DNA from: Nitrospira sp.
GTDB lineage: Bacteria; Nitrospirota; Nitrospiria; Nitrospirales; Nitrospiraceae
Length of the DNA stretch: 64,000 bases
Assembly (NCBI GenBank): GCA_030653545.1
Contig: JAURZE010000023.1
Coordinates: 1-64,000 of the forward strand
Direction: 5' to 3'
Shown: positions 1-64,000 of the stretch, piece after piece
Position numbering within the stretch: the stretch's first letter is position 1
How the letters are laid out: every line of letters begins with the position of its first letter
Translations under genes and position numbers: made by a program
Notes under the pieces: model-generated
The model's input: only the letters and a program-made list of their open reading frames with translations
What the model was told of the DNA's origin: nothing
Databases searched by the model: none

Positions 1-62
1 GCCCACTGCGCCAGTTGCTGGCGTTCGGGATCAGTCAGCTGCAGGGACGGGGCAATGCGCAT
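1..62 (-). mobile_element. IS630-family transposase, N-terminal fragment (runs off the window)
   Basis: Read on the minus strand from an ATG at 62, the first 20 codons begin MRIAPSLQLTDPERQQLAQW, which matches the usual opening of IS630-type transposases. A GAGGAGG ribosome-binding site lies just upstream of that ATG. Only the amino terminus is inside the window, so completeness cannot be judged. The gene points away from cydB, and the insertion-sequence end must lie between 62 and about 100. Confidence 0.6.
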
Positions 63-77
63 AGGCCAGTCCTCCTC

Positions 78-107
78 TTGGGGAGGAGTATACCCGTACG
101 GTATAAT
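78..107 (+). promoter_or_regulatory. Candidate promoter at the IS edge, reading into cydB
   Basis: TTGGGG at 78-83 and a perfect TATAAT at 102-107 are separated by 18 bases. They lie between the transposase start and cydB and point into cydB. The near-palindrome around CCGTACGG at 94-101 lies inside the spacer and may mark the end of the insertion sequence. This would be a hybrid promoter made by the insertion; no transcription data are available. Confidence 0.4.
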
Positions 108-150
108 AAGTAAAGCTATTTATGTATCACTACACTAGGAAGACGCGCAC

Positions 151-1200
151 ATGGAAACGTTCTGGTATGCGATCGTGACGATGATGTTGGCGATGTACAT
201 CGTCCTCGACGGGTTCGATTTCGGCGTGGGCATTCTCTACCCGTTCATCGCGAAGACTGAGATCGAACGACGCACCGTGCTGGCTTCGATCGGACCGGTC
301 TGGAAGGGCAATGAAGTGTGGCTGGTCGTCAGTGGAGGCCTCCTCTTCTTCGCCTTTCCCAAAGCCTATGCCGCAGGGTTCAGCGGGTTCTATCTGGCAT
401 TGACCATGGTGTTGTGGCTCTTAATCATTCGGGGGCTCGCACTTGGACTGCGATCCTACCTGGACCATCCACTGTGGCGGCAGTTCTGGGACAGAGCTTT
501 TTCCGGTGCGAGCCTCCTGCTGGCAATAGTATTCGGCGCCGCCCTAGGCAACCTGATTCGCGGCGTGCCGTTGAATCCGAATGGCTACTTCTTCGTCGCC
601 CTCTGGACAGATTTCACCCCGGGTCCCGATCCCGGCACCTTGGACTGGTTCACCCTGCTCATGGGACTGGCAAGCGCCGCGATCCTGACCCTGCATGGCG
701 CCAATTATCTTGCGATGAAAACGGAGGGAGATCTTCATGCGCGGGCAGCCGCTTCGGCAAAACGGGCCGGCTGGCTCGCACTCGGGCTCACCGGCATCGC
801 GATGTTCGCGATCCCGCTTGTCCAGCCGGCCCTCCGGCTTAACTACACAACCCATCCGACCGGCTATCTCTTCACCGCAATCGGCCTCTTGGCCTTGATC
901 GGCACCATGGTGCTCCGCAAACGACAGCATGACGTCGCCGCCTTCGCCACCTCCAGTCTGTTCATCGTCGCCACGCTTGGGGCTGTCGCCTGGGGCTGCT
1001 ATCCCAATATTTTGATCGCCACGACACACCCGGAACACAGTCTCACCGTCTTCAACGCGAGTGCCGGCACGTACGGCCTCCGGATCGGCCTCTGGTGGTT
1101 TCTCTGTGGATTCGCACTCGCCATGACCTATCAGATCTATGTCCATCGCGCGTTTGGAGGCAAAGTCCGGCTCGCTCCTGACGGCTCGCCGACGGAATAG
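151..1200 (+). CDS. cydB: Cytochrome d ubiquinol oxidase subunit II
   Basis: This is the second membrane subunit of cytochrome bd-type quinol oxidase, which reduces oxygen with electrons from the quinone pool. The 349-residue protein has the family's hydrophobic helices throughout and the signature LDGFDFGVG at residues 19-27. The conserved PVWDGNxVW motif reads PVWKGNEVW here (residues 49-57), so a lysine (K52) occupies the position of E. coli Asp58, a proton-pathway residue. AGGAAG precedes the ATG. CydA, normally directly upstream, is not there; an IS630-type transposase fragment is. The subunit may therefore be orphaned or belong to one of the atypical bd-like oxidases. The family call is secure; the oxidase type is not. 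Confidence 0.9.
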   Translation: METFWYAIVTMMLAMYIVLDGFDFGVGILYPFIAKTEIERRTVLASIGPVWKGNEVWLVVSGGLLFFAFPKAYAAGFSGFYLALTMVLWLLIIRGLALGLRSYLDHPLWRQFWDRAFSGASLLLAIVFGAALGNLIRGVPLNPNGYFFVALWTDFTPGPDPGTLDWFTLLMGLASAAILTLHGANYLAMKTEGDLHARAAASAKRAGWLALGLTGIAMFAIPLVQPALRLNYTTHPTGYLFTAIGLLALIGTMVLRKRQHDVAAFATSSLFIVATLGAVAWGCYPNILIATTHPEHSLTVFNASAGTYGLRIGLWWFLCGFALAMTYQIYVHRAFGGKVRLAPDGSPTE

Positions 1201-1258
1201 GAGAGCTCGCCCGTTGAGTGAGAAACAACTCTCATCGAGGCGAGGGCTCGGCAGAATG

Positions 1259-2782
1259 TCACCACCTCAGCCAGCGTCGCAGCAGCGAGTGGATCGTCGG
1301 CGTGAGACGTGTGCGGTTGTAGGCATCGGCCGCTTTCTTGATCGCTTCGGCCTGGGTCGGATAGGCGTGAATGACCCGGGCAAGAGTACCCAGACCGACC
1401 CCCGCGACCATCGCCAGGGTCAGTTCGTTGATCATCTCGCCCGCATGACGGGCGACGACCGTGGCGCCGAGAATCCGGTCCGTCCCCTCCTTGACGTGGA
1501 TCTTCACAAAGCCTGCCTCTTCATCGTCGGCGATCGCGCGATCCACGTCGTGCATGGGGATGGTGAACGTCTTCACGGGGATGTCCCGCTCGCGCGCCTC
1601 GCGCACATAGAGGCCGACATGAGCGATCTCGGGGTCGGTATAGGTGCACCAGGGAATGGTCAGGGAACTCAGGCGCTGGCGGCCGAGGAACAGCGCGTTC
1701 CGCACCACGATGCGTGCCGACGCATCCGCGGTATGGGTGAACTTGTGCTCCAAGCAGACATCGCCGGCAGCATAAATGCGCCGATTGCTGGTCTGTAGGA
1801 AATCGTCGACTCGAATCCCGGCCAGATTGTCGTACTCGACGCCGGCGGCTTCCAGATTCAACCCCTCGACATTCGGCACCCGGCCCGTGCCGGTGAGAAT
1901 AGCATCGACCGCGACAGTGCTTTTGTAGTCGTCGCTCTCCAGATCCACAAGCTTCTGCCCCTGTTCCACGCGCACGTTGACCGCCTTCGTGTTGAGCCGT
2001 ACGTCGATGCCATCGCGCGAAAACGCATCCGAAAGGATCTGCGCGGCATCGCGTTCTTCTTTAGGCAGGAAGAGCGGCCGCTTCTGCGCGATGATGGTCT
2101 GCGCGCCGAAGCGGCAGAAGGCCTGCGCCAGTTCGCAGCCGAGCGGGCCGCCCCCGATCACCAACAGGCGGCGCGGTAGCTCGGTGAGGTCGAAAATATT
2201 CTCGTTGGTCAGAAAGCCGGCCTCGACAAGGCCCGGGATAACCGGCGTATCCGGCCGCGCGCCGGTTGCGATCAGCGCTTTTTTGAAGCGGAGTCTCGCG
2301 CCCTCCACCGTCAGCGCATCGGTATCGGTGAAGCGGGCCTGCCCGAAGAACACATCCACGCCGGCCGCGAGCAGCCTCTGGACCGAGTCCGTACGGCTAA
2401 TGCGGGCGCGAATCCAGCGCATACGCTCCATCACGGCGAGAAACTCGACACGAATATCGGCCGGAGTCTGCGCGCCATATTGCTCGGCATTGCGCATCTC
2501 GGCGTACAGACGCGACGTGCGGATCAGCGCTTTCGACGGCACGCAGCCGACATTCAGGCAGTCACCGCCGAACAGGTGGCGTTCGATCAAGGCCACCTTC
2601 GCGCCCAATGCCGCTGCGGCATGCGCCGCCACCAGCCCCGCCGTACCGGCGCCGATAACCACCAGGCTATAGCGGTCGGCCGGCTGCGGATTGCGCCAGC
2701 CATCGGGACGCACCTGTGCGAGCCGCTCACGCTCGTATCTGTCCTGCGGGGCGGTCGAGGAGAAGTCGCTCTGCTGCGTCAT
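1259..2782 (-). CDS. MerA/Lpd-like FAD-dependent disulfide oxidoreductase
   Basis: This is a class I pyridine nucleotide-disulfide oxidoreductase of about 507 residues. An FAD-binding GAGTAG motif lies near residues 44-49, the redox pair is in FGGDCLNVGC (C75 and C80), an NAD(P)-binding VIGGGPLG motif sits in the middle, and HAYPTQAE near the C terminus holds the catalytic His-Glu of the dimer interface. There is no N-terminal metal-binding domain and no C-terminal cysteine pair, so true mercuric reduction is unlikely; annotated homologues are often called mercuric reductase-like. The ATG at 2782 is chosen because AGAGGA precedes it. A start at 2857 would overlap the neighbouring gene. It converges on cydB. 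Confidence 0.85.
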   Translation of the reverse strand: MTQQSDFSSTAPQDRYERERLAQVRPDGWRNPQPADRYSLVVIGAGTAGLVAAHAAAALGAKVALIERHLFGGDCLNVGCVPSKALIRTSRLYAEMRNAEQYGAQTPADIRVEFLAVMERMRWIRARISRTDSVQRLLAAGVDVFFGQARFTDTDALTVEGARLRFKKALIATGARPDTPVIPGLVEAGFLTNENIFDLTELPRRLLVIGGGPLGCELAQAFCRFGAQTIIAQKRPLFLPKEERDAAQILSDAFSRDGIDVRLNTKAVNVRVEQGQKLVDLESDDYKSTVAVDAILTGTGRVPNVEGLNLEAAGVEYDNLAGIRVDDFLQTSNRRIYAAGDVCLEHKFTHTADASARIVVRNALFLGRQRLSSLTIPWCTYTDPEIAHVGLYVREARERDIPVKTFTIPMHDVDRAIADDEEAGFVKIHVKEGTDRILGATVVARHAGEMINELTLAMVAGVGLGTLARVIHAYPTQAEAIKKAADAYNRTRLTPTIHSLLRRWLRW

Positions 2783-2810
2783 CGTGGTGATCCTCTGAAA
2801 AAAATTCCTG

Positions 2811-4100
2811 CTAGAGCCAGCCGCCGCGGAATCCGGCGCGCCGCAAGCCGGCGCCAACCGAGGGACAGTCCCGCATCAGCCGCCAGATCAGTTCGGTGCG
2901 ATGGTTCTCGATCATCATCACCACGATCCCCTGGTCCAGCCCGAAGTGGCCGGCCGATACCCAGGCGCTCCGGTCGGCGCGGGCCAGCGTCGGATTGAAA
3001 CTGCTCGCATACTGGCGGTCCGACAACATCTCAGGATAGCGTTGCAACATCTGGCGCGCGGCGGACCAGGCGGCCTCCGGTGCGAACGGCAGCGAGGCCA
3101 GCGCCGCCCATCCGGCGAGCGTGCCGTCATCGGGCCCGTACGGCACACCACGGGCGGCATACCCGAACAGGCGGCGACGCTCGTTAGCCAGTTCGGGCAG
3201 CTGATGGGTCGGGCCATCGCAGGCGGTCAGGCCCCAGCACTGTTCGTCATACCCGGAGAATCCCTGCGGGTTGCGCCGCGCATACTCGCGCTGCACTTCG
3301 GTCGCGCGGCGGCTGTTCTCAAAATAGTCGCTGCGCTTCTCGCGCATGAAGCGATCCCGGATGCCGCGAAAGTCGATCCAGGCATGGGAGAACTGATGCA
3401 CGAACAGCGGCCCGGCATAGAGCACATCGTACCCGTACAGATTCTCCCACTGATAGGTCGCGGTCCAGGCGTGATAGCAGTCCGGCTCGATCGGGTACGT
3501 CGGTGAGCCGAGTGCGAGCACATACAGCACAATGGCCTCGCTGTAGCCATCCCAGCAGTAATGCAGGAAGCCGCTTTCCGGTTTCCACCCATGATTGATC
3601 GTCTTTCCGTCATGCTGCGCCCAACGCCAGTCCACGCGGCGGTACAGCGCATCGACGAGCCGGCGCAGTTCGCTTTCGTCCGCGCTGTTTCCCATGAAAT
3701 ACCGGCCCGCAGTCAGCATACCGGCGATCAACAGCGCCGTATCGATCATCGACAGCTCCGAACGCCAGACACGGGCACCGGTCTGCATATCCAGGAAGTG
3801 GTAGTAGAACCCCTTGAACCCGGTCGCCTCAGAGCTGCCGCTCTGATCGCTGTCGTGAAAAAATCGGAGAACGGAGAGGCTGCGGTGGAGCGCATCGGCC
3901 CGCGTCATCCAGCCTCGCTCCACCGCCACAGGATAAGACGAGAGGGCGAACCCGACGACAGCAATGCTGCACGGCGACTGCCCACGCGAAGTGTCGGCGA
4001 TCAGCCCGTTGGCCGGATTCATCGTCTGCAGGAAGTAGCCGAATGCAGCGCGTTGAAGCTGGTCAAGCATCGGTTCGTCTCTCGATGGTGCGCTGCTCAC
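2811..4100 (-). CDS. Glycoamylase-like family protein (PF10091 type)
   Basis: The 429-residue protein resembles the glucoamylase-like domain family seen in cyclic glucan synthases and stand-alone bacterial proteins. The C-terminal run FGLDQGIVVMMIENHRTELI is the recognisable family signature, and WxxE and aromatic-rich segments suited to an alpha/alpha toroid fold occur earlier. No signal peptide is visible, so a cytoplasmic site is likely. It starts at a GTG overlapping the TGA of the upstream GH39 gene (GTGA), so the two are translationally coupled and probably act on the same glycan. The substrate is unknown. Confidence 0.75.
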   Translation of the reverse strand: MSSAPSRDEPMLDQLQRAAFGYFLQTMNPANGLIADTSRGQSPCSIAVVGFALSSYPVAVERGWMTRADALHRSLSVLRFFHDSDQSGSSEATGFKGFYYHFLDMQTGARVWRSELSMIDTALLIAGMLTAGRYFMGNSADESELRRLVDALYRRVDWRWAQHDGKTINHGWKPESGFLHYCWDGYSEAIVLYVLALGSPTYPIEPDCYHAWTATYQWENLYGYDVLYAGPLFVHQFSHAWIDFRGIRDRFMREKRSDYFENSRRATEVQREYARRNPQGFSGYDEQCWGLTACDGPTHQLPELANERRRLFGYAARGVPYGPDDGTLAGWAALASLPFAPEAAWSAARQMLQRYPEMLSDRQYASSFNPTLARADRSAWVSAGHFGLDQGIVVMMIENHRTELIWRLMRDCPSVGAGLRRAGFRGGWL

Positions 4101-5563
4101 GCGACACCGCCCGCGTCGGACGGCTCTGGAACAAACGTCAGCGTGACCGCCACGACCGCATGCGGAGGGAGGTCGACATCGAAGCGGATTGTGCCCGCCT
4201 CGTAGAACAGGTCCAGCGGCTCCTTCACGAGACGAGAGGCCTCTTCAAGCTGCTCCACCTGCGAGTGGCTCGGATACTCTGGCTTGCCCATCTCCCGCCA
4301 TCGCCGCCGCGGGTTCGCATGGTCCTCGTCGATCCGTTCGATCGAGGCCGTAAGCGGGACGGAGGCATCTGTGAGACGGATCTCCACATGCTGGGTCACG
4401 ATCGCATGGCGCGGCTGGGCATGGTTGGTGAGGAGCACCGTGATCGTCCGACCGTTGCGAACGACCCAGGCATCGACCGTCTCATGCGTGCCCTCGACCG
4501 GGAGCCGCTCGCTGCCGAGCCGATGTAAGAGCTGAAAAGTGCGGTAGACCGGCTTCGGGACTCCATAGAGATTGAGCAGACCGAACCCGCCATGGAACGG
4601 AATTGAGGGAAAGGCCTCCTCATCGAAGATGTCCGTGAAGGTCCAGAAGCTGTAGCCGTCCACGAAGGGATCGGTCTCCAGCGCGCACTTGGCGGCATAG
4701 GCGGCAGCGAAGGGCCCGTCGCGATACGGATTCCTCTGGTTCGAGGAGATATTCCATTCCGTGAAGTAGACAGGCCGATCGCGCGCATGGTCACGCACGA
4801 ACCTCGCCCGATCGCGCAGGAGATCGCGCGGGCTGTTGGCGAGTAGCTCCTCCGTATCCGCCCCCTCGAAGCCAAGGGGATCGGTCGGGTAAATGTGCGT
4901 GCTGATGAAATCCACCGGAAGGCGATGCTGCTCGCAGTAGTCGAGCAACTCGTCGATCCACGCCGTCATGGCCGTCGCCGGACCGCCGATCCGGAGCGAG
5001 CCATCGATCCCCTTGATGGCCTGTGCCGTGTGGCGATAGAGCGTGAAGTAGTCGTCCTGCGTCCCCGTCCAGAACATCGGAAGGTTAGGCTCGTTCCAGA
5101 CTTCGAAAAACCACTGGCGCACCTCGGCGATGCCATAGCGCTCGACCCAGTGGCCGACCAGCCTGCGGATAAGTCCGGCCCAGGCCTCATAGTCCGCGGG
5201 CGGAGTGACGTTGCTGCGATACTGGAACACGGTCTGCCGACCGGAGGCCAATATGTCCGGCATGAATCCCAATTCGACGAAGGGTCGCATGCCGATCGAG
5301 AGAAGAAAATCCCAGATGCGGTCTGCGTTGAAGAACGAGTAGAGCGGCTCTTTCTGGTGAGAAACCAGCGTACCCATCTCGTCCGCAAGAAGGGCGTGGA
5401 AGCGGACATGGCGAAAGCCAAGCTCGTCGTGGCAGCGTCTGAGCTGCGCCTGCCAATCCGCGCGTAGTGCGACGAGCGCGCGGCCACTCCCGACGGTATG
5501 TTCCCAGGCATGCTTCAGCGGAGCCGACGGCGCCGACAGACGGGACATGAAGGCCACGGTCAT
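4097..5563 (-). CDS. Glycoside hydrolase family 39-like protein
   Basis: The 488-residue protein has the layout of GH39 beta-xylosidase/iduronidase-type retaining hydrolases. The acid/base glutamate lies in FFEVWNEPNLPMF and a second conserved glutamate in VYFTEWNIS, the expected nucleophile region. HIYPTDP is another family motif. The ATG at 5563 is preceded by GAGGAGG; an in-frame TTG at 5602 lacks such a site. There is no signal peptide. It forms a two-gene operon with the glycoamylase-like gene downstream. GH39 members differ in substrate, so the sugar it cuts cannot be named from sequence. Confidence 0.8.
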   Translation of the reverse strand: MTVAFMSRLSAPSAPLKHAWEHTVGSGRALVALRADWQAQLRRCHDELGFRHVRFHALLADEMGTLVSHQKEPLYSFFNADRIWDFLLSIGMRPFVELGFMPDILASGRQTVFQYRSNVTPPADYEAWAGLIRRLVGHWVERYGIAEVRQWFFEVWNEPNLPMFWTGTQDDYFTLYRHTAQAIKGIDGSLRIGGPATAMTAWIDELLDYCEQHRLPVDFISTHIYPTDPLGFEGADTEELLANSPRDLLRDRARFVRDHARDRPVYFTEWNISSNQRNPYRDGPFAAAYAAKCALETDPFVDGYSFWTFTDIFDEEAFPSIPFHGGFGLLNLYGVPKPVYRTFQLLHRLGSERLPVEGTHETVDAWVVRNGRTITVLLTNHAQPRHAIVTQHVEIRLTDASVPLTASIERIDEDHANPRRRWREMGKPEYPSHSQVEQLEEASRLVKEPLDLFYEAGTIRFDVDLPPHAVVAVTLTFVPEPSDAGGVA

Positions 5564-5654
5564 GACGGTCGCCTCCTCGCCGGCGGGAGCGCCAGATCTC
5601 AAGGATGTTTCGACAACCTGCGATGCACGAGCGTCACTGCTCCCCAGGTTTCCG

Positions 5655-5660
5655 AGTATA
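5655..5660 (-). promoter_or_regulatory. Candidate extended -10 promoter for the GH39 operon
   Basis: On the minus strand TGCTATACT gives an extended -10 (TGn plus TATACT) about 90 bases upstream of the GH39 start. No convincing -35 element is seen, as is usual for extended -10 promoters. Confidence 0.3.
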
Positions 5661-5747
5661 GCATTACACTACGGCAGGATCGCACGACAGTTCAGCAGAC
5701 GGCGGAGCGCGGGAGCGACGGACGTAGAATCAGCCCCGAGTCAGCAG

Positions 5748-5753
5748 TAGAAT
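5748..5753 (+). promoter_or_regulatory. TAGAAT six bases before a start codon (possible leaderless transcript)
   Basis: TAGAAT is followed after six bases by the ATG at 5760. If used as a -10 hexamer, transcription would begin at or next to the start codon. No ribosome-binding site is visible. The same spacing recurs before three other genes in the window. Confidence 0.3.
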
Positions 5754-5759
5754 ATTGCC

Positions 5760-6101
5760 ATGTTCATAATGGTCGTCATGCTCGTGACTATCGGAGCGAT
5801 ATGGCCTGGCGCGCTGCTCACAGCTGAGATGCCGGCACCCCAAGCACCCGATGTGAACGAGCGTGTGAACCAAGCGCTGGGTCCGGAGGGCGGAGTGCAG
5901 GTCTATATGGATCCTGACGGGAATGTAGAAACTATTCTCGATCCCCCGGGTGGCGAGCCTCATAGCACAGTGCAGCCGCCGCAAAGTCCGTCGATGAACC
6001 TCGGTCCTCCTCTTCAACTGAACCGCCCTCCATTCCAACTACCTCAATCCGTGACTCCTACTTACCCACCCGCTCAAAGTTTTCCACAAAAAGCTCGCTA
6101 G
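5760..6101 (+). CDS. Small secreted or anchored proline-rich protein, unknown function
   Basis: The predicted product has 113 residues: a hydrophobic N terminus (residues 1-20, signal peptide or anchor), then a hydrophilic region rich in Pro, Gln and Asn. A segment near residues 45-60 reads VQVYMDPDGNVETILDPPGG. I do not recognise the family. It is divergent from the GH39 operon. Base composition is similar to neighbouring genes, and the signal-like N terminus supports a real gene. A TAGAAT box directly before the ATG suggests a leaderless message. Confidence 0.5.
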   Translation: MFIMVVMLVTIGAIWPGALLTAEMPAPQAPDVNERVNQALGPEGGVQVYMDPDGNVETILDPPGGEPHSTVQPPQSPSMNLGPPLQLNRPPFQLPQSVTPTYPPAQSFPQKAR

Positions 6102-6786
6102 AACTAAGAGCCGATCTGGGAATTGGATGCGATGGGCGAGGCCTTCCCCACGTGATAGATGAAATGTGAGATGTATAGCACCGCCTACGGGCGGCTTCGC
6201 TAGCAAATAAAGAAATGACTGGCGGCGAATCGGAGAGAAACGGCCTGATTCCTCTTCAAGATCTCATCTGCTATGGAACAAGATCCTCACGCATGCGTCA
6301 GGATCAATTTCCGACGGGTGAAGAAGAAGCAAAGGGCTCGGCCGGCTTCGACCTTGAACTCGAAGAACGGAGAAGCAGGGACATTCTACTTTTTCAGGCC
6401 ACCTTGGCACACGGCTGCCTGAGGGAAGAGGCGGTAGGAGTGAGGAGCGATGGAGGAGCCGGACCATCACGCGCTGGAAAATTCAGAATGTCCCAATTAC
6501 TTTGTCTTTTCCGGGAAACGTATTTCGTGAAATGCTTTTGATATGGAATGTGATACGAGCGGCCTGCAACGAAACGACCTCAGAAGCAGCTATTCAGGCC
6601 GAAGTGGCCCCCCTGCAGGAACCTCTGAAAAGGAGGCGCGAACGCGCAAACCACAGACCGTCCAGCATCATGATCGCGTCCTGCTCGTCGCCTTTAGTCG
6701 GTCCAGCTTAATACCAGCATTTGTATGCGATCTGCCCTGCGTCATGCTATTCAGTAAGAACCAAATCTTGTTGATTGGGGATAGGA
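6102..6786. other. Gene-poor stretch with repeat remnants
   Basis: No reading frame here looks like a protein of any family I know. The frames at 6215-6541 and 6543-6827 have low-complexity, shadow-like composition. The stretch has a lower GC content than its surroundings in places (6100-6250 and 6500-6780). It contains one inverted-repeat element (6378-6494). It may be a decayed mobile-element site. Confidence 0.5.
6378..6494. repeat. Inverted-repeat element ending in GGGACATTCT / AGAATGTCCC
   Basis: GGGACATTCT at 6378-6387 is mirrored by AGAATGTCCC at 6485-6494, each followed inward by a T-rich or preceded by an A-rich tract (CTTTTTC versus GAAAATTC). The same arm, GAAAATTCAGAATGTCCCC, recurs at 23669-23687. 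REP-type sequences associated with RAYT transposases have this general style. No transposase is visible. Confidence 0.5.
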
Positions 6787-8334
6787 ATGGGAAACCATAT
6801 TGCACGTCAACTCCTGATCGGGCTTGATGCTATGGAGTGGAATCTCGTCGAGAGATGGGCAGCCGAGGGAAAGCTTCCGACTTTTCAACGATTGCTCAAA
6901 GAAGGCCTACACGGAGAATTGAGGACAACTTCCGCGCAGTTGCCTGACACCGTCTGGGCGTCGATTTGTACCGGAACGAATCCCGGCAAGCTTGAGAAGT
7001 ACTTCTATGCCCAGTACGACCCTCGTTCCGGAAACCTTAGAAACGTTCCTGATGATGCTATCCATGGAGTCCCCTTCTGGGAGTATCTGAGTGAATCCGG
7101 TAAGAGGGTCAGTATCGTTGACGTTCCCAAGTTTCCTTTGAGCCGACGGATCAACGGGTTACATCTCACCAACTGGGGCGCGCATGCCACGAAGACGGCA
7201 CGTGCCTCATCTCCCGAATCTTTGCTTGGCGACATCGATGGATTATTCGGACGTCATCCCGTTGGAGATTGCGACGCGGTCGATGAAAAGCCTCAGGCCT
7301 TATACGACCTACGACGGCGAACTCTAGCGGGGCTGCGATTGCATGGCGAGCTGTTCCGCTGGCTGATGGAGAAAGAACCGTGGGATATTTTCTTCGCGGG
7401 GTTTTCGGCGCCGCATTGCATCGGCCATCACTTCTGGCATTACATGGACCCGGACCATCCCCGCCATGACCCCTTAGATCCTCATAAGCTGAACGATACC
7501 ATCGAAGTGACATACCGTGCGCTGGACAACGAGATCGCAAAGATGCTCACGCTGGCGGGAGACAATGTCCAGTGTCTCATAGTAGCGGGACACGGAATGG
7601 GGCCCATGTATCATGCGTCCTGGCACCTGAATGAAATATTGGATTTACTGGGCTATGGTCAGGCTTCTAAGAGGGGATTAACTACCCAGAAGATTCGGGA
7701 AGCGCATGTGAATCCTTGGCGATTGTTAAAGATGATCCTGCCCGGCAAGGTGCAATACGCCATCAAGGCGGTACTACCTCAGCGCCTGCAGGATGAGCTT
7801 ATTTTTAGATGGTATGCAGGCGAACGCAATTGGGCGGGTCGCCGGGCTATTGCAGTGCCCAACAACGACTCTGTGGGTGCTATCCGCATCAATGTTGTAG
7901 GCCGGGACAAGCACGGCGTCGTACAGCCTGGCGAGGAATATGAGCGCGTATGCCGTGAGATCTCGGATGCATTGTATGAAATACGCGATCCTCAGAGCGG
8001 CCGGAAGGTGGTCAAGCATGTCACCTTCACGCATCAGAAGTTTCAAGGACCTTACCTGGATCAGCTCCCCGACCTGACCGTGTTATGGGACCAATCTTTC
8101 CCTTGGGATTCGGTTCAATCCGTCCGCTTAGGCACGTTGCATCTTCGACGACAGGATGCGAGAAGCGGTAGTCATTCGCCTCATGGCTTTCTTGTGATGC
8201 ACGGGCTGGGAGTGCCTGCAGGCCGTGCGGTCTACGGACACTCAATATACGACATTGCTCCGACTGTGCTTCAGCTGGCAGGCATACCGATTCCCCGTCA
8301 TATGGACGGAAAACCTCTCGATCTGTGCCACTGA
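6787..8334 (+). CDS. AlkP-superfamily phosphodiesterase/nucleotide pyrophosphatase-like protein
   Basis: The 515-residue protein belongs to the alkaline phosphatase superfamily, type I phosphodiesterase branch. LIGLDAMEWNLVERW opens the fold with the first metal aspartate. TVWASICTGTNPGK carries the likely nucleophile Thr/Ser region. VAGHGMGPMYH and GSHSPHGF supply metal-binding His/Asp positions. No signal peptide is seen, so a cytoplasmic site is likely. The ATG at 6787 is chosen because GGGGA lies five bases upstream; an in-frame TTG at 6775 is possible. It stands alone between gene-poor stretches. Such proteins can act on nucleotide sugars or phosphonates; the substrate here is unknown. 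Confidence 0.75.
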   Translation: MGNHIARQLLIGLDAMEWNLVERWAAEGKLPTFQRLLKEGLHGELRTTSAQLPDTVWASICTGTNPGKLEKYFYAQYDPRSGNLRNVPDDAIHGVPFWEYLSESGKRVSIVDVPKFPLSRRINGLHLTNWGAHATKTARASSPESLLGDIDGLFGRHPVGDCDAVDEKPQALYDLRRRTLAGLRLHGELFRWLMEKEPWDIFFAGFSAPHCIGHHFWHYMDPDHPRHDPLDPHKLNDTIEVTYRALDNEIAKMLTLAGDNVQCLIVAGHGMGPMYHASWHLNEILDLLGYGQASKRGLTTQKIREAHVNPWRLLKMILPGKVQYAIKAVLPQRLQDELIFRWYAGERNWAGRRAIAVPNNDSVGAIRINVVGRDKHGVVQPGEEYERVCREISDALYEIRDPQSGRKVVKHVTFTHQKFQGPYLDQLPDLTVLWDQSFPWDSVQSVRLGTLHLRRQDARSGSHSPHGFLVMHGLGVPAGRAVYGHSIYDIAPTVLQLAGIPIPRHMDGKPLDLCH

Positions 8335-8646
8335 AAACAAAGGGGGTCGGGAGTCTTTTCCTGCCTGCTCGAACACACCGTGGGGTCAGGCATGAGTATT
8401 GACTTCCCGGCGCCGCGTCTCCTGCAATCGACATGACCATCAGCACGCGACGACGCCCCTCATTATTATCTCCCACCTAAACACCCGCGAGATCGTGGCA
8501 GCACGCTTCCCTACTCCCGCTCCCGTTTATCGGCCACCTTGCAGACAGCTCACATTTTGCATATACATAACTGACTTCGAATGGGAACACGAAGAAAGAA
8601 GCCGGAAACATTCTCGTCATTGTGTACACGCTCAGGAGTCACGGCC
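8335..8646. other. Intergenic region with a promoter and a toxin stub
   Basis: No intact gene is seen. From about 8558 to 8650 one frame encodes a short BrnT-like stub, listed separately. The rest shows no recognisable element. Confidence 0.4.
8539..8567 (+). promoter_or_regulatory. Candidate promoter for the brnT-stub/brnA unit
   Basis: TTGCAG (8539-8544) and TATACA (8562-8567) are spaced by 17 bases. They would start transcription near 8574, just before the BrnT-like FEW codons. The match to consensus is moderate. Confidence 0.3.
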
Positions 8647-8650
8647 ATGA
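8564..8650 (+). pseudogene. Possible truncated BrnT toxin remnant
   Basis: One frame reads YITDFEWEHEERSRKHSRH and then stops. BrnT toxins typically begin with a similar xIxxFEWDxxK...N..KHG segment of about 90 residues. Here the body is missing and the frame ends at a TGA overlapping the brnA ATG (ATGA at 8647-8650), which is the coupling expected of an intact brnT-brnA pair. An internal deletion that kept the junction would explain this. The match is short and could be chance. Confidence 0.3.
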
Positions 8651-8940
8651 AAAAACTATCCGCCTCATCAGTGCGCGAGCGGCGAACCGAAAAGAAAAAA
8701 AACGCTACCAAGAAGCGACCGATTGATTATTCGGACATCCCTCCGCTGTCCGACCGGCAACTTGCCTCTCTGCGTCGAGTGGGACGACCTCCATTGGGAG
8801 CGGAACGGCGGCAACTCATTGCCATCCGACTCGACCCCACGGTGCTTCGATGGGTGAAATCTCTCGCAGCCGAGCGGGGGGTCCCCTATCAATCCCTCAT
8901 CAATGACTTGCTGGCGGGAGAGATGCAGAAGGCAAGCTAG
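8647..8940 (+). CDS. brnA: BrnA-like antitoxin (CopG/ribbon-helix-helix family)
   Basis: The 97-residue protein has a basic, disordered N terminus and a C-terminal ribbon-helix-helix: QLIAIRLDPTVLRWVKSLA followed by a helix ending in YQSLINDLL, the form seen in BrnA antitoxins. SDIPPLSDRQLASLRR is also typical of the family's middle part. AGGAG precedes the ATG at 8647, so the in-frame ATG at 8581 is not used here. BrnA binds DNA and normally neutralises BrnT, an RNase encoded upstream; only a stub of that toxin is visible. This may be an orphan antitoxin. Confidence 0.7.
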   Translation: MKKLSASSVRERRTEKKKNATKKRPIDYSDIPPLSDRQLASLRRVGRPPLGAERRQLIAIRLDPTVLRWVKSLAAERGVPYQSLINDLLAGEMQKAS

Positions 8941-9196
8941 ACTCACCGCCTCCTCCAAACTCACCGCGAAAATGATGGAATGGAAGCGCGCCTCCACGAA
9001 GGCCGCCTGACTTCTTGCTCTGGAGAAATTCCCTTCCCCTATGGAATTTCTCCAGAACCCTTCCCCATTCAAGCGCCGACCATCATTCGCCAATCGAATC
9101 AACTTGTCAGCGTAAGCATATGTTTCAACAGGACTTAACATCGCTTCGCACATCCCCTCACTCCCCGGCATAGTCCCTGCGATACCGCTCCCTATA

Positions 9197-9628
9197 ATGG
9201 TGCCGCACTCTTCCATTCTCTTGATCGACGACAGCCCCGGCGAGTGTGAACTGTTTCACCTGGCGCTGGTTCAGACCGGGTTGGATGTCACGCTCTATAC
9301 GGAGCAGGATGCCGGGTCAGCGTTTCAGTTCCTGAACAACCATACTGACTTGCCCGCTTTAATTCTGCTCGACTGGCACCTCGGCAAGCAGCGGGGCGAT
9401 ACGCTTCTAAAACGGCTGCGGGCAGACTCCCGCCTTGCCGCCATCCCCGTCGTCGTCTTTACCACCTCCGACGATGCGTCCGACCTCTCTCTCGCCTATG
9501 CCAGCGGCGCGAACGGCTATGTCGTGAAACCGGGGACCTTCGCCGAACTCATTCAATGCACGAGTGCTATCTGCCGATACTGGCTGGAACGGAATCGCGT
9601 GCCTCATATGGTAGGAACCCCATGCTGA
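9197..9628 (+). CDS. Single-domain response regulator (receiver only)
   Basis: The 143 residues form one CheY-like receiver: the acidic pair D11-D12 in LLIDDSP, phosphoacceptor D59 in LILLDWHLG, a conserved Thr in VFTTSD, and the Lys in YVVKPG. There is no output domain. It resembles Rcp1-type regulators. The gene's end overlaps the start of the RND pump gene by seven bases, so it is the first gene of the efflux operon by position. A receiver coupled this tightly to a pump is unusual and may reflect co-regulation. The partner kinase is not adjacent. Confidence 0.85.
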   Translation: MVPHSSILLIDDSPGECELFHLALVQTGLDVTLYTEQDAGSAFQFLNNHTDLPALILLDWHLGKQRGDTLLKRLRADSRLAAIPVVVFTTSDDASDLSLAYASGANGYVVKPGTFAELIQCTSAICRYWLERNRVPHMVGTPC

Positions 9629-12600
9629 CCAAAGCTGCGCTGAAGAACCCCTACGCCGTCTTCGCCGTCTGCATGATCGCCCTGATCCTTGGCGCCGTGT
9701 CCTACAAGAAGATGCGCGTGGACATCTTCCCGGAAATCAAAATCCCCTCCATCCTCGTCACCACCTTCTACCGGGGCTTGAGCCCCGGCGAGATGGAGGG
9801 CGCCATCACCCTCCGCATGGAACAGCGCTTCGTCGAAGCGAGCTACGTCGAGCACATCGAGTCCCAGTCGCTCGCGGGGATGAGCTACATCAAGGTCTTC
9901 TTCCAGCCCGAATACAGTATCGACTCGGCACAATCGGAACTGACCAGCCTGGCCTATAGCATCATCCGGCTGCTGCCGCCCGGCGTCTATCCGCCCTCGG
10001 TCTATAAGTTCGGCGTGTCCAGCTTACCGGTGGGACTGCTCTCCGTGAGCAGCGATACGCTCGGCCCCAAAGAGATCCGCGATCTGGCCTACTTCACCGT
10101 GCGCCAGCAGATCGCCAACATCCCCGGCATTTCCTTCGGCCCGCCGCTCGGCGGCAAAGTCCGGCAGATCACCGTGTTCATGGATCAGCAGCGCATGCTG
10201 GCGCGCGGCGTCTCGCCCTCCGACGTGGTGAAGGCGATCAATGCGCAAAGCGCGATTATTCCGGCGGGCAACGTCAAGCTGGGCGATCTGGACTATTACG
10301 TCTACTCCAACAGCCTGATCGACGTGGTGGACCAGATCAACGACATCCCCATCAAGGTGGTGAACGGCACGCCGATTCTCGTCCGGGATATCGGCACGGC
10401 GTCGGACAGCTCCGCGATTCAAACGTCGATCGTGCGGGTCAACGGCCGCGAGGCGACATATCTCCCGATCACCAGACAGGAAGGCGCCAATACGCTGGAA
10501 GTGACCGACGGGATTCGCGCGAAGCTGTCGAAACTCACGGAAATTCCTGCGAACACCTCGGTGAAATTCATCTACGATCAATCGCTCTATATCCGCCAGG
10601 CCATCGCCAATTTGCAGAAGGAAGGGTTGCTCGGCGCCGGCTTGGCCGGCCTCATGATCTTCCTCTTCCTGCGCAGCATCAAAGCGGCGCTCGTCGTCGG
10701 CCTGGCCATTCCCCTTTCGCTGACGGCCGCTTTGGTCGCGCTCTATCTGACCGGCCAATCGGTGAACATCATGACGCTGGGCGGATTGGCCCTGGTCATC
10801 GGGACGTTGCTGGACAACAACATCGTCGTGCAGGAAAATCTCCATCGCCATTTGCTCATGGGCAAGAGCGGCCGCGCGGCGGCCGAAGACAGCGCCGTCG
10901 AACTGACACTGCCCATTCTTGTGGCCACGATCTGCATTCTGATCGTCTATCTGCCGATCGTCTTCTTCTCCGGAATCATCAAGTATCTCTTCGTGCCGCT
11001 GGCCATGACCGTGGCGTTTGCCATGCTGGCGGACTATGCCGTCTCCATGACCGTGACGCCGGTGGTGCTGGCGCGGCTCTATCAGCATGGGCATGGCAAC
11101 GGGTCGCAGGAAGAAGAAGACGCCAAAGACTGGTTTCGCTTCGTGCTGGCGCTCTATGAACCGGTCCTCCGCGCCGGCGTCCGTTTCAAAGCCCTGGTAA
11201 TGCTCCTGGCGCTGCTCGCGCTGATCGGCACCGGCGCATTGTTGCTCCCGCAACTCCATACCGAGTTCTTTCCCCGAGTCGACGCGGGCAATTTCACGAT
11301 GACCGTCAGCGCGCCGGAAGGCTCGCGCATCGAGAAGACCACGGCGATCGTGGCCGAGCTCGAAAAACTCGTACAGGACACCATCCCCAAGCAGGACCTG
11401 GAAGAAGTGGTCTCCAACACCGGTCTCTACTTCGGCGATGCCGCCCGCTTCGCGCCCAACACCGGCAACCATACCGCCTTTATCCTGGTCAATCTTGTCA
11501 CCGGGCATGAAGGCCGTACCGACGACTACATCGCCACCCTGCGCACGAAAGTCCGCCAGGCGCTCCCCGGTGTGGAAGTGAGCTTTTCAACCGGCGGCAT
11601 CATCAGCGACGTGCTGAACTTCGGCCTGCGCGCGCCGATCGACATTCAAGTCAAAGGCCCCCGGCTGGATCTGATTCGCCCGGTCGCCGAACAGATCCGC
11701 GATAAGGTCGCGCAGGTGGCCAATACCAGCGACGTGCGCATCAAGCAGGGCAAGAGCTATCCGGAACTGCACGTGAACGTGGACCGGACGAAAGCCGCCT
11801 ACTACGGCATCACCCAGGACCGCGTGATCGTGGATGTCATCACCGGCATCAGTTCGAATATCGCCTTGAGCCCCAATTACTGGCTCGATCCCAAAACCGC
11901 CAACGGCTATTTCCTCCTCGCGCAATATCCCGAACAGTCGCTCACGAAGACGGAAGATCTCCTGAACATCCCAATCATCGGCGCGCGGACCCCGCTGAAC
12001 CCCACGTCGTCGCTGACCACCGCCGGCAGCGGCGGGTCGATTGTCGCGCTGCAAAACACGCCGTTCGCCGGACGCAACCTGGATCTTTCGAACGGCTTCT
12101 ACGCATCGGACGACCGGCGCGGCCCGCCGGTGCTGCTGCGCGACGTGGCCTCGCTGGAGATGAAGACCGGGCCGGACAGCGTGGACCACTACGACCTGTC
12201 CCGCCTGATCAACGTGCTCGTCACGCCGGTAGGCAACGATCTGGGCCACGTCGCCGCGGATATCGAACGGGTGCTCGCCACCGTGCCACTGCCGAAAGAT
12301 GTCACGATCGCCATCAAGGGCGAGGTCGCCAACATGCGCAGCGCCTTCAGCAACTTCGCGCTGGCCCTGCCGCTGGCCGTGCTGCTGATCTATCTGGTGA
12401 TGGTCGGGCTGTTCCGCTCGATGATCGATCCGCTGATCATCCTGATCGCCGTGCCGCTCGGCTGGATCGGCACCGTCCTCATGCTGCACCTGACCAATAC
12501 CTCCGTGAACGTGGAGTCGATGATCGGCACCCTGATGATGATGGGCATCGTCGTCTCCAACAGTATTCTCCTGGTCGATTTTGCCAACCGCATGGTGGCA

Positions 12601-12885
12601 TCCGGCGCTTCCGCCGAACAAGCCGTGCTGGAAGCGGGCAAGCGGCGCATCCGGCCGATTCTCATGACGGCGCTCGCGACGATTCTCGGTCTGCTGCCAC
12701 TCGCCCTCGGATTCGGCGAAGGCAATGAAACGATGGTCCCGCTGGCTCGCGCCGTCGTCGGCGGCCTGGCTGTGTCCACCGTGATGACGTTATTGGTCGT
12801 GCCGGTGTTGCATGCGCTGGTGCTGGGGCGACGCGTTCCCGCCGGCGCCGCTCCTGAACCGGCTGTGATGGAAGAGGATATCTAA
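9622..12885 (+). CDS. RND-family efflux pump, inner-membrane permease
   Basis: The 1087-residue protein is a resistance-nodulation-division transporter that uses the proton gradient to export substrates through a tripartite complex. An N-terminal helix (residues 10-27) is followed by the VDIFPEI motif, a large periplasmic domain, helices from about 340 to 500, a second periplasmic domain and the C-terminal helix bundle. Proton-relay positions differ from AcrB: the TM4 motif reads LLDNNIVVQEN (one Asp, then Asn), and TM10 reads GIVVSNSILLVDFA, with Ser where AcrB has Lys940. The ATG at 9622 has AGGA upstream. The next two genes encode the adaptor and outer channel. The substrate is unknown. 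Confidence 0.9.
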   Translation: MLTKAALKNPYAVFAVCMIALILGAVSYKKMRVDIFPEIKIPSILVTTFYRGLSPGEMEGAITLRMEQRFVEASYVEHIESQSLAGMSYIKVFFQPEYSIDSAQSELTSLAYSIIRLLPPGVYPPSVYKFGVSSLPVGLLSVSSDTLGPKEIRDLAYFTVRQQIANIPGISFGPPLGGKVRQITVFMDQQRMLARGVSPSDVVKAINAQSAIIPAGNVKLGDLDYYVYSNSLIDVVDQINDIPIKVVNGTPILVRDIGTASDSSAIQTSIVRVNGREATYLPITRQEGANTLEVTDGIRAKLSKLTEIPANTSVKFIYDQSLYIRQAIANLQKEGLLGAGLAGLMIFLFLRSIKAALVVGLAIPLSLTAALVALYLTGQSVNIMTLGGLALVIGTLLDNNIVVQENLHRHLLMGKSGRAAAEDSAVELTLPILVATICILIVYLPIVFFSGIIKYLFVPLAMTVAFAMLADYAVSMTVTPVVLARLYQHGHGNGSQEEEDAKDWFRFVLALYEPVLRAGVRFKALVMLLALLALIGTGALLLPQLHTEFFPRVDAGNFTMTVSAPEGSRIEKTTAIVAELEKLVQDTIPKQDLEEVVSNTGLYFGDAARFAPNTGNHTAFILVNLVTGHEGRTDDYIATLRTKVRQALPGVEVSFSTGGIISDVLNFGLRAPIDIQVKGPRLDLIRPVAEQIRDKVAQVANTSDVRIKQGKSYPELHVNVDRTKAAYYGITQDRVIVDVITGISSNIALSPNYWLDPKTANGYFLLAQYPEQSLTKTEDLLNIPIIGARTPLNPTSSLTTAGSGGSIVALQNTPFAGRNLDLSNGFYASDDRRGPPVLLRDVASLEMKTGPDSVDHYDLSRLINVLVTPVGNDLGHVAADIERVLATVPLPKDVTIAIKGEVANMRSAFSNFALALPLAVLLIYLVMVGLFRSMIDPLIILIAVPLGWIGTVLMLHLTNTSVNVESMIGTLMMMGIVVSNSILLVDFANRMVASGASAEQAVLEAGKRRIRPILMTALATILGLLPLALGFGEGNETMVPLARAVVGGLAVSTVMTLLVVPVLHALVLGRRVPAGAAPEPAVMEEDI

Positions 12886-12886
12886 G

Positions 12887-14086
12887 ATGATGCTGAACCG
12901 GACGGTCTGCTGCATGGCCCTGTTGCTCTCGACGCTCTTCGGCTGCCAGCGGGATGAACCGCCGCAGAAGGCGGCCTCCAACGGCACCGCCGAGAACGGC
13001 GCCCCGGTCGTGACCGATACCCAGCCGGTGGATGTGCAGGTGACGAAACCGGTCAGGCAGCCGCTGATCTATACGATCACTCTGCCGGCCAATATCAGCC
13101 CGCGCTATCAAACTACGCTCTACGCCAAAGTCTCCGGTTATCTGAAGTGGATCGGTCCGGACAAGGGCGATCACGTGAAGAAGAACCAGGTCGTCGCGAT
13201 CATCGATGCGCCCGAAGTGGAAGAGCAGTACCAGCAGGCAGTGGCCGATTACAAGATCAAGAAGATCACCTTCGAACGCTTGGACAAGGTGCTGCACGAA
13301 TCGCCGGATGTCATCGCGAAGCAGGATGTCGATGTGGCCGAAGCGACCTACGAAGGCGCGAAGAATCTCATGCAGCAGCGAGCCGCCATGCGCGAGTATA
13401 CGAAGGTGCGCGCGCCCTACGACGGCATCGTCACCGCGCGCTTCGCCGATCCCGGCGCGTTGATCCAGATCGCGACATCGTCCGCGACCAATGCGATTCC
13501 CCTCTTCACCGTCATGGATCTGGATACGGTGCGGGTCTATGCCAACGTGCCGCAGGACGAATCCTCCTGGATCACGCCCGGCAAGACCAAGGCGAGAGTG
13601 CTCTTGAAGGAACTGCCGGATCGCTCCTTCGCCGGCATGATCACCCGCTCCACGCTCGCGCTCGATCCTTCCACCAGGAGCTTGCTGGTGGAACTTGACC
13701 TGCCCAATCCCGACCATGTCTTGCGGCCCGGCACCTACGCCGAACTGGCCTTGGACCTGCGCGAGATTCCCGATGCGCTGGCCCTGCCGCCGCAAGCCGT
13801 GACCAGCGGCCAGAAGGGCAAATCCGTGTTTATCATCGCTCACGGCAAGGCGAAGTCCGTTCCAGTGCAGACCGGCATCACGAACGGGACGTGGATCGAG
13901 ATCACCAACGGGCTCGACGGCTCTGAAGACGTCGTGGTAGTCGGCAAGCGGAAACTTCTGGAAGGCTCTCCCGTGCAGGCCGCCCCGTTCAAAATGCCGG
14001 ACGCCAAACCCTCACAGCAGAAATTCGACCGGCGCTCGGCAGGCCAGCCGCCCTCGCCGACGCCATACGAAGGAGCCAAGCCATGA
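12887..14086 (+). CDS. RND efflux periplasmic adaptor (membrane fusion lipoprotein)
   Basis: The 399-residue protein has a lipoprotein signal (lipobox LFGC near residue 20), then the barrel-sandwich, helical hairpin and beta-barrel layout of HlyD/AcrA adaptors. YAKVSGYLKWIGPDKGDHVK is the biotinyl-lipoyl-like half and VRAPYDGIVTARFADPGALI the matching half after the hairpin. It bridges the pump and the TolC-like channel in the periplasm. Its start lies one base after the pump's stop codon, and its end overlaps the next gene by ATGA. Its C terminus is Pro/Lys-rich and likely flexible. Confidence 0.9.
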   Translation: MMLNRTVCCMALLLSTLFGCQRDEPPQKAASNGTAENGAPVVTDTQPVDVQVTKPVRQPLIYTITLPANISPRYQTTLYAKVSGYLKWIGPDKGDHVKKNQVVAIIDAPEVEEQYQQAVADYKIKKITFERLDKVLHESPDVIAKQDVDVAEATYEGAKNLMQQRAAMREYTKVRAPYDGIVTARFADPGALIQIATSSATNAIPLFTVMDLDTVRVYANVPQDESSWITPGKTKARVLLKELPDRSFAGMITRSTLALDPSTRSLLVELDLPNPDHVLRPGTYAELALDLREIPDALALPPQAVTSGQKGKSVFIIAHGKAKSVPVQTGITNGTWIEITNGLDGSEDVVVVGKRKLLEGSPVQAAPFKMPDAKPSQQKFDRRSAGQPPSPTPYEGAKP

Positions 14087-15441
14087 TGACCATTCGATCG
14101 ACTACGCTGTTACTCTCCATGTTCTTGGTGATCCCTGGGCTGGCGACAGCGCAACCAACCGGTTCAACCGACGCGACCGCCAAGGGCCGCTTTCTCGGTC
14201 TGCAGCAGGCGATTGAAACCGGCTTGCAGAACCATCCGATCGTGCAGGAGGCCAACGCCGGTCTCGCCGCCTCCAGCGCGAGGACGGATCAGACCAAGTC
14301 GCTCTACTATCCGCAAGTCTTTGCGAACGCCGACGGCACAGCCGGGGCCGGGCGCCTCAATCCCCGCTTCCTGGTCGGCGGCGGCCTGCTTCAACCCAAC
14401 TTGAGCAACTACACCGCCGGCGTGCTGGCCAGCCAGCGAATCTACGATTTCGGTTTCACGAAGAATCTGGTGGAGTCGTCCCAGTACGGCGAGCGGGCGC
14501 AGGAACAGGACGTCAACGCCCGGCGCGCGCTCGTGATCGTCTCCATTCAACGCAGCTATTTGAACAGTCTCAAACGCCAGAGGCTTGTCCACATCGCGGA
14601 AGAAACGGTGCGGGAACGCGGGATCATTACCGGCCAGATCGAGACGCTCTATCGCCAGCAGCTCAAGTCCAAACTGGATCTGGACCTGGTCAAAGTGGAG
14701 CTGGTCAATGCGGAATCGCTGCTCGTCCGCAGCCGGAATGATTTGAAGTCCAGTTTCGCCGACCTCAATCGCACGATGGGCATCGCCGGATCGGAGGATT
14801 ACACGCTGGAAGACGTCACCACCGATGTGAAAATTCCGCGCGCGCTGGGCGATCTGATCGTCGAGAGTCTAGGCCACCCGGAGCTGAAGCGAGCCAAAGA
14901 ACAGACTGCATCGGCCGAGGCGAAGAAACGGGCCATGAAGAGCCAATACCTGCCGACGGTCTCCGCTATTGCGAGCGGCGGCTACTACGACACCTTCGAT
15001 CCCAACCGTAATGTGGCGACCGGGGGCTGGTGGGCGGCGGGCGGAATGGTCTCCATGCCGCTCTTTACCGGCGGGCTCATCGAAAATCAGGTGAAGGAAG
15101 CGGCGGCGCAACAGGCGGCAGCCCAGGCCCAGAGCAGCAATATCGAACAAGCCCTCACGCAACAGGTCACGAATGCCTACCTCGACACGGTGACGTTTGC
15201 GCAGCAAATCAAACTGGCGGAGGAATTGGTCAAGACGGCGCAGGAAGCCTTAAGTCTCGCCAAGCAACGATACAAACTCGGTCTCGGCACGATTGTGGAA
15301 GTGACGCAGTCGGAGGTGGGGCTCACCACGGCGCAAACCAAACTGGCCGAGGCGCAGTACGATTACAAAATCGCCGAAGTGACACTGGCCTACGCCGCCG
15401 GCGGCAGCGCGCAGTTGCAAATCGACCCCACGATTCGATAG
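14083..15441 (+). CDS. TolC-family outer-membrane efflux channel
   Basis: The 452-residue protein carries a signal peptide ending near ATAQP, then two outer-membrane efflux protein repeats with long coiled-coil helices, for example SSNIEQALTQQVTNAYLDTV and KQRYKLGLGTIVEVTQSEV. It should form the outer-membrane duct of the RND complex encoded upstream. ATGA overlap with the adaptor gene gives translational coupling. The family length is normal. It is the last gene of the operon and converges on a minus-strand lipoprotein gene. Confidence 0.9.
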   Translation: MMTIRSTTLLLSMFLVIPGLATAQPTGSTDATAKGRFLGLQQAIETGLQNHPIVQEANAGLAASSARTDQTKSLYYPQVFANADGTAGAGRLNPRFLVGGGLLQPNLSNYTAGVLASQRIYDFGFTKNLVESSQYGERAQEQDVNARRALVIVSIQRSYLNSLKRQRLVHIAEETVRERGIITGQIETLYRQQLKSKLDLDLVKVELVNAESLLVRSRNDLKSSFADLNRTMGIAGSEDYTLEDVTTDVKIPRALGDLIVESLGHPELKRAKEQTASAEAKKRAMKSQYLPTVSAIASGGYYDTFDPNRNVATGGWWAAGGMVSMPLFTGGLIENQVKEAAAQQAAAQAQSSNIEQALTQQVTNAYLDTVTFAQQIKLAEELVKTAQEALSLAKQRYKLGLGTIVEVTQSEVGLTTAQTKLAEAQYDYKIAEVTLAYAAGGSAQLQIDPTIR

Positions 15442-15470
15442 CAGGCTGGTGAAAAGGCCCGCCGGTCAGA

Positions 15471-16226
15471 TCAGTTCTCCGGCTGATTGCCGGAGGTCGT
15501 GGAAGACACCGCCGGCGGAGGCGGCAGTTTGCTGAGGTCGATGACCACTTCGTCCGCCCCGTTGGCCAGAACGCCGTCGATCCAACTGCTCTGCGTGCGT
15601 CGCATCGCTTCGTGCGGCTGGAAGAATAAATCAAACCCCTTCGCCGCCGTCGGCCGCATCGGATAGCGCCGGTCGTAAATCATGCCGTAGGTGGGAATCC
15701 CGTAGACGATCTGCCAGTTTCCCAATATCAGATGCAGTTCCGTGCCCTTCATGTACAGGCCGCCCGACGTGACGATACGCTTGGTCGAGGCTTGCGGCTC
15801 GCTCAGATAGAAGGTCACCCGCTCGTTGGGCTTGGCCTGCGCCAGCGCCTCCGCCAGTTGCGCCGACAGGAGCGCAATCTCCTGATCCTGAAACGCCGCC
15901 TGAAACGGCGCGTCTCCCGCAATCCACTTCTGCAACCAGATCCGATGCTCCTGAATGACCAGCCCTTGCAAGAGGGGCCGCAGCACGTCCGGCCCCAGCG
16001 CCGCCGGATGGTTGTTGTGGCTCGGCGGCCACTCCACGAGATAGCCGCGATCCTCTTCCAGCCGCACATAGTTCACGGGATCTTCATAAATCGTCCGTGA
16101 CGGCACCTGCGGAATCGCACAGCCGGCCAGGAGCAGTAGTCCTGAGAATTGAGCACTGAGTGCTGAGTAGAGGACAAGCCTCGATATCCAGATTCGCTTC
16201 TGCTTACTTCCTGACTCAGCACTCAT
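15471..16226 (-). CDS. Putative lipoprotein, unknown function
   Basis: The 251-residue protein has a hydrophobic segment ending in the lipobox LLLLAGC (Cys near residue 36) and a mature part with no domain I recognise. The C terminus is Pro/Ser-rich. The ATG at 16226 and part of the pre-lipobox segment (YSALSAQFSG) fall in a TGAGTGCTGAGT-type simple repeat, so the repeat seems to encode part of the export signal. No other in-frame start of the usual kind precedes the lipobox. It follows the cyclophilin gene closely on the same strand. Confidence 0.6.
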   Translation of the reverse strand: MSAESGSKQKRIWISRLVLYSALSAQFSGLLLLAGCAIPQVPSRTIYEDPVNYVRLEEDRGYLVEWPPSHNNHPAALGPDVLRPLLQGLVIQEHRIWLQKWIAGDAPFQAAFQDQEIALLSAQLAEALAQAKPNERVTFYLSEPQASTKRIVTSGGLYMKGTELHLILGNWQIVYGIPTYGMIYDRRYPMRPTAAKGFDLFFQPHEAMRRTQSSWIDGVLANGADEVVIDLSKLPPPPAVSSTTSGNQPEN

Positions 16227-16244
16227 AACTCAACACCCAGCACT
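16143..16244. repeat. Degenerate TGAGTGCTGAGT-type repeats
   Basis: Blocks at 16143-16170 and 16211-16244 consist of variants of CACTGAGTGCTGAGT and its complement (GACTCAGCACTCA, AACTCAACACCCAGCACT). They flank and enter the 5' end of the lipoprotein gene. They look like filler-type low-complexity repeats; no transposase signal accompanies them. Confidence 0.5.
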
Positions 16245-16754
16245 TCAATCCGCGATCGTGACGGTCATCTCGACGCGTTCGAGGGGATTGTCGTTCCCGT
16301 CGCGTTTCATGCTGACGACTTTATCCGCCACGTCCATGCCGGTCACGACTTCGGCAAACACCGTGTACTGCCAGTCCAGGAAATTGGCGTCCGCCACGCA
16401 GATGAAGAATTGCGAGCCGGCGCTGTCCGGATCGTTCGAGCGGGCCATCGAGACGATGCCGCGCTTATGCGGCTTGCTGTTGAACTCCGCCTTCACTTTA
16501 TGGCCGGGGCCGCCCATGCCGTGCATCGACCGGTCGGGATTCTTGCTGTTGGGATCGCCGCCCTGAATCATGAATCCGGGAATCACTCGGTGGAAGGTGG
16601 TCCCGTTATAGAAGCCCTTCTTCGCGAGATCCGTAAAGTTCTTCACATGGCCCGGCGCCACGTCGGGGAAAAATTTCAACACGATCTCGCCCAACGCCTG
16701 CCCCTTGCTCGCCACGCTGATCGTCGCCTTCGTCGCACTGCCTGCGTCTGCCAT
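16245..16754 (-). CDS. Peptidyl-prolyl cis-trans isomerase, cyclophilin type
   Basis: The 169-residue single-domain cyclophilin catalyses cis-trans isomerisation of prolyl bonds. The active-site motif FHRVIPGFMIQGGDP is intact near residues 55-70, and GSQFFICVADANFLDWQYTV supplies the second active-site segment including the Trp. There is no signal peptide, so it is cytoplasmic like PpiB. It lies between the beta-propeller protein and a lipoprotein gene on the same strand. Confidence 0.95.
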   Translation of the reverse strand: MADAGSATKATISVASKGQALGEIVLKFFPDVAPGHVKNFTDLAKKGFYNGTTFHRVIPGFMIQGGDPNSKNPDRSMHGMGGPGHKVKAEFNSKPHKRGIVSMARSNDPDSAGSQFFICVADANFLDWQYTVFAEVVTGMDVADKVVSMKRDGNDNPLERVEMTVTIAD

Positions 16755-16773
16755 ATCCTGATCCTTTCATTGG

Positions 16774-17856
16774 TTATCGAAAACGAAATGGCGGCGGGGC
16801 CAACCCCGCATCCAATCCCTGGTTCACTGCCACCCAGCTCTGTCCATCGTCGCTGCGAAACACCCCGGAACTGGTCCCGACATACAGCGGCCCCGTCCCG
16901 CCGCCGGTCATCACTTGAATCGAGAGGTTCGTCAGCCCTTTGTTCAGCGGCGTCCACTGCCGCCCCTTGTCGATCGTTTTGAAGATGCCGTTGCCCGTGG
17001 CCACGATCAGGCCTTCGTCGATGATCACGATGCCGCGAATGGAGTCGTTGGGCAGGGCGCGGCTGATCGCCTTCCAGCTGGACCCGCCGTCTCCGCTGCG
17101 AAACACCCCGCCGTCGAAGGTGCCCGCATAGATCCCCTGCTCCCGGTCGATGGCCAGGACCCGGATGAAGTTCTCGATCATCCCCTCATGGTCTTTGAGA
17201 CCCTGTTGCATACGGACCCATCCGGCGGCGTTCTGCTTGAACCGGAGAATGCCCTTGCCCGAGGTGCCCGCGAAGAGCGTGCCGTCGGTCGACCGCACCA
17301 GCGCATGAACCAGCACATCGTCCAACCCGGTAGTCACGATCGTCCATTTATCGCCGGCCGCGTTCAAACGATAGGCTCCGCCCGACGTCCCGGCATAGAG
17401 CCCTTCGTTGGTCACCAGCAACGACTTGATCTCCAGCCGCTTCAAGCCGTCGTTGATCGACTGCCAGGACTTGCCCTCGTCTTTGGACCGGAACACGCCG
17501 CCGCGGAACGTCCCGGCATAGACCGCTCCGTCCCGCCCGGTCGCCATTGTCAGAATGAAGGGATCGTTGACGCCGGCGCCGACGCCCGTCCAGGTGCTCC
17601 CCCGGTCGCTGCTGCGGAAAATGCCGTTCCCGAAGGAGCCGGCATAGATCGTATCTTTTCCGGAGAGTGTCAGCGCCTGCACACTCGCAATGGTCTGCCC
17701 GAACGGGCCGTCCGGCCCGAATGCGTCACCGCCCTGGATTTGCCCGTGCGGGGACGGCATGTCCAGCGGCGGAGCCGGCGGCTCCGCCCCCCATGCGACC
17801 GTCGCCAACGTGCAGTACAACAGACTCAGCGATGCGCCACGCATGAGACGCAACAT
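16774..17856 (-). CDS. Secreted beta-propeller protein (YCF48/BNR-like repeats)
   Basis: The roughly 360-residue protein has a signal peptide (MRGASLSLLYCTLATVAWGA) and at least six repeats of a form such as IYAGTFDGGVFRSGDGGSSW, with an Asp-box-like S/TxDxGxxW. These are sialidase/BNR or photosystem-stability-factor (YCF48) type blades and should fold into a propeller outside the cytoplasm. No sialidase catalytic residues are evident, so an enzymatic role is not supported. The start at 17856 is chosen for the signal peptide; upstream in-frame ATGs exist. Confidence 0.75.
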   Translation of the reverse strand: MLRLMRGASLSLLYCTLATVAWGAEPPAPPLDMPSPHGQIQGGDAFGPDGPFGQTIASVQALTLSGKDTIYAGSFGNGIFRSSDRGSTWTGVGAGVNDPFILTMATGRDGAVYAGTFRGGVFRSKDEGKSWQSINDGLKRLEIKSLLVTNEGLYAGTSGGAYRLNAAGDKWTIVTTGLDDVLVHALVRSTDGTLFAGTSGKGILRFKQNAAGWVRMQQGLKDHEGMIENFIRVLAIDREQGIYAGTFDGGVFRSGDGGSSWKAISRALPNDSIRGIVIIDEGLIVATGNGIFKTIDKGRQWTPLNKGLTNLSIQVMTGGGTGPLYVGTSSGVFRSDDGQSWVAVNQGLDAGLAPPPFRFR

Positions 17857-17943
17857 GAATAACCGACACTCATACCGCATTCTTATTCCCATCTCTGGCA
17901 CCCTCGCTCATCACGTCTTCACACTAGCGATATGTGCCGAACG

Positions 17944-18067
17944 CAGGCTGTTCAGAAAGGCCGTTCAGCAAGGCCGCAGCGAGCGCAGAGGCGAGGCGTA
18001 CGCGGGGCGGTACGTTGAGCCTCGGCGCGAAGCGAGAACGCCGCTGGCGGACTTTCTCAACGGCCTG
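17944..18067 (-). repeat. 124-bp palindromic element, copy 1 (after tatC stop)
   Basis: The element begins immediately after the tatC stop (TAG then CAGG...) and ends with the inverse, CAGGCTGTTCAG on the plus strand. The inner core has CAGCAAGGCCGCAGCGAG and GGCGTACGC...GGTACGTTGAG. Terminal repeats of about 25 bases are imperfect. It has the same length, 124 bases, and the same orientation relative to the upstream gene as copies at 21360 and 49575. Confidence 0.85.
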
Positions 18068-18847
18068 CTAGCGCATCCGCGTGCCCGCGGTCCCGATCGG
18101 CAAATCCGGATCCAACGGAAGATCGATGCCGCCGTTGCCGTCTTTGCCGCGCCCGAACATCCAGGCGCCCAGGATCCCGATTTCATATAACACCATCATC
18201 GGCACCGCCATCAAGAGCATGGTAAAGAGCGTCGCATCCGGGGTGACAATGGCCGAAATGATCAAGGCCGCCATGATCGCGTGCTTGCGATACTGCGCCA
18301 ACTGCTTGGCCGTGACGACACCGGCGAGCGCCAGCAAGGTGAGCGCCAGCGGCAATTCGAACGCACAGCCGAAAATCAGCAGGAACTTCACGTTGAAATC
18401 GATATAGGTCCCCACGCTCAATTGCGGCGTAATGTCCCGATCCATACCGAAGCTGACGAAGAAGTCGATGACCAGCGGCAGGATGACCAGGTTACAAAAG
18501 ATCAACCCCAGGATGAACAAGCCCCCGGCCAGCAGGAACAGCGGAATCGCCCAGCGCTGTTCTTTCTGCAGCAACGCCGGCTCGACGAACTTCCAGAACT
18601 GATAGAAGATCACCGGAAGGCTGACGATCACCGCGGACAGAAAGGACACTTTAATGGAGGCAAACAGCGCTTCAGTCGGGCCGTAAAATACCAACTGATT
18701 GGGAAAGGGCCGGTTCAGCCAGGCGACCATATCGGCGGAAAACGAAAAAGTGGCGATGAGCGCGACCAGCAGGGTGGCCCCGATAATGATCAATCGCCGC
18801 TTGACGGTACTAATATGAGCGGCAAGCGGGTTGATAAACTGAGCCAT
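18068..18847 (-). CDS. tatC: Sec-independent protein translocase subunit TatC
   Basis: The 259-residue protein has six hydrophobic helices and the TatC family order, including FYQFWKFVEPALLQKEQRW in the first cytoplasmic loop, which carries the conserved Glu (FxPxL..E) used in signal-peptide binding. FGCAFELPL and an ATPDATLFTM-like segment are also typical. TatC recognises twin-arginine signals and works with TatA/B, which are not in this window. MAQFINPL is taken as the N terminus (ATG 18847); a longer start at 18892 adds a non-conserved tail. The stop codon touches a 124-bp repeat. Confidence 0.93.
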   Translation of the reverse strand: MAQFINPLAAHISTVKRRLIIIGATLLVALIATFSFSADMVAWLNRPFPNQLVFYGPTEALFASIKVSFLSAVIVSLPVIFYQFWKFVEPALLQKEQRWAIPLFLLAGGLFILGLIFCNLVILPLVIDFFVSFGMDRDITPQLSVGTYIDFNVKFLLIFGCAFELPLALTLLALAGVVTAKQLAQYRKHAIMAALIISAIVTPDATLFTMLLMAVPMMVLYEIGILGAWMFGRGKDGNGGIDLPLDPDLPIGTAGTRMR

Positions 18848-18895
18848 GATGTGTGGGCACCCGGCCGCCGGACCGACCGGCGACCGGGCCATTCC

Positions 18896-19138
18896 TTAGC
18901 GCGCGGCTTGGACCGTTCCTTGTTCGCGATATTGACGGATCAACTCCGCCATCTTGTCTTTCATGGCGAGCTTTTCTTTTTGTAAATGCTTCTTCACGAC
19001 TTCTTCCTGGGGCGTCAGCACATGGCGCCGTTGCAATTCGTTCAGCTCGCCGTCGAGCCGGTGATGGGTTTCCTCCAACGATTTGAACTCACGGCTGGTC
19101 TGTCGAAGCTGGTCCGCGAGTCCCTGTTCAGTCTGCAT
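18896..19138 (-). CDS. YdcH/DUF465-family small coiled-coil protein
   Basis: The 80-residue protein is almost entirely helical, with FKSLEETHHRLDGELNELQ and KEKLAMKDKMAELIRQY as the two halves of the DUF465 hairpin. The molecular role of the family is unknown. It lies just upstream of tatC and just downstream of rimI on the same strand. Confidence 0.7.
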   Translation of the reverse strand: MQTEQGLADQLRQTSREFKSLEETHHRLDGELNELQRRHVLTPQEEVVKKHLQKEKLAMKDKMAELIRQYREQGTVQAAR

Positions 19139-19157
19139 GCCACACCTCCTGGTCGGG

Positions 19158-19697
19158 TTAGTGAGCGGGAACTGAGCCTCCCTCGTTGACGGGCGCAGAC
19201 CTGCGCCCGGAGCCGGCGGGGATCACAATCGGCTCCATCTCCATGAGCACCGCATCTTCGACTGGATTGGAATAGTATGCGGGACGGATCGACACCTGCG
19301 TAAATCCGAAGCGCCGGTAGAGTGCGAGTGCGGCATGATTGGACGCCCGAACCTCGAGTACGGCGCGGGTGGCTGCCTGGGTAAACCCAGTGTGCAAGGC
19401 GACATCCACTAGGGCCGCGCCAATTCCACGACGACGCATCTCTTCTGCTACGGCAAGATTCATCAGGCGCACTTCTTCAAACACGATCCAAAAACACAGG
19501 GAACCGACGATCGCTCCACCCGTTGTCGCTGTCTTCGCTGCGTCACGCGCCACCAGAAAGTGTGCAAACTGGTTGCCGGTCAGTTCAGCTTCCAACATTT
19601 TGCGCGTCCAGGGGGCCGAGAAGCAAGCTTCTTCCAGACGCAACAAATCAGGCAAATCGGCCAACGTGGCTGGCATGATCTGGATCGCGTTATCCAT
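19158..19697 (-). CDS. rimI: Ribosomal protein S18 alanine N-acetyltransferase
   Basis: This GNAT acetyltransferase of about 179 residues transfers acetyl from acetyl-CoA to protein N termini. EACFSAPWTRKMLEAEL is the RimI substrate-side segment, and MNLAVAEEMRRRGIGAALV is the acetyl-CoA pyrophosphate-binding motif. LEVRASNHAALALYRRFGF is also diagnostic. The ATG at 19697 (MDNAIQ) is chosen; it overlaps the tsaB stop by eight bases. RimI next to TsaB is a common bacterial arrangement. Confidence 0.9.
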   Translation of the reverse strand: MDNAIQIMPATLADLPDLLRLEEACFSAPWTRKMLEAELTGNQFAHFLVARDAAKTATTGGAIVGSLCFWIVFEEVRLMNLAVAEEMRRRGIGAALVDVALHTGFTQAATRAVLEVRASNHAALALYRRFGFTQVSIRPAYYSNPVEDAVLMEMEPIVIPAGSGRRSAPVNEGGSVPAH

Positions 19698-20478
19698 GCG
19701 ATTTTCCCGACGAGCGGGGCTGGCGTGCCGCTCTGGCAGCAGTTTTGGTGGCCACACGGGCCTGCCGACGAGCCACCGGCGAGACACCGCCGGACTGTTC
19801 GTAACGGATTTCTGCCTCCGTCCGCTGGACATACAACGGCGCCACATGATCGCCGGCAATCTCACCCCGGCGTAGCCGTTCGATTCCGGCCTGGCCAACA
19901 GTGACGGCCGAGGGCCTCACCGGGTCTCCGGGGGCCGGAATAAGTGTGACATCCGGGCCGAGGGCCGCTCGAATAGCCGGCTCCATTATCGTCCACCCCT
20001 CCCCGAGCATGGTGGTGGCACCAGGAAGCGTCTGGGCCAGTGCCTGCGGGGAACCGACATGTTCTGAAATGAGACGCTCCAGACCATCGGCGCCCCAACG
20101 AAACACCGCCCAATAGATTTCATCTTTGCGGCTGGGGAGCACGGGGCAGATCGGTCCGGATATGCCTCTGAGCGACCAGGCCATGGCTTCCAACGTCGGG
20201 ACCAAGACCAGCGGGAGATCGGTGGCCGCCCGCAAACCCAGCAACGTCGCCGTTCCCACCCGCAGACCGGTAAATGAGCCCGGTCCGATGGAGCACGCCA
20301 GCCCGTCCAAGTGCTTGAGGGTGAGCCCGGATTTGGCGAGGAGCCGGGTGATCGTCGGCAGCAAGAGCGTGCCATGCGCACCGGTCGCCTCCTGATCTTC
20401 CCGCGCCAGAACTCTGTCATCGTCAAGGAGCGCGATGCTCTGCCAGGAGGTCGCCGTTTCGACAGCCAGGACTTTCAT
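19690..20478 (-). CDS. tsaB: tRNA threonylcarbamoyladenosine biosynthesis protein TsaB
   Basis: The 262-residue protein is an ASKHA-fold partner of TsaD, needed for the t6A modification at position 37 of ANN-decoding tRNAs. MKVLAVETATSWQSIAL is the phosphate-1 strand and CSIGPGSFTGLRVG the family signature near residues 62-75. The catalytic subunits TsaD, TsaE and TsaC are elsewhere. The Arg/Ala-rich C-terminal tail is longer than in most TsaB proteins. ATGA overlap with the lipoprotein gene upstream and overlap with rimI downstream indicate one operon. Confidence 0.92.
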   Translation of the reverse strand: MKVLAVETATSWQSIALLDDDRVLAREDQEATGAHGTLLLPTITRLLAKSGLTLKHLDGLACSIGPGSFTGLRVGTATLLGLRAATDLPLVLVPTLEAMAWSLRGISGPICPVLPSRKDEIYWAVFRWGADGLERLISEHVGSPQALAQTLPGATTMLGEGWTIMEPAIRAALGPDVTLIPAPGDPVRPSAVTVGQAGIERLRRGEIAGDHVAPLYVQRTEAEIRYEQSGGVSPVARRQARVATKTAARAARQPRSSGKSHG

Positions 20479-21341
20479 GACGCCGGCTCCGGCGGTGACG
20501 GCTGGCGCGAGATACGCCCGAGCTCTTCGCTCTTCAATTCCTGATTGGAAATGATTTCATGGAACGTGACCTGCACGCTGCCCTGCCCCCGCCCGTCTTC
20601 CAGAGAAATCTTAAAGGGACGCAACAGGCGAGAATCGGGATTGCCGTTGGCCGGGATCGCTGTTTCCCCGATTGAGCGAAAATCCTCATACTGGATGGAG
20701 GCATCCACTTCACCGGCGCCGTTCAACCGCTCCTCCTGCACGACCAACAAGGTACGGCGATCAAACCACATTCGCCGGAGCAGGGGCCGATCGGGCGAGG
20801 CCGCACCGGAGCGCGGGCCAAACACATCCAGTCGATACCGTGTCCCCTCCTCGACCAGTTTCGTCGTCTCGTCTTTCCCGATGGCGCTGGTGCCTAACAC
20901 GCCGCCCATGGCCCACACGCTGAGCTCGAACGGCCGGGCCAACTTACCCATCTCGCTCATGTCGGACTGGCGGCCGCTCAACACCCGCCCCATCGTCGGC
21001 AATCGCAGCATGTACAGTTCATCGGCCTGGACAAATTCAAACAGCTCGCCGCCGATCGGCGTAAATCCGCGCAACCGCATACTGTTCGGACGGCGATAGT
21101 AGACGGCGCCTTCGACGCGGGTAGAAATCGGAATCAAACCGCCGCGGACCTTCGCGCTGAAGAGGCCCTTCATGGTCCGAATCGCCGTTTCGCGTTGACG
21201 CAGCAGAGCAGCCAGCTCCTCGGCTGTCGCCTGCTTCAGCCCCACCGCCTCTTCCGGCGCCGGCGTTGTCGTACAGCCGGCGACAAGGAGACAGAGAAGC
21301 ATGACAAGTGAGGCATGACGAGTGACACGGATCAATGGCAT
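20475..21341 (-). CDS. LolB/DUF4292-like outer-membrane lipoprotein
   Basis: This predicted lipoprotein of about 288 residues has the lipobox LLVAGC (Cys23) when read from the ATG at 21341. The mature part, with TMKGLFSAKVRGG and later beta-rich segments, resembles the LolB/LppX-like half-barrel fold of DUF4292 proteins. Such proteins carry lipids or lipoproteins at the outer membrane. An in-frame extension to 21500 would translate the 124-bp repeat and is rejected. It overlaps tsaB by ATGA. Confidence 0.65.
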   Translation of the reverse strand: MPLIRVTRHASLVMLLCLLVAGCTTTPAPEEAVGLKQATAEELAALLRQRETAIRTMKGLFSAKVRGGLIPISTRVEGAVYYRRPNSMRLRGFTPIGGELFEFVQADELYMLRLPTMGRVLSGRQSDMSEMGKLARPFELSVWAMGGVLGTSAIGKDETTKLVEEGTRYRLDVFGPRSGAASPDRPLLRRMWFDRRTLLVVQEERLNGAGEVDASIQYEDFRSIGETAIPANGNPDSRLLRPFKISLEDGRGQGSVQVTFHEIISNQELKSEELGRISRQPSPPEPAS

Positions 21342-21359
21342 GACAGAGAAATAACGCTC

Positions 21360-21483
21360 CAGGATGCTCAAAAAGTTCGTCCAGCAAGGCCGCAGCGAGT
21401 GAAGGGCCGAGGCGTACCCTCTGGGGTACGTTGAGGATCTGAACGAGGCGAGAACGATGCTGGCGGACTTTTTCAGCATCCTG
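21360..21483 (-). repeat. 124-bp palindromic element, copy 2 (after radA stop)
   Basis: On the minus strand the element starts CAGGATGCTGAAAAAGTCC directly after the radA TAG. It ends 18 bases before the lipoprotein ATG on that strand. The terminal inverted repeats (CAGGATGCTGAAAAAGTCCG versus CAGGATGCTCAAAAAGTTCG) are about 25 bases long and nearly perfect. An inner stem is formed by GGCGTACC and GGTACGTT. This is the clearest copy. Confidence 0.9.
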
Positions 21484-22845
21484 CTAAGCAAACACGACAT
21501 CGAGCGCCTCTCCCACTTCGGTAATCCCGATCAACTCAATCCCATCGATCGGATCGACCTTGGCCAGGTTCCGTTCCGGCAACAGACAGCGCTTGAATCC
21601 CATCTTCGCCGCTTCCCGTATCCGCAACTCCGCCTGGCTCACAGCCCGGACTTCTCCGCCAAGGCCGACTTCTCCCAATACCAATAAACCCGGCTCAATG
21701 GCCACTTCACGGAGACTGGAGGTGACGGCGGCGACAATCCCGAGATCGATCGCCGGCTCATCGATGTGCATGCCGCCGACGACGTTCACATAGACATCCT
21801 GTCCGGAGAGATGCATCCCCAACCGTTTTTCCATCACCGCGAGCAAGAGCGAAACCCGGCTCAACTCCACGCCGTTGGCCACGCGTTTCGGCATGGCATA
21901 GCTGGTCGACGACACCAAGGCTTGCAGCTCGACCAGAATCGGCCTGGTTCCTTCCAGACTCGACACCACGACTGAGCCGGTACTGTGCTGCGGCCGCTCG
22001 GCCAGAAACAATTCGGACGGGTTGGCCACTTCTTCAAGGCCGCCATCCTTCATTTCAAAGACGCCGATCTCATTGGTCGAGCCGAAGCGATTTTTAACCG
22101 CACGGAGAATCCGATAGCTATGGCCTTTATCGCCTTCGAAATAGAGCACCGTATCGACGATGTGCTCCAGCAACCGGGGGCCGGCGATCGCTCCTTCTTT
22201 CGTCACATGGCCGATGATAAAGACCGGCACGCCGGCCCGCTTCGCGAACGACATGAGCTGTCCGGCGACTTCCTGCACCTGGCTGATGCTGCCGGGGGCC
22301 GAGGTAATCTGCTCCGTAAAGACCGTTTGAATAGAATCGACGACGAGCGCGGCCGGCTGAATCTCCTGCACCGCTTTGAGAATCTGCTCCAGCGAGGTTT
22401 CCGCCAGGATCAAGAGGTTCGGATGTTCGATGCCCAGCCGCTGCCCGCGCATCTTGATCTGGCGGGGCGACTCCTCACCGGACACATAGAGAACCGGCGC
22501 TTCCTTCGAGGCCAACCGCGGTAAGGCCTGCAGCAACAGCGTGGTCTTGCCGATGCCGGGATCGCCGCCGATCAGAATGACCGCGCCGGGAATCACGCCG
22601 CCGCCCAGGACGCGGTCGAACTCGCTGATCCGCGTGAGCCGGCGGTCTTCCCCCACCACTTCGATCTCGGCGATCGGCGTCGCCTTGGCCTGCGCCATCT
22701 TCATGGCCACCGGGCGCCCCTTGCCGATCGGCGCCTGCCGCTCTTCTTTCATCGTATTCCAGCCGCCGCAATCGGGACAGCGCCCGATCCACCGCGGCGA
22801 CTGATGCCCGCAGGACTGGCAGGAAAAGCTGGTCTTCGCACGCAT
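21484..22845 (-). CDS. radA: DNA repair protein RadA (Sms)
   Basis: The 453-residue protein is a RecA-paralogue ATPase that promotes branch migration during recombination. An N-terminal four-cysteine zinc motif (CQSCG...CPDCG, residues 10-27) is followed by Walker A GGDPGIGKTTLL, the RadA-specific KNRFGST motif, and a C-terminal Lon-protease-like domain. Length is normal. It is separated from the lipoprotein gene downstream by a 124-bp repeat. Confidence 0.95.
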   Translation of the reverse strand: MRAKTSFSCQSCGHQSPRWIGRCPDCGGWNTMKEERQAPIGKGRPVAMKMAQAKATPIAEIEVVGEDRRLTRISEFDRVLGGGVIPGAVILIGGDPGIGKTTLLLQALPRLASKEAPVLYVSGEESPRQIKMRGQRLGIEHPNLLILAETSLEQILKAVQEIQPAALVVDSIQTVFTEQITSAPGSISQVQEVAGQLMSFAKRAGVPVFIIGHVTKEGAIAGPRLLEHIVDTVLYFEGDKGHSYRILRAVKNRFGSTNEIGVFEMKDGGLEEVANPSELFLAERPQHSTGSVVVSSLEGTRPILVELQALVSSTSYAMPKRVANGVELSRVSLLLAVMEKRLGMHLSGQDVYVNVVGGMHIDEPAIDLGIVAAVTSSLREVAIEPGLLVLGEVGLGGEVRAVSQAELRIREAAKMGFKRCLLPERNLAKVDPIDGIELIGITEVGEALDVVFA

Positions 22846-22942
22846 TCAGTGAAGCCTCAAGAGGATAGAAATCTGGCGAGTATAGTAAAGGAGAGAAGCG
22901 GTGAATGGAAGATACAAGGGCTGCACAGCCCGTGCACGCGTC

Positions 22943-23266
22943 TTAGCGCGGATTCGGCTTGTCTGTCGTGTTTGATTTCAGCCGCACGCGCCAATCCCTG
23001 GGTTCCTGATGCAGGTGTGCGACCGCGATAATGATGATCTCGACGCTTGTCGGCTCATAGATCAAGCCATAGGGAAACCGCTGCATCTGACAACGGCGAA
23101 TGACGCCACCCAACGAGTGCCATGCCATCGGGAAATCGTTGATACGCCGGATGGTCTCCCAGGCCTCATCACGAAACTCATTCCCCAGCTGAATGCGTTG
23201 CGCGTTGTAGTACCGGACCGCCTCAACTAGCTCGTGATGCGCCGGAGGCAGGAATCTGATCTTCAA
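22943..23266 (-). CDS. ParE/RelE-superfamily toxin
   Basis: The 107-residue protein has the ParE layout: FLPPAHHELVEAVRYYNAQR as the first helix pair, RRCQMQRFPYGLIYEPTS and EIIIIAVAHLHQEPRDW as the core strands. RelE-type members cut mRNA and ParE-type members poison gyrase; the sequence alone does not decide. It follows the antitoxin gene with an ATGA overlap. The tail after WRVRL is polar and probably disordered. Confidence 0.85.
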   Translation of the reverse strand: MKIRFLPPAHHELVEAVRYYNAQRIQLGNEFRDEAWETIRRINDFPMAWHSLGGVIRRCQMQRFPYGLIYEPTSVEIIIIAVAHLHQEPRDWRVRLKSNTTDKPNPR

Positions 23267-23487
23267 ATTTTTCTACCAAGATCCGCGAAGACCCGCTCCG
23301 CATCAATCGCCCCAAGCTCGCCGGCATGGTACGCAGCCAAGCGATTCTCAGCTTCCTTGAGCCACATCGCATCAAGCGCGGGATTGGGCTGGTCGAGACT
23401 GGCAATCAGGCCTTCCACTAACGCCGCGCGGTCATTGGACGGAAGTTCAAGGGCCTGATGCAGAAGGGCTTTTGCTGATTGGGGCAT
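23263..23487 (-). CDS. Addiction-module antitoxin (TIGR02574/PF09720-like)
   Basis: The 74-residue protein starts MPQSAKALLHQALELPSNDR and includes LVEGLIASLDQPNP, the hallmark of the short antitoxins that pair with ParE-type toxins. The ATG at 23487 is preceded by a strong GGAGGTGG site; further in-frame starts upstream are less likely. Its promoter region and first 17 codons are duplicated at 23700-23943. Confidence 0.85.
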   Translation of the reverse strand: MPQSAKALLHQALELPSNDRAALVEGLIASLDQPNPALDAMWLKEAENRLAAYHAGELGAIDAERVFADLGRKI

Positions 23488-23676
23488 AACCACCTCCATA
23501 AGCGTCACTCGAAACTGTACCAGCGATGCTCTATGAAATCTACCGCCCAGTCTCTCTACTGCATGAGCGGTTGAAGAAACTTTCCTAGCGGTCTGCGAAG
23601 TGCTTTATTAGGGAAGGATATATCTGGACATGTTGGTTTCTTCCCGCATATCTCACATGACCACCCGCGAAAATTC
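23435..23676 (-). repeat. Duplicated antitoxin 5' region, functional copy
   Basis: These roughly 242 bases cover the first 17 codons of the antitoxin and the upstream region. They align along their whole length with 23700-23943, for example the shared blocks GGTCTGCGAAG/GGTCTGCCGAAG, TTAGGGAAGGA and TTTCTTCCCGCA/TTCTTCCCGCA. Divergence of roughly a quarter of positions points to an old duplication. Confidence 0.75.
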
Positions 23677-23687
23677 AGAATGTCCCC
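23669..23687. repeat. Single arm of the AGAATGTCCC repeat
   Basis: GAAAATTCAGAATGTCCCC repeats the right arm of the element at 6378-6494. It lies exactly at the junction between the two antitoxin-promoter copies and is followed by a run of T. It may mark the break point of the duplication. Confidence 0.5.
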
Positions 23688-23699
23688 GTTTTTTTCACC

Positions 23700-23943
23700 T
23701 TGGACGGGAGTTCAAGGGCCTGGTGCAAAGTGGCTGCTACTGATTGAGGCATACCCACCTCCATAATGGCCACCTGAAGCTGCACCAGCGATGGGCTATG
23801 AAACCTACTGCTCAGCCGCCGCCCGCACGACAGCATGGAGGAACTTTTCCTGGCGGTCTGCCGAAGCGCCTTGTTAGGGAAGGAGACATATGTATGTGCT
23901 AGCTTCTTCCCGCAAATCTCGCATAATCACTCGCAAACTCTCA
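23700..23943 (-). repeat. Duplicated antitoxin 5' region, decayed copy
   Basis: This second copy parallels 23435-23676 in the same orientation. Its far end overlaps the last codons of the DUF429 gene. Confidence 0.7.
23701..23752 (-). pseudogene. Truncated antitoxin gene, first 17 codons
   Basis: From an ATG at 23752 the frame reads MPQSVAATLHQALELPS, nearly the same as the intact antitoxin, and is preceded by a GGAGGTGG site. The coding sequence then breaks off at the AGAATGTCCC repeat arm. The product would be non-functional, but the promoter and translation start look intact. Confidence 0.7.
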
Positions 23944-24685
23944 AAATATCTCCGCTTATTTCCCTTCGAGCAGGATTGACTATGAAGCCTTCACGCCAGA
24001 TACCCTCAAGCTCGAACGGCGTAACTCCCGAAAAAGCGACCGCACAGGAGGCGTGCCCCTCAACTGCAATGCCGGCAAGGCCCGCGACGAGAGCCTGCAA
24101 CTCATCATGTGAAAGATCTCCCGCGTCTTCGACAGAGATTGGAAGCAAGCGGCTTAGTTCCGCGAGCTTTGCCTGCACGGTACCAACAGGCGTGTTCGCT
24201 TTGCCGGGCAACGGCTTGAGACCGAGAGAGCGCCAAGCAGACGTTGGGAACGACTCAAGCGCGAAGCGGCTGGAGGAAGAGAGCGCCAACTCATCGAGCA
24301 ACCTTGACCAGCCAAGGCTCGCAAGCTGATCGAACAAATCGACTGCAAAGGCAGTGAACGGGGCATAGTTGGAAGGCTTGGTGAAGCAGGGCAAACCGGT
24401 TTTACCCTGTGTAGAGAGCTGTCGTTCGCAGATGCGCGAATGCAGCAGCCCGTTATCGGGTGCCTTCCATGCTTGCGGTCCGTCTATAAAAATGAGGCGT
24501 GCACCCAGCTGCTCGGCAAGAGCAACAATAGTCTTTGCAAGCGCGCAGGCCTCGGGCCTACCGGTCAGGCCGAGCGCGGGAAGGCGAATGGGAGCGGCTT
24601 CGATTTGACTCTTGGCGATGCGCAAGGAGCACACGCCTATGTCCACGTAGCTTTTGTGTGCGAGGTCAATCGACAGGACGCTCAA
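23927..24685 (-). CDS. DUF429-family predicted nuclease-like protein
   Basis: The 252-residue protein fits DUF429, a family with a predicted RNase H-like fold: LSIDLAHKSYVDIGVC holds the first acidic strand and LIFIDGPQAWK the second. The role is unknown. There are no co-directional close partners, and its 3' end runs into the duplicated antitoxin region. The stretch from 24686 to 24964 downstream on the map holds nothing recognisable apart from weak similarity to the repeat family at 51155. Confidence 0.65.
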   Translation of the reverse strand: MSVLSIDLAHKSYVDIGVCSLRIAKSQIEAAPIRLPALGLTGRPEACALAKTIVALAEQLGARLIFIDGPQAWKAPDNGLLHSRICERQLSTQGKTGLPCFTKPSNYAPFTAFAVDLFDQLASLGWSRLLDELALSSSSRFALESFPTSAWRSLGLKPLPGKANTPVGTVQAKLAELSRLLPISVEDAGDLSHDELQALVAGLAGIAVEGHASCAVAFSGVTPFELEGIWREGFIVNPARREISGDILRVCE

Positions 24686-24964
24686 CTACCGCCCCTCCTG
24701 CTGCTGCCCAACAAAAATTAGACTAATCAGCAAACGATTTTGAGTTCTGGTTTTCTGTCCGTATAACACGCCTTGGAACTTCGTACCGAAAGTCTGTTCC
24801 ACCCCTTTACATTCAAAGACCTCTTTCCTCTGTTATTCATTCCTTCACCCAGTGCGGAAAGGACATGCCGACATGTAGGCGGTTGGAGGGGCCACTGAGC
24901 GTATCAAACAAGCACAGTTTCATCCTGGGGGCTCTGCGAGCGAGAGGGATGGTCCAGTTGCCCG

Positions 24965-25840
24965 CTATAACTTCTTCCGAATCTCTTTCCATTCCTTCGC
25001 CACTTTGGCTTTGCGCGGGGCTTCCCCTTTCGCCGGCTCCGGCACCATCACGGCCGCCAACCGTCGCTGGAGAAAGGCTTCGGCGAAGGCTTTGGTCCGA
25101 CCGATGCCGGTCTTGACGGTTTTCCATCCGTCCGCGTGCAAGGCATCGATCGCTGTCCCGAAGGCCTGCTCGCCCCCCGGTACAACCAGGACATAGCCGG
25201 CAGGGAACTTGTGCAGCTTCAACCATTCCCGCGAGGACTCGCTGGCCTGAAAACGATCGCCGCCGAAGGAGACCGAGGGCACGACATACATCACGCGATA
25301 ATAAAACTGAGTGAGTTTTCCGAGTTCATCGGCGGCGTCAGGGAGCGGCGTCCCTTCCGGCTCAGGCTTGCTGCGCGGATCCGATGCGGCATGCTTCGCC
25401 TGCGGCGCGTCCATGAGCGACACCAGCTCCACGGCCACGATCGGATTCCGCCGCTCCCAGATCGCGAGATGCCCCAGGCCTTCGGTCGGCGCCACGCGCC
25501 CGCTCTCGCCGACTCGCACCTGCACCGGAATGATGCCCTGCGCCTTCGGCATGAACGGCAGCCGCGCCGTTCCGTCTTCGCCGGTCACCGCAGTCGCCAC
25601 CACTTTGCCATAGACGAGCAATTCGAGCGGCTCGCCTCCCAGTCCTGCAGGAGCTGCCGCCCCCCGCGACACCAGCCGCGCCTCGACCATCACCGTCTGA
25701 TTGGGTGACGACAAACCGTCGGCCACCAGGAGCGTTGCCGGAGCGGTTCCTGCCACACCGGCAGAACCAAGAGGACCGAGCACGATGGCGAGGGAGAACA
25801 GACAGGCGGTGCGGAACCTATGGCGCTTGACCTCACGCAC
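24965..25840 (-). CDS. Secreted protein, Ig-like N-terminal and HAD-like C-terminal part, unknown function
   Basis: The 291-residue protein has a signal peptide (hydrophobic residues 11-31). The N-terminal half looks like a beta-sandwich with VTGEDGTARLPFMPKAQG, similar to bacterial Ig-like or carboxypeptidase-regulatory domains. The C-terminal half, with MYVVPSVSF, KFPAGYVLVVPGG and KTVKTGIGRTKAFAEAFLQR, recalls LNS2/HAD-like phosphatase folds, but the catalytic DxD motif is not visible. The C terminus is very basic. No family can be named with confidence. Confidence 0.5.
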   Translation of the reverse strand: MREVKRHRFRTACLFSLAIVLGPLGSAGVAGTAPATLLVADGLSSPNQTVMVEARLVSRGAAAPAGLGGEPLELLVYGKVVATAVTGEDGTARLPFMPKAQGIIPVQVRVGESGRVAPTEGLGHLAIWERRNPIVAVELVSLMDAPQAKHAASDPRSKPEPEGTPLPDAADELGKLTQFYYRVMYVVPSVSFGGDRFQASESSREWLKLHKFPAGYVLVVPGGEQAFGTAIDALHADGWKTVKTGIGRTKAFAEAFLQRRLAAVMVPEPAKGEAPRKAKVAKEWKEIRKKL

Positions 25841-25845
25841 AGGCG

Positions 25846-26313
25846 TTATGCGCGCAGAGCGGCCAAGACCTCGTCGACATGCCCATCGACTTTGACCTTC
25901 CGAAAGATGGCCTTCAGCTTGCCCTCGGCATCGATGACGAACGTGCTCCGCTCGATGCCCAGATATTTCCTGCCGTACATGCTCTTTTCTTTATAGACGT
26001 CGTACGCCGTCGCGACCGCCTTCTCCGTGTCGCTCAGCAGCGTGAACGGCAGCGCATACTTCGCGATGAATTTCTGATGCGACGCCTGCCCGTCGAAGCT
26101 CACACCGAGCACGACCGCGCCCGCCTTTTTGATCGATGCCATCGCATCGCGAAACCCGCAGGACTCTTTGGTGCACCCCGAGGTGTCGTCCTTCGGATAA
26201 AAATACAGGACGACCTGCTTGTCCTTCAGGCTTTTCAGCGCGACCGGCTTCCCATCCTGATCCGGCAAAGAGAATTCCGGCGCCTTCATCCCGACTGCGA
26301 GTTCCTTGGCCAT
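25846..26313 (-). CDS. bcp: Thiol peroxidase, BCP/PrxQ-type peroxiredoxin
   Basis: The 155-residue peroxiredoxin reduces peroxides using thioredoxin. The peroxidatic Cys is in KDDTSGCTKESCGFRD, with the resolving Cys five residues later, as in BCP/PrxQ proteins. FSLPDQDGKPVALKSL is the typical N-terminal strand. AAGGA lies eight bases before the ATG at 26313, so that start is preferred to 26319. It is cytoplasmic. Confidence 0.93.
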   Translation of the reverse strand: MAKELAVGMKAPEFSLPDQDGKPVALKSLKDKQVVLYFYPKDDTSGCTKESCGFRDAMASIKKAGAVVLGVSFDGQASHQKFIAKYALPFTLLSDTEKAVATAYDVYKEKSMYGRKYLGIERSTFVIDAEGKLKAIFRKVKVDGHVDEVLAALRA

Positions 26314-26337
26314 GGGCATGATCCTTTTCAGTATGGA

Positions 26338-26781
26338 CTACCGCGGTCCGCTGCCGATTCCGGGCCGCGAGGTTCCGTACGGATGTTCTTTTGAAATTTT
26401 CGGGGCGGCAGGATTTCCATAGGGCGACAATGCCGGGGAGTCCCAGATGGTCTTGTCACCGGGCGCCAGATTGGCCGCCTCAAGAAAGTGCTGCCGGGCG
26501 GCTTCGGTATCGCCGAGGGCATTGAGCGCCAACGCAAAGTTGTAGTGGGCTTGGCCGGACTGCGGCGCGACGGTCACGGCCTGCTCGAAATATCTCTTGG
26601 CGTCCTCAAACTGTTTCGCCTGGTAGGCCTGGGTGCCTTGTTCCGTGGCGGTAATCGCTTGCGGCTTCACACCGCCATCCACGAGCGCCAGCGGCGTGAG
26701 CACGCGCGGCTTCGGCTTCGATGAACAGGCCCCCATCCACGCCAACGCGAATATCACACACACGGTCGTCAGAAGCTTCAT
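26338..26781 (-). CDS. TPR-repeat lipoprotein
   Basis: The 147-residue lipoprotein has a signal with lipobox WMGAC and two tetratricopeptide repeats: GTQAYQAKQFEDAKRYFEQA and AHYNFALALNALGDTEAARQ. TPRs mediate protein contacts, here on the periplasmic face of a membrane. Its start at 26781 is chosen for the lipoprotein signal. It lies 24 bases upstream of the peroxiredoxin gene, on the same strand. Confidence 0.75.
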   Translation of the reverse strand: MKLLTTVCVIFALAWMGACSSKPKPRVLTPLALVDGGVKPQAITATEQGTQAYQAKQFEDAKRYFEQAVTVAPQSGQAHYNFALALNALGDTEAARQHFLEAANLAPGDKTIWDSPALSPYGNPAAPKISKEHPYGTSRPGIGSGPR

Positions 26782-26800
26782 GGTATCTCTCCGCATGCCG

Positions 26801-27076
26801 CTAGCCCTTTCCATGCTTCCGCAGTTCTTCTTCGAATGTCTTCCGGTAGAGCACGTCCCACTCGGAACTCCCCTCGACGATGCCGCGAGAATAGGAGGCC
26901 AGTTTCGCGCGCACTTTCCGGTCGACCCCCTCTTCCTGCGCCAGCTCGACCGCCAGCACCCGCTTGATGTCTTTCAGCATGCGGGCATCATCGCCCTTCT
27001 GGCTGATCAGCGGGCTTTTCTTCACCGCCTGAAGAATGACATGGGACAGATGACTGACTTTTTCTTCACTCAACAT
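26801..27076 (-). CDS. DUF507 family protein, copy 1
   Basis: The 91-residue protein MLSEEKVSHLSHVILQAV... ends with EWDVLYRKTFEEELRKHGKG, the DUF507 pattern. The function of the family is unknown. It lies 48 bases after a second DUF507 gene, which is a diverged paralogue with the same layout. Upstream in-frame codons (to 27121) are not conserved with the paralogue. Confidence 0.75.
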   Translation of the reverse strand: MLSEEKVSHLSHVILQAVKKSPLISQKGDDARMLKDIKRVLAVELAQEEGVDRKVRAKLASYSRGIVEGSSEWDVLYRKTFEEELRKHGKG

Positions 27077-27124
27077 ATTGGAGACTCGTTGTTCGTCGTT
27101 CGCAGACGCGTTACGGTTCACGCA

Positions 27125-27406
27125 CTAGAGGATAATGCCCCGCTCGCGCACCAGCTTCGTTTTGATCATGGTGAACATGCGCTGATAATCGACCTGTCCC
27201 TGTTCGATCTGCTTTTCATAGGCCTTCAGCATCTGCCGGACCTCCGCATTCAGCGCATCCTCGATCGCCAACTCCGCCGTAATGATCTGCTCCAATGATT
27301 CGACGAATGCCTTGCGATCGCCCGTGACGTCGAGCTGTCCGTCCTGCTGGAGGTGCGCGACCACCGACTCAGCCATGTGGTGAACCCGATCCTTTGAGAT
27401 GCGCAT
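27125..27406 (-). CDS. DUF507 family protein, copy 2
   Basis: The 93-residue protein starts MRISKDRVHHMAESVVAHL and ends VDYQRMFTMIKTKLVRERG. Both DUF507 genes share the pattern of an N-terminal helix, a central AELAIED/AVELAQEE segment, and a C-terminal Y-R-x-F/T helix, so the pair could form a heterodimer. This gene is four bases from the cyclophilin-like gene upstream, so the cluster is probably one operon. Confidence 0.75.
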   Translation of the reverse strand: MRISKDRVHHMAESVVAHLQQDGQLDVTGDRKAFVESLEQIITAELAIEDALNAEVRQMLKAYEKQIEQGQVDYQRMFTMIKTKLVRERGIIL

Positions 27407-27409
27407 AGG

Positions 27410-27796
27410 CTAGACTCGTTCGACGCGGATGGTGGTCGCCTCCATGACCCGGCGGAACTGCGTCGCATCGCCCACGATTTTCCCGATCACGTTCACACGA
27501 TCCGCCGGGACCGGATCCGGCCCCATGCTCATCGGCGTCCGGCCGAAGAAAATCGCCAGGACCTGCCCCGCGCCCCAGTAGGCGACATCGCCGACTTTCA
27601 CTTGGTTGGTCGCGGTCTCCCGATAATCCTTGACCCCGGCCAGCTTGAAATAAAACTCTTCGCCCCAGGTGTTGATCGGCGCATCGACCGGCAAGGCGGC
27701 GTACACCTCCCCGGCGGTCTTCGACCCCTTCAGTTCGGCTTCAAGTTGCACCCCGCCCACGGTGATGCGAATGCGCTTGGCTGGATCAGTCATCAT
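27410..27796 (-). CDS. Cyclophilin-like fold protein (PF04126 type)
   Basis: The 128-residue protein resembles the TM1367/PF04126 group, cyclophilin-fold proteins without known isomerase activity. IRITVGGVQLEAELKGSKTA and VKVGDVAYWGAGQVLAIFFG are the typical segments. The start MMTDPAKR at 27796 is chosen; an upstream start at 27847 would add a non-conserved tail. It heads the DUF507 gene pair. Confidence 0.7.
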   Translation of the reverse strand: MMTDPAKRIRITVGGVQLEAELKGSKTAGEVYAALPVDAPINTWGEEFYFKLAGVKDYRETATNQVKVGDVAYWGAGQVLAIFFGRTPMSMGPDPVPADRVNVIGKIVGDATQFRRVMEATTIRVERV

Positions 27797-27920
27797 AATA
27801 TTTGTCGGTGTATGGGTATGGATAATCGTGTTGATTGCGGCCTGCAAATATGACGTCGAACTCTAACCGGTCTCCCGGGTGAAATCAAGGCAGCGGAGTA
27901 GCCCAGGCTTTTGCGCTCCT

Positions 27921-27928
27921 GCTAGAAT
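27921..27928 (+). promoter_or_regulatory. Extended -10 box just before a start codon (possible leaderless transcript)
   Basis: TGCTAGAAT (TGn plus TAGAAT at 27923-27928) ends eight bases before the ATG at 27937. No Shine-Dalgarno sequence fits between them. Transcription from this box would start at or next to the start codon. Confidence 0.35.
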
Positions 27929-27936
27929 ACCGCCGC

Positions 27937-28743
27937 ATGTTACCCTCAACCTTTGTGATCCTCCCGGGCATCGGTCCCGCGACAGAACGGCGCCTCTGGC
28001 AAGAGGGCCTGCTCACGTGGAACGATTTCTTGAGCCAGCCGCGGATTCCCGGAATCTCGGCGCAACGTAAGCAGTGGTACGACCAGGAGCTCGTCCAGGC
28101 TCAATCTGCGTTCGACTCCGGGCACCTCGACTATTTCACGACACGATTGCCCGGCCGTGACCATTGGCGGTTCTTCGAACTCTGCGAACCCCGCACGCTG
28201 TATCTGGACATCGAAACCACCGGAACCTCCCCGCATGACGGGGAGGTCACCGTCGTCGGATTGCACCGGCGAGGCGAAACCGTCTGCCTGGTCCGTGGAG
28301 AGACCCTGACCACGGAACGGCTCCAGGCAGAATTGGATGCCTGCACGCTCCTCGTCACGTTTTTCGGAACGAGCTTCGACGTGCCGTACCTGCGCGCTAA
28401 ATTCCCCGACCTCAGATTCTCCATGCCGCATTTCGATCTCTGTTTTGCCGCCCGGAGATTGGGACTGCGCGGCGGACTCAAACAAATCGAACGGGAGCTT
28501 GGGATCGAACGGGACACGTCCGTCCAAGGTCTGGATGGATGGGATGCCGTGCGGCTCTGGATGCAATGGCGCGCGGGCGATGCCGCTGCGCGGGCCCTGC
28601 TGCTGGCCTACAACGAAGCCGATACCGCCAACCTCGCGCCGCTGGCGAAGCACGTGTTCGAGGACATTCTCATTCGCTTCGGCCCGGCATCAGTGGGAGC
28701 CGCGACGCCTTCATACGGGGAAAGACAGGACTGTCACACATGA
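27937..28743 (+). CDS. RNase H-like exonuclease domain protein (YprB type)
   Basis: The 268-residue protein has an N-terminal helix-hairpin-helix-like segment (LPGIGPATERRLWQEGL) and an RNase_H_2-type 3'-5' exonuclease core. LYLDIETTGTSP holds the DxE motif, VTFFGTSFDVPYL the second Asp, and LAYNEADTANL the third. DNA or RNA repair or processing is the likely setting. Its stop overlaps the PP2C start by ATGA. Confidence 0.75.
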   Translation: MLPSTFVILPGIGPATERRLWQEGLLTWNDFLSQPRIPGISAQRKQWYDQELVQAQSAFDSGHLDYFTTRLPGRDHWRFFELCEPRTLYLDIETTGTSPHDGEVTVVGLHRRGETVCLVRGETLTTERLQAELDACTLLVTFFGTSFDVPYLRAKFPDLRFSMPHFDLCFAARRLGLRGGLKQIERELGIERDTSVQGLDGWDAVRLWMQWRAGDAAARALLLAYNEADTANLAPLAKHVFEDILIRFGPASVGAATPSYGERQDCHT

Positions 28744-29489
28744 GTACCTGGGTGGGAATCGGACGGAGCAACATCGGTCTCGTCCGCGCGATGAATCAAG
28801 ACGCCTTTGTCACCATGGACCATCTCGGATTCTGGGCCGTGGCCGACGGGATGGGCGGCCATGCCGGCGGAGACGTCGCCGCCCAATCCGCGATCGCCAC
28901 CGCCGCCGCGCAGGCGGAACGCTTCGCTGGTCCGCTCCGCAACGGTCACTGCTCGCCACAGGATTTTCTGCGGGATGTGATGACGCAGGCGAACGACGCC
29001 GTCCTCGAACGGGGCCGGCTGGAGCCTCGGCTGGCCCAGATGGGAACGACGCTGGTCACACTCCTGATTACCGCCGGCGCCACGCCGACCGCGCACCTGG
29101 CCCACGTGGGCGACAGTCGAGGCTATCTTTTTCGAGACGGCCGTCTCACACAATCGACCCGGGACCACACGTTGATCGAAACCTATCTCGCCCAGGGAAT
29201 CCTGACTCCGGCAACGGCCAAGACCCATCCTGAACGGCATGTACTCACGAAAGCGATCGGGATTGCCCACTCTGCAGAACCGGATTACTCCGCCTACCCG
29301 CTTGCACCGTCCGACATCCTGCTGCTCTGCTCGGACGGGCTTACGAAAATGTTGGAAGATGCCGACATCGCCGATATTCTGGCGCCTGCGCAAGGCGACC
29401 CTATTCGGATCTGCGATCGCTTGATCGAGACTGCGCTCGCGCGCGGCGGTGAAGACAATGTGACCGTCGTCGTGATCGCGCACCGCTAA
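28740..29489 (+). CDS. PP2C-family protein phosphatase
   Basis: The 249-residue protein is a metal-dependent Ser/Thr phosphatase. AMNQDAF and VADGMGGHAGGDVA bind the metal ions, HVGDSRGYLF and LLLCSDGLTKML are later family motifs, and GGEDNVTVVVI closes the core. It should reverse Ser/Thr kinase phosphorylation in the cytoplasm; a second PP2C at 55540 lies beside a kinase. ATGA coupling to the nuclease gene is notable. Confidence 0.92.
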   Translation: MSTWVGIGRSNIGLVRAMNQDAFVTMDHLGFWAVADGMGGHAGGDVAAQSAIATAAAQAERFAGPLRNGHCSPQDFLRDVMTQANDAVLERGRLEPRLAQMGTTLVTLLITAGATPTAHLAHVGDSRGYLFRDGRLTQSTRDHTLIETYLAQGILTPATAKTHPERHVLTKAIGIAHSAEPDYSAYPLAPSDILLLCSDGLTKMLEDADIADILAPAQGDPIRICDRLIETALARGGEDNVTVVVIAHR

Positions 29490-29511
29490 CCGTTCCCCCT
29501 CAATCCCATCG

Positions 29512-29540
29512 TTGACAAGGCCCCTCCAGCCATGTAGCCT
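29512..29540 (+). promoter_or_regulatory. Sigma-70-type promoter for the secreted SnoaL-like gene
   Basis: A perfect TTGACA (29512-29517) and TAGCCT (29535-29540) are 17 bases apart. Transcription should start near 29547, about 60 bases before the start codon. Confidence 0.6.
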
Positions 29541-29609
29541 GATCTATCATTCAGCAGAGACGTTCCCCAGCTTCCACTTACCTACGCTGAGTAAATTAAG
29601 GATTCTGTG

Positions 29610-30491
29610 ATGCCCGACTTCTCTCGGATCGTTTCCTTCGTCTTGTCAGGATATCTTTTCCTCACCGCTTCTCCCGGATTGGCACAGGATCATGCGGGCC
29701 CGGAATCGGTGATCCGCGCGTTGGTCGACGCCAATGCGGCACGAGACCTCGACGGCATGTCCCGGCTGATGGCGCACGATGACGATGCCACCGGCTATAC
29801 CATCGGCGGGCGGAAATACGTGGGATGGCCGGAGCTGGAACGGGACATTCGCGACGAGTTCGCCTTCGTCGAAAAGCTGGAAATGCCCATCACGGACCTG
29901 AAGGTATGGACCAAAGACGATCTGGCCTGGTTTGCGATGGAGCTGGACTATATCCGCTACGTCAACGAAGGCGGACAGCTCCACCATACGGTGATCCCCC
30001 TGCGGGAAAGCGGCGTTCTCGAAAAGCGCCAGGGGCAATGGCTCCTGGTCTCATGGCATGAATCGCTCCGGGCGGCCAACTGGCCCGCGGTGGCTCACGC
30101 GCAGCCTGCGGCGCCGGTTCCACAGCTGGTTGCCGACCCAGGCGTGCTCCGCGCTCCTACGGCAGACCTGAGCGGCGAGTGGGAAATCCTCGAAGTCGAG
30201 GACGATAAACGCTACAAGGCCACACTGGACAAGTCCGGCAATGGCCCCTACACCCAGCACGGCGGCCATTTCACCACGACCAAGTTTGCCGACCGCGTCT
30301 GGCAAGGCACCTGGCAGCAACCCGGCAATGATCGTGAAGGGGGATTCGACCTCTTGCTCTCGGAGGACGGCACACAGGCGAAAGGAGTCTGGTGGTATTC
30401 CCGAGTCGGCACGCATAAGAATATTCCTCCGCGGGAACATGGCGGCTCGTATCAATGGAAACGGCTCACGCCGCCCGCTTCACATCAATGA
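29610..30491 (+). CDS. Secreted SnoaL-like domain protein, unknown function
   Basis: The 293-residue protein has a signal peptide ending near GLAQD, then an NTF2/SnoaL-like domain (ESVIRALVDANAARDLDGMS through QGQWLLVSWHESL), and a C-terminal beta-rich part with DLSGEWEILEVEDDKRYKA and repeated GxW motifs. SnoaL-like domains bind small ligands, and the protein would act in the periplasm. AAGGA precedes the start. It is followed by a His-rich secreted protein. Confidence 0.6.
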   Translation: MPDFSRIVSFVLSGYLFLTASPGLAQDHAGPESVIRALVDANAARDLDGMSRLMAHDDDATGYTIGGRKYVGWPELERDIRDEFAFVEKLEMPITDLKVWTKDDLAWFAMELDYIRYVNEGGQLHHTVIPLRESGVLEKRQGQWLLVSWHESLRAANWPAVAHAQPAAPVPQLVADPGVLRAPTADLSGEWEILEVEDDKRYKATLDKSGNGPYTQHGGHFTTTKFADRVWQGTWQQPGNDREGGFDLLLSEDGTQAKGVWWYSRVGTHKNIPPREHGGSYQWKRLTPPASHQ

Positions 30492-30577
30492 ATGATTCAT
30501 CCGCACCGTGCGTTCCCTCTGCTCCGCATACCTGCGCACCGACATTTCCGATCGCTTCACCACCTCTGGGAGACTTT

Positions 30578-31576
30578 ATGTATTGGATGCTTGTTCTTTT
30601 GATCACAGGGCTCATGGGCGCTCCCGCATTTGCCGACGGCGGCCATGACCACCACGCCGTGCCGACACTGAAGAATCAGACCACGACCACCGTCACGATA
30701 AAGGATGACACCGTCACCTTGACCTTCGGTCCCATCGATCTGCCCACCAGCCATGACGGCGACCTGGCCGCCTCGATGCCCAAACATAACTTCCAGCTTC
30801 CCGAAGATATGTACATGGTGGGGTATAAATCGGCGGTCTTTACCAAAGAAGGCAAGGAACTCCCCAGAAACTACCTCCACCATATTTTGATGCTGAACAA
30901 CACGAAACCCAGTGTGTCCTGTCCCGGTGAGCCGCTGTTCTTCGCGGGGGCCGGCCTGGAAATGACCGAGGCGCGCTTCCCGGATGGGTATGGCGTCAAG
31001 CTGGCGAAAGGCGATCACCTCATGTCCGTCGTGGCCTTCTACCACAAAGCCCCGCCGACAAAAAACGTAATGGCTTCCTTCACCATGTATATGGCGCCGA
31101 AATCAAAGCCGGTGAAGGAAATGGACGTCTATCAGGTGGGCGTGAATATCGTGTGTTATAGCAAATTCGGCGCACGGGGCGCGGATCAAACGGACGAGGG
31201 CATTGAAATCAGACCGGGAGTCCAGGTCCATACGGCACCGCTGAAATTTTCCATGGATGGCTGCGTCAAGTTTGCCTATCCGCACGGCCACGATGAGCTG
31301 CTGATGATTGCGCTCGAAGATAAAGCGAACAAGCGCACGCTGCTCAGGACGGTGCCGGATGTGGACCTTGACGGCACCTTCCGGGAATTCCAGCCCCATC
31401 AAGTCTATAAAGACAGCCAAGGATTTTCCGTCATGCAATCGGGCGAGTACGATATGGTGATGGTCCATCATCACCCGCTGCAGAAAACCGAATTCCAACA
31501 TGGCATGGGAAACTATCTTCTCTATATGACTCCGGGCGCTTGCCGCACCAGCGATACGGCACAGGCGAATCCGTAA
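30578..31576 (+). CDS. Secreted His-rich protein, possible copper monooxygenase-like fold
   Basis: The 332-residue protein has a signal peptide (cleavage near FADGG) and several His clusters: GGHDHHAV near the mature N terminus, NYLHHILMLNN, YPHGHDE and MVHHHPLQK. The spacing of LHHILMLNN, the beta-rich body and a late HHH recalls peptidylglycine-monooxygenase-type copper domains, where HH and HxH/H sites bind copper. This is a weak likeness. Binding of metal by the His clusters is plausible. GGGAG lies before the ATG at 30578; a longer frame from 30455 overlaps the upstream gene and is rejected. A strong terminator follows. Confidence 0.5.
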   Translation: MYWMLVLLITGLMGAPAFADGGHDHHAVPTLKNQTTTTVTIKDDTVTLTFGPIDLPTSHDGDLAASMPKHNFQLPEDMYMVGYKSAVFTKEGKELPRNYLHHILMLNNTKPSVSCPGEPLFFAGAGLEMTEARFPDGYGVKLAKGDHLMSVVAFYHKAPPTKNVMASFTMYMAPKSKPVKEMDVYQVGVNIVCYSKFGARGADQTDEGIEIRPGVQVHTAPLKFSMDGCVKFAYPHGHDELLMIALEDKANKRTLLRTVPDVDLDGTFREFQPHQVYKDSQGFSVMQSGEYDMVMVHHHPLQKTEFQHGMGNYLLYMTPGACRTSDTAQANP

Positions 31577-31919
31577 GCGCACGCTCCCCCGCTCATGACG
31601 CCTGCCGGCCTCCGTCCTGTGACGTGAGGCCGGCAGGCGTTTCTTTTTTCACTTCGCACGCAAGGCCTCGTCCAAAATTGTTCGTTCACAAAGGTGCGCC
31701 GTCGATCACCCCCTACGAAAGAACCGCGCGTTCGCGTCGATTGAGGCTGTGATTGAGGCGCCGCGATATGGTATTCAAGACGGTAAACCAGCGCGGGATG
31801 CGGCTTTGGAGTCTCTCCCTTGAGGGACAGCGCGCGCGTCACCGCCTACAGAGGATTTATCACATCTATCCCTCTGGGACTGGGCCGGCTCGACGTCCCC
31901 AGCAACACGGAATTGGTCC
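31577..31919. other. Intergenic region with terminator, no gene
   Basis: These 343 bases contain the terminator at 31598-31650. The rest has short shadow-like frames and no protein I can support. The promoter of the 1384-residue gene should lie here, but no good sigma-70 or sigma-54 match is visible. Confidence 0.5.
31598..31650 (+). terminator. Rho-independent terminator after the His-rich protein gene
   Basis: A perfect 15-base stem (ACGCCTGCCGGCCTC at 31598-31612 and its complement at 31626-31640) is followed by TTCTTTTTTC. Confidence 0.9.
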
Positions 31920-34900
31920 ATGCCGCAGAGTGAGCCCGTTACTATCCTGGTCGTCAATGAGCAAGCTGACGAAATCAAGCTCGTCACACTGAGCCTGCGC
32001 GGCTTCTTTCCCGATTGCCGGGTTGAATCGGTCTATTCCGCCGAAGAAGCCCTCCGGTGGGTGGATCGCGCCGAGTGGGACCTGATTCTGATCGATGAGC
32101 GACTCGGGCTCCAGAGTCGCCCGTCGTTGGTGGCCACGCTCAGGGAACGCCTCCCGACTACCGCGATTGTGCTGCAGACCGACCGAAGCGATTCGACCGC
32201 CGCCGTCACGGCGCTGCAAGCCGGTGCCAACTTTCTTCTCTTCAAAAAATCACCCGCGTTTCTGACCGAACTGGTGCTCTACGCCAAAGGCGCCATCGAA
32301 CAACGCCATCTCCGCGCCACGTTCGCACACACGCACGATCGGCATACTCGCCTACTGGAAACACTCACGGACGTGTTCTACGAAGTCGATACGGAAGGAC
32401 GGTTTGTCTTCATTAGCCCCGGGGTCACCGCGCTCCTGGGCTACCAGCCCGAAGAACTGACCGGGGCACCCTTTTCCAAGCTGATTCCTCCCGATCAACA
32501 AGCGCGCGCGCACCATCGCATCAATGACCGCCGCACAGGCCCTCGGGCGGCGCGCCGGGTCCTGATTGAATTACTCAAGAAACCTCAGGCCACGGGCTCC
32601 GGCCAGGCCCGCGTGCAGGCCGAAGTCAGCGCCAAGGGTCTCTACGATGCGCGCCGCCACTACACCGGGAGCCTCGGACTCATCCGGGATATGACGGGGC
32701 CTCTCGCACAGACCGAGACCATTCAACGCCTTGAAACCAGACTGCTCGAATCAGATCGCCACCGCGCGATCGCCCAGCGCTTGACCAGCCTGTCGCATGA
32801 TCTGCACCGGCCGCTCTCCGCCGTGTTGACCCAATCCCAGCGGCTCCTGGACACAATCCGTGAGGCTCAGTTTGATACGCGCCTTGAAACCCTGACCGCG
32901 CGCGCACGGGAGGCCTCGGCATATGGAGACGCGTTAGCTCGGGCAGTCGTTGATGCCGGTCTAGCCGAAGACACGCTAGGACAGGTCATTGCCGAAGCTC
33001 TGGCTCCCGTTGCTCATCTCAACATCGTGCAGCACCGCGATGCGACCGGCCTTTCGAACGTGGGCAGTTCACGGAACGTCTGGGTACGGATCATTCAGAT
33101 TGTGGTGATCCAGGCGATTCGACAAATGGCCGCCCGCCAAGCGATGCACCGGCTGGACATATTCGCGCAGACCGTCACGGCCACCGGGACACCGATCGAT
33201 CCGGCGCCTGGCCTCTTTCCAGCTCCGGCACCCCGAGAGGTCGAGATTCTGATTCAGGAAAGCGACTCGGCAGCTACTCTCACGACCGGCTCACTACCGG
33301 CCTCCCCTGATCTCAACCAGGCCTATGAAGACATCGGCCAACTCCAGGGTCGCATGGAGTGGTTGGCCCCGGCGAGACAACCGCTCTCCATCCGCCTGTG
33401 GCTGCCGATTCCTGACGTGCCTCAGACACCTGAGGCAGCAGCAGAGGCGGCGCCAAGCCCGCCTGAGCCGCCCACAGCGGCACCGGTCGACACTCACGTA
33501 GAAACTCCGCTGCCTCCACCTTCAGACGGACCGCTCCCGGATCGAAGGATGGCCATACGTGCCGCGGTCCAACTTCCGGCGCGAGTGACCGTCGGCCCAG
33601 CAGTCCGCGAGGGAACCGTTCACACCTTGAGCCTGACGGGAGCCACCGTCACCCTGGTCGGGCCGCTCCCGAATCTCTCTGGCCAATCCGCCTATTTGGT
33701 GTTCAAGACCGTCGTAGGGATTCTGGAACTTCAAGCCACCGTCCACGAGCGTGGCATGCAGACCGGACCACCCGGTGAGACCGGAGAGCGCCCGGTCCTC
33801 GCATTCGAATTTACTCCGCCAGGAGAAACCGAGCGGAAGGTGCTGGGCTCCTTTATCGAGGCCGCCCAAGAACGGAGCCTGGCGATCAGCCTTGAGGCGT
33901 TACTGTCTCAGCCTGATGACGTCGCGCTTCCGGACCAGCCCGGTCAGGACCACCGAGCCACCGATCACCGGGAAGGCATCCGGGTCCGAGTCGCACTTCC
34001 GGTCCGGATTGATGGGGCTCACGAACAGAATCCGGCCGCTCGACAGCTTGGACTGGCGGTGAATTTGTCACGCGGAGGGGCCTGCCTGCAGGCCAAAACG
34101 CTTCCCGGCCAGGTGGGCGAGACGATCGTCTTGCATTTCCCCCACGGCAATGGGCAAAGTCATTCACAGCCTCACGAACCGGCCGCACCGGACGCCGTAC
34201 TCCCGGCGCAAATCGTGTGGACGGCTCCAGACTCCACGGCTCCTTCCGAGTTACGCCCGACGCACACTGAACCGGGTCAACGTTTCGGCGTCCGCTTTAT
34301 TGAACTGCCGGCCTTCGCCGAGCGCGAGGTCAACCGCGTCGTCGCCCAACACATCGGCTCGTCCATCGACTTGGATGGGATCGCCGGACGTGCGGCCATT
34401 GTCAGCGCCAGACGAGAATGCCGGAATGTACGCGGCCAAGTCATCGCCATTACCGACGATCACGCACGTCACCAGATTTCCCCGAATACGCCTATCGTGA
34501 TCCTCTCTCCCGGCTTCGGATGCACCCAGACCGACTACATTGCCCTGTCAGAATTCTTGGCCATCAATCGGCTCCGCGTCCTGCGCTATGACTACAGCAA
34601 CCATATCGGCCAAAGCGACGGCGATGTCCTCCAGACGACATTGCGGAGCATGCAGGCCGATCTGCAAACGGTTCTTGAATTTGCTCATACGACGTGGCCC
34701 ACCGCCCCACTCGCGATCCTGGCCGAAGACGTCGCGGCCCGAGTCGCCCTGAAGGTCATTGCGCAACGTCCTGTGGCCCAGCTTCTGCTGCTGGCCAACC
34801 CGGTGCTCGACATTCAGGCCGCCCTATCGGCCGAGCATCATCATGACCTTCTGGCCGACTACCAGCACGGCCTCAGACGGGGCAGCGGGAATGTGTGGGG

Positions 34901-36074
34901 CCTCAATGTCAATCTCGATCAGTTCCTGAGCGATCTCATCGCCGGCCACTATGCCACGCTGGCGACGACGGTGACCGATCTGTCTGCGCTGACTGTCCCC
35001 ATGGTTATCCTGAACTCTCCGTCAGCGGATCCCTCGATGCGGCATCCCTTTCCCAGCCCGGACGAATCACTTCGAGCCTTGCCGACGATGCCGACCACCG
35101 TCTCGATCCCCAGCGCGTTGTCGGTTACCGGGCGCACCTTCGACGCCCGCTTACTCGCGTCATTCAACACACTCTTCACGGAGATTGCTCGCGTGTGCTT
35201 CCCCGGAGAGGCACGGCCGGCCATCCACACACCGACCAGCCACGACATTTCCAAACAGTATCTCCTCGAGCGGGAGCGCATTCGGATCCGCCACCACGTC
35301 TCGCAGTCGTCTCGAGACGCCTTGTGGATCGCGCATCTCGCCCAGCTTCCGCAGCTCGGCACCCTGCATCACCATGTGCGACTGCTGCAAGAGCTGTATC
35401 AACAGGCTCTTCCGCTTGAACCCGGCATGCGCATCCTGGATATCGGATGCGGCGCGGGCGAGTTCGCGCACACGCTCCTCCTCAATCGCATGTATCACCT
35501 GCTCCACGCGTCACATGCGCCGCAACGCCCCCTACACTATGTCGGCATCGACCACTCCCAGGAAACGGTCGCGTCCGCAGAACAAGCCTTTACGGGGCTG
35601 TATCAGGAGTTACAATCCACGTTCTCCAAGATCGCCGGTCCGACGACTGCCGTGACGACTGAGTGGGGAATCCATCTCCCGTCCTCACGCGAAGCGGTCG
35701 ATCGAGTCGTCAGTCATCTCTCGCTCTCCTTCGCCTCCTCTCCCCTCACCTTCCTGCGACAGGCCGTTCAGACGCTCACGGAAGATGGACGCCTCATCGT
35801 GACGTGCGTACGTCCGCACACAGATCTTGCCGGGCTCTATCGCGAGCAACTCCATCACGCCGGGCAGGATGAGCTCTCCCCTGCGGCTCAAATTTTCCTC
35901 CACTATCTCGGACGGCTACACGAAGCGATTCGCCATGGGCTGCTGCACGCCTTTGACCGAGAACAACTGTCGGATCTCTTGATTCATGCCGGTGCAACCC
36001 CTCTTCGAATCGTGCCTATTCTGGATGGGCAGCTCCTGATCGCCACCGCCCGGAAGGGGAAATCCGCTGGCTGA
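31920..36074 (+). CDS. Multidomain signalling protein: receiver, PAS, degenerate kinase, two PilZ, LuxD-like hydrolase, methyltransferase
   Basis: The 1384-residue protein is a fusion I do not recognise as a described architecture. In order: a receiver (residues 1-125; N13-E14, phosphoacceptor D59); a PAS domain (about 140-250); a HisKA-like segment with the H-box SLSHDLHRPL (His293); a poorly conserved ATPase region (N-box Asn replaced, no DxGxG); a Pro/Ala linker (500-535); PilZ 1 (R543xxxR547, but TLSLTG instead of D/NxSxxG); PilZ 2 with both cyclic-di-GMP motifs intact (R684xxxR688 and NLSRGG at 715-720); an alpha/beta hydrolase-like domain (about 855-1060) like LuxD acyl-transferases, where the nucleophile position in AEDVAAR is Asp937 and the catalytic His region has none; and a class I SAM methyltransferase (ILDIGCGAGEF at 1172, YVGIDHS). 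Its neighbours are a kinase, an NtrC-type regulator and an HD-GYP protein. I infer a cyclic-di-GMP receptor with a methyltransferase output. Domain calls are by motif and the function is not known. Confidence 0.8.
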   Translation: MPQSEPVTILVVNEQADEIKLVTLSLRGFFPDCRVESVYSAEEALRWVDRAEWDLILIDERLGLQSRPSLVATLRERLPTTAIVLQTDRSDSTAAVTALQAGANFLLFKKSPAFLTELVLYAKGAIEQRHLRATFAHTHDRHTRLLETLTDVFYEVDTEGRFVFISPGVTALLGYQPEELTGAPFSKLIPPDQQARAHHRINDRRTGPRAARRVLIELLKKPQATGSGQARVQAEVSAKGLYDARRHYTGSLGLIRDMTGPLAQTETIQRLETRLLESDRHRAIAQRLTSLSHDLHRPLSAVLTQSQRLLDTIREAQFDTRLETLTARAREASAYGDALARAVVDAGLAEDTLGQVIAEALAPVAHLNIVQHRDATGLSNVGSSRNVWVRIIQIVVIQAIRQMAARQAMHRLDIFAQTVTATGTPIDPAPGLFPAPAPREVEILIQESDSAATLTTGSLPASPDLNQAYEDIGQLQGRMEWLAPARQPLSIRLWLPIPDVPQTPEAAAEAAPSPPEPPTAAPVDTHVETPLPPPSDGPLPDRRMAIRAAVQLPARVTVGPAVREGTVHTLSLTGATVTLVGPLPNLSGQSAYLVFKTVVGILELQATVHERGMQTGPPGETGERPVLAFEFTPPGETERKVLGSFIEAAQERSLAISLEALLSQPDDVALPDQPGQDHRATDHREGIRVRVALPVRIDGAHEQNPAARQLGLAVNLSRGGACLQAKTLPGQVGETIVLHFPHGNGQSHSQPHEPAAPDAVLPAQIVWTAPDSTAPSELRPTHTEPGQRFGVRFIELPAFAEREVNRVVAQHIGSSIDLDGIAGRAAIVSARRECRNVRGQVIAITDDHARHQISPNTPIVILSPGFGCTQTDYIALSEFLAINRLRVLRYDYSNHIGQSDGDVLQTTLRSMQADLQTVLEFAHTTWPTAPLAILAEDVAARVALKVIAQRPVAQLLLLANPVLDIQAALSAEHHHDLLADYQHGLRRGSGNVWGLNVNLDQFLSDLIAGHYATLATTVTDLSALTVPMVILNSPSADPSMRHPFPSPDESLRALPTMPTTVSIPSALSVTGRTFDARLLASFNTLFTEIARVCFPGEARPAIHTPTSHDISKQYLLERERIRIRHHVSQSSRDALWIAHLAQLPQLGTLHHHVRLLQELYQQALPLEPGMRILDIGCGAGEFAHTLLLNRMYHLLHASHAPQRPLHYVGIDHSQETVASAEQAFTGLYQELQSTFSKIAGPTTAVTTEWGIHLPSSREAVDRVVSHLSLSFASSPLTFLRQAVQTLTEDGRLIVTCVRPHTDLAGLYREQLHHAGQDELSPAAQIFLHYLGRLHEAIRHGLLHAFDREQLSDLLIHAGATPLRIVPILDGQLLIATARKGKSAG

Positions 36075-36184
36075 AACCACGGTCGGTGTGTATACTCGCC
36101 CCTGTTACCTAACATCCTCTCTTCCCTGTTCCCCCGGCCTCACACCTGGGAAAAGAGGAAGCACGACCACCCCTCTGGATAGAT

Positions 36185-37456
36185 ATGACTGACCACCCCC
36201 TTCCCCAGGCCACCGCTTCATTCACCGCGCTCACTCCCCTCCAGCGGCTCACCAGATTTGCCCAGGATATGGGAACGCTTTCGGACCGCGCCGTGATCGC
36301 CAACCGCATTCTCGTCGAACTCTGTGACGCCACCACCTCCCGCCAAGGCGCGCTGTACTTGCTCGATCGTGAGCACGATCGATATGACCTGGTAATGACC
36401 GTCGCCGGCCAGAGCACAGCGGCCCCACTCCCCTCATTTGCTTCGACTCACCCACTCATTCACGCACTCGCCCACAAGCATCATCTCCTCTCAGTCGCAG
36501 ACATAGCGGACATCCCTCCGATCACGCCTGAATTAGCCGACACATTAGGGGCAGCTCAATCGACCTTGGCCGTGCCGCTTCTGAACAAAGCTCGATTGAT
36601 CGCCTTTGCGCTGCTCGGATTCCCTGCGGACCGGCCGCTCGATCATGCGGATGGACGGGACCTCCTCACCGCCCTGGCGCAGAGCGGAGCCAACGCCCTC
36701 GACTCCATCCTCGCTCACGACGATCTCCACCAGTCTCAAACGCTCATGCGCCGAACCGACCGACTTCGCTCACTGGAAATCATCGCCGGCGGGTTTGCCC
36801 ACGAAATCCGGAATCCCCTGACGTCGATCAAAACCTTTATCCAGTTGGCTCCGGAACGAAAGGACGACACGGAATTCATCCACGACTTCAGTCGCATCGT
36901 GCTGGACGACGTGCACCGGATCGAACGGCTGATTCAGGAAATTCTGGACTACGCCCGCTATATGGAACCCAAGTTGACGGATGAGGATCTCAACGAGATC
37001 GTCACCTCCTGCCTCTATTTCATCGAAGTGAAGGCGGACAGCAAACGGATCAAGATTGAAAAACAGTTGGCGTCTGAGCTTCCTCGTGTCATGTTAGATC
37101 GTCAACAAATAAAGCAGGTCCTTTTGAATCTGCTGCTCAACGCCATCGACGCGATGGGAGACGGTGGAGGGCAGTTGATGGTTCGCACCCACCGGATCCT
37201 AAAGCCGGGGGCAACGGTGTGGACACAGATTGAGATCGAAGATAGCGGCCCGGGCATTTCCAAGGCCAACCTGGACCACATCTTCGATCCGTTCTTCACG
37301 ACGAAGCACACCAGCGGCGAGCATGCGGGAACGGGCTTGGGATTGACGATTGTGCATCAGATTATCCAAGAGCATCGCGGTGAAATTCAGGTCGAGAGTA
37401 CCGAGGGAGTGGGAACCACGTTTTCCGTGAATCTTCCGGCCCTCCCGATAGACTAG
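36185..37456 (+). CDS. GAF-domain sensor histidine kinase (NtrB/AtoS-like)
   Basis: The 423-residue kinase has no membrane segment. A GAF domain spans about residues 40-185. The dimerisation domain has H-box GGFAHEIRNPLTSIK with His206, followed by the N-box LLLNAIDAM, G1 box DSGPGI, F-box DPFFTTK and G2 box GTGLGL, all intact, so it should autophosphorylate. It is a cytoplasmic sensor of an unknown ligand. The next gene begins eight bases later and encodes an NtrC-type regulator, its likely partner. It follows the 1384-residue gene by 110 bases, on the same strand. Confidence 0.92.
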   Translation: MTDHPLPQATASFTALTPLQRLTRFAQDMGTLSDRAVIANRILVELCDATTSRQGALYLLDREHDRYDLVMTVAGQSTAAPLPSFASTHPLIHALAHKHHLLSVADIADIPPITPELADTLGAAQSTLAVPLLNKARLIAFALLGFPADRPLDHADGRDLLTALAQSGANALDSILAHDDLHQSQTLMRRTDRLRSLEIIAGGFAHEIRNPLTSIKTFIQLAPERKDDTEFIHDFSRIVLDDVHRIERLIQEILDYARYMEPKLTDEDLNEIVTSCLYFIEVKADSKRIKIEKQLASELPRVMLDRQQIKQVLLNLLLNAIDAMGDGGGQLMVRTHRILKPGATVWTQIEIEDSGPGISKANLDHIFDPFFTTKHTSGEHAGTGLGLTIVHQIIQEHRGEIQVESTEGVGTTFSVNLPALPID

Positions 37457-37463
37457 GAGTACT

Positions 37464-38894
37464 GTGGAAAGTTCAGCCATGAAAAAGCGCGTTCTCTTGA
37501 TCGACGACGAAGCCCGTGTCCGGACTTCACTGAAAATGGTGCTCGAGCCGAACTACGAGATCCTCCAGGCCGCGGATGCTCAGGAGGGCCTCGAGACGTT
37601 CAGAAAAGAAGGACCTGATCTGGTCCTGCTCGATGTCATTCTCCCGGGAACCGACGGACTGGCCGTGCTGGAAACCCTGCGCTCTGAAAGCCGTATGACT
37701 CCCGTGATCATGCTCACGGGCACGAAGTCGGTCAAGACCGCCGTCGACGCGATGAAACTGGGCGCCGCCGACTATTTGTCCAAACCCTTTGACGTCGAAG
37801 AATTGCGCATCGTCGTGGATCGCGCGCTCAGCTCTCAAGCCCTCGAACGGGAAGTCAAACAACTCCGGGCGCAAGTCGTCCAGCGCTATGCCTTCCACAA
37901 CCTCATCGGCAAGAGCCAAGGCATGCAGGAGATTTACGCGAAGATCGAACAAGTAGCGGACAGCCGAACCACCGTGCTGATTACCGGCGAAAGCGGAACG
38001 GGAAAAGAGCTTGTCGCAAAAGCCCTGCACTACAACAGCGGCCGGCGTGAGAAGCCCTTCATTGCCCTGAACTGCGCGGCGCTCCCGGAAACACTGATTG
38101 AGAGCGAACTCTTCGGCCACGAGAAAGGTTCCTTTACCGATGCCACGGCCAGACGTGTCGGCCAGTTCGAACTCGCCAATACCGGCACCCTGTTCCTGGA
38201 CGAAATCGGCGATCTCAGCGCCATGACACAAGCCAAGCTCCTGAGAGTGCTCCAGGAACGGGAGTTTACGAGAATCGGCGGCGTCCAATCGATCAAGGTC
38301 GATGTCCGTATCGTCGCCGCCACCAACAGAAATCTCGAAGACATGGTGCGCAAGGGGCAATTTCGTGAAGATCTCTACTACCGCATCAACGTGATCTCGC
38401 TGTTTCTGCCTCCCCTCCGTGAACGCGGTGAAGATATTCCCCTGCTCGCCAAGCACTTCCTTGCCAAGCGAGTCGAGGAAGAGAAGCGCCCGCACATCGA
38501 ATTCGGGAAAGAAGCGCTGGAGGTCCTGACCCGCTACCCCTGGCCGGGAAACGTCCGGGAAATGGAAAATATCATCGAGCAAGCTTTTATCTGGTCGCAG
38601 AATTGCCCGCAGATTACCCAGGAGCATCTGCCGACCATTATGAAAAGCGACTCGCGATCATCCTCACTCCGCGACGACACGCTCGCCGGCCGAATGTCCC
38701 TAGAAAAAGCGGTCATGGAATTTGAGCGGGAGATCATTCTCGATGCATTGAAACGAACCAACTATGTCCAGACCCACGCCGCCAATCTCTTAGGAATCAG
38801 CCGGCGCATGCTGAAATACCGGATGGATACCTTGGGAATCGGCCGACCGGACAATGGGAACAGTCAAGAACCAGAGCCGCCTGTGCAGGAATAA
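37464..38894 (+). CDS. NtrC-family sigma-54-dependent response regulator
   Basis: The 476-residue protein has a receiver (phosphoacceptor D57), an AAA+ domain and a Fis-type DNA-binding domain. Walker A is GESGTGKE (from residue 175). The sigma-54 contact loop reads GSFTDA (222-227) instead of GAFTGA; TDA variants are known among activators. Walker B, LFLDEIGDL, and the arginine-finger region are present. The C-terminal HTH is AANLLGISRRMLKYRMDTLG. The GTG at 37464, with AGGAG before it, is used. It is paired with the kinase upstream and is the obvious candidate to act at the sigma-54 promoter in front of the following gene. Confidence 0.93.
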   Translation: MESSAMKKRVLLIDDEARVRTSLKMVLEPNYEILQAADAQEGLETFRKEGPDLVLLDVILPGTDGLAVLETLRSESRMTPVIMLTGTKSVKTAVDAMKLGAADYLSKPFDVEELRIVVDRALSSQALEREVKQLRAQVVQRYAFHNLIGKSQGMQEIYAKIEQVADSRTTVLITGESGTGKELVAKALHYNSGRREKPFIALNCAALPETLIESELFGHEKGSFTDATARRVGQFELANTGTLFLDEIGDLSAMTQAKLLRVLQEREFTRIGGVQSIKVDVRIVAATNRNLEDMVRKGQFREDLYYRINVISLFLPPLRERGEDIPLLAKHFLAKRVEEEKRPHIEFGKEALEVLTRYPWPGNVREMENIIEQAFIWSQNCPQITQEHLPTIMKSDSRSSSLRDDTLAGRMSLEKAVMEFEREIILDALKRTNYVQTHAANLLGISRRMLKYRMDTLGIGRPDNGNSQEPEPPVQE

Positions 38895-38956
38895 CACACA
38901 TCCCTGTATCGACCGCGTCATTTTCAACACAACCGTCGCGATCTTCTATACCCCCT

Positions 38957-39078
38957 ACTACGTAGTCAAACGATCAAGTGATCTACATATAGACTTTCTA
39001 CGTAGCAGGCCCCCTGCGGATTGATCATCCCGAGTAAGTGCCTGAAAAGGAACAAGTATTGCTTGACAGGTTACGTAG
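38957..39078 (+). promoter_or_regulatory. Three TACGTA palindromes, candidate activator sites
   Basis: ACTACGTAGT (38957-38966), CTACGTAG (38998-39005) and TTACGTAG (39071-39078) share the TACGTA core. The centre-to-centre distances are 40 and 73 bases, close to four and seven helical turns. The first two lie 70 to 115 bases before the likely start of transcription, where NtrC-type enhancers act; the third overlaps that start. Which protein binds is inference. Confidence 0.45.
39048..39063 (+). promoter_or_regulatory. Candidate sigma-54 promoter for the HD-GYP gene
   Basis: AGGAACAAGTATTGCT has the invariant GG and GC exactly ten bases apart (39049-39050 and 39061-39062), plus TTGC as in the consensus TGGCAC-N5-TTGC. 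Transcription would start near 39074, about 15 bases before the start codon at 39089. An NtrC-type activator gene lies immediately upstream. Confidence 0.5.
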
Positions 39079-39088
39079 TTGGGGGTAC

Positions 39089-40231
39089 ATGAGCACTATG
39101 AGCACAACAACTTCTCAAGACGGATCCCAAACAAAGCCGACGGTTCTTGTCGTCGATGACGAGGCCGGACCGCGTGATGCACTCAAAGTCATCTTGCGGC
39201 CCTTCTTCAACATCCGCTCGGCGGACAACGCGCAAGCGGCGCTCGACGTCTTGAGTCATGAATCCATCGATCTCATTACGCTGGATCAAAAACTCCCCGA
39301 TCGTCAGGGCATCGACCTCCTGCAGGATATTAAGCACGATTACGCCGATATCGAAGTCATCATCATTACCGGCTATGGAAGCCTGAAGTCCGCCATGGAA
39401 GGCATTCGTCATGGCGCGGCCGGCTACCTACTCAAGCCATTCAATGTCACCGAACTGATTTCTCTTATCAGCCAGACGCTTGAGAAGAAACAGCGCCTGG
39501 ACCTCATCCGGAACGTCTTAAAGAGCTCGACCGACCTCTGGGGAGAAGAGCAGGCCGCACGACGCGCGTGGGAGTCACTCAAGACCAGGTACTTCGCCAT
39601 CGGAATGCCTGAGCAGGACCCTTCCGGTGCGCCACCAGATCTGCTTCCTCTGCTCTCCGATCTCCTGGAAGCCAAAGATCGTCAATTGCTGAACCATTGC
39701 AGCCGTGTCAGCTTCTACGCCACATTACTTGCCAATCGCCTTAGCCTGACCCTTGCAGAGCAAAAGTCATTGGCTATCGGGGCCTTCCTGCACGACATCG
39801 GCAAGGTCAGCCTCCTGAATTATCATTTTTCAGATGAGCCGATTCTCCCCTCAGGAGAAAGCACCTTTTCCAAAGAACATGGCGAGACGGGCGCACGGAT
39901 GATTCTTCCCCTGGGGTACCCGGCTGAGGTCGGTCAGGTGATTTCCTATCATCATGAACGGTGGGACGGATCAGGCTATCCGCATGGACTTCAAGGAGAA
40001 GGGATTCCCTTACTGGCCAGAATCGTCAGCATTGCCCAGATGTTCGATCATCTGACAGCGGAAGTCCCCGGACGATCACCACTCCCGGTGGATCAGGCCA
40101 TCCAGCAAATCGCCCTTCAGGCCAATACCTACTTCGATCCCATGCTGGCGGATCAATTTGCTCGAGTCGCGACGGAATGTAAGGCATCGCTCCCGGCGAT
40201 GGCGATCGCGACTACGCCGAGCGGCGTCTAA
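39089..40231 (+). CDS. Response regulator with HD-GYP cyclic-di-GMP phosphodiesterase domain
   Basis: The roughly 380-residue protein has a receiver (DDE acidic cluster, phosphoacceptor D66) and an HD-GYP domain with all hallmark motifs: HDIGKV (H235-D236), HHERWDGSGYPHG with G296-Y297-P298. This family hydrolyses cyclic-di-GMP. The ATG at 39089 is chosen; a GTG at 39038 would place the candidate sigma-54 promoter inside the gene. It is the fourth signalling gene in a row and could lower cyclic-di-GMP when the upstream kinase/regulator pair is active, relieving the PilZ protein of ligand. It converges on recN. Confidence 0.9.
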   Translation: MSTMSTTTSQDGSQTKPTVLVVDDEAGPRDALKVILRPFFNIRSADNAQAALDVLSHESIDLITLDQKLPDRQGIDLLQDIKHDYADIEVIIITGYGSLKSAMEGIRHGAAGYLLKPFNVTELISLISQTLEKKQRLDLIRNVLKSSTDLWGEEQAARRAWESLKTRYFAIGMPEQDPSGAPPDLLPLLSDLLEAKDRQLLNHCSRVSFYATLLANRLSLTLAEQKSLAIGAFLHDIGKVSLLNYHFSDEPILPSGESTFSKEHGETGARMILPLGYPAEVGQVISYHHERWDGSGYPHGLQGEGIPLLARIVSIAQMFDHLTAEVPGRSPLPVDQAIQQIALQANTYFDPMLADQFARVATECKASLPAMAIATTPSGV

Positions 40232-40261
40232 GGCCTACGGAAGGCATCTCGCCAAGATTCG

Positions 40262-41941
40262 TCATTCTCCGGCATCGGCAATGAGCTCTGCCGCCGTCTC
40301 ACGCACTTTCTTCGTCACCGTCAACCCGCCTAACATTCTGGCAATTTCGTTCTCACGCCCTTGCCCTATCAGCGGATGCACGGTCGTCACAGTTCGATTG
40401 CCGTCCTGCGACTTCTCAACACAGAGGTGATGCTGTCCCTGCGCAGCAACTTGGGGGAGATGGGTAATACAGAACACCTGGTGAAAGCGGCCTAACCCAC
40501 GGAGGCGCTTGCCGATCGCGGCGGCCACCGCCCCGCCTACTCCGGTGTCGATCTCATCAAAAATCAGCACAGGGACGTGATCTCGGTCTGCCAACACCGT
40601 CTTTAGAGCGAGCATGACCCTGGACAACTCCCCGCCTGAGGCGACCTTTGAGAGGGGCTTCGCCGGCTCTCCTGCATTCGTCGACAGGCGAAACTCTACC
40701 TGATCAATCCCGTCAGGACCAAACTCCAGCTCGCTGGCATCCGCAGTCACGTGGATCTCAAAGACTGTCTGCCCCATCTTCAGGGCCTCAAGCTCCTGAC
40801 GCACCACTTTGGCCATGCGCTTGGCCGCCTCCCCGCGCTTCAGGAATAATTGCCGTGCCCGAAGCGCCAGATCGGCCTGTTGTTCATTAATGCGTTGACG
40901 CAGTTTACCCAGTTGCTCATCAGAATCTTGCAACTGTTCTAACTCATCTTTGATCTTCCGATGAGCCCCCAAGACTTCCGCCAGCGACCCGCCGAACTTC
41001 TTTTTCAATTTTTGGATGACTGCCAGCCGGTCCTCAATTACGCCCAGTCTCTCAGGACTGGCTTCGACCCGCTCAGCGTAGTCGCGCAGCTGCCCTGCCA
41101 TTTCCTTCAGCACCACTTTCGCTTCACCCGTCAGCCTCGCCAGCTCCCCGACCGTGGAGTCAATCAGAAGCAATTGCCCAAGGGCACGCTCCGTCAATGC
41201 CAGCTGAGTCAGGATACCCTGCCCTTCTGCATTCACCCGCTCCATCGCTTCGGCGGCTAACGCACCGATCTGCTGCGACGAGCTCAGCCGGCGGCGCTCA
41301 TTTTGCAGTTCCTCATCCTCTCCCTCGCGTAGCGCCGCCTCGTCTAATTCGGCACATTGGAATCGGAGCAATTCCTCACGCTGCGCCCGGTGCTGAGATT
41401 CACGAATCAATCGATCGCGCTCCTCGCAGGCCGCCTTCCAGGCCACATACCCCTGTTGATATGCGGCACACCGTTCTTGAAGATTGCCGAAGGCATCCAC
41501 GACACTCCGCTGTGTCGCCGTGGCCAAGAGTGATTGCTGATCGTGCTGCCCGTGGAGGTCAACGAGCGTACCGCCCAGCTCCTCCAGCGCATGCAGCGAG
41601 CTCATGGTTCCGTTCAGGTAGACCCGATTACGTCCGGATCGGGCGATGACCCGCCGCACAATCAGCTCGGAATCTGTAGGACCCAGGATCCCTTGATCAC
41701 GAAGACGGGCTTGGAGGGGATGGCGATCAGGCAGGTGAAAGGCCGCCTCGAGAGACGCCTCTTCAGTCCCAAAACGAATCTGGTCGGCGGACGCTCGTCC
41801 GCCGACCAGCAGGGCAATGGCATCGATCAAAAGAGATTTTCCGGCCCCCGTTTCTCCGGTGAGAACGGTAAAGCCAGGCTCAAACCGTAGGCTGAGCTCT
41901 TCCAGAATGGCAAAATTGACAATGCGCAGCTCGGTGAGCAT
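40262..41941 (-). CDS. recN: DNA repair protein RecN
   Basis: The 559-residue SMC-like ATPase helps repair double-strand breaks. Walker A is GETGAGKS (about residues 30-37), a long coiled-coil middle (150-390) follows, then the ABC signature KVASGGELSRVMLAL and Walker B PVLIFDEIDTGVGG. Length is typical. It follows trxA by 21 bases on the same strand, probably transcribed with it. Confidence 0.96.
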   Translation of the reverse strand: MLTELRIVNFAILEELSLRFEPGFTVLTGETGAGKSLLIDAIALLVGGRASADQIRFGTEEASLEAAFHLPDRHPLQARLRDQGILGPTDSELIVRRVIARSGRNRVYLNGTMSSLHALEELGGTLVDLHGQHDQQSLLATATQRSVVDAFGNLQERCAAYQQGYVAWKAACEERDRLIRESQHRAQREELLRFQCAELDEAALREGEDEELQNERRRLSSSQQIGALAAEAMERVNAEGQGILTQLALTERALGQLLLIDSTVGELARLTGEAKVVLKEMAGQLRDYAERVEASPERLGVIEDRLAVIQKLKKKFGGSLAEVLGAHRKIKDELEQLQDSDEQLGKLRQRINEQQADLALRARQLFLKRGEAAKRMAKVVRQELEALKMGQTVFEIHVTADASELEFGPDGIDQVEFRLSTNAGEPAKPLSKVASGGELSRVMLALKTVLADRDHVPVLIFDEIDTGVGGAVAAAIGKRLRGLGRFHQVFCITHLPQVAAQGQHHLCVEKSQDGNRTVTTVHPLIGQGRENEIARMLGGLTVTKKVRETAAELIADAGE

Positions 41942-41962
41942 GGCTGCGTGCGTGCGAACGCC

Positions 41963-42310
41963 CTACGCGGTCCCCGCGTGCTGGGCCAACAATGCATCAA
42001 TCGTTTCTTTGAACTGGCGCTTCGGACGCGCCCCGACCAGCTTTTCGACAACCTGGCCGTTTTTGAAAAACAGAATGGTCGGGATGCTCATCACCTGATA
42101 CCGCCCGGCGACCTCGGGATTTTCATCGGTGTTCAGCTTCCTGACTTTCAACTTCCCGTCATATTCCTTCGCGAGCTCATCGACAATCGGTGCCACCATC
42201 TGACAAGGTCCGCACCAGACCGCCCAAAAATCGACCATGACAAGCTCACTGGCCTTCATCACATCTGCGTCCCAGGTGGAATCTTCAACTTTTAATGTAT
42301 CACCAGCCAC
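41963..42310 (-). CDS. trxA: Thioredoxin
   Basis: The 115-residue thioredoxin has the redox motif WCGPC in [16 protein letters not shown] and the cis-Pro segment [13 protein letters not shown]. It reduces disulfides in the cytoplasm and would recycle the BCP peroxiredoxin encoded at 25846. The start is a GTG preceded by a perfect AAGGAGG. A promoter lies about 50 bases upstream. Confidence 0.96.
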
Positions 42311-42360
42311 GTCCGGAACCTCCTTCAGCTAAGATACCGACGATAAGAAATAAGGAGTGC

Positions 42361-42390
42361 ATCGTACCCCACCCCCATTTAGGGTGTCAA
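42361..42390 (-). promoter_or_regulatory. Sigma-70-type promoter for trxA-recN
   Basis: On the minus strand TTGACA (42390-42385) is followed after 18 bases by TACGAT (42366-42361). The start of transcription would be near 42354, giving a leader of about 44 bases to the trxA GTG. Confidence 0.55.
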
Positions 42391-42481
42391 ATGAGGAGCG
42401 GGACAGGCGGGACGCGCGCGAGCAGTCTGTCCCCCTCGCTCACTACACACACACGGCTTGCTCGTCCCCAGTCTCCAAGCC

Positions 42482-44938
42482 TCAGCGTCCAGCGACGCCC
42501 CCCGTCGATGCTCCAGACTGAGACCGTCCATAGGGACCGGTCGGCGAAGCCCAGGGCAATCCACGCTCGCCCCATAGCAGCGGACTGAGGATCGACCGCA
42601 TCACCTGAGTTCCAAAATTCTCCGTCCAGCCGATACCGGTCAAATTCAGCATAAAATTGTACTGCGCCCGATCCGGGAACTGGAGATAGAACAGGCCCAG
42701 CGACCAACATTTGCAGGGATTTTGATACAAGGCCACCACGTCATACTCAGGGCTCTTTCTGGTTTTGATATCGTAGTACCCTTTGGCTCCGATCGTCCAT
42801 CCCCAAGGAGTCCTGAACCCGCCTCCCGCCGTAGCAAACTGAATCTCCTGCGTGGGGGCATAGACCTCATTGAACGAAATGGGGTTCCAGATATCCCCTC
42901 GTCGCTCGCGATTGCCGTCCCGGGAATACCGCTGCCCGACTTCGAGATACCAATTGCTCGAGTCTTGAATCCGGAGATCCGTATTCCACTGACTGAGTTC
43001 TCCTCGATAAGGATCGAAAAAGGCATCCACCGTCAGATACTGATTGATCGTCGGGCGTTGCGTCCCAACGTTTCCGGCTCCACGCCCAAACGCCTGAGCC
43101 GCCATTTGCGCCTGCGTGATTTGCGGAGCCGTATTGCCGATGACCGCCCGCATCCACACATCGGAAAACTTTCTTCCTTGAATCGCCACCGTGGCAGGCT
43201 GCAACGGTTGCGTGAGAGAGCCCAGCAACGGAGTCACGCCCGTACCGAAGTCACGAGCCCTCGTTTGGACCGCCCCGGCGCGGTAACTCTGCGCGAGGGT
43301 CAGATCGAGCCAGTTGAAGGTACTCGTCCCATCGTGCTCCAGCACACGATTGCGCAAGGCATAGGTCAGAAGATTCTTCTTCGGCAGATCGTCGATTTGA
43401 TCGATCTGCGCGATCCTCGATTGATCGGTCCCCGGCACATATTCATACATGACGGTCGGCTCGATGGTGTGCAAGAGGCTGCCCCCTCCGTCCATCCCAA
43501 ACCTGCGGCTCAACTTCGAGGTAGCATCAACTCCCGCCCAGAAGGTTTCTCGATGGAGCGAGGCATCAGATTGCGCGCCACGGGTATAGTAGACCTCGCG
43601 AAACTTCGCCTGCGGGGTCAGACCCACGACATGCCCGAGATCAATGACGTCGGTAGAAATTCCCGGCACGACATTGACGCGATTCAGGGCGAATCCCTCT
43701 TCGCGATAAAAATTGACGTAGTCCCCTTCCATCCCGAATAACAATGGTGAGTTAAAAAGCGCGACATTCGGCAAGGTGTAGCCGGTCTCCGGCAAGCGCT
43801 GAAACGTATCTTTTCCACCAGCCTGGAGAGGTTGCAGATATTGCCCGAGGATGTACATATTTCCGTAAGGCAGTCGCTGATTCAGCAGCAAGTTTGACTC
43901 ATTGCTGGGTAAGGCCCGCTGGGTACCGGAGTTACTCAACTGCTGGAGGTAGTTGGGGTCGGTGACAAAACTCGCATTCCCCCGCAACAACAGCGTCTCG
44001 GTAAACTGCTGCGTATGCGTCCCGGCGATCAACGCGCGCGCACGTTTCACGTCTGAACTGGTCTGGTCCACCCCGGTGACGTTCGGCAATGCGGTCTGCT
44101 GCAGATAACTCACATACCACTGGCCCCTGGATTTCTGGTCGAGCACATAGCGATATTCCAGATCGCTCCCGTAACCAAGCTGGCTGTAGTAGGACGGCGC
44201 GATGGTCAAATCCTGACTCGGATTGATCGCCCAGTAAAAACTGTCCTGGAGGTGCATCCCAAATCGATTGTCGTACCCCACCTGCGGAACCAGAAATCCG
44301 CTCCGCCGGCTCGACAAGGGATAGGTGATCGTGGGAAACGGCACCACCGGCACGTCCGCGACACACAGCCACGCCCCCTTCAAGGCCAGCGTGTCCCCGA
44401 CGTTCAGATCCATATCGTCAAACTTGAACCGCCAGGCCGGCACCTCCCCGTCCTGCGCATCGCAATTGGTGAACGCCCCGTCTTTGACGCGATAGTGATA
44501 TTCAGAGAACCGTTGGAGCAACCGCCCGCTCACCAGCGTATTGGACTGGGGAATATAGAGCTGCCCATGGGTGATGACGCCGGCCTCGGTATTCACATTG
44601 AAGTCCATCCGCTCAGTCGTCACATCGGCCTGCGGATCAGTCAGATGCACGTGGCCCGATGCGTGAACGACGCCGGAGAGCGCCTCAATCGTGACATGAT
44701 CGGCCGTCAGGCGCATGGCGCCCTGCTGGATCACGACGGACCCATCCGCCTCATACACATCCTGGTCCTGACGATAGTCGATTCGATTGGCCGTCACATC
44801 GAGGGGAGGAGAGCCGGAGGCCGAGGTGCCCGGGGCAACCGACTTGGATTTCGCCCAGGCGAGACAGGGAAGACACAGAAGAAACACGGCCACGAGAACA
44901 CCGAGCCTGTCCGCTGTCCGTGACCGTCCACTCACCAT
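42482..44938 (-). CDS. lptD: LPS-assembly protein LptD
   Basis: The 818-residue outer-membrane protein inserts lipopolysaccharide in the outer leaflet, with the lipoprotein LptE. A signal peptide (ending LAWAKS) is followed by an LptA-like beta-jellyroll (DVTANRIDYRQDQDVYEADG) and a C-terminal beta-barrel rich in alternating aromatic strands. The ATG at 44938 is preceded by AGGGG and lies directly at the folC stop codon. Its presence shows that the organism makes an LPS outer membrane. LptE is not in the window. Confidence 0.93.
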   Translation of the reverse strand: MVSGRSRTADRLGVLVAVFLLCLPCLAWAKSKSVAPGTSASGSPPLDVTANRIDYRQDQDVYEADGSVVIQQGAMRLTADHVTIEALSGVVHASGHVHLTDPQADVTTERMDFNVNTEAGVITHGQLYIPQSNTLVSGRLLQRFSEYHYRVKDGAFTNCDAQDGEVPAWRFKFDDMDLNVGDTLALKGAWLCVADVPVVPFPTITYPLSSRRSGFLVPQVGYDNRFGMHLQDSFYWAINPSQDLTIAPSYYSQLGYGSDLEYRYVLDQKSRGQWYVSYLQQTALPNVTGVDQTSSDVKRARALIAGTHTQQFTETLLLRGNASFVTDPNYLQQLSNSGTQRALPSNESNLLLNQRLPYGNMYILGQYLQPLQAGGKDTFQRLPETGYTLPNVALFNSPLLFGMEGDYVNFYREEGFALNRVNVVPGISTDVIDLGHVVGLTPQAKFREVYYTRGAQSDASLHRETFWAGVDATSKLSRRFGMDGGGSLLHTIEPTVMYEYVPGTDQSRIAQIDQIDDLPKKNLLTYALRNRVLEHDGTSTFNWLDLTLAQSYRAGAVQTRARDFGTGVTPLLGSLTQPLQPATVAIQGRKFSDVWMRAVIGNTAPQITQAQMAAQAFGRGAGNVGTQRPTINQYLTVDAFFDPYRGELSQWNTDLRIQDSSNWYLEVGQRYSRDGNRERRGDIWNPISFNEVYAPTQEIQFATAGGGFRTPWGWTIGAKGYYDIKTRKSPEYDVVALYQNPCKCWSLGLFYLQFPDRAQYNFMLNLTGIGWTENFGTQVMRSILSPLLWGERGLPWASPTGPYGRSQSGASTGGVAGR

Positions 44939-44939
44939 G

Positions 44940-46235
44940 CTAACCCCTGAGCGGAGACAAGCCGCAGCCACGGACCAACGCTTTCACCTCACCCACCAGC
45001 ATGAGCGATCCCGTGACACAAATCAGATCTTGTGCGCTGGCACGAGCCTTGGCCAGCGCCAGCGCATCGGCGGCGCTCGGCGCAATATGACAATGCGGAA
45101 AGCGGGATCCGATTGTATCCTGTAATTCCCGCGCCGTCGCCGACCGGGCCATAGTCGCCTGTGTGAGAACGACCTCGGACACCAGCCGGTGCAACGGCTC
45201 GACAAAACGGCTGTGATCTTTGTCGCGCATCATGCCCAGGACGAGAATTACCCGGGCCTCTGGCCGTGACGCACGCCACTCCCGCAGATAGTCCGCCAAG
45301 ACGAGCGCCGCAGCCGGATTGTGGGCGCCGTCAAGCAACAGGTCCGGACTTCGCTCCACTACTTCCAACCGCCCTTCCCACGGCACCGATTCCAACCCCC
45401 GGCGCACCGACGCCTCATCCACCGATATCCCGCGCCCCTCGGCCGCGTCGAGCAACGCGATCGCGCAAGCCGCGTTATCCAGCTGATGGCGGCCCGCAAG
45501 CGAACAACTCAGTCCGTCAAGACGCTTGGAGCGCCCGCGATAGGAAAACCCTTCAGCCCCCCCACCGACGGTAAGAAAATCCTGCCCCAGTCGCAGGAGC
45601 GGAGCCCCGCGATCCGCCGCCGTCTGACGAATCACATCCCACGCCGGTCCATCGATACGGCCCACGACGACCGGAACGCCGGGCTTGATGATCCCGGCCT
45701 TCTCAAATGCGATGGCCGCTTCGGTTGCCCCAAGAAACTCCTGATGATCCAGTCCGATCGTGATAATCGCGCTCGCTTCCGGCTCCACCACATTCGTCGC
45801 GTCGAACCGCCCGCCCATCCCGACTTCCAACACGGCCACATCGACTCCGGACTCGGCGAAATGGAGAAACGCCATCGCTGTCGTCAGTTCAAAGAACGTC
45901 GGGGTCAGGTCGGACGGCACGCTCGCCCGAATTCGCTCAGTGAGCTCTGCCACCTGCGCGTCAGCGATCATGGTCTGGCTGACTCGGATCCGCTCACGAA
46001 AATCGACCAGATGCGGAGACGTGTACAAACCCACACGATATCCGGCAGCCTGGAGCATGGCGGCCGTCATGGCGGCCGTCGAGCCTTTACCGTTGGTGCC
46101 GCCGATGTGCAGACTCCGGAACCGCCGCTCGGGGTTACCGAGCCGGCCCAAGAGCGTTCGCATGGTCCCAAGCCCCAGCTTGATTCCATGTTTCTGGAGT
46201 CCGTAGAGATACTCAATGGCAGATGAATAGGTCAT
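44940..46235 (-). CDS. folC: Bifunctional folylpolyglutamate/dihydrofolate synthase
   Basis: The 431-residue Mur-ligase-family enzyme adds Glu to dihydropteroate and folates using ATP. The P-loop is GTNGKGSTAAM, followed by SPHLVDFRERI, LEVGMGGRFDATN and the C-terminal domain motif LLLDGAHNPAAA. Length is normal. It lies 27 bases after accD and abuts lptD, so the three minus-strand genes may be co-transcribed. Confidence 0.95.
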   Translation of the reverse strand: MTYSSAIEYLYGLQKHGIKLGLGTMRTLLGRLGNPERRFRSLHIGGTNGKGSTAAMTAAMLQAAGYRVGLYTSPHLVDFRERIRVSQTMIADAQVAELTERIRASVPSDLTPTFFELTTAMAFLHFAESGVDVAVLEVGMGGRFDATNVVEPEASAIITIGLDHQEFLGATEAAIAFEKAGIIKPGVPVVVGRIDGPAWDVIRQTAADRGAPLLRLGQDFLTVGGGAEGFSYRGRSKRLDGLSCSLAGRHQLDNAACAIALLDAAEGRGISVDEASVRRGLESVPWEGRLEVVERSPDLLLDGAHNPAAALVLADYLREWRASRPEARVILVLGMMRDKDHSRFVEPLHRLVSEVVLTQATMARSATARELQDTIGSRFPHCHIAPSAADALALAKARASAQDLICVTGSLMLVGEVKALVRGCGLSPLRG

Positions 46236-46262
46236 GAACTGGGCCGGGCAGGATGCACTGCA

Positions 46263-47099
46263 CTAGAAATGCGCGACGAGGGTACTGAGCGTTTCTTTCA
46301 ACTGTTTGCGCTCGACAATCATATCGATCATCCCATGCTCAAGAAGAAACTCCGCCCGTTGAAACTGATCGGGCAGCTGCTGTTTGATCGTCTGCTCGAT
46401 CACGCGGGGACCGGCAAAGCCGATGAGAGCTTTCGGCTCCGCAATGATGACATCGCCCAGCATGGCAATGCTGGCCGTCACGCCTCCGAAGGTCGGATCG
46501 GCCAGGATGGAAATAAACGGCAGCTTGGCTTCGCCCAGCTTCGCCACGGCGGTCGACGTTTTCGCCATCTGCATCAACGACAGAATTCCCTCCTGCATGC
46601 GCGCACCGCCCGAGGCCGTCACCAACACCACGGGACGCTTCTTCTCCAGCGCCCGATCGACCGCCCGGCAAAACTTTTCGCCAACGACCGATCCCATGCT
46701 CCCGCCCATAAAGCTGAAGTCGAACACGCAGAAGACGACCGACTGCCCCTCGACCAACCCTTCGCCGATCATCAACGCGTCCTTGCGCCCGGTCTTTTCC
46801 TGCTGCGCTTTGACCCGATCTCTGTAGGATTTCGTATCGTGAAAATTCAGCGGATCCTTGGCTTCCAACTCCGCGTCCCACTCCTTGAACGTCCCGAGAT
46901 CGACGAGCAACGCAATCCGCTCCATCACGGAAATGGGAAAATGATAGTCGCACTTCGGACAGACCTTGTTGTTGCGATCGACTTCCTTGCGATACACAAT
47001 TTCCCGGCAGTGGTTGCACTTGAGCCACATCCCCTCGGCGCCTTTAGACCGTGGCGGGACTTCAGAGCCCGTCGCTTTCTGCTTTTTAAACCAGGCCAT
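46263..47099 (-). CDS. accD: Acetyl-CoA carboxylase carboxyltransferase subunit beta
   Basis: The 278-residue protein, with AccA, transfers the carboxyl group from biotin to acetyl-CoA to make malonyl-CoA. A four-Cys zinc ribbon (CNHC...CPKC, about residues 28-50) precedes the crotonase-like carboxyltransferase core with [12 protein letters not shown] and [18 protein letters not shown] is used as the N terminus (ATG 47099, GAGGA upstream). The accD-folC order is common in bacteria. Confidence 0.96.
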
Positions 47100-47234
47100 A
47101 CTCGTATCCTCTTCGCTCAAACGATCACGATCGAATGCTCATCAATACACGCATCGGAACGCACGGAAGAATAGCATAGCCATCAAAACGATTCACGTGC
47201 AATTACACGGAAGACACGTCGAGAGGAAGAGGAG

Positions 47235-47942
47235 CTAGAGCCCCTCCGGAGAGAGGACCAATCGATACAACATCCACAATCCAAGCCCGACACTCCCCAG
47301 GCTCGCAGCTCCTTGCACCGCGAAAAACGCCCGCTGGCCGATGGCCCGTGAATAGATGACCGGCACACTCAGGGTCAGCCCGATCATCAGCATGCCGCCG
47401 ATTGAACCCAGACCGAACACCGCGATGTAGAGCAATCCCTGTCCGATGCCGCTGGTGTTCGATACGATCACCAGCATCAAAGCCGCGGACCCGGCCACAC
47501 CATGGGCCATCCCGATCAGCAGAGGCCGGAGCGACTGCCTGGCCCAATGCGGATGGGCATGATCCTCGCGGCGACGGTGGCTGTGCAAATGCACATGCGG
47601 CTCGCCGTCATGGACGTGACGATGCAGATGCCAGCGCTCACGGAACAGCTTGAGCGCCAGCGTGCCCCCGAGCACAACGAGCAACAACCCTACGCCGCTT
47701 TCGGCTAACAAGGCAAACGGTTCTGGAATATGAACACCGGAGACCAGCACCACAGCCCCGACCAGCAACAGCGTCAAAGTATGGCCAACTCCCCACCAGA
47801 GGCCCACGAGTCCGGAGGCTCGCACCGAGGGGCGTTCGGCCAGCACCGTCGAAACCGCCGCTAAGTGATCGGCATCGAGGGCATGCCGCAGCCCGAGCAG
47901 GAACCCGACGCCGAGAAAGGTAAGAAGATTCGACTCAAGCAT
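47235..47942 (-). CDS. Nickel/cobalt permease-like protein (HupE/UreH/NiCoT group)
   Basis: The 235-residue membrane protein has six or so hydrophobic segments. GLRHALDADHLAAV near the N terminus is the metal-site signature of nickel/cobalt permeases. A cytoplasmic or periplasmic loop in the middle is dense in His (HRHVHDGEPHVHLHSHRR), which suits metal capture. The start at 47942 is supported by AAGAG; a longer frame overlaps moaA. It is next to the molybdenum cofactor genes but the link is not obvious. Confidence 0.8.
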   Translation of the reverse strand: MLESNLLTFLGVGFLLGLRHALDADHLAAVSTVLAERPSVRASGLVGLWWGVGHTLTLLLVGAVVLVSGVHIPEPFALLAESGVGLLLVVLGGTLALKLFRERWHLHRHVHDGEPHVHLHSHRRREDHAHPHWARQSLRPLLIGMAHGVAGSAALMLVIVSNTSGIGQGLLYIAVFGLGSIGGMLMIGLTLSVPVIYSRAIGQRAFFAVQGAASLGSVGLGLWMLYRLVLSPEGL

Positions 47943-47992
47943 GAGACTCTTTACCGGCGAGGGACTCGGACATCGGTTGTGCGGGCAGAAGA

Positions 47993-49057
47993 TCACCCGC
48001 CACGGGCATGCATTTCCAAGTGCGGATCGCCCCGGAGTTGATCGATCCCGATCAGCTTGCCGTTGCGCAACCCGACCTCCTCCAAAGCCTTGCGCGATTC
48101 GGCACCCCGATCGCGCCGGCCCTGCCAGCCCGCGCTGATCAACTCGCGCATCCGGTCAGGACTGGCACCGGCTCGCATCGGCTGCCGAAGGTCCGCCCCC
48201 TTCGACGCATAGAGACACAAGTACCACATGCCATCGGCGGTCACGCGACTCCGGTCGCAGGTCGAACAGAACGGCTGCGTGGTCGACGCGATGATGCCGA
48301 AGGTGGTTCCGTCAGGCAACAAGAACCGCTGAGCCGGCGCGGTCCCACGCCCAGGCAATGGCACAATCGGACCATAGTGCTGCGTCAGGGTCTCAAGGAT
48401 GGCTGCCTGCGACAACACTTTCGCCATGGCCCAATCATTGGCCCCGCCGACATCCATATATTCAATGAACCGCACCTCGGCCCGATAGTGCTTCGCAAAC
48501 TCGATCAGCGCCACCAGCTCGTCATCGTTAAATCCACGAATCGCCACGGTATCGAGCTTGAGCCCGGTGAAACCGACACGCCCGACCGACTCAATCCCCT
48601 CGATAACCCGCGCAAACTCATCCCGCCGCGTCAGCTGCCGGAAGCGCTCAGGGCGCAATGTATCCAGACTGACCGTGACTCGATGCAGTCCGGCCTCATA
48701 CAGCTCCTGCGCATTATCCGCGAGCAGAATACCGTTGGTCGTCAGGGCGATCTCAGCAATCCGCCGGTCTTGCAGGAGCAGCCGGACGAGACGAGACAAG
48801 TCCCGGCGCAGCAACGGCTCACCGCCGGTCAGCCTGACCTTATCGACGCCGAGGTCGGCAAAATAGCCAGTCAGCGTCGCCATCTCCTCGAAGCTCAAGA
48901 CGTCTTCGCGCGGCAACCAGACATAGTCCTCTTCGGGCATACAGTACTGGCAGCGAAGATTGCAGCGATCCGTGACGGAGAGCCGCAAACTGCCCAGCGG
49001 GCGATCATGGGCATCCACCACTTTGGAAGGAGCGAAACTGTCAGGCAACTGCGACAT
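47993..49057 (-). CDS. moaA: GTP 3',8-cyclase MoaA
   Basis: The 354-residue radical SAM enzyme makes the first intermediate of molybdenum cofactor synthesis from GTP, with MoaC. The N-terminal cluster motif is DRCNLRCQYCMP (CxxxCxxC) and a second cluster uses CSTCDR... near residue 255. LTGGEPLLRRDL is the SAM-binding GGE motif. The C terminus ends in Gly-Gly, needed for activity in the family. It follows moaE by 33 bases. Confidence 0.96.
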   Translation of the reverse strand: MSQLPDSFAPSKVVDAHDRPLGSLRLSVTDRCNLRCQYCMPEEDYVWLPREDVLSFEEMATLTGYFADLGVDKVRLTGGEPLLRRDLSRLVRLLLQDRRIAEIALTTNGILLADNAQELYEAGLHRVTVSLDTLRPERFRQLTRRDEFARVIEGIESVGRVGFTGLKLDTVAIRGFNDDELVALIEFAKHYRAEVRFIEYMDVGGANDWAMAKVLSQAAILETLTQHYGPIVPLPGRGTAPAQRFLLPDGTTFGIIASTTQPFCSTCDRSRVTADGMWYLCLYASKGADLRQPMRAGASPDRMRELISAGWQGRRDRGAESRKALEEVGLRNGKLIGIDQLRGDPHLEMHARGG

Positions 49058-49090
49058 GTGTGTTACTCATCGCCCGTTACGCACGAGAGA

Positions 49091-49540
49091 CTACGGATGC
49101 TCTTCCACCCACACCTCACCCTCAGGCGTGTGCTCGAGCTTCCAAATCGGAGTAATCTGCTTCAGTTCGTCGATGGCCCACTTGCAGGCCTGGAACGCTT
49201 CCGCCCGATGCTCAGCGCCGGCGATAATCAGCACGATATTCTCACCGATCGTGATTTCTCCATACCGGTGGATGATCAGCAACTCCAGGATGTCGAAATC
49301 TTTCAGCGCCCGCTCGCGGATCTCGCGCAACTTCTTCTCCGCCATCCCTTCGTAATGTTCGAAGGTAATGCTGTCGACGTCCCGCCCTTTGGAACGATCC
49401 CGGGCAATCCCCAGAAACGTCGCAATCCCGCCGATCCGCTTCGACCGGCGCTTCACCCGCTCGAGCTCCTGATCGATGGAGAAATTCTCCCGCTGCACCC
49501 GAACGAGCATCTCATCACTGTGAGGCTGCACGTCACTCAT
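49091..49540 (-). CDS. moaE: Molybdopterin synthase catalytic subunit MoaE
   Basis: The 149-residue subunit converts precursor Z to molybdopterin using sulfur from the MoaD C terminus. GIATFLGIARDRSKGRDV is the conserved core and the active-site lysine region is KKLREIRERA. The ATG at 49540 has GGAGGAG upstream and overlaps the end of the moaD frame by ATGA. A 124-bp element lies just upstream, inside that frame. Confidence 0.95.
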   Translation of the reverse strand: MSDVQPHSDEMLVRVQRENFSIDQELERVKRRSKRIGGIATFLGIARDRSKGRDVDSITFEHYEGMAEKKLREIRERALKDFDILELLIIHRYGEITIGENIVLIIAGAEHRAEAFQACKWAIDELKQITPIWKLEHTPEGEVWVEEHP

Positions 49541-49953
49541 ACAGTATCTCCTCCGCAAATCGCTTTCAGTGTCACAGGATGTTCAAACTGGCTGCCCAGC
49601 GAGGCCGCAGCAAGCGAGGGGGCGAGGCGTACGCGGTTCGGTACGTTGAGCCCCTGAGCGTCGCGAGAACGAAGCTGGCAGTCAGTTTCAACATCCTGGG
49701 GTGATCCACCTGCGAAGGGAGGCAATAGCGCAATCTCGTCGCCGTCCCGGATTTCCGTTTCCTCGTGGGCAATCTCCTGATTGACCGACACCAGGACCTT
49801 CTTCTTATGGATGAGTTCACCGATCTGCGGATATCCGCCATCAAGAAGCTCAACCAAGTCTTTCACTCGTCGCCCATTCGTCAATGCCAGAGAGAGAGAG
49901 CCTTGATTGCCGGCCAGCATCTTCGTCATCCCGAATAGCTTAATCGTAACCAT
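49537..49953 (-). CDS. moaD: Molybdopterin synthase sulfur-carrier MoaD with repeat-encoded C-terminal extension
   Basis: The first 82 or so residues are an ordinary MoaD: MVTIKLFGMTKMLAG, DLVELLDG, VNQEIAHEETEIRDGDEIALLP, ending PFAGG. MoaD works as a beta-grasp carrier whose C-terminal Gly-Gly is adenylated and thiocarboxylated by MoeB. Here the frame does not stop after Gly-Gly. It runs through SPQDVETDCQLRS... for about 56 more residues, mostly encoded by a 124-bp element, to a TGA overlapping the moaE start. The next codon after Gly-Gly, TCA, is one base from TGA. Either MoaD is processed after Gly-Gly, or it is inactive, or another MoaD serves the cell. Confidence 0.85.
   Translation of the reverse strand: MVTIKLFGMTKMLAGNQGSLSLALTNGRRVKDLVELLDGGYPQIGELIHKKKVLVSVNQEIAHEETEIRDGDEIALLPPFAGGSPQDVETDCQLRSRDAQGLNVPNRVRLAPSLAAASLGSQFEHPVTLKAICGGDTV
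49575..49698 (-). repeat. 124-bp palindromic element, copy 3 (inside the moaD reading frame)
   Basis: The element has the same length and same orientation relative to its upstream gene as copies 1 and 2, with CAGGATGTTGAAAC at its start on the minus strand and CAGGATGTTCAAAC at its other end. The preceding bases are CCC, not a stop codon, so moaD reads into it. It lies between moaD's Gly-Gly codons and the moaE ribosome-binding site. Confidence 0.9.
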
Positions 49954-49959
49954 AATGGT

Positions 49960-50454
49960 TCAGTCTGGCCTCGTGTAGGTTCCCGACTTCCCACCGGACT
50001 TTGAGAGCAGACACACGTCGGTGAAGCTCATCCCGCGATCAATCGCTTTGCACATATCATAGATGGTGAGCGCCGCTACGGACGCCGCTGTCATCGCTTC
50101 CATCTCCACTCCCGTTTGCCCAGTGGTCTTCACCGTCGCAAAGATGTGGATAGCGCAGAGGCCTGCCTGGTTCGGCTGGGATTCTTCTTTAAAGGAGATA
50201 TCGACGCTAGTAATCAAGAGAGGATGGCACATGGGAATGAGGTCGGGAGTCTTCTTGGCCCCCATCACCCCGGCGACTTGGGCCACGGCGAGTACATCGC
50301 CCTTGGCAATCTTCCCGCGCTGGATCTTCTCCAGCGTGGCAGGCAGCATCACGACCGTCGCCTGCGCAGTCCCGACCCGTTCGGTCGAGTCTTTCGCGCT
50401 GACATCGACCATCCGCGCCCGGCCCGACTCGTTAAAGTGTGTGAACTCAGCCAT
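49960..50454 (-). CDS. moaC: Cyclic pyranopterin monophosphate synthase MoaC
   Basis: The 164-residue enzyme completes precursor Z from the MoaA product. [16 protein letters not shown] and [20 protein letters not shown] are the active-site segments, with the catalytic Lys near the C terminus in SKSGGKSG. It is first in the moaC-moaD-moaE-moaA order, six bases before moaD. The ATG at 50454 is chosen; an upstream TTG at 50463 is possible. Confidence 0.95.
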
Positions 50455-50693
50455 TTCTCTCAATGAATCAGCTGGTTATACATTGCGCCGATCGGTGATT
50501 ATAAGTTCCGCAAGAAACGAAGGTCAAGCGGGGAAGAAGACATGCGGGCTGGATCTACGCAGGTGGAAGAAGCAACTTCACCCTCACAATTGTCAGAGGT
50601 TGCGAAGAGTAACCCCTCAAGGTTATCGTCAACCCATCAAACAACCCCTTTCAAACCCTTTCGACTTCTCCGCCCACGTCATCAAGGATTCAT

Positions 50694-51113
50694 ATGACCG
50701 ACGACGAGCAGAAAGATCGCGTTGAGATCACCCCCTACCAAGCGGCAGGCGGACTTGAGGGCCTCACGAAGTTGGTGGACGAGTTTTACGTCAATATGAA
50801 TACGCTGCCCGAAGCCCAGATCATCCGGAACATGCACCCGAAGGATCTCACCGAATCGCGCAAGAAGCTGACGTATTTTCTCAGCGGCTGGCTTGGTGGC
50901 CCGAGGCTGTTTCAGCAGTACTATGGACCGATCAGCATTCCCGGCGCGCACAAACGGTTCCCGATCGGATACGAGGAACGCGACGCCTGGCTGCTGTGCA
51001 TGCAGCGAGCCCTTGCCGCCCAGCCCTACAGTACCGAATTGAAGGACTATCTCCTGGCCGCCCTCAGCATCCCGGCGGAACGAGTCAGGCAAGTGAACGC
51101 GGGGGAAGCCTGA
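50694..51113 (+). CDS. Group II truncated haemoglobin
   Basis: The 139-residue 2-on-2 globin has PYQAAGGLEGLTKLVDEFY for the A/B helices, FLSGWLGGPRLFQQYYG for the E-F region, and AHKRFPIGYEERDAWLLCM with the proximal His and the G8 Trp typical of group II. These globins handle oxygen, nitric oxide or peroxide. AAGGA precedes the ATG. It is divergent from moaC. Confidence 0.92.
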   Translation: MTDDEQKDRVEITPYQAAGGLEGLTKLVDEFYVNMNTLPEAQIIRNMHPKDLTESRKKLTYFLSGWLGGPRLFQQYYGPISIPGAHKRFPIGYEERDAWLLCMQRALAAQPYSTELKDYLLAALSIPAERVRQVNAGEA

Positions 51114-51154
51114 CAACCGTATCAGGAATACGACAAGACCAGGGCGAAAGAAAT

Positions 51155-51302
51155 GCGGGCAGCGAGCAAGAAGACCGCACCTGCCTTTTCCTCTCTTCCC
51201 TCCCCAAAGGGTGTGCCCCGGTTGGCTTTCACTGCGCGCATTGAGCGACCGCCGTTTCATCGCGGGGGCTCAGCGAGCAAGAAAACCAACCGGGGCGCAC
51301 CC
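51155..51302 (+). repeat. Direct repeat A, palindromic, left of the toxin-antitoxin pair
   Basis: The repeat begins GCGGGCAGCGAGCAAGAAGAC and ends with a large imperfect hairpin: GGGTGTGCCCCGGTTGGCTT pairs with the complement AACCAACCGGGGCGCACCC across about 57 bases. The copy at 51982-52144 is in the same orientation and nearly identical over the last 110 bases. Confidence 0.85.
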
Positions 51303-51352
51303 ACAGGCCTCTTTACTTGCAGCGGTTCCACGAATCGGGTAGGCTTCTTCGC

Positions 51353-51574
51353 ATGGTGCTAGACCGAATCCATATCGATCCGCAGGTCTGTGGGGGCAAG
51401 GCAACGATCCGCGGTCTCCGCCTGACGGTAGACTTTATCCTACGGCTGCTTGGAGATGGCTATACGGCAGCTGAGATCGTGGCGGAATATCCTGAATTGG
51501 TCCTTGAGGATGTCTATCAGGCAGCGAAATACGGCGCATGGCTGGCTGGCGAGCAGACATCCGCAGCCTCATGA
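51353..51574 (+). CDS. DUF433 antitoxin
   Basis: The 73-residue protein is a DUF433-type antitoxin: RIHIDPQVCGGKATIRGLRL, then the helix-turn-helix FILRLLGDGYTAAEIVAEYP and LVLEDVYQAAKYGAW. Such antitoxins pair with DUF5615 PIN-like toxins. The next gene encodes one, with an ATGA overlap (51571-51574). Confidence 0.88.
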   Translation: MVLDRIHIDPQVCGGKATIRGLRLTVDFILRLLGDGYTAAEIVAEYPELVLEDVYQAAKYGAWLAGEQTSAAS

Positions 51575-51954
51575 GGCTGCTGGCCGATCTCCACATCGCC
51601 CCTCGCACCGTTCAATTCCTGCGCTCCCTCGGTCATGATGCCCTTCGCGTGACCGACCTTCTCCCCGCAACCGCCTCCGATGAATCTATTGTCGAACGGG
51701 CCGCGCAGGATCAAAGAATCATCCTGACCCAGGACCTCGACATGACGGCGATCATTGCCCTGTCTCGACGCCAATATCCGTCACTCGTCACCCTTCGTCT
51801 GAGCTCCGTACGAGTCGAGTTCGTCAACTCCATCCTCCAACGGACCCTCCCGGTGCTGGAGCACGATCTGCTGCAGGGCGCACTCGTCACAATCGAAGAC
51901 TCCCGCGTTCGTCTCCGTCGTCTCCCACTAGCCATTCAGGACAATTCCATCTGA
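51571..51954 (+). CDS. DUF5615 PIN-like toxin
   Basis: The 127-residue protein has the PIN-like (Mut7-C/DUF5615) form: LLADLHIAPRTVQFLRSLGH with the first acidic residue, ERAAQDQRIILTQDLDM with the second acidic pair. PIN-like toxins are predicted RNases. The first motif has His where most members have Asn/Glu. The pair is bracketed by direct repeats, so it behaves like a mobile cassette. Confidence 0.85.
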   Translation: MRLLADLHIAPRTVQFLRSLGHDALRVTDLLPATASDESIVERAAQDQRIILTQDLDMTAIIALSRRQYPSLVTLRLSSVRVEFVNSILQRTLPVLEHDLLQGALVTIEDSRVRLRRLPLAIQDNSI

Positions 51955-51981
51955 CACAAAGAAACAGCACGTGACTGGCGC

Positions 51982-52144
51982 GCGGGCAGCGAGCAAGAAG
52001 ACTGTGCTGACTGCCCCAATCATTTTCCGATTCCCCATATCCTCCCCCAAGGGTGTGCCCCGGTTGGTTTTCACTGCGCGCATTGAGCGACCGCCGCTTC
52101 ATCGCGGGGGCTCAGCGAGCAAGAAAACCGACCGGGGCGCACCC
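51982..52144 (+). repeat. Direct repeat B, palindromic, right of the toxin-antitoxin pair
   Basis: This second copy of the repeat at 51155-51302 starts with GCGGGCAGCGAGCAAGAAGAC and contains the same hairpin (GGGTGTGCCCCGGTTGGTTT and its complement). It is 15 bases longer because of a segment near 52005-52030. Confidence 0.85.
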
Positions 52145-52152
52145 GCCCCTCC

Positions 52153-52182
52153 TTGACTCTTTGAAATCCGATCCCCGACAAT
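52153..52182 (+). promoter_or_regulatory. Promoter placing the start of transcription at the folB start codon
   Basis: TTGACT (52153-52158) and GACAAT (52177-52182) are 18 bases apart, and the ATG follows six bases later at 52189. No ribosome-binding site is visible, so the message may be leaderless. Confidence 0.4.
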
Positions 52183-52188
52183 GCCCGC

Positions 52189-53130
52189 ATGTCAGCACAC
52201 ATCATCATTGAACGATTGGAATTCCGTGGCCGCTGCGGCGTTACCGCGGAAGAACGGGCGAAACCTCAGCCGCTGGCGGTGGATGTGGAATTGGATGCGC
52301 CCCTCGATCCGGCCGGCCACTCGGACCATCTCGCGGACACCATCGACTATGCGAAGATTGCGCAACGCCTCGTCGAGATCGGCACGATGCAGGAGGCCTG
52401 CTTACTGGAAACCATGGCGGAGCGATTCCTCGCCATGCTGTTTGCAGACTTTCCCATTAAACGGGCAAATCTCTGGCTTCGTAAACTCCATGCGCCTATC
52501 AGCCAGGTGACCCGCTCCGTCGGCATCAGGATCGAACGAACCAGGCTCGCGCAACAACTCAGCTGCATTGAACCGAAGCCGGCCCCGTTTCTGGTCGAAC
52601 AGCTGCCCCGCCTCCCTAAAGGCAAGGCTCTGGATGTTGCAGCAGGCGGAGGCCGACACTCCCTATTCCTCGCCGCACAGGGTTATCACGTCGAAGCGAT
52701 CGACCGCGACGAAGCCACCCTTACCCAGCTTGCTGCATCCGCTGCGGTAAAAGCACTCCCCCCGATCAAGACCAGGACGATCGACTTGGAGCAACCGGCG
52801 CCATTCGACCCTGGATTCGGCCATGAGACGCATGATGTGATCATCGTCTTTTTCTATCTGCATCGATCGCTCTTTCCGTTTCTCATCGATGCGCTCAAAC
52901 CCGGCGGCATGTTGGTCTATGAGACCTTTACGATCGATAACTATACACATCACAAACATCCGCGCCGGTGGGAGTTCTGCCTGTCCCACAATGAACTGTT
53001 GCGCATGACGTCGACGCTTCAGATTCTGCACTACGATGAAGGGCCGCACGACGGTGTCGAAGGCCCTCGCTCGACCTATACCGCTCAGCTGGTGGCCCAG
53101 AAGCCGCTGCGATCGGCTCACGCGACATGA
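52189..53130 (+). CDS. folB: Dihydroneopterin aldolase fused to a class I methyltransferase
   Basis: The 313-residue fusion has two domains. Residues 1-118 match FolB: IIIERLEFRGRCGVTAEER, the TIDYAKIAQRLVEI helix, and the LLETMAERFL catalytic-region Glu; FolB forms 6-hydroxymethyl-dihydropterin in folate synthesis. Residues 130-313 are a TehB-like SAM methyltransferase with motif I ALDVAAGGGRHSLF and the AIDRDEATL acidic end of strand 2. The symbol applies to the first domain only. The substrate of the second is unknown; a pterin link is only a guess. ATGA overlap ties it to the PHP gene. FolC is encoded at 44940. Confidence 0.85.
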   Translation: MSAHIIIERLEFRGRCGVTAEERAKPQPLAVDVELDAPLDPAGHSDHLADTIDYAKIAQRLVEIGTMQEACLLETMAERFLAMLFADFPIKRANLWLRKLHAPISQVTRSVGIRIERTRLAQQLSCIEPKPAPFLVEQLPRLPKGKALDVAAGGGRHSLFLAAQGYHVEAIDRDEATLTQLAASAAVKALPPIKTRTIDLEQPAPFDPGFGHETHDVIIVFFYLHRSLFPFLIDALKPGGMLVYETFTIDNYTHHKHPRRWEFCLSHNELLRMTSTLQILHYDEGPHDGVEGPRSTYTAQLVAQKPLRSAHAT

Positions 53131-53975
53131 GCCGCATCGATCTCCATCTACACACCACCCATTCAGACGGCAGCCAGTCCCCAGCTGAAGTCGTCCGGCT
53201 TGCCCATGAGGCAGGCGTCTCCGCCCTGGCCATTACCGACCACGACATCACCACCGGCCTTCCTGAGGCCATGGCGGCAGGACAGGCACTCGGCATTGAG
53301 ATCATCCCCGGAATTGAAATCAGCTCGCGCCACGGTGCATCGGAACTGCATGTGCTGGGCTATTTCCTCAGATGGCAAGATGCCCAACTCAACGAGCGCC
53401 TGCTGACCCTTCGAGAGAGCCGTCACCGCCGCAATCCCAAGATCATCGAACTGCTGCAAGCCACGGGGATCGATATCACCTACGATGAAGTACGGGCCGT
53501 CGCCGGGAGTGATTCGGTGGGCCGGCCGCATATCGCCCGCGTCCTCATGGACAAGAAGGTCGTAACGACCGCCAAAGAAGCGTTTGACCGGTTCCTGGCT
53601 GAAGGTAAGGCCGCCTATGTGCCGCGCGATCTCCCCGCCCCTGCCGATGCGATCCGCTGGATCAAGGATGCAGGCGGGCTGGCGGTTCTTGCGCACCCCA
53701 CCTGGGTCAAGACGACCGAAGGGACGCTGACCGACTTAGCCCGTCAGCTGAAAGAGCAGGGGCTGGACGGAGTCGAAGTCCACTACAGCACTCACACCCC
53801 TCGACAGACCCGCACGTATTTGAGTCTCGCCAAACAACTGGGCTTGTTGGTCACGGGCGGCAGCGACTTTCACGGGATGACCAAACCCGATATCGAGGTC
53901 GGAACCGGGAAGGGCTCGCTGCATGTTCCGGATCATCTGCTCCCGAAACTCAAGGACGCCGTCGCGCAGCTCTAA
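53127..53975 (+). CDS. PHP-domain phosphoesterase (TrpH/YciV-like)
   Basis: The 282-residue PHP-domain protein has the metal-binding motifs DLHLHTTHSDG, AITDHDITTG, IPGIEISSR and a late GSDFHG. This places it with the YciV/TrpH group, which includes RNase AM, a 5'-3' exonuclease on short RNA and 3',5'-bisphosphate nucleotides. It overlaps the folB fusion gene by ATGA. The stop codon is directly followed by a remnant of the 124-bp element. Confidence 0.88.
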   Translation: MSRIDLHLHTTHSDGSQSPAEVVRLAHEAGVSALAITDHDITTGLPEAMAAGQALGIEIIPGIEISSRHGASELHVLGYFLRWQDAQLNERLLTLRESRHRRNPKIIELLQATGIDITYDEVRAVAGSDSVGRPHIARVLMDKKVVTTAKEAFDRFLAEGKAAYVPRDLPAPADAIRWIKDAGGLAVLAHPTWVKTTEGTLTDLARQLKEQGLDGVEVHYSTHTPRQTRTYLSLAKQLGLLVTGGSDFHGMTKPDIEVGTGKGSLHVPDHLLPKLKDAVAQL

Positions 53976-53991
53976 CAGGGTGCTGAAAAAG
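53976..53991 (+). repeat. Remnant end of the 124-bp element
   Basis: CAGGGTGCTGAAAAAG follows the PHP gene's TAA with no gap. It matches the end of the 124-bp element that abuts the tatC and radA stops. The rest of the element is absent. Confidence 0.5.
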
Positions 53992-54071
53992 CATCATTGC
54001 CACGTTTACTCATTCACCGAGTTTCTCTGCAACCTGCTAACCCGCTCTTCCTGTGTGATTCCCGCTATTCG

Positions 54072-54099
54072 TTGACTCTCCGGGCCTATCCGCTAGACT
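54072..54099 (+). promoter_or_regulatory. Sigma-70-type promoter for the kinase gene
   Basis: TTGACT (54072-54077) and TAGACT (54094-54099) are 16 bases apart. The start of transcription, near 54106, lies after the TTG at 54100, which supports the ATG at 54127 as the start of the kinase. Confidence 0.5.
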
Positions 54100-54126
54100 T
54101 TGGGCAGCTTCTCACTGAACCTATCC

Positions 54127-55527
54127 ATGACACACGCATCTGGCTGGCTCATTCAGTTCGCGATCGTCTCATTCGTGGCCCTGTTTGCAGGGCCACTCCT
54201 GAGCAAGCTGCCGTTTGCCGAACACTTTCCGCTGACCCTCCTCGGATTGACGGGTCCGCAAACGATTCGTCTCATCGCTGAGGGCACCGGCCTCCTCACA
54301 CTCTGGCTCCTGGCCTTTCATGCCTTCCGCCACATGCCGGACAACGGGCGAGGATTCACCTTTGTCAGTCGCATCGTCCTTCCTCTGACCACGATCGTGG
54401 TCCTCATTGTCGGGGACAAGACCATGCAAGTGGTCGGACAATCGCTGATTGAAGACTTCGGCATCCAGCGATACAGCCTCGGCTATGCCGCCACTCTGGT
54501 CGTTGCCGGACTCTGGCTGACTGTGGCGTGGCTACTCAACATCGACGCCCTCCATCACTACTTCACCGCCCCTGCGCCGACACGCAGTCAGAAGAAGACG
54601 CCTCAGACCGTCGACGAGAGTCATGACGTGCAGGAACGCTCCGGTCCTTCCGAAACGTCTGACTCAGCGTCCGCAGATTCGCCCAACAATGGATCTCCCC
54701 CCGCCACGCTTGGACGGTACAAGGTCCTGAAGGAACTCGGACGCGGAGCCATGGGGGTCGTGTATTTGGGCAAAGATCCCACGATTCAACGATTCGTGGC
54801 CATCAAGACCATGCGGTTGGACGAGATCGACGATGCGGAAAAGCTCCAGGAAGTGAAGACCCGGTTTTTCCGTGAAGCGGAATCGACCGGCCGGCTCACA
54901 CATCCCAATATCGTCACGATTTACGATGCGGGGGAAGAACAGGAGCTCGGCTACATCGCTATGGAGGTCTTGGAGGGCACGACGCTCAAGCACTGGTCGC
55001 GCAAACCCAACCTGCTGCCCCTCGACAAACTGATTCCGATCCTTGCCACCGTGGCCGACGCCCTGGACTATGCCCACCAGCAAGGCGTCGTACACCGCGA
55101 CATCAAGCCGGCCAATATCATGATCACCAAAGGCGCGACGGTGAAAGTCATGGATTTTGGCATTGCGAAAATGGCATCGTCGTCGAAGACGCAAACCAAC
55201 ATTGTGCTCGGCACTCCTACCTACATGTCGCCGGAACAGATTGCCGGGAAAAAGGTCGACGGGCGATCCGACATCTTCTCGCTGGGAGTCGTCCTCTATG
55301 AAATGCTGAGCGGCCGCCCCCCATTCACTGCGGATAACTTATCCGCCTTGCTCTTTGCGATTGCCCATAATCCCCACCCTTCTATCAAGGTCATCCGTCC
55401 GGACATTCCTCCGGCTCTCCAACACGTGCTCAACCAAGCACTCGAAAAGGATCCGGCTATGCGATTCCGACGGGCGGCCGAGTTTGCCCAGGAACTGCGC
55501 GCCTGCCTGCAAGGCCAGACCGTTTAA
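54127..55527 (+). CDS. Membrane-anchored Ser/Thr protein kinase (Hanks type)
   Basis: The 466-residue protein has about four N-terminal hydrophobic helices (residues 1-155), a polar Ser/Thr-rich linker and a C-terminal kinase domain. The kinase motifs are complete: GRGAMGVVYLG (glycine loop), VAIKTM (Lys), VVHRDIKPANI (catalytic loop), MDFGIAK (DFG) and GTPTYMSPEQ (activation segment). The kinase domain faces the cytoplasm, but the membrane part is N-terminal, unlike PknB types with extracellular PASTA. The PP2C phosphatase gene 12 bases downstream is its likely counterpart. Confidence 0.93.
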   Translation: MTHASGWLIQFAIVSFVALFAGPLLSKLPFAEHFPLTLLGLTGPQTIRLIAEGTGLLTLWLLAFHAFRHMPDNGRGFTFVSRIVLPLTTIVVLIVGDKTMQVVGQSLIEDFGIQRYSLGYAATLVVAGLWLTVAWLLNIDALHHYFTAPAPTRSQKKTPQTVDESHDVQERSGPSETSDSASADSPNNGSPPATLGRYKVLKELGRGAMGVVYLGKDPTIQRFVAIKTMRLDEIDDAEKLQEVKTRFFREAESTGRLTHPNIVTIYDAGEEQELGYIAMEVLEGTTLKHWSRKPNLLPLDKLIPILATVADALDYAHQQGVVHRDIKPANIMITKGATVKVMDFGIAKMASSSKTQTNIVLGTPTYMSPEQIAGKKVDGRSDIFSLGVVLYEMLSGRPPFTADNLSALLFAIAHNPHPSIKVIRPDIPPALQHVLNQALEKDPAMRFRRAAEFAQELRACLQGQTV

Positions 55528-55539
55528 CTTGAGGAGCCC

Positions 55540-56355
55540 ATGCCGCTGGCCGTCACCCATAGCGCCCTCTCCGATATCGGTCGCAGACGATCGCATAATG
55601 AAGATCGTTACTGCACCGACACCACCTTAGGGCTCTTCATCGTCTGCGACGGCATGGGCGGCAGCAAGGCCGGCGAGATTGCCAGCGGCCTCGCGGTCGA
55701 AACTATCCATCGCCATATCAATGAAGCATCACAGAACCCTGCGTTCCCGTTGATCGGCCAATCCGACCCCACCATGTCACTCTCAGGGAATCGCCTCCTC
55801 AGCGCGATTCGCGATGCCAATCGCGTCATTCATCGTGAGGGGCGCAGAAATCCGGACTGGGCCGGAATGGGAACGACCGTCGTCGCGGTGCTGCTTGCAG
55901 ACCAGCTGATGTCGTTCGCCCATGTCGGTGACAGTCGCCTCTATCTGGTCCGCGCCCACGCCATCCAACCCCTGACCGCCGATCACTCATGGGTGGCCGA
56001 ACAGGTGCGCTCCGGCCTGATGACTGAAGCCGAAGCCGAGCGATCGCCACAGCGCAACATCGTCACCCGCGCCGTGGGAGTGGCACCGGATGTCGACATT
56101 ACCATCGGCGAGGCGGAGCTGCAGGTAGGTGACCGTCTCTTGCTCTGTTCGGATGGGCTGACAAAATACGTCGGGACAACGAGGCTCCTCAATGTCCTCA
56201 CGCAAACCGATGACCTGAACGACGCAGCCCGGCAACTGGTCGCCCTCGCCAATGATGCCGGCGGAGACGATAATACGACGGTCATCACTGTGGCCGTCCA
56301 TGAGGCCATGGAGCAGCCGATGTGGAATCGGCTCCGTCAACGACTGGCCATGTAG
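55540..56355 (+). CDS. PP2C-family protein phosphatase (partner of the Ser/Thr kinase)
   Basis: The 271-residue phosphatase has SDIGRRRSHNEDRYC, FIVCDGMGGSKAGE, AHVGDSRLYLV, LLLCSDGLTKYV and GGDDNTTVITV, a full PP2C metal-site set. It is encoded 12 bases after the kinase and should dephosphorylate the kinase or its targets. GAGGAG precedes the ATG. It converges on the Cys-rich membrane protein gene. Confidence 0.95.
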   Translation: MPLAVTHSALSDIGRRRSHNEDRYCTDTTLGLFIVCDGMGGSKAGEIASGLAVETIHRHINEASQNPAFPLIGQSDPTMSLSGNRLLSAIRDANRVIHREGRRNPDWAGMGTTVVAVLLADQLMSFAHVGDSRLYLVRAHAIQPLTADHSWVAEQVRSGLMTEAEAERSPQRNIVTRAVGVAPDVDITIGEAELQVGDRLLLCSDGLTKYVGTTRLLNVLTQTDDLNDAARQLVALANDAGGDDNTTVITVAVHEAMEQPMWNRLRQRLAM

Positions 56356-56441
56356 CGACACCTCACCAACCGGGACGTCGCGTGACCCTGGTTCGAGTAG
56401 TCTGGGATCTGGAATAGATATCGTTGAGTGATCGAGACTGG

Positions 56442-57062
56442 CTAGTTCCTGAGGGTGAGTGCGCCTTTAGGTAACGTTGCGTAACATCCGTCCGACACGT
56501 CCTGAGCGTGATCCTGCAAGCACTGCAACATCTGCCCCTCTCCTGACGGCACCTCGCGACAGAAGCGTTTGACATCATCCGCACAGGCCACCGCATGGCC
56601 GGACCGTTCCTTCCACCGCACGAGCTGCTGGCGAATCATCGACTGACACGGGGACGGAAGCTGCTTGGTCCGCTGCTCCATGCAACGTCGGCGATCCTCG
56701 CCTTGCAGGCTATCGGGACAGGCCTGCTGCAGTTCGGCCTCACATTTCATCTCCGCGATTTGCCTTGCGCGGGGATCTAATGCAACGGCTGCCCCCCCCA
56801 GGCCCTGCTCGGGTTGAGGTATCTCCGCCCCGTTGACGACGACTCGACGCGAGCCCGGTGCATCCGGCGCCGGCACCCCTGGAATGCTCAGGTCCAGCGC
56901 GGGCGTCGGAGGAGTGGCTTTCATCAATCGAGACGAAACGCCGGATGCATGGAGCTGATCTTTGGTGGGCATATTCGCCCAGACCAGTCCCCATACCAAT
57001 CCCAACCCGACAATGGTCACAAGGATGGCCGTCAGACGGCTTGATGATGATGGCTTCGGCAT
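56442..57062 (-). CDS. Membrane-anchored Cys-rich repeat protein (GLG1-like repeats)
   Basis: The 206-residue protein has one N-terminal hydrophobic helix (about residues 10-29), a Pro-rich linker, and two Cys-rich units: CEAELQQACPDSLQGEDRRR...C...C and CADDVKRFCREVPSGEGQML...CL...C. These match the Cys-rich repeat of GLG1/CFR-1, known in some bacteria as well. The domain would lie in the periplasm. Its function is unknown. Confidence 0.65.
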   Translation of the reverse strand: MPKPSSSSRLTAILVTIVGLGLVWGLVWANMPTKDQLHASGVSSRLMKATPPTPALDLSIPGVPAPDAPGSRRVVVNGAEIPQPEQGLGGAAVALDPRARQIAEMKCEAELQQACPDSLQGEDRRRCMEQRTKQLPSPCQSMIRQQLVRWKERSGHAVACADDVKRFCREVPSGEGQMLQCLQDHAQDVSDGCYATLPKGALTLRN

Positions 57063-57152
57063 GATGTAGGCCTAGGATAGGACAACATCTGAAGAAAAGC
57101 ACCGAAAGGAGAGATTCTGAACAGTGCGCAAGAGAGAACGCTCTGGGAGAGA

Positions 57153-58166
57153 TTAGTTCTCCGACGTCTCGACGATATGATTTTCGAACCTCGTACAGCC
57201 CTCTGCCAGCAATCGATTGGTCAGCATTTCACCGGGCCATTCGATCGGCAAGTCGGCAGTGAACACCCAGACATCCGGAGACGTCCAGACCGGTCCATGC
57301 TCCTCCGGCAGTTCCGGATCAAACAGATCGGTCCACACGGGCATATAGACGCCGTTGCCGCATTGCGTATGCAGGTGTACGACCGTCCGCGACCGGACCA
57401 ATGGATCGAGATCCCGCCACACTGCCGCCGTTTCATCGGCCAAATGATGGATACGCACCGCATTCTGCGCATCGAACATCGCATAGGCCGCATAGACCGG
57501 GACCTCGATGGTATCCGGCGCCAGCGCCAATTCAGGGCACTGCTCGACCAGTCCTTCAAGAATCGCCCGCCGATGCCGATCCTCCCAGGAATCAGGTAGC
57601 CCGGGATCGGACGCGCCGATAATTTCAAACAGCAAGAACGCGGTATTTTCCACCGGCGGGTACAGTCGTGCGGCGATCGCTTGCGTCCGCTCCGAGTCTG
57701 CCACCGAGGTCAAATGGTCGTGCAGCATCTGAAGATTGAGCGGCTCCAGCGTCGCGTCGGTCAGCAATCTCGATTCCACCCGCACCACCGTGCCGGCCGA
57801 CAAACGCAGATGCCGGTGGAGCAACTCCGCGGTGGCTATAGGATCAATTTTGAGCTTGAGCGGGGCCGTGAGGTTGGCTTGCAGGGGAAGCTCCAAGGCC
57901 GCCATCGTGGCGTAGACCGGTTTTTCTTCCGTCGATTCATCCAACGCCAACGTACAACTGGCTTCCGCCAGCAGATCGAACAACCATTCGGCCATTTCTT
58001 CATCGAGCGCAGCCAGGACGGTCAGCAGGTCGGACTCGCGCCCCTGCTCTAGAAAGGCTTGCAACGTATCGATCGCCGCGTCGGTGTCGCCGTGATCATG
58101 ACGACGCGCATTGATCAAGTGGATGAGGTCGCGGGTGAGCGGATCGGGACGAGACCAAGCCAACAT
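57153..58166 (-). CDS. Unknown cytoplasmic protein
   Basis: The 337-residue protein has no signal peptide or membrane helix, is acidic, and has predicted helices in the first 70 residues (HINARRHDHGDTDAAIDTLQ-like region) and a mixed C-terminal domain. I recognise no family. It lies between the Cys-rich protein and yjbQ on the minus strand and has normal codon-like composition, so the gene call is good though its role is not known. Confidence 0.65.
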   Translation of the reverse strand: MLAWSRPDPLTRDLIHLINARRHDHGDTDAAIDTLQAFLEQGRESDLLTVLAALDEEMAEWLFDLLAEASCTLALDESTEEKPVYATMAALELPLQANLTAPLKLKIDPIATAELLHRHLRLSAGTVVRVESRLLTDATLEPLNLQMLHDHLTSVADSERTQAIAARLYPPVENTAFLLFEIIGASDPGLPDSWEDRHRRAILEGLVEQCPELALAPDTIEVPVYAAYAMFDAQNAVRIHHLADETAAVWRDLDPLVRSRTVVHLHTQCGNGVYMPVWTDLFDPELPEEHGPVWTSPDVWVFTADLPIEWPGEMLTNRLLAEGCTRFENHIVETSEN

Positions 58167-58311
58167 CAGACGCTCCTCAAATTACCGGAAAAGGACTCTT
58201 GCTCACCGACATGGCACGATCTCCATGTTGCCAAAGAATCTACGCAGGAGCAAGGGCGAAGACAGTTCCTGCGACCGGACTTCCGGCACCAACCGCGGGA
58301 TACGGCACTCA

Positions 58312-58725
58312 TCATTCACCAATCACTTTCACCAGCACACGCTTTCTTCGCCGCCCGTCAAATTCACCGTAGAAGATCTGTTCCCAGGGGCCGAAATCAA
58401 GCCGCCCATCCGTCACCGCCACCACGACTTCACGCCCCATTAGCTGGCGCTTCACATGGGCATCGCCGTTGTCTTCGCCGGTCTCGTTATGCCGGTACAC
58501 CGCGTCGTGCGGCGCAAGTCGTTCGAGCACGTCGTCGTAGTCTCGGAGCAGTCCCGGTTCGTCGTCGTTAATATAGACGCTGGCGGTGATGTGCATCGCA
58601 TTGACCAGCACCAGCCCTTCCTTCACTCCGCTCGCGTTGAGAACGGCTTCGACCTGAGGCGTGATATTGAGATAGGCGCGGCGCGTCTTGGTCTCGAACC
58701 AGAGTTCCTCTCGATACGACTTCAT
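58312..58725 (-). CDS. YjbQ-family protein (UPF0047, secondary thiamine-phosphate synthase type)
   Basis: The 137-residue protein has [38 protein letters not shown] and [18 protein letters not shown], the full UPF0047 signature. One member has weak thiamine-phosphate synthase activity; the main role is unknown. It is divergent from nrdJ. Confidence 0.92.
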
Positions 58726-58814
58726 CGGCCCAACCTATTCGTGCGTGTCTCGACGGGCATTCTGCCGAACGGTCCGCCCGAGATTCAAGTGGCAGGCGAG
58801 AATCAGCGACTCGA

Positions 58815-58843
58815 TTCGCCCCGCACCCGAAACGGACTATAAT
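58815..58843 (+). promoter_or_regulatory. Candidate promoter immediately before nrdJ (possible leaderless transcript)
   Basis: A perfect TATAAT (58838-58843) lies seven bases before the ATG at 58851, with a weak TTCGCC 17 bases upstream. The alternative ATG at 58842 falls inside the hexamer. No Shine-Dalgarno sequence is visible for either. Confidence 0.4.
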
Positions 58844-58850
58844 GAAAATC

Positions 58851-60602
58851 ATGACCAAGAGGCCACCACGCGCATTACCGCAGCCACTCTCCGCCAACGC
58901 CACCACTGTCTTGGCCCAGCGGTACCTCGCAAGAAATCCCGAGGGCGCCGTGGTGGAAACCGCGGCGCAGCTCTTTTGGCGCGTCGCACACGACATCGCC
59001 CAAGCCGAACGCACCTACCCGCCTCCGACCAGACAGCCGCATCTCGCGCGGCGGTTCTTTGACCTGATGGCTCGCCTCGACTTCCTGCCGAATTCGCCGA
59101 CCCTGATGAACGCGGGGCGTCCGCTGCAGCAACTGTCGGCCTGCTTCGTCCTTCCGGTTGAGGATACGCTCGCGTCGATTTTCGATGCCGTGAAGTATCA
59201 GGCCTTGATTCACCAATCGGGAGGGGGCACGGGGTTTTCCTTCAGCCGGCTTCGCCCGCGGGCTGACCGCGTCGCCACAACCAACGGGGTCGCCTCCGGT
59301 CCGGTCTCGTTCATGCGGGTTTTCAACCTCTCGACCGACGTCATTAAACAGGGCGGCACCCGGCGCGGTGCGAATATGGGCATTCTACGGGTCGATCACC
59401 CGGATATTCTTGAATTCATCGCCCTCAAGCAGAACCAGTCTGAGATGACTAATTTCAACCTGTCTGTCGGCATCACCGATCGATTCATGCAAGCCCTGAC
59501 ACGTCAACAGGCGATTCCGCTCATCAATCCTCACACAGGCCAAATCATTCGCCGCGTGGCGGCGCAAGCCATTTTCGATCAACTGGTCCAGGCAGCCTGG
59601 CAATCCGGAGAGCCCGGTATCGTATTCTTGGATACGATCAATAGAGCGAATCCCACCCCTCACCTGGGTGCAATCGAAGCCACCAACCCCTGCGGAGAGC
59701 AGCCCCTCCTTCCTTACGAGTCCTGCACGCTCGGCTCCATCAACGTCGCCAACTTTGTGGTGACGCGCTCAGGAAAACCGGCGATCGACTACGATCGATT
59801 GCATCGCACCATTCCAACTACGGTGCGATTTCTTGACAACGTACTCGATCGCTCCCATTTCCCCTTACAGGCCATCAAGGACCAAACCGCGCTCACCAGA
59901 AAGATCGGCCTCGGCATCATGGGCTTTGCCGATCTGCTGATCCATCTCGGCATTCCGTATAACTCGGACGAAGCCTTGACGGTCGCAGAAAAACTGATGA
60001 GTGTCATCCAAACCCAGGCTCACGAAGCGTCGACTCAGCTGGCACGCGAGCGCGGGGTGTTCCCCGCCTATCGCGGCAGCCGCCTGCAAACACACCGACA
60101 ACGTTGGCGCAATGCCACGGTCACAACCATCGCTCCCACCGGCACGATCAGCATCATTGCGGACTGCTCTGCCGGAATCGAGCCGCTCTATGGCATCCAC
60201 CTCGTACGCACGGTGATGGACGGCATGGCACTCGCCAGCCTTCATCCTGCATTCGTACGGCACGCCGAAACGCACGGCCTGGCGCTCCCGTCGCTCCAAC
60301 GTGAGTTGGAACAGAGCGCCTCAATCCAACATCTCACCCAGCTGCCGGCTTCCCTACGACAGCTCTTCATCACCGCCCACGACGTGTCGCCGTCACATCA
60401 CGTACGAATGCAAGCAGCCTTCCAACGCCATAGTGACAGCGGCGTCTCGAAAACGATCAACCTGCCCCCCTCGGCGACGCCTCAAGACGTCGCCGAGGCC
60501 TTCCATCTCGCCCATCGCCTCGGCTGCAAAGGGCTCACCGTATTTCGTTCTGGGAGTCGACGCGATCAGGTCCTGTCCTGCTCACAGCAACAATCCTGCT
60601 GA
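58851..60602 (+). CDS. nrdJ: Adenosylcobalamin-dependent (class II) ribonucleotide reductase
   Basis: The 583-residue enzyme makes deoxyribonucleotides using vitamin B12. SGGGTGFSFSRLRP, NPCGEQPLLPYESCTLGSIN (active-site Asn-Cys-Glu region) and APTGTISIIADCSAGIEP are class II/class I large-subunit motifs. PNSPTLMNAG is typical of NrdJ. It is on the short side and lacks an N-terminal ATP cone. A cobalamin-binding protein is encoded at 62342. No B12 riboswitch is visible upstream. Confidence 0.93.
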   Translation: MTKRPPRALPQPLSANATTVLAQRYLARNPEGAVVETAAQLFWRVAHDIAQAERTYPPPTRQPHLARRFFDLMARLDFLPNSPTLMNAGRPLQQLSACFVLPVEDTLASIFDAVKYQALIHQSGGGTGFSFSRLRPRADRVATTNGVASGPVSFMRVFNLSTDVIKQGGTRRGANMGILRVDHPDILEFIALKQNQSEMTNFNLSVGITDRFMQALTRQQAIPLINPHTGQIIRRVAAQAIFDQLVQAAWQSGEPGIVFLDTINRANPTPHLGAIEATNPCGEQPLLPYESCTLGSINVANFVVTRSGKPAIDYDRLHRTIPTTVRFLDNVLDRSHFPLQAIKDQTALTRKIGLGIMGFADLLIHLGIPYNSDEALTVAEKLMSVIQTQAHEASTQLARERGVFPAYRGSRLQTHRQRWRNATVTTIAPTGTISIIADCSAGIEPLYGIHLVRTVMDGMALASLHPAFVRHAETHGLALPSLQRELEQSASIQHLTQLPASLRQLFITAHDVSPSHHVRMQAAFQRHSDSGVSKTINLPPSATPQDVAEAFHLAHRLGCKGLTVFRSGSRRDQVLSCSQQQSC

Positions 60603-60733
60603 CGTCGCGACTCGATCCAGGAGCTCCGTCCCCTGGTAGAATTTCCCCACAAAATTGACTCCATCGGACCTTGGTGATAAGTACTTTCACAGAATATGAT
60701 CGTTTGCCGATGATCGCTACAGGGAGGTGCCCG

Positions 60734-61504
60734 ATGTTCGCAGTCGCTGGGGGTCCGTCGTTCGCAGGCAGTGCGCTCTCCAATCTGTTTTTTGCCCGCC
60801 AACCGGAGCCGGATTTGGAATTCACTGAAGAAGAATTGGAACAAACCACGAACACCCGTTCGTCCTCTCCCATGAAATCACCGAAGAAATCAGGTGGACG
60901 TCCCGTTCTCTGGGTTCTGCTCTTAGCCCTCATCGGTGGTGGCGCCTATGTGGCGATGGAACCGGAAATGGTGATGGACTGGGTCAATCAATTACTGGGC
61001 GAGACCCCGACACCGCAGCCGCCGCAGATGGCGACGAGGCCGGCGCCGATCGCACAACCAGCGCCGGCAGCGCCTGATGCGCCAGCGCCGATTCCGGCTG
61101 CTCCACAGGCCAACGCGCCGATGACTGCGACTCCGCCGCCGGCATCGCCAATGGCCTCGGCCCCTGCACCAGTCGGAGCACCGGTCGCACCCAGTGCGAC
61201 ACCGGCTCCGCCTGTGATGCCGACGAGCCCGGCAATGGCGACTCCCCCCGCACCCGCGTCACTGTCTCCGATGTTCGGAGAAGGTCAACGCGTCACGGTG
61301 GCGGTCGACCCTGCCCTCGCCGGCGGGATGATCGCGTTATCCCAAGATCCTGCCGGGACGAAGCCGGGCCCGGCCGTTCGTCCCGGGGCCGGACTCACCA
61401 TTCTTGACGGTGATCTCCAACAGAACGGATGGGTCTATTCCGTCCGGAGCGACGATGGCGTCAAGGGATGGATCGCTGAGAAGCGCCTCCGCTTGAAACC
61501 GTAA
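60734..61504 (+). CDS. Single-pass membrane protein with Pro/Ala linker and SH3-like domain
   Basis: The 256-residue protein has a soluble N terminus (residues 1-45), one hydrophobic helix (about 55-75), a long Pro/Ala/Thr-rich linker (about 95-190), and a C-terminal SH3-like domain: GEGQRVTVAVDPALAGG..GWVYSVRSDDGVKGWIAEKRLR. Bacterial SH3 domains often bind cell wall or metal-site ligands. GGGAGGTG at 60722-60729 supports the ATG at 60734. Function unknown. Confidence 0.7.
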   Translation: MFAVAGGPSFAGSALSNLFFARQPEPDLEFTEEELEQTTNTRSSSPMKSPKKSGGRPVLWVLLLALIGGGAYVAMEPEMVMDWVNQLLGETPTPQPPQMATRPAPIAQPAPAAPDAPAPIPAAPQANAPMTATPPPASPMASAPAPVGAPVAPSATPAPPVMPTSPAMATPPAPASLSPMFGEGQRVTVAVDPALAGGMIALSQDPAGTKPGPAVRPGAGLTILDGDLQQNGWVYSVRSDDGVKGWIAEKRLRLKP

Positions 61505-61533
61505 TCTTCTGACTCGCATACTTCGGGTTCATC

Positions 61534-61569
61534 AGAGGGCGGCGATACAATCCTGTATCGCCGCCCTCT
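61534..61569 (+). terminator. Strong hairpin after the SH3-like gene
   Basis: A perfect 16-base stem (AGAGGGCGGCGATACA and its complement at 61554-61569) with a four-base loop. There is no T run after it on the plus strand, so it may act as a terminator with help or as an mRNA end protector. Confidence 0.7.
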
Positions 61570-61570
61570 G

Positions 61571-61579
61571 TGCTATAAT
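61571..61579 (+). promoter_or_regulatory. Extended -10 promoter directly after the hairpin
   Basis: TGCTATAAT (TATAAT at 61574-61579) begins two bases after the hairpin stem. It would transcribe the HAD gene with a leader of about 40 bases. Confidence 0.45.
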
Positions 61580-61626
61580 GCGCCCCGCTGTTTCTCCGAC
61601 ACATTCAACCGGGATTCAAACTCGAC

Positions 61627-62325
61627 ATGCAGACGCTGCGCGCCATCCTGTTCGATTTCGACGGTGTCATCGCGAATACAGAGCCGCTTCACTTTGCCGG
61701 ACTCCGCCGCACGCTGGCCGACATCGACATTACCCTCACCGAATCGGATTACTACGCCAACTATTTGGGCTTCGACGATCGCGGCTGCTTCCTTGCGGCC
61801 CTGCAGGCCAATGAACGACCGATCACCCCCGCGATCCTCCACGACCTGATGACGAAAAAAGCTATCGCCTATCTCGCTTCGGTCCGTGATCATCTCGTCA
61901 TTTTCCCCGGTGTGCGGGAGTTCGTCGAACAGGCCGCCGCCCGGTATCCCTTGGCGATCGCCTCCGGCGCCCTCCGTCCGGAAATCGAACTCATTCTCGA
62001 ACAAGCCGGCCTCAGGAAGGCGTTCCTCCATATCACCAGCGCGGAAGATGTCAGCCGCGGCAAGCCGGACCCCCAACCCTTTCAATATGCCTTGGCCGGC
62101 TTGACCCACGTACGCCCGAATCTCGGATTGGATGCGGCGTCGTGCCTGGTCATCGAAGATTCGCTGCCCGGCATTCGATCGGCCAAATCCGCCGGGATGA
62201 AAGTGCTGGCCGTCGCCAATACCCACACCACGCAAGATCTGCATGAAGCCCATGCCATCACTCACAGCCTGGCGGACACCAGCCTAGACGACCTACGAAC
62301 CCGCCTATGGCCAATCGCACAATGA
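61627..62325 (+). CDS. HAD-superfamily hydrolase (phosphoglycolate phosphatase/phosphoglucomutase-like)
   Basis: The 232-residue HAD enzyme has motif I FDFDGVIANTEPLHF (nucleophile Asp), a helical cap, motif II SGAL, motif III near KPDPQPF and motif IV CLVIEDSLPGIRSAKSAG. This is the beta-phosphoglucomutase/phosphoglycolate phosphatase branch. The substrate is not clear. It is 16 bases upstream of the cobalamin-binding protein gene. Confidence 0.9.
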   Translation: MQTLRAILFDFDGVIANTEPLHFAGLRRTLADIDITLTESDYYANYLGFDDRGCFLAALQANERPITPAILHDLMTKKAIAYLASVRDHLVIFPGVREFVEQAAARYPLAIASGALRPEIELILEQAGLRKAFLHITSAEDVSRGKPDPQPFQYALAGLTHVRPNLGLDAASCLVIEDSLPGIRSAKSAGMKVLAVANTHTTQDLHEAHAITHSLADTSLDDLRTRLWPIAQ

Positions 62326-62341
62326 TGAGGATCAGACCGTA

Positions 62342-63277
62342 ATGCGTATCTGCTCGCTGGTCCCCGGCGCCACAGAAGTCGTTGCTGCGCTCGATCTCAC
62401 AGACCAGTTGGTGGCCGTGAGCCACGAGTGCGACTATCCGGAATCCATCCGCCACATCCCGTCAGTCGTTGAGTCGGTGATCGATCAGCACAGCCTCTCC
62501 AGTGACGCCATTGATCGAGCCGTCAAACAACTTGTGAGTGCCGGTCAACGGCTCTATCGTCTCAACGAGCAACGCCTTCGTGAGGCTCGACCGGACGTGA
62601 TCTTGACTCAGGATCTGTGTCATGTGTGTGCCGTCACGCCCGATCAATTGACACAGGCCATAACCGCACTCCCCTCCGAGCCACGGATCGTGACGCTGAA
62701 TCCGACGTCAATGGAAGATATGCTGCTCGACGTTGTCCGCATCGCACAGGCAGTAGGAGCGGCTGACCGCGGGCAGGCACTGCTCCAATCTCTACGTGCG
62801 AGACTTGATCACGTGTCCACCACCAAACGGGCCATCCGCCCTCGCGTGGTCTGCCTGGAATGGCTCGACCCGCTCTATATCGCCGGCCACTGGGTGCCTG
62901 AAATGGTGGCGCTCGCAGGAGGGACGGATATTTTGGGTCGCAACGATCAACCATCGCGTGAAACCACGTGGAAGGAAGTCACGGACGCCAACCCGGACAT
63001 CCTGCTCATCATGCCCTGCGGATACTCCGTTCAACGAACCGTGGATGAACTCGGCCGTTTTGAGAACAGTCGGACGCCATGGTCCGCGCAACTCGCCCGC
63101 TGGCCCGAAACCTATGTCCTCGATGCCAACGCCTATTTCAGCCGTCCCGGTCCGCGGCTCGTTGACGGCGTCGAGCTGCTCGCCTCGCTCTTTCACCCGA
63201 TGCCATCCCATGATCTGAACCCGTTACAGGCCGTCCGCCTGACGACATCCTTGCTCACTGTGGAGTCCCGCGTATGA
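62342..63277 (+). CDS. Cobalamin-binding (BtuF-like) protein without signal peptide
   Basis: The 311-residue protein matches periplasmic cobalamin/iron-siderophore-binding folds: ICSLVPGATEVVAALDLTD, VSHECDYPE, QDLCHVCAVTPDQL, and GGTDILGRNDQPS. BtuF binds vitamin B12 for uptake, but this copy has no signal peptide, so it is cytoplasmic or exported in another way. GAGGA precedes the ATG. It overlaps hpnD by ATGA, an odd pairing. Other cytoplasmic relatives exist in many phyla with unknown roles. Confidence 0.8.
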   Translation: MRICSLVPGATEVVAALDLTDQLVAVSHECDYPESIRHIPSVVESVIDQHSLSSDAIDRAVKQLVSAGQRLYRLNEQRLREARPDVILTQDLCHVCAVTPDQLTQAITALPSEPRIVTLNPTSMEDMLLDVVRIAQAVGAADRGQALLQSLRARLDHVSTTKRAIRPRVVCLEWLDPLYIAGHWVPEMVALAGGTDILGRNDQPSRETTWKEVTDANPDILLIMPCGYSVQRTVDELGRFENSRTPWSAQLARWPETYVLDANAYFSRPGPRLVDGVELLASLFHPMPSHDLNPLQAVRLTTSLLTVESRV

Positions 63278-64000
63278 CCGTCGATGAAGCCCAGGCCTAT
63301 TGCACCGCCCTCACCAAAGCAAGCGGCAGCAATTTCTACTACTCATTTTTCTTTCTCCCCAAGGCACGCCGCAGCGCGATGTATACGGTCTATGCGTTCT
63401 GCAAAGCGGTCGATAGTGCGGTGGATGAACCGCCCGCCGGCAGTCAGCCGCAGGAAGAACTCGTCAAGTGGCGCGCGGAGCTGGACGCCGCCTATCACGG
63501 CACGCCGACATGGCCGATCACCATCAGTTTGGCGCATCACGTGAAAGCACTCTCGATCCCCAAGGTCTATTTTGAGGAATTGATCAAGGGCGTGGAGATG
63601 GATTTGCACAACAACCGCTACGTCACCTTCAACGAGCTGTCGTCCTATTGCTACCGGGTCGCGTCCGTCGTGGGTCTCATCTGCCTGCACATCTTCGGCG
63701 CGACCTCTGCCCGGGCGCAGGACTACGCCGTGGATCTCGGCATGGCCTTCCAACTCACCAACATTCTACGGGACGTGGGCACCGACGCAGCACAAAACCG
63801 AATCTACCTTCCGCTTGAAGACCTGAAAGCCTGCAAATATTCGGAAAAAGCTCTGCGGCAACAGACCTATTCACCGGAGTTCCAGAAGTTGATGCAGCAT
63901 GAAGCCGCCCGCGCCCGGCAGTACTATGACAAAGCCCGGGCGGCCCTGATGGCTCTCCCTCCCCACGAGCGCCGCGCCCTGACGGTGGCGGAGATCATGC
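63274..64000 (+). CDS. hpnD: Presqualene diphosphate synthase HpnD (5' part, runs off the window)
   Basis: At least 242 residues of a squalene/phytoene synthase family enzyme are visible and the gene is cut by the window end. NFYYSFFFLPKARRSAMYTV and the Asp-rich KAVDSAVDE, plus LTNILRDVGTDAAQNRIYLP, are the two substrate-Mg sites; the first is DxxxD-like. HpnD joins two farnesyl diphosphates into presqualene diphosphate for hopanoid synthesis. HpnC and HpnE should lie beyond the window. ATGA overlap with the BtuF-like gene. Confidence 0.9.
   Translation, partial: MTVDEAQAYCTALTKASGSNFYYSFFFLPKARRSAMYTVYAFCKAVDSAVDEPPAGSQPQEELVKWRAELDAAYHGTPTWPITISLAHHVKALSIPKVYFEELIKGVEMDLHNNRYVTFNELSSYCYRVASVVGLICLHIFGATSARAQDYAVDLGMAFQLTNILRDVGTDAAQNRIYLPLEDLKACKYSEKALRQQTYSPEFQKLMQHEAARARQYYDKARAALMALPPHERRALTVAEIM

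Follow-up and report, generated by a model that had tools for sequence, protein, structure and literature searches.

Members of the genus Nitrospira play a key part in the oxidation of nitrite and ammonia, and their cell signalling has been little studied. In a survey of the Nitrospirales, quorum sensing is given as AHL systems, and c-di-GMP and PilZ are not mentioned (PMC12342949). Among the known systems closest to the locus considered here, two are described in other bacteria. Phc quorum sensing in Ralstonia includes the methyltransferase PhcB, the kinase PhcS and the receiver proteins PhcR and PhcQ (PMC8578825). In the Rpf/DSF system of Xanthomonas (RpfF, RpfC, RpfG), the synthase of the fatty-acid signal is held in check by a receiver, and c-di-GMP is broken down by a receiver-HD-GYP protein (PMC5391125).

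Architecture and conservation of the window protein

The window, namely the whole stretch of 64,000 nucleotides that was analysed, contains the following genes and domains. Relatives that carry Ser at the nucleophile position of the hydrolase are referred to as Ser-bearing.

31920..36074, + strand: REC-PAS-pseudokinase-PilZ-PilZ-pseudohydrolase-methyltransferase protein (ATG ORF, 1384 aa)
31938..32285, + strand: receiver domain, residues 7-122 (Pfam and 51-ortholog alignment)
32328..32699, + strand: PAS domain, residues 137-260 (Pfam)
32703..33419, + strand: degenerate histidine-kinase-like DHp/CA region, residues 262-500 (alignment, sparse Pfam matches, fold search)
33531..33884, + strand: PilZ1, residues 538-655 (RxxxR 543-547, at 33546-33560, invariant)
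33954..34355, + strand: PilZ2, residues 679-812 (RxxxR 684-688, at 33969-33983, invariant; NLSRGG 715-720, at 34062-34079)
34395..35219, + strand: LuxD-like alpha/beta hydrolase, residues 826-1100 (Asp937, at 34728-34730, in the nucleophile position; no conserved His)
35247..36059, + strand: class I SAM methyltransferase domain, residues 1110-1380 (motif I ILDIGCGAGEF 1172-1182, at 35433-35465)
36185..37456, + strand: soluble GAF-HisKA-HATPase histidine kinase (boxes intact; homolog of the 7TM-GAF kinases found next to Ser-bearing relatives)
37464..38894, + strand: NtrC-like receiver-AAA-HTH response regulator (domain matches, conserved gene order)
39038..40231, + strand: receiver-HD-GYP protein, probable c-di-GMP phosphodiesterase (HD and GYP motifs, domain matches, conserved gene order)

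The Pfam search of the window protein returned Response_reg (residues 9-111), PAS (144-258), PilZ (683-809) and Methyltransf_23 (1151-1360), together with a weak HisKA match (287-330, E 0.007). Acyl_transf_2, the LuxD family, was matched at 850-1034 (E 2.8e-14) with 53.5 bits, above the gathering score of 20.3. The top NCBIfam match was LuxD as well (E 6e-14), with a score of 52 against a cut-off of 420. The original prediction had placed the ORF, D59, D937, R684/R688, NLSRGG and ILDIGCGAGEF correctly, and its domain order was borne out by the Pfam and NCBIfam searches, the alignment and the fold search. Its view that this order belongs to no named family also held: no name was found in the searched domain libraries or literature. 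Promoter and terminator scans gave no signal above shuffled sequence.

Of 175 Nitrospiraceae genomes searched, 125 gave matches to the window protein, and many of these matches span its full length, with 33-98% identity. The presence of full-length orthologs in several genera indicates that the domain assembly is not due to chance. The window genome contains the Asp copy only. When plasmids were searched with the window sequence, no fused homolog was found; nor did any place in plasmids cover 80% of a Ser-bearing relative, the best match being an annotated acyl transferase. Comparison of near relatives gave dN/dS values of 0.04-0.29 in every folded domain, pseudo-domains included, so the protein is constrained rather than decaying. 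The order of the four genes is conserved in nearly all full-length loci. Note that the HD-GYP protein matches the c-di-GMP phosphodiesterase model below its cut-off, and that the NtrC-like regulator carries GSFTDA in place of the GAFTGA usual in sigma-54 activators.

Residue conservation was counted in an alignment of 51 orthologs. The receiver retains D59 (50/51), T/S87 (51/51) and K109 (49/51), and has Asn13-Glu14 where receiver domains usually carry an Asp pair. In the kinase-like region, the N, G1 and G2 boxes are lost, and His293 of the HDxxxP box (32796-32798) is present in the window copy and in only 9 of the 51 orthologs. The conserved phospho-acceptor His together with N/G boxes that would mark an active histidine kinase is therefore absent, in agreement with the pseudokinase originally predicted. 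HisKA matched this region in 7 and HATPase_c in 5 of 36 orthologs, and in the alignment one ortholog, at locus L067, still looks kinase-like over the whole of this region. When a partly confident AlphaFold model of the region was compared with the PDB, histidine kinases ranked first (best E 7e-6). The sparse Pfam matches, the alignment and the fold search together mark the part from PAS to PilZ1 as a diverged histidine kinase.

The hydrolase had been predicted to be non-catalytic, and the alignment agrees. Asp937 occupies the nucleophile position in 50 of 51 orthologs and, in the alignment with LuxD, stands opposite Ser114 (PDB 1tht). No conserved His was found in residues 1020-1110 of the orthologs, and the main clade has also lost the DxW acid segment of the Ser-bearing relatives. 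Thus, the LuxD-type Ser-Asp-His triad is missing from the window protein and its orthologs. Modeling of residues 813-1384 with AlphaFold was uninformative (pLDDT 37, with input limited to sequences 77-92% identical).

The methyltransferase and PilZ2 had been singled out as the parts that look intact, and the motifs of both are intact in the window copy. Motif I, the beta-2 Asp1211 and Asp1261 are present in this copy and its nearest relatives, the dN/dS of the domain is 0.11-0.15, and activity is therefore possible. Across the orthologs the domain is eroded: Asp1211 is kept in 33/51 and Gly1180 in 21/51, genera g17, g15 and g5 have no motif Cys and mostly no beta-2 acid, while g14 and much of g1 lack the third Gly. 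PilZ2 was confirmed to be of the predicted c-di-GMP type by its motifs RxxxR and [D/N]xSxxG, with R684/R688, N/D715 and G720 in 51/51 and S717 in 48/51. PilZ1 has to be added to the conserved parts: it passes Pfam in 35/35 orthologs and R543 and R547 are invariant (51/51), but residue 569 is Thr in the window copy and Asn or Asp in most orthologs. Seven GGDEF stretches were found in the window genome. With a PilZ protein encoded next to one of the receiver-HD-GYP type, a c-di-GMP circuit is likely.

Ser-bearing relatives and the adjoining kinase

Relatives of about 670-1277 aa were found both within Nitrospiraceae and in further families of Nitrospirota. All 28 of 28 aligned Ser-bearing rows have the full triad, namely an ATSLAGRVA-type elbow, the acid in a DxW segment and His in LHR or MHR, and the methyltransferase motifs of these proteins are intact. 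In the tree, the main Asp group forms a single clade (bootstrap 100, SH-aLRT 100). In some basal genera (L079, L080 and L086), the copy lying in the gene neighbourhood known from the window bears Ser, so the change from Ser to Asp occurred at this locus. Genus g14 has retained both a Ser-bearing paralog and an Asp copy. Receiver-PAS is separate from the enzyme in L079 and fused to it in L078, L080 and L086. The stretch from PAS to PilZ1 would have lengthened from about 40-125 aa to about 275-290 aa in the clade including Nitrospira.

Two further loci differ in composition. The protein at L089:4075-6495 has Asp at the nucleophile position with the triad acid and His kept and a soluble kinase adjoining, and is a candidate Asp-nucleophile hydrolase. 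L088:256-7228 encodes a receiver-PAS-PilZ-methyltransferase protein without the hydrolase, and an ORF of 995 aa at this locus has nine hydrophobic segments.

In most loci, a kinase homologous to the product of 36185-37456 is encoded directly downstream of the hub or enzyme gene on the same strand. Beside Ser-bearing enzymes, this kinase has a HisKA_7TM membrane part and GAF according to Pfam, with at least three hydrophobic segments in 24/24 testable loci. At Asp/Asn loci, it is soluble in 31/31 testable cases (29 Asp loci with no segment; one Asp and one Asn locus with a single weak segment). L078, with three segments in an ORF cut by the contig end, and the frame-shifted L082 with six segments fit the Ser/membrane-kinase pattern. 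The 1666-aa hydrolase-methyltransferase-kinase fusion at L082:7308-12305 was not counted as a fusion, being probably an assembly frameshift at the methyltransferase end. Loci with no such kinase in range include L084 and L085, where the NtrC-like gene is directly downstream, L067, L088 and L104, and those on early-ending contigs. That Ser is absent just where the kinase lacks a membrane sensor suggests a former enzyme-receptor pair turned internal switch. The pattern is suggestive rather than statistical proof, since it amounts to only one or two evolutionary events. A test on the tree for separate, repeated joint losses of Ser and 7TM had no power.

A second acyl enzyme was found beside the same kinase family. 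On contig C38 of the window genome (L116:3930-7928), the gene for a 588-aa protein with a weak PilZ match and a long-chain acyl-ACP-reductase-like part is followed, after a gap of 10 bp, by that for a 7TM-GAF kinase with 45% identity to the L094 kinase of the same family. The reductase-like gene occurs in 16 of 172 family genomes and is followed by a 7TM-GAF kinase in 15 of the 16; in the sixteenth (L132), the match is cut short by the contig. Since two unrelated acyl enzymes adjoin one kinase family, an acyl-derived ligand is suggested, and this is the strongest hint of it.

Possible function and history of the locus

On its ordinary side, the window protein is a multidomain signalling protein; what is unusual is that a whole lineage carries this pseudoenzyme, that its catalytic ancestor can be traced, and that the kinase changed along with it. 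Its likely identity has shifted from that originally proposed because the relatives carry a catalytic hydrolase-methyltransferase beside a 7TM kinase. The best explanation, to which we give an even chance, is a c-di-GMP-sensing, signal-integrating pseudoenzyme hub derived from an acyl-enzyme/receptor-kinase pair. The ancestor of the C-terminal half would have been a bifunctional LuxD-like Ser hydrolase and SAM methyltransferase behind PilZ-like domains. Its gene would have immediately preceded that of a 7TM-GAF histidine kinase, as in the relatives, and the enzyme would have made or removed an acyl-derived ligand sensed by that kinase. In the Nitrospira lineage, receiver-PAS would have joined, the nucleophile Ser become Asp, the catalytic His and the kinase membrane part been lost, and a degenerate kinase-like region been added. 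The probable order starts from PilZ-hydrolase(Ser)-methyltransferase with a 7TM-GAF kinase, to which receiver-PAS joins; Ser and 7TM are then lost, and finally the PAS-PilZ1 stretch grows. The present protein most likely senses c-di-GMP through its predicted PilZ binding sites and, through contacts between proteins, participates in the phospho-relay of the adjoining GAF kinase, the NtrC-like regulator and the receiver-HD-GYP protein. An acyl ligand may still be bound by the pseudo-hydrolase. The receiver without the usual Asp pair, the missing kinase in some relatives (L084, L085, L104), the intact methyltransferase motifs of the window copy and the small number of events behind the joint loss of Ser and 7TM count against this explanation.

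Other explanations keep one of the enzymes active. A methyltransferase gated by c-di-GMP and phosphorylation, with methylation as the output and the pseudo-hydrolase as a substrate binder only, is near the view of the original prediction and is considered unlikely. The intact motifs of the window copy and its nearest relatives and the low dN/dS of the domain agree with it, but genera with an eroded motif I and beta-2 acid (g17, g15, g5) or no third Gly still keep the protein, so methylation as the output is not upheld in the form first proposed. Epoxide hydrolases and haloalkane dehalogenases use an Asp nucleophile, and Asp937 could likewise serve a living hydrolase with a new substrate. Its conservation is stricter than a free position would predict and the L089 protein combines Asp with a retained triad acid and His, but the main clade has neither the conserved His nor the DxW acid segment; this is the least probable of the alternatives.

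Envelope and exopolysaccharide control of the PrsK/PrsR (PEP-CTERM/exosortase) kind, in which the hydrolase would stem from exosortase-associated hydrolases and not from an enzyme that makes a signal, falls between these two in likelihood. With the PrsK model (TIGR02916), E values are 2.6e-35 for the 7TM kinase of the relatives and 8e-36 for the window kinase; the NtrC-like regulator is matched by the PrsR model (TIGR02915) at 7.8e-133, and exosortase-associated hydrolase models match the hydrolase of the relatives (4e-9). However, all these matches are under the curated cut-offs (123.8 bits versus 300 for the window kinase and 443.6 versus 502.6 for the regulator), and the AtoS/AtoC and LuxD models score higher.

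Starting from the pseudoenzyme hub as the preferred explanation, a wider proposal can be made only tentatively, as it is more doubtful than the hub itself. Nitrospirota may have an undescribed acyl-based signalling system: acyl enzymes tethered to PilZ domains, either hydrolase-methyltransferase or acyl-ACP reductase, would produce the ligands, and 7TM-GAF kinases of a family devoted to them would respond. One of these synthases would have become a receiver-fused pseudo-synthase in Nitrospira, and extracellular or membrane sensing an intracellular c-di-GMP switch. On the hub explanation, the living relatives preserve at this locus the successive steps by which an enzyme-receptor pair turned into a pseudoenzyme switch. 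The locus also points to specific pairs of enzyme and kinase for which a ligand can be sought.

Comparison with known systems

The fold of the hydrolase, as far as can be read from sequence, is shared with the LuxD acyl transferase/thioesterase (PDB 1tht; Acyl_transf_2), including a common RYD..H.G.S.G segment; unlike LuxD, the window clade has no nucleophile Ser or His and is fused to methyltransferase, PilZ and receiver domains. The GAF kinase and NtrC-like regulator of the window match the PrsK/PrsR models of exosortase systems, but they score below the cut-offs and have another enzyme partner. With Rpf/DSF there is a working analogy and not homology: a fatty-acid signal, a membrane kinase whose receiver restrains the synthase, and a receiver-HD-GYP output. 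RpfF is not a LuxD-like hydrolase, and the window locus has no hybrid kinase. The likeness to Phc, set beside the window locus by description, is also one of working only, in that a methyltransferase, a sensor kinase and receiver proteins are encoded together; here, in contrast, the methyltransferase and hydrolase are fused, PilZ domains are present and the window copy is degenerate.
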